A stretch of 12,858 bases of DNA from an uncultured Acidobacteriota bacterium (GTDB taxonomy: Bacteria > Acidobacteriota > JAAYUB01). Position numbers and translations under genes: made by a program. Of the stretch, positions 1 through 12,858 are shown one piece after another. The stretch covers positions 1-12,858 of the forward strand of contig CALAMB010000005.1 in the NCBI GenBank assembly GCA_937925645.1. The letters run 5' to 3'. The notes under the pieces were generated by a model. The model was not told the DNA's origin, made no database searches, and saw nothing but the letters and a program-made list of their open reading frames with translations. The stretch's first letter is position 1, and each line of letters begins with the position of its first letter.

Positions 1-2
1 TG

Positions 3-77
3 GCTGTTTTCACCGCTCCCGTCCCCGCCGGCTGGCTGGCCGCCTTCCCGTGGCTGGCCGGGATCCCCGATTTGTAA
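3..77 (+). CDS. C-terminal tail of an unidentified protein (partial)
   Basis: The frame starting at base 3 is open from the window edge and ends in TAA at 75-77. It encodes 24 residues ending AGWLAAFPWLAGIPDL. Nearly all codons end in G or C, like the confident genes here, which favours a real gene end over a chance frame. The tail is hydrophobic and tryptophan-rich, so it could be the end of a membrane or secreted protein. Too little is visible to name a family. It would be convergent with the minus-strand rhodanese/MauE pair. Moderate to low confidence. Confidence 0.35.
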   Translation, partial: AVFTAPVPAGWLAAFPWLAGIPDL

Positions 78-95
78 TTTTCGATTGAAATCAAT

Positions 96-177
96 CACCG
101 CCGAGGCGCGGAGACGCGGAGGCGATTCCGGGCTCAAACATCCGGAGCCCTCCCGGCATCTTTGCGTCTCAGCGGTT
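96..177. repeat. Short palindromic intergenic repeat element
   Basis: The two ends are imperfect inverted copies of the same phrase. The left arm (96-124) contains CACCGCCGAGGCGCGGAGA. The complement of the right arm (153-177) reads AACCGCTGAGACGCAAAGA. Between them lies a perfect 6-bp hairpin, GGGCTC (130-135) with GAGCCC (145-150). Just outside is a small perfect dyad, GATTGA-AA-TCAATC (83-96). The element fills the gap between a gene end at 77 and the convergent CDS end at 190. No U-tract follows the hairpin, so it is not a classical intrinsic terminator. The right arm resembles bases 8761-8780, which suggests a dispersed family. Confidence 0.6.
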
Positions 178-189
178 AGTAAAATCGCC

Positions 190-672
190 CTAGCTGGCGG
201 GCGCTTCCTCGGGGACGGCGGCGGGTGCGGCTGAAACGGTGGTCGCGTCCTGGGTGCGAAACTTGAGGAACACCAGCGCGGCGGGCACGAGCAGCGCCAG
301 GTCCCGCACCAGCAGCCCGAGGCCCACCCGGGCGGTATCCGACGAGCCGAAGCAGCCGCAGGCGATGTCGATGCCGCGAACCATCGTGGTGGCGATGAGC
401 ACCGAGAACACGAGCACCAGCCCGGTGAGGATGGTCCACGCGCCGCGGGACCACACGTTGAGGATCAGCAGGACGCCCGCGACCAGTTCCACCCACGGCA
501 TGATCACCGCCGCCAGGTTGACCCACACGGGCGCCGTGACGATTTTATAGTTGACGATGGACTGGGCGAAGGCCGCCGGATCAGCGATCTTGCTGACGCT
601 GGCCCAGATGAACACGCCGCCCAGCACCGCCCGGCACAGGAATTGGAAGATGGGATTCAGGATGAGTTGCAT
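190..672 (-). CDS. MauE/DoxX-type four-helix membrane protein
   Basis: This encodes a 160-residue integral membrane protein. About four hydrophobic segments are visible (roughly residues 9-26, 49-72, 77-98 and 117-137). A Cys-Gly-Cys-Phe-Gly motif (Cys105, Cys107) precedes the last helix. The N-terminal half (LGGVFIWASVSKIADPAAFA) is typical of the MauE/DoxX superfamily, and the CGCFG pair is characteristic of MauE-like members. MauE is needed for maturation of a disulfide-rich methylamine dehydrogenase subunit, so thiol/disulfide chemistry at the membrane is a reasonable inference; methylamine use is not implied. A Shine-Dalgarno-like GAGGA lies 7 nt before the ATG. It sits 30 nt downstream of the rhodanese gene on the same strand, so the two are probably co-transcribed. 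The C-terminal 20 residues are Ala/Pro-rich and probably cytosolic. Confidence 0.82.
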   Translation of the reverse strand: MQLILNPIFQFLCRAVLGGVFIWASVSKIADPAAFAQSIVNYKIVTAPVWVNLAAVIMPWVELVAGVLLILNVWSRGAWTILTGLVLVFSVLIATTMVRGIDIACGCFGSSDTARVGLGLLVRDLALLVPAALVFLKFRTQDATTVSAAPAAVPEEAPAS

Positions 673-702
673 GCGTTTGTCCTCACGGGTATGCCGGCCG
701 GA

Positions 703-1176
703 TCAGTCCCACTCGATCTCGTAGGCGGCGTCGGTCCATTCCTTCCAGCCGCCGAAGAACACGCCCACGTGCCGGTAGCCCCTGGCGCGGAGCTGTTCCG
801 CGACGTGGATGGAGGCCAGGCACTCGTTGCCGTCACAGTAGACGATCACGCGCTCCTCCGTCGAGACCATGCCGGCGAATTGGGCCAGGCCGTCGGCGGA
901 CTCCTTTTCCGGCACGTTGAGCGCGCCGGGGATCCGCCCCTGGACGAAGAGTCCGGATGGTCGCGAATCCACGAACACGGCCCCGCCGGAGTTGAACAAC
1001 TCGAACGCCTCGGCCAGGTCCACGGTGGGCAGGTCCTGCTCCCGCGCCGCCGCCGTGACGTCGGGCCGCGGATCGAAATCCGCGATCGACAGCCGCGTGC
1101 GGGGCACGTGGTTGACGGCGAGCGCCGCGGCGCCGGCCAGCGCCAGGATGTAGACGGTCTGCTTCAGGTACTTCAT
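703..1176 (-). CDS. Membrane-anchored rhodanese-like protein
   Basis: This encodes 157 residues from the ATG at 1174-1176. I chose that start because it gives an N-terminal hydrophobic anchor (about residues 5-22), is preceded by GGGAG about 8 nt upstream, and lies just inside a good promoter; the frame is open further upstream. Residues about 50-157 are a single rhodanese domain. FVDSRP...GRIPGALNVP (about residues 68-89) matches the conserved rhodanese substrate-side motif. The active-site loop is YCDGNEC, with presumed catalytic Cys114, and GGWKEW is near the end. Rhodaneses carry persulfide sulfur or act in redox relays. With a single N-terminal anchor, the domain is probably on the periplasmic face, though topology is inferred. 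It is the first gene of a two-gene unit with the MauE-like protein. Confidence 0.85.
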   Translation of the reverse strand: MKYLKQTVYILALAGAAALAVNHVPRTRLSIADFDPRPDVTAAAREQDLPTVDLAEAFELFNSGGAVFVDSRPSGLFVQGRIPGALNVPEKESADGLAQFAGMVSTEERVIVYCDGNECLASIHVAEQLRARGYRHVGVFFGGWKEWTDAAYEIEWD

Positions 1177-1198
1177 CGGGCGGCTCCCAAAAACGTTT

Positions 1199-1227
1199 AT
1201 TATATGAACCGACGGGCCGTATTGCAA
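1199..1227 (-). promoter_or_regulatory. Sigma70-type promoter for the rhodanese-MauE pair
   Basis: On the minus strand, TTGCAA (1222-1227) is separated by exactly 17 bp from a perfect TATAAT (1199-1204). Transcription would start near 1191, about 15 nt before the rhodanese ATG, which gives a short leader containing the GGGAG ribosome site. Spacing and -10 are ideal; the -35 matches 4 of 6. Confidence 0.7.
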
Positions 1228-1320
1228 CATTCCGTTCCTCCAGAAAGATGACAGCCGGCCGCCCGGGGACGAAACAATTTGCCGGCGGTTCAACCAATGC
1301 CGGCGCCGGCGCATCTGTTG

Positions 1321-1339
1321 GTGAAATGGGCCGTTTCAC
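1321..1339. promoter_or_regulatory. Candidate operator dyad over the -35 of the GWxTD gene
   Basis: GTGAAA (1321-1326) and TTTCAC (1334-1339) form a perfect 6-bp inverted repeat with a 7-bp spacer; GG and CC inside the spacer extend the symmetry. The right arm overlaps the proposed -35 hexamer at 1335-1340, which is a typical place for a repressor site. The regulator is unknown. Confidence 0.4.
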
Positions 1340-1363
1340 GCGCGGTCCGGTTCGATGTATAAT
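1335..1363 (+). promoter_or_regulatory. Sigma70-type promoter for the GWxTD gene
   Basis: A perfect TATAAT lies at 1358-1363, with TTCACG (1335-1340, 4 of 6 matches to TTGACA) 17 bp upstream. Initiation near 1370 would leave a leader of about 20 nt that includes AGGAGG at 1375-1380. This supports the start codon at 1392. Confidence 0.6.
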
Positions 1364-1391
1364 TGGAGCCCCACAGGAGGTGGCACCGCTG

Positions 1392-3488
1392 ATGAAATCC
1401 TCGAACCGCCATTTTTTTCGACGTCTCGCCGCATGCCTCATTCTGGCGCTCGTCCTGCCGACGGTTGCGCCGCGCGCCGCCGACAAGCGGCTGAAAGCGC
1501 TGCCCGAACAGCACCGCAAGTGGATTGAACAGGAAGTCGTCTGGATCATCTCCGGCATCGAGCGGGACGTCTTCCTGGACCTGAAGACCGACGCGGAACG
1601 GGAACGGTTCATCCATCACTTCTGGGACGCGCGCGATCCCACCCCCGGCACGCCTCAAAACGAATTCCGCGAGGAGCATTACCGCCGGATTGATTACGCC
1701 AACGCCAAGTTCAGCGAGGGCGGCCCCGGCTGGCGCACCGACCGCGGCCGGTTCTACATCCAGCTCGGCCCGCCGGCCCAGATTTTCGAATGGGAAGCCC
1801 AGTACCAGGTATACCCCATTCAGATGTGGTTCTACTCGGTCCGCCAGCACCCCAGCATCCCCAACAATTTCAACCTCCTGTTCTGGCAGCGGGAGGGGGC
1901 CGGCGCCTACAAGTTGTACAGCCCGTACAACGACGGACCGGAGAAGCTGGTAAGTGCCGCCACCTTCAACGACCGGCGATCCAGCTACGATTACCTGTAC
2001 GGCATCAACGCGGAACTGGCCCGCTCGACCCTGACGTTTTTCCCCAACGAGCCGGTCGATTTCGACCAGCTCAGCCCCTCCATGTCTTCGGACCTGCTCA
2101 TCGCCCAGATTTTCCGCGCCCCCGAAGTCGAGGCCCCCACCCAGTACCTGACCCAGTTCCTGCCGGCGGACTCCAAGCTCCGCGAGAAGGTGAAGACCCG
2201 CTACACCTTCGGCTTCGTGCCCATGCAGGCGGCGTTCCTGCCGTTCACCGACAACGAGGGGCGCACCCTCCTCCATTACGGGTTTTACATCGCGCCCAAG
2301 GACCTGAGCATCGCCCGCTACAAGGACGAGTACTACGCCGCGCTCCAGATCACGCTCAACGTGTCCGACGACAAGGACCAGGTGCTCCACCGCTCCAGCC
2401 AGGACCTCGTCCAGTACTTTTCGGAAGAGGAGTTCAAGACCGTCCAGCACCTGCCCATGGTGTTCATCGACAAAGTGGGCATCGTGCCGGGCCACTACAA
2501 GCTGGATCTCCTGGTCTACAACAAGATCACCAGCCAGACCCACCAGTTCAGCAAGACGGTGGACATCCCGGAATTCCCCGCCGCCGCCCCCGCCATGAGT
2601 CCGCTCATCGCGGTGGAATCGTACAAGCCGGTGGAGCGGACGTACGACGCGCTCTCCAACCTGGCGTTCAGCTTCTTCGGTTACAGCTTCACGCCGCTGC
2701 TGGAGAAGACGCTGAGCCCCGCCGAGAAGCTGAACATCCTGCTGCAGTACTACTACCCCCCCGACGCCGTGCGCGAGGATCCCGGCGAGACCCTGACCGT
2801 GGAGTACCGGATCGTGCCCGCCGGCGGGTCCGCCGAGGCGAAGGTCGTCACCGACACGGTCTCCAAGTCCACGGTCAACGCCGCCGGGTGCGTGCTGAGC
2901 TTCAAACAGCTCCCGCTCACCGGTCTGTACGGCGGGCGGCATACGCTGGTGGTCTCGGTGAAGGAGCCGTCGGGACGGACCATCGCCAGCTCCAACCTGA
3001 ATTTCGTCATCGATGCCACCAACCGCCGGCCGCCGCAGCGCGTGTACGCGTCGGCTACCCTGGCCGCCGACGACTCGGGCATTTACGACTACCACCGGGC
3101 CATGCTCTACCTGAAGCAGCAGCAAGCGGAGGCGGCTGCCGCGGCGCTCAACCGGGCCGTGCTGAAGAGTCCCGACTTCGTGCCCGCCCTGACCGAGCTG
3201 GCCCGGCTCGAGTTCGACGCCGGCCGCTCCGCCCGGGCATTGGAACTGCTGGAGCGCGCCCGCGGGCAGAAGGATTTCCGCCCCGAGTCCAACGTCCTGC
3301 TGGCCCGCGTCTACCTGGCGCTGAATCGGCCGGCGGACGCCGGCGCCGCGCTCGAAGCGTTCCTGCGGGGGGCGGTGCCCTCCCAGCGGCATTACCGCGA
3401 GATGGCCGAGATTTACGACGGCCTCGGCCAGCCGGAGCGGGCCGCGGCCATGCGGCGGCAGGCGGGAGACGCGGAACCGCCCAAGTGA
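1392..3488 (+). CDS. Exported GWxTD-domain protein with C-terminal TPR-like repeats
   Basis: This encodes 698 residues from the ATG at 1392. I preferred this start over the in-frame ATG at 1248 because AGGAGG (1375-1380) precedes it, it follows a TATAAT, and it begins with a signal peptide (basic start, hydrophobic core about residues 9-25, likely cleavage near PRAA). The mature N-terminus has FWDARDPTPGTPQNEF followed by GWRTDRGRFYIQLGPP (GWRTD at about residues 113-117), the hallmark of the GWxTD domain family. That family has no established biochemical role. The middle looks beta-rich, and residues about 565-685 form helical TPR-like repeats. The protein is probably periplasmic or outer-membrane associated. 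It heads a same-strand series, but 90 nt and a possible second promoter separate it from the next gene. Confidence 0.85.
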   Translation: MKSSNRHFFRRLAACLILALVLPTVAPRAADKRLKALPEQHRKWIEQEVVWIISGIERDVFLDLKTDAERERFIHHFWDARDPTPGTPQNEFREEHYRRIDYANAKFSEGGPGWRTDRGRFYIQLGPPAQIFEWEAQYQVYPIQMWFYSVRQHPSIPNNFNLLFWQREGAGAYKLYSPYNDGPEKLVSAATFNDRRSSYDYLYGINAELARSTLTFFPNEPVDFDQLSPSMSSDLLIAQIFRAPEVEAPTQYLTQFLPADSKLREKVKTRYTFGFVPMQAAFLPFTDNEGRTLLHYGFYIAPKDLSIARYKDEYYAALQITLNVSDDKDQVLHRSSQDLVQYFSEEEFKTVQHLPMVFIDKVGIVPGHYKLDLLVYNKITSQTHQFSKTVDIPEFPAAAPAMSPLIAVESYKPVERTYDALSNLAFSFFGYSFTPLLEKTLSPAEKLNILLQYYYPPDAVREDPGETLTVEYRIVPAGGSAEAKVVTDTVSKSTVNAAGCVLSFKQLPLTGLYGGRHTLVVSVKEPSGRTIASSNLNFVIDATNRRPPQRVYASATLAADDSGIYDYHRAMLYLKQQQAEAAAAALNRAVLKSPDFVPALTELARLEFDAGRSARALELLERARGQKDFRPESNVLLARVYLALNRPADAGAALEAFLRGAVPSQRHYREMAEIYDGLGQPERAAAMRRQAGDAEPPK

Positions 3489-3492
3489 CCGG

Positions 3493-3508
3493 CCGCCCCG
3501 GCGGGCGG
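3493..3508 (+). other. GC hairpin after the GWxTD gene, no U-tract
   Basis: CCGCCC (3493-3498) and GGGCGG (3503-3508) form a perfect 6-bp stem with a CGGC loop, 5 nt after the GWxTD stop codon. AAAA rather than U follows, so it is not a standard intrinsic terminator. It could protect the mRNA 3' end or cause partial attenuation. Confidence 0.35.
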
Positions 3509-3517
3509 AAAATGCGG

Positions 3518-3546
3518 TTGCAGTCGGCGGACAGTCCCGCTAAGAT
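3518..3546 (+). promoter_or_regulatory. Possible promoter for the small Rho-N-like gene and nadA
   Basis: TTGCAG (3518-3523) is followed after exactly 17 bp by TAAGAT (3541-3546). Matches are modest (3 of 6 and 4 of 6), but the spacing is ideal. The position, about 12 nt before the ribosome site of the next gene, is sensible. Confidence 0.35.
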
Positions 3547-3578
3547 GAAACCGCGACTGCTGAATTGAGGAGGACGAC

Positions 3579-3962
3579 GTGACCAAACGGAGTGAACTCG
3601 AAAAACTCACCGCCACGAAGTTGCGCGAGATGGCCCACGCGTACGAGGAGATCAAGGGCGCCTCCGGCATGGCCAAGGGCCAACTGATCGAGGTCCTCGT
3701 GGCGGCCATGCGGCAGCGGGGCACCTTCCAGGAAGATCTGAGCCACGCCGCCGCCATCGACCAGCTCGAGGCCCAGCGGCTGAAGGTGCGAACCGAGCTC
3801 GGCCCCCTGATCCGGAACAAGCGCGCCCTGCTGGCTGCCGAGACGCACGACCACGCCCAGATCAAGGACGTTCGGGCCAAGGTCAAGCGCCTGCGCCGCC
3901 GGATCCACCGGATCCGCGTGCAGGAAAATCAGATCAAAAAGATCCTCAAGATCAAAGCCTGA
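3579..3962 (+). CDS. Small basic protein with Rho N-terminal (SAP-like) domain and coiled coil
   Basis: This encodes 127 residues from a GTG start preceded 5 nt upstream by a very strong TTGAGGAGG (3565-3573). Residues about 5-45 (LEKLTATKLREMAHAYEEI...KGQLIEVLVAAM) resemble the helix-turn-helix SAP-like fold at the N-terminus of transcription factor Rho. Residues about 55-127 are predicted helical, charged and increasingly basic (KVKRLRRRIHRIR), consistent with a coiled coil and nucleic-acid contact. There is no Rho ATPase or RNA-binding core, so this is not Rho itself. A nucleic-acid-binding role is inference. The gene lies 35 nt upstream of nadA on the same strand and is probably co-transcribed with it. 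Confidence 0.7.
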   Translation: MTKRSELEKLTATKLREMAHAYEEIKGASGMAKGQLIEVLVAAMRQRGTFQEDLSHAAAIDQLEAQRLKVRTELGPLIRNKRALLAAETHDHAQIKDVRAKVKRLRRRIHRIRVQENQIKKILKIKA

Positions 3963-3997
3963 TCGACCGCCCGACGATCCGCCCGGAGGATTGGCCC

Positions 3998-5074
3998 ATG
4001 GCCGGCCCGCGCGACGCTCACCACCCGGCGGCAGCCGGCGTTCCCCCCGAGTTGCTGGAATCGATCCGGCGCCTGCGGGACCGGCTGGCCGGACGACTCC
4101 TCATCCTGGCGCACCACTACGTCCAGGACGAGATCGTGGACCTGGCCGACGTGGTCGGCGACTCCCTCAAGCTGGCCCAGGCGGCGGCCTCGCGCCGCGA
4201 CGCCGAGTGGATCGTGCTCTGCGGCGTGCGCTTCATGGCCGAGAGCGCCGACATCCTCACCGCGCCCGCGCAGGCCGTCTTCATGCCCGACGCCACCGCC
4301 GGCTGCAGCATGGCCAACATGGCCGACCCGGCGGCGGTGGCCCGCTGCTGGGACGAGCTGGCGGCGCTGCCGGGACGGACCCTGCCGGTGACCTACATCA
4401 ACTCGGCGGCCGCGATCAAGGCCTTCGTCGGCCGCCGCGGTGGCTCCGTCTGCACGTCGTCCAACGCCGCTCACGTGCTGCGGTGGGCGTTCGGACAGGC
4501 CGACCGGGTCCTGTTCCTGCCCGACCAGCACCTGGGCCGCAACACCGCCCACGCCCTCGGCGTGCCTCCGGACGAGGTGGCGCTCTGGTCCGCCGGCGGG
4601 GGCGGTTCGGCGCGCCTGGCCGGAGCGCGCATCGTGCTGTGGCCCGGCCACTGCTGCGTCCACCAGATGTTCAAGCGCACCCACGTGACGCACTTCCGCC
4701 GCCGGGCCCCGGCGGCGCACATCGTCGTCCACCCCGAGTGCGCCTTCGAGGTGGTCCGGGCGGCCGACTCCGCCGGCTCCACCGAGTTCATCATCCGGGC
4801 GGTCCGCGAGGCGCCGCCCGGCAGCCACTGGGTTGTGGGCACCGAGCTCAACCTGGTGGACCGGCTGGCCGCCCGCCATGCCGACCGGCGGGTGGAGCCG
4901 CTGACCCGTTTCGGCGCATACTGCGGCTCCATGCGCCGGAACCGGCTCCCGGCGCTGCGGGCGGTGCTCGAGGGGCTGGCCGCCGGCTCCCCGCCGGAAC
5001 CGGTGGTCGTGCCGCCGGCGATCGCCACGCCGGCCCGGGAGGCGCTGGCGCGCATGCTGGCCGTCACGGTGTAG
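3998..5074 (+). CDS. nadA: Quinolinate synthase A
   Basis: This encodes a 358-residue cytosolic enzyme that condenses iminoaspartate with dihydroxyacetone phosphate to make quinolinate, the precursor of NAD. The classic N-terminal block ILAHHYVQDEIVDLADVVGD (residues 36-55) is present. The three [4Fe-4S] cysteines are recognisable: Cys103 in AGCSMANMA, Cys219 (with an adjacent Cys220) in WPGHCCVH, and Cys309 in YCGSM. TYINSAAAIK, LPDQHLG and HPEC are further family motifs. GGAGGA (3985-3990) lies 7 nt before the ATG. Neither nadB nor nadC is in the window; it is flanked by the Rho-N-like gene and a STAS gene at 35-36 nt spacing. The C-terminal 40 residues are Ala/Pro-rich and poorly conserved. 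Confidence 0.95.
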   Translation: MAGPRDAHHPAAAGVPPELLESIRRLRDRLAGRLLILAHHYVQDEIVDLADVVGDSLKLAQAAASRRDAEWIVLCGVRFMAESADILTAPAQAVFMPDATAGCSMANMADPAAVARCWDELAALPGRTLPVTYINSAAAIKAFVGRRGGSVCTSSNAAHVLRWAFGQADRVLFLPDQHLGRNTAHALGVPPDEVALWSAGGGGSARLAGARIVLWPGHCCVHQMFKRTHVTHFRRRAPAAHIVVHPECAFEVVRAADSAGSTEFIIRAVREAPPGSHWVVGTELNLVDRLAARHADRRVEPLTRFGAYCGSMRRNRLPALRAVLEGLAAGSPPEPVVVPPAIATPAREALARMLAVTV

Positions 5075-5110
5075 CCCGCCGGCCAGACTATTCGAAGAGG
5101 TGACACGAAC

Positions 5111-5407
5111 GTGGACAACGACAACGCGCAGGAGCTGGTCCTCGAACCGGCCGGACGAATCTGCCTGGGCGAGGGCCTGGCGGATTTTCAGGAGATGCTG
5201 GCCAACGCCGTCTATCCGCCGGCCATGCGCGTCGTCCTGCGGCTGGCGGCGGTGACCTACATCGACAGCTCCGGCATCGGCGAGATCCTGAAGCTGTTCC
5301 TCGAGCTCAAGAACCACGGCCGCGACCTGGTCCTGACCGAAGTCCCCCCGCCCGTTCTGAAGATTTTCAAAAGCACCAAGCTCGACCGGGTGTTCGTCAT
5401 CCGCTGA
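5111..5407 (+). CDS. STAS-domain anti-sigma-factor antagonist
   Basis: This encodes 98 residues from a GTG start, with GAGGTGA 7 nt upstream. It is a single STAS domain of the SpoIIAA/RsbV type. The phosphorylation loop YIDSSGIGEIL is intact, with Ser54 in the position phosphorylated by partner kinases in SpoIIAA. The usual terminal segment (VLKIFKSTKLDRVFVI) is present. Such proteins release a sigma factor by binding its anti-sigma kinase when unphosphorylated. No kinase, phosphatase or sigma factor gene is in the window, so its partners are unknown. It lies 36 nt after nadA and is probably the last gene of that transcript. Confidence 0.88.
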   Translation: MDNDNAQELVLEPAGRICLGEGLADFQEMLANAVYPPAMRVVLRLAAVTYIDSSGIGEILKLFLELKNHGRDLVLTEVPPPVLKIFKSTKLDRVFVIR

Positions 5408-5417
5408 GCGCCCCGGC

Positions 5418-5447
5418 GCCCGCCGCGCGAGGTGTTCGCCGGCGGGC
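5418..5447 (+). terminator. Large GC hairpin after the STAS gene (weak terminator candidate)
   Basis: GCCCGCCG (5418-5425) pairs perfectly with CGGCGGGC (5440-5447) just after the STAS stop codon, and the loop can pair further. No U-run follows; the next bases are AAAACCGCC. It would therefore be an atypical or Rho-assisted terminator. A new promoter starts immediately after it, which fits a transcript boundary. Confidence 0.35.
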
Positions 5448-5456
5448 AAAACCGCC

Positions 5457-5485
5457 TTGAACTTTTCCCGCCGGCATCGGATAAT
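5457..5485 (+). promoter_or_regulatory. Sigma70-type promoter for tdh-kbl
   Basis: TTGAAC (5457-5462) and GATAAT (5480-5485) are exactly 17 bp apart, with an AT-rich discriminator (AACTTTTTTA). Start near 5492 would give a leader of about 42 nt containing TTAAGGAGAT before the tdh ATG. It sits just after the STAS hairpin. Confidence 0.65.
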
Positions 5486-5533
5486 AACTTTTTTACGTAG
5501 TCCGAATTCTATCCATCTGATTAAGGAGATCGT

Positions 5534-6643
5534 ATGGCTGAAAAAATGAAAGCGGTGGTCAAAACCCGCCCGGAACTCGGCGGCGAACTTTTGGAACGGC
5601 CTCTCCCCAAGATCGCCCCCGACCAGGTGCTGGTAAAGGTGCGGGCGACCTCCATCTGCGGCACCGACGTCCACATCTACAAGTGGGACGCCTGGGCCGC
5701 CAACCGGATCGGTGAGAAGCGCCTCCCCCAGATCATGGGCCACGAGGTGGCCGGCGAGGTCGTCGAGGTGGGCGGCCACGTGAAGCGGGTCAAGGTGGGC
5801 GACTACATCTCGGCCGAGACTCACATCTACGATCCCGGCGACCTGACCGCCCTGTTGGGACAGCTCCACATCGGCGACCACATGAAGATCCTGGGCGTGG
5901 ACTGCGACGGCGCCTTCGCCGAGTATTTCGCCGTGCCGGAGTCGGTGTGCTGGATCAACGACGCGTCGATCCCGCCCGAGCTGGCCACCATCCAGGAGCC
6001 GCTGGGCAACGCCGTGTACACGGTGCTCGGCGAGGACTTCGACGTCGCCGGCAAGACGGTGGTCATCCTGGGCGACGGGCCGGCGGCCCTGCTCGCGGCC
6101 GGTGTCGCCCGCGTGTGCGGCATGGCCAAGATCTTCATCGTGGGCAAGTACGAGTTCAACCTGAAGATCGCCCAGACGATGGGCGCGGACTTCCTGCTCT
6201 ACGCCAACAAGGATGACGTCGACCGCGTGGCCTTCGTCAAGGACCACACCTACGGCGCCGGCGCCGACATCGTGCTGGACATGGCCGGCTCCCCCCAGGC
6301 GCTCACCGAGGGCTTCAAAATGCTGCGCCGCGGCGGCCGGTTCTCCGCGTTCGGCATCGCCTCCGAGTCCCCCACCATGATCGACTACAACAACGGCATC
6401 GTCTTCAAGGGCGCCCAGATCCACGGCATCAACGGCCGGCTCATGTTCGACACCTGGTACCGGGTGCGCAACCTGCTGGCCACCGGCCGCCTCGACATCC
6501 GTCCGGTGATCACCCACATGTTCAGCCTGGACGATTACGTCAAGGGGTTCGATGTCATGCTGGGCCGCCCGCGCCAGTCGGCCAAGGTGGTCCTGTTCCC
6601 CGACGCGGCCGAGTTCGACGCCGCCCGGAAGCGGATGAAGTAG
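5534..6643 (+). CDS. tdh: L-threonine 3-dehydrogenase-like zinc alcohol dehydrogenase
   Basis: This encodes a 369-residue medium-chain dehydrogenase. The expected reaction is oxidation of L-threonine to 2-amino-3-oxobutyrate, which Kbl then cleaves. The catalytic zinc ligands are present: Cys42 in SICGTDVHIYKWD, and His70-Glu71 in MGHEVAGEVV. TDH-type sequence continues with EPLGNAVYT, INGRLMFDTWYRV and PVITHMFSLDDYVKGFD. Oddities: the region that normally holds four structural-zinc cysteines (about residues 95-123) has none. The nucleotide-binding motif is GDGPAA (180-185) instead of GxGPxG. The usual acidic residue after the second beta strand is Gly204. It may be a divergent TDH subfamily or have changed cofactor preference. 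The start is supported by TTAAGGAGAT. The kbl gene downstream supports the assignment. Confidence 0.82.
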   Translation: MAEKMKAVVKTRPELGGELLERPLPKIAPDQVLVKVRATSICGTDVHIYKWDAWAANRIGEKRLPQIMGHEVAGEVVEVGGHVKRVKVGDYISAETHIYDPGDLTALLGQLHIGDHMKILGVDCDGAFAEYFAVPESVCWINDASIPPELATIQEPLGNAVYTVLGEDFDVAGKTVVILGDGPAALLAAGVARVCGMAKIFIVGKYEFNLKIAQTMGADFLLYANKDDVDRVAFVKDHTYGAGADIVLDMAGSPQALTEGFKMLRRGGRFSAFGIASESPTMIDYNNGIVFKGAQIHGINGRLMFDTWYRVRNLLATGRLDIRPVITHMFSLDDYVKGFDVMLGRPRQSAKVVLFPDAAEFDAARKRMK

Positions 6644-6652
6644 CACGGCCGG

Positions 6653-6687
6653 ACATCGGACTTCGGACATCGGAAATCGGGCTTCGG
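6653..6687 (+). repeat. Left heptad array (NNNTCGG x5)
   Basis: There are five consecutive 7-bp units: ACATCGG, ACTTCGG, ACATCGG, AAATCGG and GCTTCGG. They are in exact 7-bp register. The last unit directly abuts the ATG at 6688, so no Shine-Dalgarno sequence precedes that gene. Confidence 0.85.
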
Positions 6688-7125
6688 ATGCAGAATTATC
6701 GGGAATTGCGGGTTTGGCAGCAAGGCATCGAGCTAACCAAAACCGTGTACAGAATGACCGGCTCCTTTCCGCCTGCTGAGCGGTTTGGACTGACCGCCCA
6801 GATGAGACGGGCGGCTGTGTCCGTTCCCTCAAACATCGCCGAAGGATATGCCCGCTCGGGCACGGCTGAGTATTTACGCTTTCTCTCAATCGCAGCCGGG
6901 TCAGTCGCTGAGCTGGAGACCCAGGTGATCCTTAGCTGTGAGCTGGGATTCCTGGTGAAAGACCACCAGGACGAACTCTTGGCTCAATTGGACCTGATCG
7001 GTAAAATGTTGAAAGGGCTGCGAAGATCGCTCGAACCCTATCGACTGAAAGAGGACTCTGAGTGGCCGGTTGATCTAACGGCAGCGGAATCTTCCGGCAA
7101 CTGCAAGCCGGAGGGAATATCTTGA
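6688..7125 (+). CDS. Four-helix-bundle protein, 23S rRNA intervening-sequence (S23) family
   Basis: This encodes 145 residues. NYRELRVWQQGIELTKTVY at the N-terminus, then FPPAERFGLTAQMRRAAVSV, PSNIAEGYARSG and GSVAELETQVIL are the family signature. Members are about 115-125 residues; here about 20-25 extra polar residues follow the last helix. The family was first noted in open frames inside 23S rRNA intervening sequences and includes relatives of the Avd accessory protein of diversity-generating retroelements. Its general function is not settled; nucleic-acid binding by a basic oligomer is suggested for relatives. There is no ribosome site, because the heptad array runs into the ATG. AGA, TTA, CTA, CGA and ATA codons are used, in contrast to the strongly G/C-ending codons of tdh and kbl, which suggests transfer. 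No reverse transcriptase or template repeat is nearby. Confidence 0.88.
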   Translation: MQNYRELRVWQQGIELTKTVYRMTGSFPPAERFGLTAQMRRAAVSVPSNIAEGYARSGTAEYLRFLSIAAGSVAELETQVILSCELGFLVKDHQDELLAQLDLIGKMLKGLRRSLEPYRLKEDSEWPVDLTAAESSGNCKPEGIS

Positions 7126-7184
7126 ACCTCTCCTCTCGTGATCTGTCAGAAAAGCGTGCATGGCTACTCAAACCAACCGATATA

Positions 7185-7219
7185 CCGATGTCCGATTTCC
7201 GAAGTCCAATGTCCGAAAC
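7185..7219 (-). repeat. Right heptad array (CCGANNN x5, inverted)
   Basis: There are five 7-bp units: CCGATGT, CCGATTT, CCGAAGT, CCAATGT and CCGAAAC. They are the reverse complement of the left-array units and are preceded by an 8-bp variant, CCGATATA (7177-7184). The array ends 34 nt before the kbl start codon. Confidence 0.85.
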
Positions 7220-7253
7220 CATTGATTCTAATCCTATCTAAGGAGAATTCATA

Positions 7254-8501
7254 ATGTACGGAAAAATGAAAGGATTCCTCGCCGAGGAGCTGAAGAAGCT
7301 CGAAGAGCAAAAACTTTACAAGCATGAGCGGATCATCGAGAGCGCCCAGGGCGCCGAGATCGTCGTCAAGGGGAAGAAGTGCCTCAACTTCTGCGCCAAC
7401 AACTACCTCGGGCTCTCCTCCCACCCCGAGCTGATCCAGGCCGCCCACGAGGGGATCGACCACCGCGGCTACGGGCTGTCGTCGGTCCGGTTCATCTGCG
7501 GCACCCAGGACATCCACAAGACCCTGGAGCGCAAGGTGTCGGAGTTCCTGGGCATGGATGACACCATCCTGTTCTCCTCCTGCTTCGACGCCAACGGCGC
7601 CGTGTTCGAGCCGCTGCTCGGCGAGGGTGACGCCATCATCAGCGACGCGCTGAACCACGCCTCCATCATCGACGGCGTGCGCCTCTGCAAGGCCCAGCGC
7701 TGGGCCTACAAGCACTCCGACATGCGCGACGTCGAGGAGCTGGACCCGGCCACCGGCAAGACGGCCAAGGGGCTGGAGCGCTGCCTGAAGGAAGCCAACG
7801 AGAAGGGGTGCCGCTTCAAGATGATCGCCACCGACGGCGCCTTCTCCATGGACGGCGACGTCGTCCGGCTGAAGGAGATCTGCGACCTGGCTGAACAGTA
7901 CGACGCCCTGGTCATGGTGGACGACTCCCACGCCTCCGGCTTCATGGGCAAGACCGGCCGGGGCACCCACGAGCACTGCGGCGTCATGGGCCGGGTGGAC
8001 ATCATCACCACCACGTTCGGCAAGGCGCTCGGCGGGGCGTCCGGCGGCTGCATCTCCGGCCGCCAGGAGATCATCGACTGGATGCGCAACAAGGCCCGCC
8101 CGTACCTCTTCTCCAACACCGTGGCCCCGTCCGTCGTCATGGCCACCATCCGGGTCATGGACATGCTCTCCTCCACCACGACGCTGCGCGACAAGCTGGA
8201 GAAGAACACCCAGTATTTCCGCGAGAAGATGACCGCCGCCGGCTTCGACATCATCCCCGGCGTGCATCCCATCACCCCCATCATGTTCGGCAAGTACCCC
8301 GACTGCTCCAAGCTGGCGGTGGACTTCGCCAACGCCATGCTGGACGAGGGGATCTACGTGATCGCCTTCTCCTTCCCCGTCGTGCCGCGGGGCAAGGACC
8401 GCATCCGCGTCCAGATCTCGGCCGCCCACGAGCCGCACCACCTGGAGCAGGCCATCGCCGCGTTCACCAAGGTGGGCCGCAAGCTGAACATGATCCAGTA
8501 G
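7254..8501 (+). CDS. kbl: Glycine C-acetyltransferase (2-amino-3-ketobutyrate CoA ligase)
   Basis: This encodes a 415-residue PLP enzyme of the alpha-oxoamine synthase family. It cleaves 2-amino-3-oxobutyrate with CoA to glycine and acetyl-CoA. NFCANNYLGLSSHPEL, GYGLSSVRFICGTQ and DALNHASIIDGVRLCKA are typical. VDDSHASGF carries the PLP-contacting Asp/His, and TTFGKALGGASGG holds the Schiff-base Lys257. PYLFSNTVAPS and FPVVPRGKDRIRVQISAAH complete the match. Compared with E. coli Kbl there is an insertion of about 13 residues near 162-175 (DPATGKTAKG region). TAAGGAG (7239-7245) lies 8 nt before the ATG. It pairs functionally with tdh, from which the four-helix-bundle cassette now separates it, and it is followed by an intrinsic terminator. 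Confidence 0.95.
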   Translation: MYGKMKGFLAEELKKLEEQKLYKHERIIESAQGAEIVVKGKKCLNFCANNYLGLSSHPELIQAAHEGIDHRGYGLSSVRFICGTQDIHKTLERKVSEFLGMDDTILFSSCFDANGAVFEPLLGEGDAIISDALNHASIIDGVRLCKAQRWAYKHSDMRDVEELDPATGKTAKGLERCLKEANEKGCRFKMIATDGAFSMDGDVVRLKEICDLAEQYDALVMVDDSHASGFMGKTGRGTHEHCGVMGRVDIITTTFGKALGGASGGCISGRQEIIDWMRNKARPYLFSNTVAPSVVMATIRVMDMLSSTTTLRDKLEKNTQYFREKMTAAGFDIIPGVHPITPIMFGKYPDCSKLAVDFANAMLDEGIYVIAFSFPVVPRGKDRIRVQISAAHEPHHLEQAIAAFTKVGRKLNMIQ

Positions 8502-8527
8502 CCGCTTCCGGTTCTCGACTCACACTC

Positions 8528-8551
8528 AGGGGCGCTTCGGCGCCCCTTTTT
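8528..8551 (+). terminator. Intrinsic terminator after kbl
   Basis: AGGGGCGC (8528-8535) and GCGCCCCT (8540-8547) form a perfect 8-bp stem closed by a stable TTCG tetraloop. A run of five T (8547-8551) follows. It lies 27 nt after the kbl stop codon and ends the tdh-kbl transcript. Confidence 0.93.
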
Positions 8552-8575
8552 CATTCAGCAGCGAGCATGTTACCA

Positions 8576-8632
<57 letters not shown>

Positions 8633-8633
8633 G

Positions 8634-8681
8634 CGGTTCGCTGGCTCGCTGGATCGCCGGTTCGCCGCCTCGCCGGTTCGG
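8634..8681 (+). repeat. CGGTTCGC octamer array (left)
   Basis: Six consecutive 8-bp units follow the heptads: CGGTTCGC, TGGCTCGC, TGGATCGC, CGGTTCGC, CGCCTCGC and CGGTTCGG. The period is exactly 8 bp. Read as codons they give RFAGS-like strings, but I see no credible gene here. Confidence 0.8.
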
Positions 8682-8688
8682 TGGAACG

Positions 8689-8720
8689 CAGGCGGGATGC
8701 CTGAGCCACTTTCTCCCGCC
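8689..8720. repeat. Alternative hairpins between the repeat arrays
   Basis: Two mutually exclusive stems share one strand. CAGGC (8689-8693) pairs with GCCTG (8699-8703), and GGCGGGA (8691-8697) pairs perfectly with TCCCGCC (8714-8720). The stretch 8682-8758 otherwise holds no supported gene. Confidence 0.45.
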
Positions 8721-8758
8721 AATAGGATCTTCGGCATTCCATTGACAAAAAGAAATGC

Positions 8759-8785
8759 TTGGCGTCTTTGCGCCTTCGCGCGCCT
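8759..8785 (+). repeat. GGCGTCTTTGCG phrase, dispersed repeat copy
   Basis: GGCGTCTTTGCGCCTTCGCG (8761-8780) parallels GGCATCTTTGCGTCTCAGCG at 155-174, with mismatches at only a few positions. Both lie in non-coding gaps, which suggests a dispersed short repeat family in this genome. Confidence 0.55.
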
Positions 8786-8818
8786 CTCAACCACCACCCG
8801 AACACACGCCGCAGGAGA

Positions 8819-8850
8819 CGGTTCGCCGGTTCGCAGATTCACCGGCTCTC
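8819..8850 (+). repeat. CGGTTCGC octamer array (right)
   Basis: There are four 8-bp units in the same orientation as the left octamers: CGGTTCGC, CGGTTCGC, AGATTCAC and CGGCTCTC. Unlike the heptads, the octamers are direct on both sides. Confidence 0.7.
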
Positions 8851-8853
8851 AAA

Positions 8854-8888
8854 TCAACCCTCAACTCTCAACCCTCAACCATCAACGG
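8854..8888 (-). repeat. TCAACCC heptad array, inverted partner of 8576-8632
   Basis: There are five 7-bp units: TCAACCC, TCAACTC, TCAACCC, TCAACCA and TCAACGG. They are the reverse complement of the GGGTTGA units and keep the same period. The two arrays bracket about 220 bp that has no convincing gene. From the terminator (8551) to 8965 I see only these repeats and a weak promoter-like site. Confidence 0.88.
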
Positions 8889-8965
8889 TTAATAAAGCAG
8901 CGTCCCTGAACTCCCGCCGTGCTCCGGCCATCTGTTCCTGTGTTAGAATGACAGGGGTACAGGTC

Positions 8966-9982
8966 ATGCGTTCCACGATCATCAGACGACGCAAAGTTCT
9001 CCTGGCGGCGATGCTGGCCGGCGCGCTGACGGCCGGGGCCCAGGACGTGCCCAAGACGAAGGGCGTCGAGGAGCCGCCGCCCCGCGGCGCCGCGACGAGC
9101 GTGACCGCCGACGTGTCGGCCGTCCGCTTCAACGCCCAGGTGCGCGACCGCAAGGGCAACCTGGTCACGGGCCTCGGCCGCGACGCCTTCCAGGTGCTGG
9201 AGGACGGCCGGCCCCAGCCCATCATCTACTTCGAAACCGACGCGTCGCCGGTGTCCGTCGCGCTCCTCATCGAATTCAGCCGGCCCACCGCCGGCATCCT
9301 CCAGGACATGCGGGAATCCGCCTACCTGCTGGTCAAGGATCTGGCGGCCGAGGATCATTGCGCCCTCGTGGTCTTCAACAACCGCCCCGAGATCGTCGTC
9401 GATTTCACCCGGGACCGGGACGAGATCCTGACCGCCGTCGCCCGCATGAATTTCACCTTCCTGTCCTCCATCGAGCTCCTGAACAGCGTCCGGTTCACCG
9501 TCACCCGGATGAGCGAGGTACCGGGCAAGCGCGGGATCGTGCTCCTGGCCACCGGGCTGAGCGAGAGCGGCGGCCGCCTGAACGAGCTGTCCCGCCAGCT
9601 GCAGTTGATGGGCGTGCCCATCTACGCCGTCTCCATGGGCCAGCACGCGCGCAACGTGCTCGATCCGCTCCTCACCACGTCGGACCACCACATGTTCTTC
9701 CAGGCGGACCACCGCCTGCGCACCCTGGCCGAAAACTCGGGCGGGGCGGCGTTCTTCCCCACCCACCCCAACGCGTTCCCCAAGACGATGGAAACCGTCC
9801 GCACGTTCCTGAAACACCAGTACCTCCTGGCTTACGCGCCGCCCGATCCGGCCGACCACAAGCGCAAGCGCAAGCTGGCCATCACCGCCCGGGCCGATCT
9901 GGATCGCGACGGCACCGCCGAACCGCTGGAAGTCGTTCACGTGCGCCAGTATGTGCTGGGCGGATCGTCCGCCAAGCCATAG
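8966..9982 (+). CDS. Secreted VWFA-related Acidobacterial domain protein
   Basis: This encodes 338 residues from the ATG at 8966. That start has AGGGGT (8953-8958) 7 nt upstream and begins directly with a signal peptide (RRRKVLLAAMLAGALTAGAQ). The alternative ATG at 8948 lacks a ribosome site, and TAGAAT at 8944-8949 could be an extended -10. Residues about 50-90 (VRFNAQVRDRKGNLVTGL...FQVLEDGRPQ) are the N-terminal beta module typical of this Acidobacterial family, followed by a von Willebrand A fold (about 96-290). The metal site is degenerate: DxSxS reads EFSRP (103-107), and the third motif has LLATG where TDG is usual. It probably acts extracytoplasmically as a binding scaffold. Function is unknown. 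It precedes the receptor gene by 271 bp with separate signals. Confidence 0.85.
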   Translation: MRSTIIRRRKVLLAAMLAGALTAGAQDVPKTKGVEEPPPRGAATSVTADVSAVRFNAQVRDRKGNLVTGLGRDAFQVLEDGRPQPIIYFETDASPVSVALLIEFSRPTAGILQDMRESAYLLVKDLAAEDHCALVVFNNRPEIVVDFTRDRDEILTAVARMNFTFLSSIELLNSVRFTVTRMSEVPGKRGIVLLATGLSESGGRLNELSRQLQLMGVPIYAVSMGQHARNVLDPLLTTSDHHMFFQADHRLRTLAENSGGAAFFPTHPNAFPKTMETVRTFLKHQYLLAYAPPDPADHKRKRKLAITARADLDRDGTAEPLEVVHVRQYVLGGSSAKP

Positions 9983-9986
9983 TCAA

Positions 9987-10021
9987 TCCAATCAATTGGA
10001 AGGAGCGTCCAATATTTTGGA
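9987..10021. promoter_or_regulatory. Tandem TCCAA-N4-TTGGA dyads (candidate activator sites)
   Basis: Two perfect dyads occur: TCCAA-TCAA-TTGGA (9987-10000) and TCCAA-TATT-TTGGA (10008-10021). The second is extended by a G/C pair at 10007 and 10022. Start-to-start spacing is 21 bp, two helical turns, so a bound dimer pair would lie on the same DNA face. They lie about 95-130 bp upstream of the GG-N10-GC promoter, the usual range for sigma54 enhancer-binding sites. Another TCCAATCA half-site is at 10191-10198. Confidence 0.6.
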
Positions 10022-10114
10022 CATATTATCCCCATCCCTCCGCACAACCCGTTCGACACAATTATAATCCTTTTGATAACAATATTTTAAACACCTAGAC
10101 GCCTCAATCATTTT

Positions 10115-10132
10115 TTGGTATGATTCTTGCTT
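10115..10132 (+). promoter_or_regulatory. Sigma54-type (-24/-12) promoter for the TonB receptor
   Basis: The sequence TTGGTATGATTCTTGCTT has GG (10117-10118), exactly 10 bp, then GC (10129-10130). It matches the TGGCACG-N4-TTGCW consensus at all invariant positions, with TGGTATG in place of TGGCACG. Transcription would begin near 10142, giving a leader of about 112 nt. A TATAAT at 10063-10068 has no acceptable -35, so a sigma70 alternative is weaker. Confidence 0.55.
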
Positions 10133-10151
10133 AGCTTTCCGTATGTTTTTT

Positions 10152-10181
10152 GGGTTTTGGGATACACGGGTTTTTTCGGGG
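10152..10181 (+). other. G-quadruplex-capable motif in the receptor leader
   Basis: Four G runs (10152-10154, 10159-10161, 10168-10170 and 10178-10181) are separated by loops of 4, 6 and 7 nt. This satisfies the G3+N1-7 rule in the sense strand. It lies about 10 nt after the predicted transcription start and 72 nt before the ATG, in an otherwise T-rich leader. Confidence 0.5.
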
Positions 10182-10253
10182 TTCGTCCACTCCAATCAGC
10201 TTTTTTTGCCTGATCGGCTCAATATCTTACCCATCCTTAAAGGAGGTTCCTGT

Positions 10254-12858
10254 ATGAGACATGCGTTCCCAAGGTTTGCCCTGCTGTCCCTGCTGGCGAT
10301 CATGTGCGCCGGCCTGGTGGCGGGTCAGGCCACGCAGACCTACGGCCGTATCGAAGGTACGGCCAAGGATCAGACCGGCGGCGTGATCCCCGGTGTGACC
10401 GTTACCATCACCTCGGCCACCGGCACCAAGACCATGGTCACCGGTGACAGCGGCGAGTTCGGCTTCCCCTTCCTGACCCCGGGCCTTTACAGCCTGAAGG
10501 CCGAACTGGAAGGGTTCAAGACCTACGAGCAGCCCGAGATCACCGTCCGCCTGGGTGCCGTCTCCACCATCAACCTGGTGCTGACCCCCGGCGAAATCAG
10601 CGAAGTCATCACCGTCACCGGTGAGGCCCCGCTGGTCGACACCACCACCACCACGGTGGGCGCCAACATCTCCGAGAGCCTGTTCACCAGCGTGCCGATG
10701 CGGCGCAACTTCACCAACCTGTTCAACATGGCCCCCGGCGTCGGCGACTCCGGGTCGCTCGGTGACAACAACCCCTCCATCGGCGGCGCGTCCGGCCTGG
10801 AGAACAACTACATCGTGGACGGCGTGAACATCACCAACACCGGTTACGGTTCGGTGGGCGCCTACTCCAACGTGTACGGCTCGCTGGGCTCCGGCGTGAC
10901 CTTCGACTTCGTGAAGGAAGTCCAGGTCAAGCAGGGCGGCTTCGAGGCCGAGTACGGCCAGAGCACCGGCGGCGTGGTGAACGTCATCACCAAGTCCGGC
11001 GGCAACGAGTTCCACGGCGGCGTGTACTTCTACGGCCAGCCCGGCGGCTGGGAAGCCCGCCGGAAACAGGCCAACACCTACCGCGAATCCCAGGGCACCC
11101 AGGTCCTCCGCAACGAGTCGTTTGACGTCAGCGCCGACCTGAGCGGTTACCTCTGGAAGGACAAGTTCTTCTTCTATTTGGGCTTCAACCCCCAGTGGAC
11201 CACCATCACCACCATGGCCCCGGCCGGCCTCGGCCAGTGGGTCGACCCCGGTGAAGGCTTCTTCGACCGCGAGGACACCATCTACTCCTGGTCGGCCAAG
11301 GCCACCTGGGTTCCCTGGAGCAACCACAACTTCGAGTTCTCCACGTTCGCCGACCCGTCCAACCGCGCCGTGGGTCCCAACCGCGGCATGACCTCCACGG
11401 GCGATGACAACTACTCCGGCCTGGCCTACGGCTCCTGGAACTGGATCGGCCGCTACAACGGCGTGCTCACCAACAACTGGTTCCTGACCGCCTCTCTGGG
11501 CCGCGCTTTCAACCGGTTCGAAGAGCAGCTTCTGTACATGGAGCGGATCGGCTATTACGACTACGTCAATTACGCCGGCATCCAGCGCCTGGGCGGCGTG
11601 GGCTTCTTTGAGAACAACAACGGCGAGAACTGGCAGTTCAACGTCAAGACCACCGTCAACTTCAACGCCGGCGGCGACCACACCTGGGACTTCGGCTACA
11701 TGTACGAGGATGTGGGTTACACCGCCGTCCGCCGCTACACCGGCCCCATGATCAACGTGCCCGCCTTCGGCACCTTCCCGGGCCTCACCACCTACGGCGG
11801 CTTCTTCCGCCTGCGCTACTACGCCCCCGGCGGCGTGACCTGGGATGCCAACAACGACGGTGTCATCACCACCGCCGATGCGCTGCTCCAGCAGTATCGC
11901 GGCAACGCCAATGACCCCGACATCGCCACCAAGACCAAGTATCACTCCTTCTACGTCCAGGACGCCTGGAAGATCACCGACAAGATCACCCTGAAGGCCG
12001 GCCTGCGCTATGACTGGCAGCAGATGTCCGGCGGCGGCGACAATGCCATCACCTACGAGTTCACCGGCAACTTCGCCCCCCGCGTCGGCCTGATCTACGA
12101 CATCTTCGGCGACGGCAAGACCAAGGTGTACGGCAACTGGGGCCGCTTCTACCAGAAGATCCCCAACGACATGGCCGTCCGCGCCTTCAGCTCCGAAGAC
12201 GGCGTGACCAACGCCTGGTTCTACCCTGTGTACGACGCTCAGGGCCGTCCGTCCCCCGGCGCGTTCGCCAATCCGGACATGCCCACCCCGCCGACCGTCA
12301 CCCGCACCGGCGCCAACCCCACCTACGTGGTCCCCGACACCAAGACCATGTACCAGAACGAACTGGTCCTGGGCTTCGACCACCAGGTCAACCCCACCAT
12401 GAGCTTCGGCATGCGCTACATCTTCCGCGAAGTGGGCCGCATGCTCGAGGACGTGGGCACCCTGACCGTCACCCAGTACCTGGAAGACTCCGAATACTTC
12501 ACCTACGTCATCTCCAACCCCTCCTTCACCGCCGACTACGTGATCAACGACACGGGTGAAATCGGTTCCGACGGCCTCCCCGACGGCTTCGCCGATCCGA
12601 AGCGGTCTTACAACGCCCTGGAACTGACCCTGGAAAAGCGTTTCTCCCAGGGCTTCCAGTTCCTGGCCAACTACCGCCTGGCCAAGCTGTATGGCAACTA
12701 TGAGGGCCTCTACCGGAACGACAACGGGCAGGATGACCCCAACATCACCTCCCTGTACGACTTCCGGCTGGATGACTCCCTGCTCTATCAGTTCACCCCC
12801 GGCTACCTGAACACCGACCGGCGCCACACCCTGAACTTCAACGGCTCCTACACCTTCA
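10254..12858 (+). CDS. TonB-dependent receptor, Oar-like with CarboxypepD_reg domain (3' partial)
   Basis: This encodes 868 residues without a stop to the window edge. AAAGGAGGTT (10239-10248) precedes the ATG, giving an excellent ribosome site. A signal peptide (about 1-26, cleavage near AGQA) is followed by a carboxypeptidase-regulatory-like beta domain (about 30-112, EGTAKDQTGGVIPGVTVTIT). The plug comes next (about 114-255), with VTGEAPLVDTTTTTVGANIS, ENNYIVDGVNIT and FEAEYGQSTGGVVNVITKSGG. The rest is aromatic-rich outer-membrane barrel strands. Residues 531-542 (DANNDGVITTAD) form an EF-hand/dockerin-like calcium loop within an extracellular-type insertion. Substrate is unknown; oligosaccharides or peptides are common for the family. 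The upstream region shows dyads, a sigma54-like promoter and a long leader. About 100-250 residues are probably missing at the C-terminus. Confidence 0.9.
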   Translation, partial: MRHAFPRFALLSLLAIMCAGLVAGQATQTYGRIEGTAKDQTGGVIPGVTVTITSATGTKTMVTGDSGEFGFPFLTPGLYSLKAELEGFKTYEQPEITVRLGAVSTINLVLTPGEISEVITVTGEAPLVDTTTTTVGANISESLFTSVPMRRNFTNLFNMAPGVGDSGSLGDNNPSIGGASGLENNYIVDGVNITNTGYGSVGAYSNVYGSLGSGVTFDFVKEVQVKQGGFEAEYGQSTGGVVNVITKSGGNEFHGGVYFYGQPGGWEARRKQANTYRESQGTQVLRNESFDVSADLSGYLWKDKFFFYLGFNPQWTTITTMAPAGLGQWVDPGEGFFDREDTIYSWSAKATWVPWSNHNFEFSTFADPSNRAVGPNRGMTSTGDDNYSGLAYGSWNWIGRYNGVLTNNWFLTASLGRAFNRFEEQLLYMERIGYYDYVNYAGIQRLGGVGFFENNNGENWQFNVKTTVNFNAGGDHTWDFGYMYEDVGYTAVRRYTGPMINVPAFGTFPGLTTYGGFFRLRYYAPGGVTWDANNDGVITTADALLQQYRGNANDPDIATKTKYHSFYVQDAWKITDKITLKAGLRYDWQQMSGGGDNAITYEFTGNFAPRVGLIYDIFGDGKTKVYGNWGRFYQKIPNDMAVRAFSSEDGVTNAWFYPVYDAQGRPSPGAFANPDMPTPPTVTRTGANPTYVVPDTKTMYQNELVLGFDHQVNPTMSFGMRYIFREVGRMLEDVGTLTVTQYLEDSEYFTYVISNPSFTADYVINDTGEIGSDGLPDGFADPKRSYNALELTLEKRFSQGFQFLANYRLAKLYGNYEGLYRNDNGQDDPNITSLYDFRLDDSLLYQFTPGYLNTDRRHTLNFNGSYTF

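What the first reader, a model, noticed from the sequence alone, without database searches (positions are those of the whole stretch)
6650..7219. Four-helix-bundle gene in an inverted-heptad cassette splitting the tdh-kbl operon
Seen: five NNNTCGG heptads and five inverted CCGANNN heptads bracket a single four-helix-bundle gene. Its codon use differs from both neighbours, and excising the block leaves a 40-nt tdh-kbl gap. Known: this protein family occurs inside 23S rRNA intervening sequences and near retroelements. Inference: the arms and gene are a mobile or domesticated unit that inserts between co-transcribed genes, not only in rRNA.
Basis: partly seen in the sequence, partly recalled or inferred. 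Interest (0 to 1): 0.78.

Follow-up and report, generated by a model that had tools for sequence, protein, structure and literature searches.

The report
One-gene mobile element with heptad ends
A small gene sitting between two enzyme genes looks like a jumping-DNA unit whose two ends are mirror-image rows of a seven-letter repeat, and units built this way, each with its own seven-letter word, occur in several bacterial groups and may explain puzzling seven-letter repeats scattered through bacterial genomes.

Summary
In detail: five NNNTCGG heptads and five inverted heptads (one degenerate) bracket a PF05635 four-helix-bundle (23S-IVP/S23p) gene between tdh and kbl. It is one case of a widespread architecture: strict inverted arms flank 88/104 PF05635 genes in Acidobacteriota, 9/11 on plasmids, 11/15 in viral contigs and 41/55 mostly Bacteroidota, against 4/400 random intervals and 1/57 kbl flanks. 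The repeat is usually 7 nt, differs between elements and tracks the protein: unit similarity 0.76 in pairs ≥60% identical versus 0.38 overall, 0/2000 permutations. The window and three related genomes carry three non-orthologous elements at tdh-kbl: gene dS ≥2.3, flanking dS ≤0.18. In Nostocales plasmids a 423-nt element has empty sites and a 5-bp duplication. Scattered arrays use the genus's own units (36/53) and were absent from sampled DNA of 20 Acidobacteriota genomes lacking the gene. Arms show no RNA-pairing bias (G·U 226, A·C 223). Best reading: a mobile element with tandem-heptad terminal inverted repeats, the protein probably recognising its unit; how it moves is unknown.

The parts
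6650..6687 (+). left arm: five NNNTCGG heptads plus CGG; G-rich strand reads inward; ends at the start codon of the gene
6688..7125 (+). PF05635 (23S rRNA intervening-sequence protein, S23p-like four-helix bundle), 145 aa; only + strand ORF of at least 80 aa between the arms
   Evidence: PDB 2gsc, E 1.7e-29
7126..7184 (+). spacer between stop codon and right arm
7185..7219 (+). right arm: inverted heptads CCGATGT CCGATTT CCGAAGT CCAATGT CCGAAAC
8583..8630 (+). second array of the window, AGGGTTG x 6.9: left arm of a gene-less inverted pair, possibly a non-autonomous or decayed relative
8854..8886 (+). TCAACCC array x 4.7: inverted counterpart of 8583-8630; in G001 the homology jumps from 8703 to 8923, so this side has no counterpart there

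Best explanation
Positions 6650-7219 are a small mobile element: one PF05635 gene bounded by terminal inverted repeats that are themselves tandem arrays of a 7-nt unit. Shown by comparison with relatives: elements of this build are present at some intergenic points and absent from the same points in closely similar DNA; two clean cases carry a 5-bp target duplication; different elements occupy the same point in close relatives; and the same units are scattered through the genome without the gene. In the cases looked at, the insertion point often lies right behind a stop codon. Inferred: the four-helix-bundle protein binds its own unit (as DNA or single-stranded DNA) and so defines the element's ends; the inward G-rich polarity of both arms is part of that signal; gene-less arrays are non-autonomous derivatives or remnants. 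Not known: which enzyme cuts and joins DNA. The protein may do it itself or may be a specificity factor for an enzyme supplied from elsewhere.
For: Arms at 88/104, 9/11, 11/15 and 41/55 PF05635 genes vs 4/400 and 1/57 controls; 79/94 when extra copies at known shared loci are left out of the first set. Loose score: own arm pairs at least 20 in 84/104 Acidobacteriota vs 12/312 mismatched pairs. Matched inverted arrays have period 7 in 93 of 113. Three non-orthologous elements at tdh-kbl in four related genomes and two kinds at locus B. Filled and empty site with 423-nt insert and GTAAT duplication, flanks 1124/1146 and 1096/1127 identical; a 78% similar element with the same heptads at another place with TTCTA on both sides. 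Unit similarity follows protein identity. Scattered arrays share the element units (36/53 vs mean 5.3 shuffled, 4.1 foreign) and occur in 11/20 stretches of IVP-positive but 0/20 of IVP-negative Acidobacteriota. Arms read inward are G-rich in 87, C-rich in 5, equal in 21 of 113. No RNA-stem bias. Purifying selection on the protein: dN 0.31-0.40 with dS 2.3 or more, or saturated.
Against: No catalytic domain was found, and I know of no transposase chemistry for PF05635. A general search for target duplications gave only a weak excess (shared 5-mers 25 of 141, null mean 16.5, null maximum 27). In the window itself no near-identical empty site was found, so its exact ends and any duplication are unknown. 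The four tdh-kbl proteins fall within one 10-row clade, so a special tie of one subfamily to this site is possible. Most scattered arrays in G001 are not in matched inverted pairs (3 inverted, 2 direct in 400 kb). The Mantel correlation over all pairs is weak (r 0.09, 107 of 2000 permutations as high). In the mostly Bacteroidota sample arrays also occur in IVP-negative genomes (3/20 vs 11/20 stretches at score 17; 4 vs 9 arrays at score 20). About a quarter of the Bacteroidota-like and viral members show no strict arms.
Confidence: 0.8

Rival explanations
1. Non-autonomous element: a transposase or reverse transcriptase encoded elsewhere moves any DNA with suitable ends, and the PF05635 gene is an accessory or passenger.
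For: The members scanned match no Pfam family but PF05635; a paper notes that the family resembles Avd, the accessory protein of diversity-generating retroelements (PMC10053308, passages); inserts with inverted heptads and no annotated gene exist (L455, L456).
Against: No second gene was seen inside the window's element or the plasmid elements with annotation; array density follows presence of the PF05635 gene; the unit follows the protein sequence, which suggests the protein itself reads the unit.
Confidence: 0.35
2. The heptad arrays are ordinary slippage products (microsatellites) and the PF05635 gene merely inserts into them.
For: Arrays occur without the gene and in nested clusters; polymerase slippage was proposed before for heptamer excess (PMC4679880 and PMC4692102, passages).
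Against: The two fetched empty sites of plasmid site 1 have no array; sampled DNA of 20 IVP-negative Acidobacteriota genomes held no array of period 7 or 8 at score 17 and one at score 14 (391,638 bases); arms are inverted with a mostly inward G-rich polarity.
Confidence: 0.08
3. An RNA-level element like the 23S rRNA intervening sequence: the arms pair in the transcript and RNase III or another enzyme processes the mRNA; the gene is a stable operon member.
For: The transcript of 6640-7250 can pair its arms (z -4.9); 23S intervening sequences carry the same protein family, inverted ends and RNase III processing, and the Coxiella one has tandem heptamers before the ORF (PMC4990558, passages).
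Against: Mismatches between arms show no preference for G-U over A-C in the sense strand (226 vs 223 in 103 elements); elements at one site differ and some sites are empty.
Confidence: 0.1
4. Elements at tdh-kbl are swapped by ordinary homologous recombination of the whole locus between species, not by transposition.
For: At locus B, G001 and G003 share a near-identical element and a 97% upstream flank although the match running through the element and downstream is 92%, as a recombination tract would give.
Against: Recombination moves existing alleles but does not create different elements at one point; tdh and kbl stay 96-99% identical while the genes between them are saturated or nearly so at silent sites.
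Confidence: 0.15

Closest known systems
23S rRNA intervening sequences (IVS) with an S23p ORF
   Same: Same protein family (PF05635), single ORF, inverted ends that can form a stem; the Coxiella IVS even has three tandem heptamers GACAGAT plus a degenerate fourth before the ORF (PMC4990558, passages).
   Different: Here the site is an intergenic gap between protein-coding genes, the arms are tandem heptads on both sides, and no sign of selection for RNA pairing was found.
RAYT-REP systems (recalled)
   Same: One gene among copies of a short repeat, many gene-less copies of the same repeat elsewhere in the genome, repeat type tied to the protein.
   Different: No Y1/HUH tyrosine transposase domain; the repeat is a 6-9-nt tandem unit and not a folded palindrome.
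Foldback-like transposons (Foldback, Galileo) of Drosophila
   Same: Terminal inverted repeats that are internally repetitive (PMC3573991, abstract in listing).
   Different: Eukaryotic; Galileo has a P-element-type transposase (same abstract); ends much longer (recalled).
Heptamer repeats of cyanobacteria (STRR, recalled name), Xanthomonas, Nostoc and Beggiatoaceae
   Same: Dispersed intergenic tandem heptamers; in Xanthomonas some lie as converging pairs (PMC4692102, passages; PMC4679880, passages).
   Different: The passages seen describe the arrays without a linked mobile gene and discuss slippage or regulation; here they are tied to a gene family.
Avd of diversity-generating retroelements
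   Same: Related four-helix-bundle fold; PF05635 was reported to resemble Avd (PMC10053308, passages).
   Different: No reverse transcriptase among the six window proteins scanned; template and variable repeats not searched for.

Membership tests
PF05635 (23S_rRNA_IVP) | profile score over the curated cut-off | tested here: met
   125 bits, cut-off 33.8
23S rRNA intervening sequence | located inside a 23S rRNA gene | tested here: not met
   lies between two protein-coding genes; no Rfam match in 6500-9000
23S rRNA intervening sequence | ends complementary, S23p ORF inside | tested here: met
23S rRNA intervening sequence | excised from the transcript by RNase III | not testable with these tools
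   arms show no G-U excess, which argues against an RNA role but is not a test of cleavage
TIR-bounded transposable element | terminal inverted repeats | tested here: met
TIR-bounded transposable element | target-site duplication | tested here: inconclusive
   5-bp duplications at two relatives' sites; not determinable in the window; general test only a weak excess
TIR-bounded transposable element | filled and empty sites in near-identical DNA | tested here: inconclusive
   met for relatives on plasmids; for the window only a distant empty tdh-kbl gap
Classical insertion sequence | known transposase gene (DDE, HUH, serine, tyrosine) | tested here: not met
   the only Pfam family matched by the ORF is PF05635
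RAYT-REP | Y1/HUH tyrosine transposase | tested here: not met
RAYT-REP | gene-less copies of the same repeat dispersed in the genome | tested here: met
   in the nearest genome, not the window's own: 36 of 53 arrays in 400 kb of G001 match one of eight genus units
Diversity-generating retroelement | reverse transcriptase with template and variable repeats | tested here: inconclusive
   six window proteins scanned, none a reverse transcriptase; the rest was not searched for it

The most novel reading that the evidence does not exclude
PF05635 four-helix-bundle proteins are the recognition, and perhaps catalytic, proteins of an undescribed class of bacterial mobile elements in which each protein lineage reads its own roughly 7-nt DNA word, repeated in tandem at both ends. 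Word and protein change together, and the heptanucleotide repeats long noticed in bacterial genomes (cyanobacteria, Xanthomonas, Beggiatoaceae) are largely the ends and remnants of such elements.
Probability: 0.4. Interest if true: 0.95.

Novelty: new variant of a known kind. Interest (0 to 1): 0.85.

Why it matters
PF05635 is a very common family (7,933 relatives among the 7,998 candidates scored in one search); PMC4990558 says of these proteins that they have no known function (passage). The data give the family a setting, a one-gene mobile element, and a testable partner, its own 7-nt unit. They also offer an origin for tandem heptamers in bacterial genomes, for which the passages seen discuss polymerase slippage or regulation. 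The family's presence between cas genes (18 genes in cas loci reported in PMC3936711, passages) may be insertion rather than a part in immunity. If the protein reads the unit, many natural protein-word pairs are at hand for learning a recognition code.

Tried and rejected
RNA-stem hypothesis: tested by G-U against A-C mismatches and not supported. Single ancient insertion at tdh-kbl with fast divergence: considered after the tree placed the four proteins in one 10-row clade, rejected because silent sites in the gene are saturated or nearly so while flanking dS is 0.04-0.18. A general target-duplication signature: only a weak excess; exact ends are poorly defined by arm alignment, so the claim rests on the clean cases. 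A first loose arm score let 26 of 240 random intervals and 2 of 57 kbl flanks reach 20, so a stricter score was used; its threshold of 14 was set in the same script that gave the controls. Flank searches for L187 and L189 (G001:C24, G001:C64) found no corresponding region around the element in G002 or G003: no information. At plasmid sites 3 and 4 element-free relatives exist, but at about 90-91% identity with local changes, so no duplication could be read.

Rows left out: in Acidobacteriota 109 elements were taken, 34 from the loci fetched by place; six were dropped for contig ends, and five near-full-length places and the shorter fragments of the table were not fetched. L404 (weak), L380 and L401 (short flank) were dropped from the Bacteroidota-like set, which holds the loci the tool returned and not every match. 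Of 32 plasmid records with a match, 11 were fetched for the arm count; L449, L459 and L460 came later and are not in it. Of 22 viral loci, 15 were used; the other seven are 95-100% like one of them over the gene. The sense-strand pairing test used Acidobacteriota, plasmid and viral elements only. The list of eight units left out the genus's 6-nt units.

Full report
What is in the window. Between tdh (5534-6643) and kbl (7254-8501) lie a left array of five NNNTCGG heptads (6653-6687), a 145-aa PF05635 gene starting at 6688, and a right array of five inverted heptads (7185-7219), one of which departs from the pattern. The gene has GC3 0.63 against 0.94 and 0.96 for its neighbours. The window's own assembly is not held; the nearest genome, G001, holds a contig of the same length and content as one of an Acidobacteriota MAG (JAKQOW01).

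The same site in relatives. G001, G002 and G003 (one genus) all carry a PF05635 gene in inverted heptads at the same place between tdh and kbl, but the units differ: ACATCGG in the window, AGGCTCG in G001, ACCTGGG in G002 and G003. tdh and kbl have dS 0.04-0.18 between the four genomes, whereas the PF05635 genes have dS 2.3, 3.2 or saturated with dN 0.31-0.40, except the near-identical G002-G003 pair. They are therefore not one vertically inherited gene, and the protein is under purifying selection. Same-order G006 has tdh and kbl 22 nt apart with no element. In a tree of 257 proteins the four fall in one 10-row clade (support 89) with database proteins of unknown context, so elements of one subfamily may return to this site. 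A second locus (G001:C103, G003:C94, G002:C15) repeats the pattern: near-identical elements in G001 and G003 and a different one, with stop codons in the gene, in G002 (gene dS 1.4-1.5); between G001 and G002 the sequence changes at the arm edges. A third locus holds a PF05635 element in G003, but in G001 nested arrays without the gene, several with the units of other elements of the genus.

How general it is. PF05635 matches occur in 31 of 60 Acidobacteriota genomes (29 over the curated cut-off). I analysed 104 genes of this group including the window, 11 on plasmids (mostly cyanobacterial), 15 in IMG/VR contigs and 55 in genomes reached through kbl loci, mostly Bacteroidota. With a strict arm score, 88, 9, 11 and 41 of these reach a level reached by 4 of 400 random intervals and 1 of 57 kbl flanks; leaving out extra copies at known shared loci the first figure is 79 of 94. 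With the looser score, own pairs beat mismatched pairs 84/104 to 12/312, 9/11 to 2/33, 11/15 to 1/45 and 39/55 to 2/165, but 26 of 240 random intervals also reach it. Matched inverted arrays on both sides were called in 113 elements: period 7 in 93, 8 in 13, 6 in 4, 9 in 3. Reading inward the arms are G-rich in 87, C-rich in 5 and even in 21 (orthologous copies not removed).

Unit and protein go together. Taking one element per known locus (107), 31 pairs with at least 60% protein identity have mean unit similarity 0.76 against 0.38 for all pairs; none of 2000 permutations reached it. The correlation over all pairs is weak (r 0.09; 107 of 2000 permutations as high), because below about 50% identity unit similarity is close to background. 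An example: four elements in four genomes (L355, L407, L386, L364), the last three 61-76% identical to the first, all use AGATTTG/AGATATG. Shared descent of gene and arms would also give such a tie, so this suggests but does not prove recognition.

Arrays without the gene. In 400 kb of G001, on five contigs without a PF05635 match, there are 53 arrays of period 7 or 8. 36 match one of eight units that flank PF05635 genes in the genus (at least 6 of 7 letters), against a mean of 5.3 (maximum 11) for shuffled units and 4.1 (maximum 12) for units of other genera. They are clustered, mainly on one contig, and only three matched inverted pairs (and two direct) were seen. In 20 stretches (386,624 bases) from 14 PF05635-positive Acidobacteriota genomes, chosen away from the PF05635 places, 30 arrays were found, in 11 stretches; in 20 stretches (391,638 bases) from 20 negative genomes none (at a lower score 44 against 1; Fisher p 1.5e-4 with stretches taken as independent). 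Relatedness was not controlled. In the second sample, mostly Bacteroidota, it was 22 in 400,000 bases of 10 positive genomes against 5 in 310,613 bases of 9 negative ones; 11/20 against 3/20 stretches, and 9 against 4 arrays at a higher score. One of the five is poly-A-like and three lie on one stretch. For this sample the table of PF05635 places was cut short, so nearness to a gene cannot be ruled out.

Direct evidence of insertion. On conjugative MOBP plasmids of Nostocales, T. variabilis ATCC 29413 and Scytonema NIES-4073 carry a PF05635 element one gene upstream of a virB10-type gene (the strain 0441 record matches along its whole length but was not fetched); Nostoc linckia NIES-25 and Aulosira laxa NIES-50 do not (both fetched; four more records have the same short length in the listing); Nostoc C052 has what looks like a decayed remnant. 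The insert is 423 nt, with GTAAT on both sides and once in the empty site; flanks are 1124/1146 and 1096/1127 identical. Two plasmids of Nostoc ATCC 53789 carry elements at different points of a homologous region. One is 78% identical to the T. variabilis element, with the same heptads, a dissimilar left flank (103 of 179 aligned positions identical) and TTCTA on both sides and once in the other plasmid, where one further base differs. At another plasmid site two records carry an element, two are free of it and two carry inverted heptad inserts without an annotated gene, one with GTCA at both edges. A blind search for short duplications around 141 elements gave only a weak excess.

What it does. 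RNA pairing was the natural guess, since 23S rRNA intervening sequences share the protein and inverted ends (PMC4990558, passages). The transcript can indeed fold, but mismatches between arms are G-U 226 times and A-C 223 times in the sense strand over 103 elements, so pairing seems to be a matter of DNA. I therefore read the block as a mobile element whose protein recognises its own unit. Recognition is inferred from co-variation, and the DNA-joining step is unknown.

Novelty. Ten literature searches were answered in an open-access library, and passages of five papers were seen. No title or abstract start listed there describes PF05635 genes in heptad inverted repeats as mobile elements; one search listed only 25 of 5,646 papers. 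The nearest are the Coxiella intervening sequence with heptamers before the ORF and papers on heptamer repeats without such a gene in the passages read. Subscription papers are not covered, so novelty is provisional.

Noticed in passing
window 8583-8886: A second, gene-less inverted heptad pair (AGGGTTG)n / (TCAACCC)n enclosing direct octad arrays of the GGTTCGCC type; G001 lacks the right half.
   Followed up: partly
L088 and L095: PF05635 genes between cas6 and cas4 on plasmids of Pseudanabaena and Anabaena; with the 18 cas-locus members in PMC3936711 this may be repeated insertion into CRISPR operons.
   Followed up: no
G001:C34 (L291-L294): One contig holds 54 of the 87 arrays (periods 6-9) found in 400 kb, with nested and duplicated clusters of several units.
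   Followed up: partly
G001-G003, query L179:1800-3875: An octad array of the GGGTGAAT type is dispersed in dozens of places over three congeneric genomes (list cut short).
   Followed up: no
L456 (Nostoc C057 p057_H): Insert with inverted (ATTCAAA)n arms, no annotated gene and GTCA at both edges, at a site that is free of it in another plasmid (L458).
   Followed up: partly
L004/L181/L184, L005, L242: A subset of elements uses 6-nt units instead of 7; four of the 113 matched pairs have period 6, and L004, L005, L181, L184 and L242 fall in one six-row clade of the tree.
   Followed up: no
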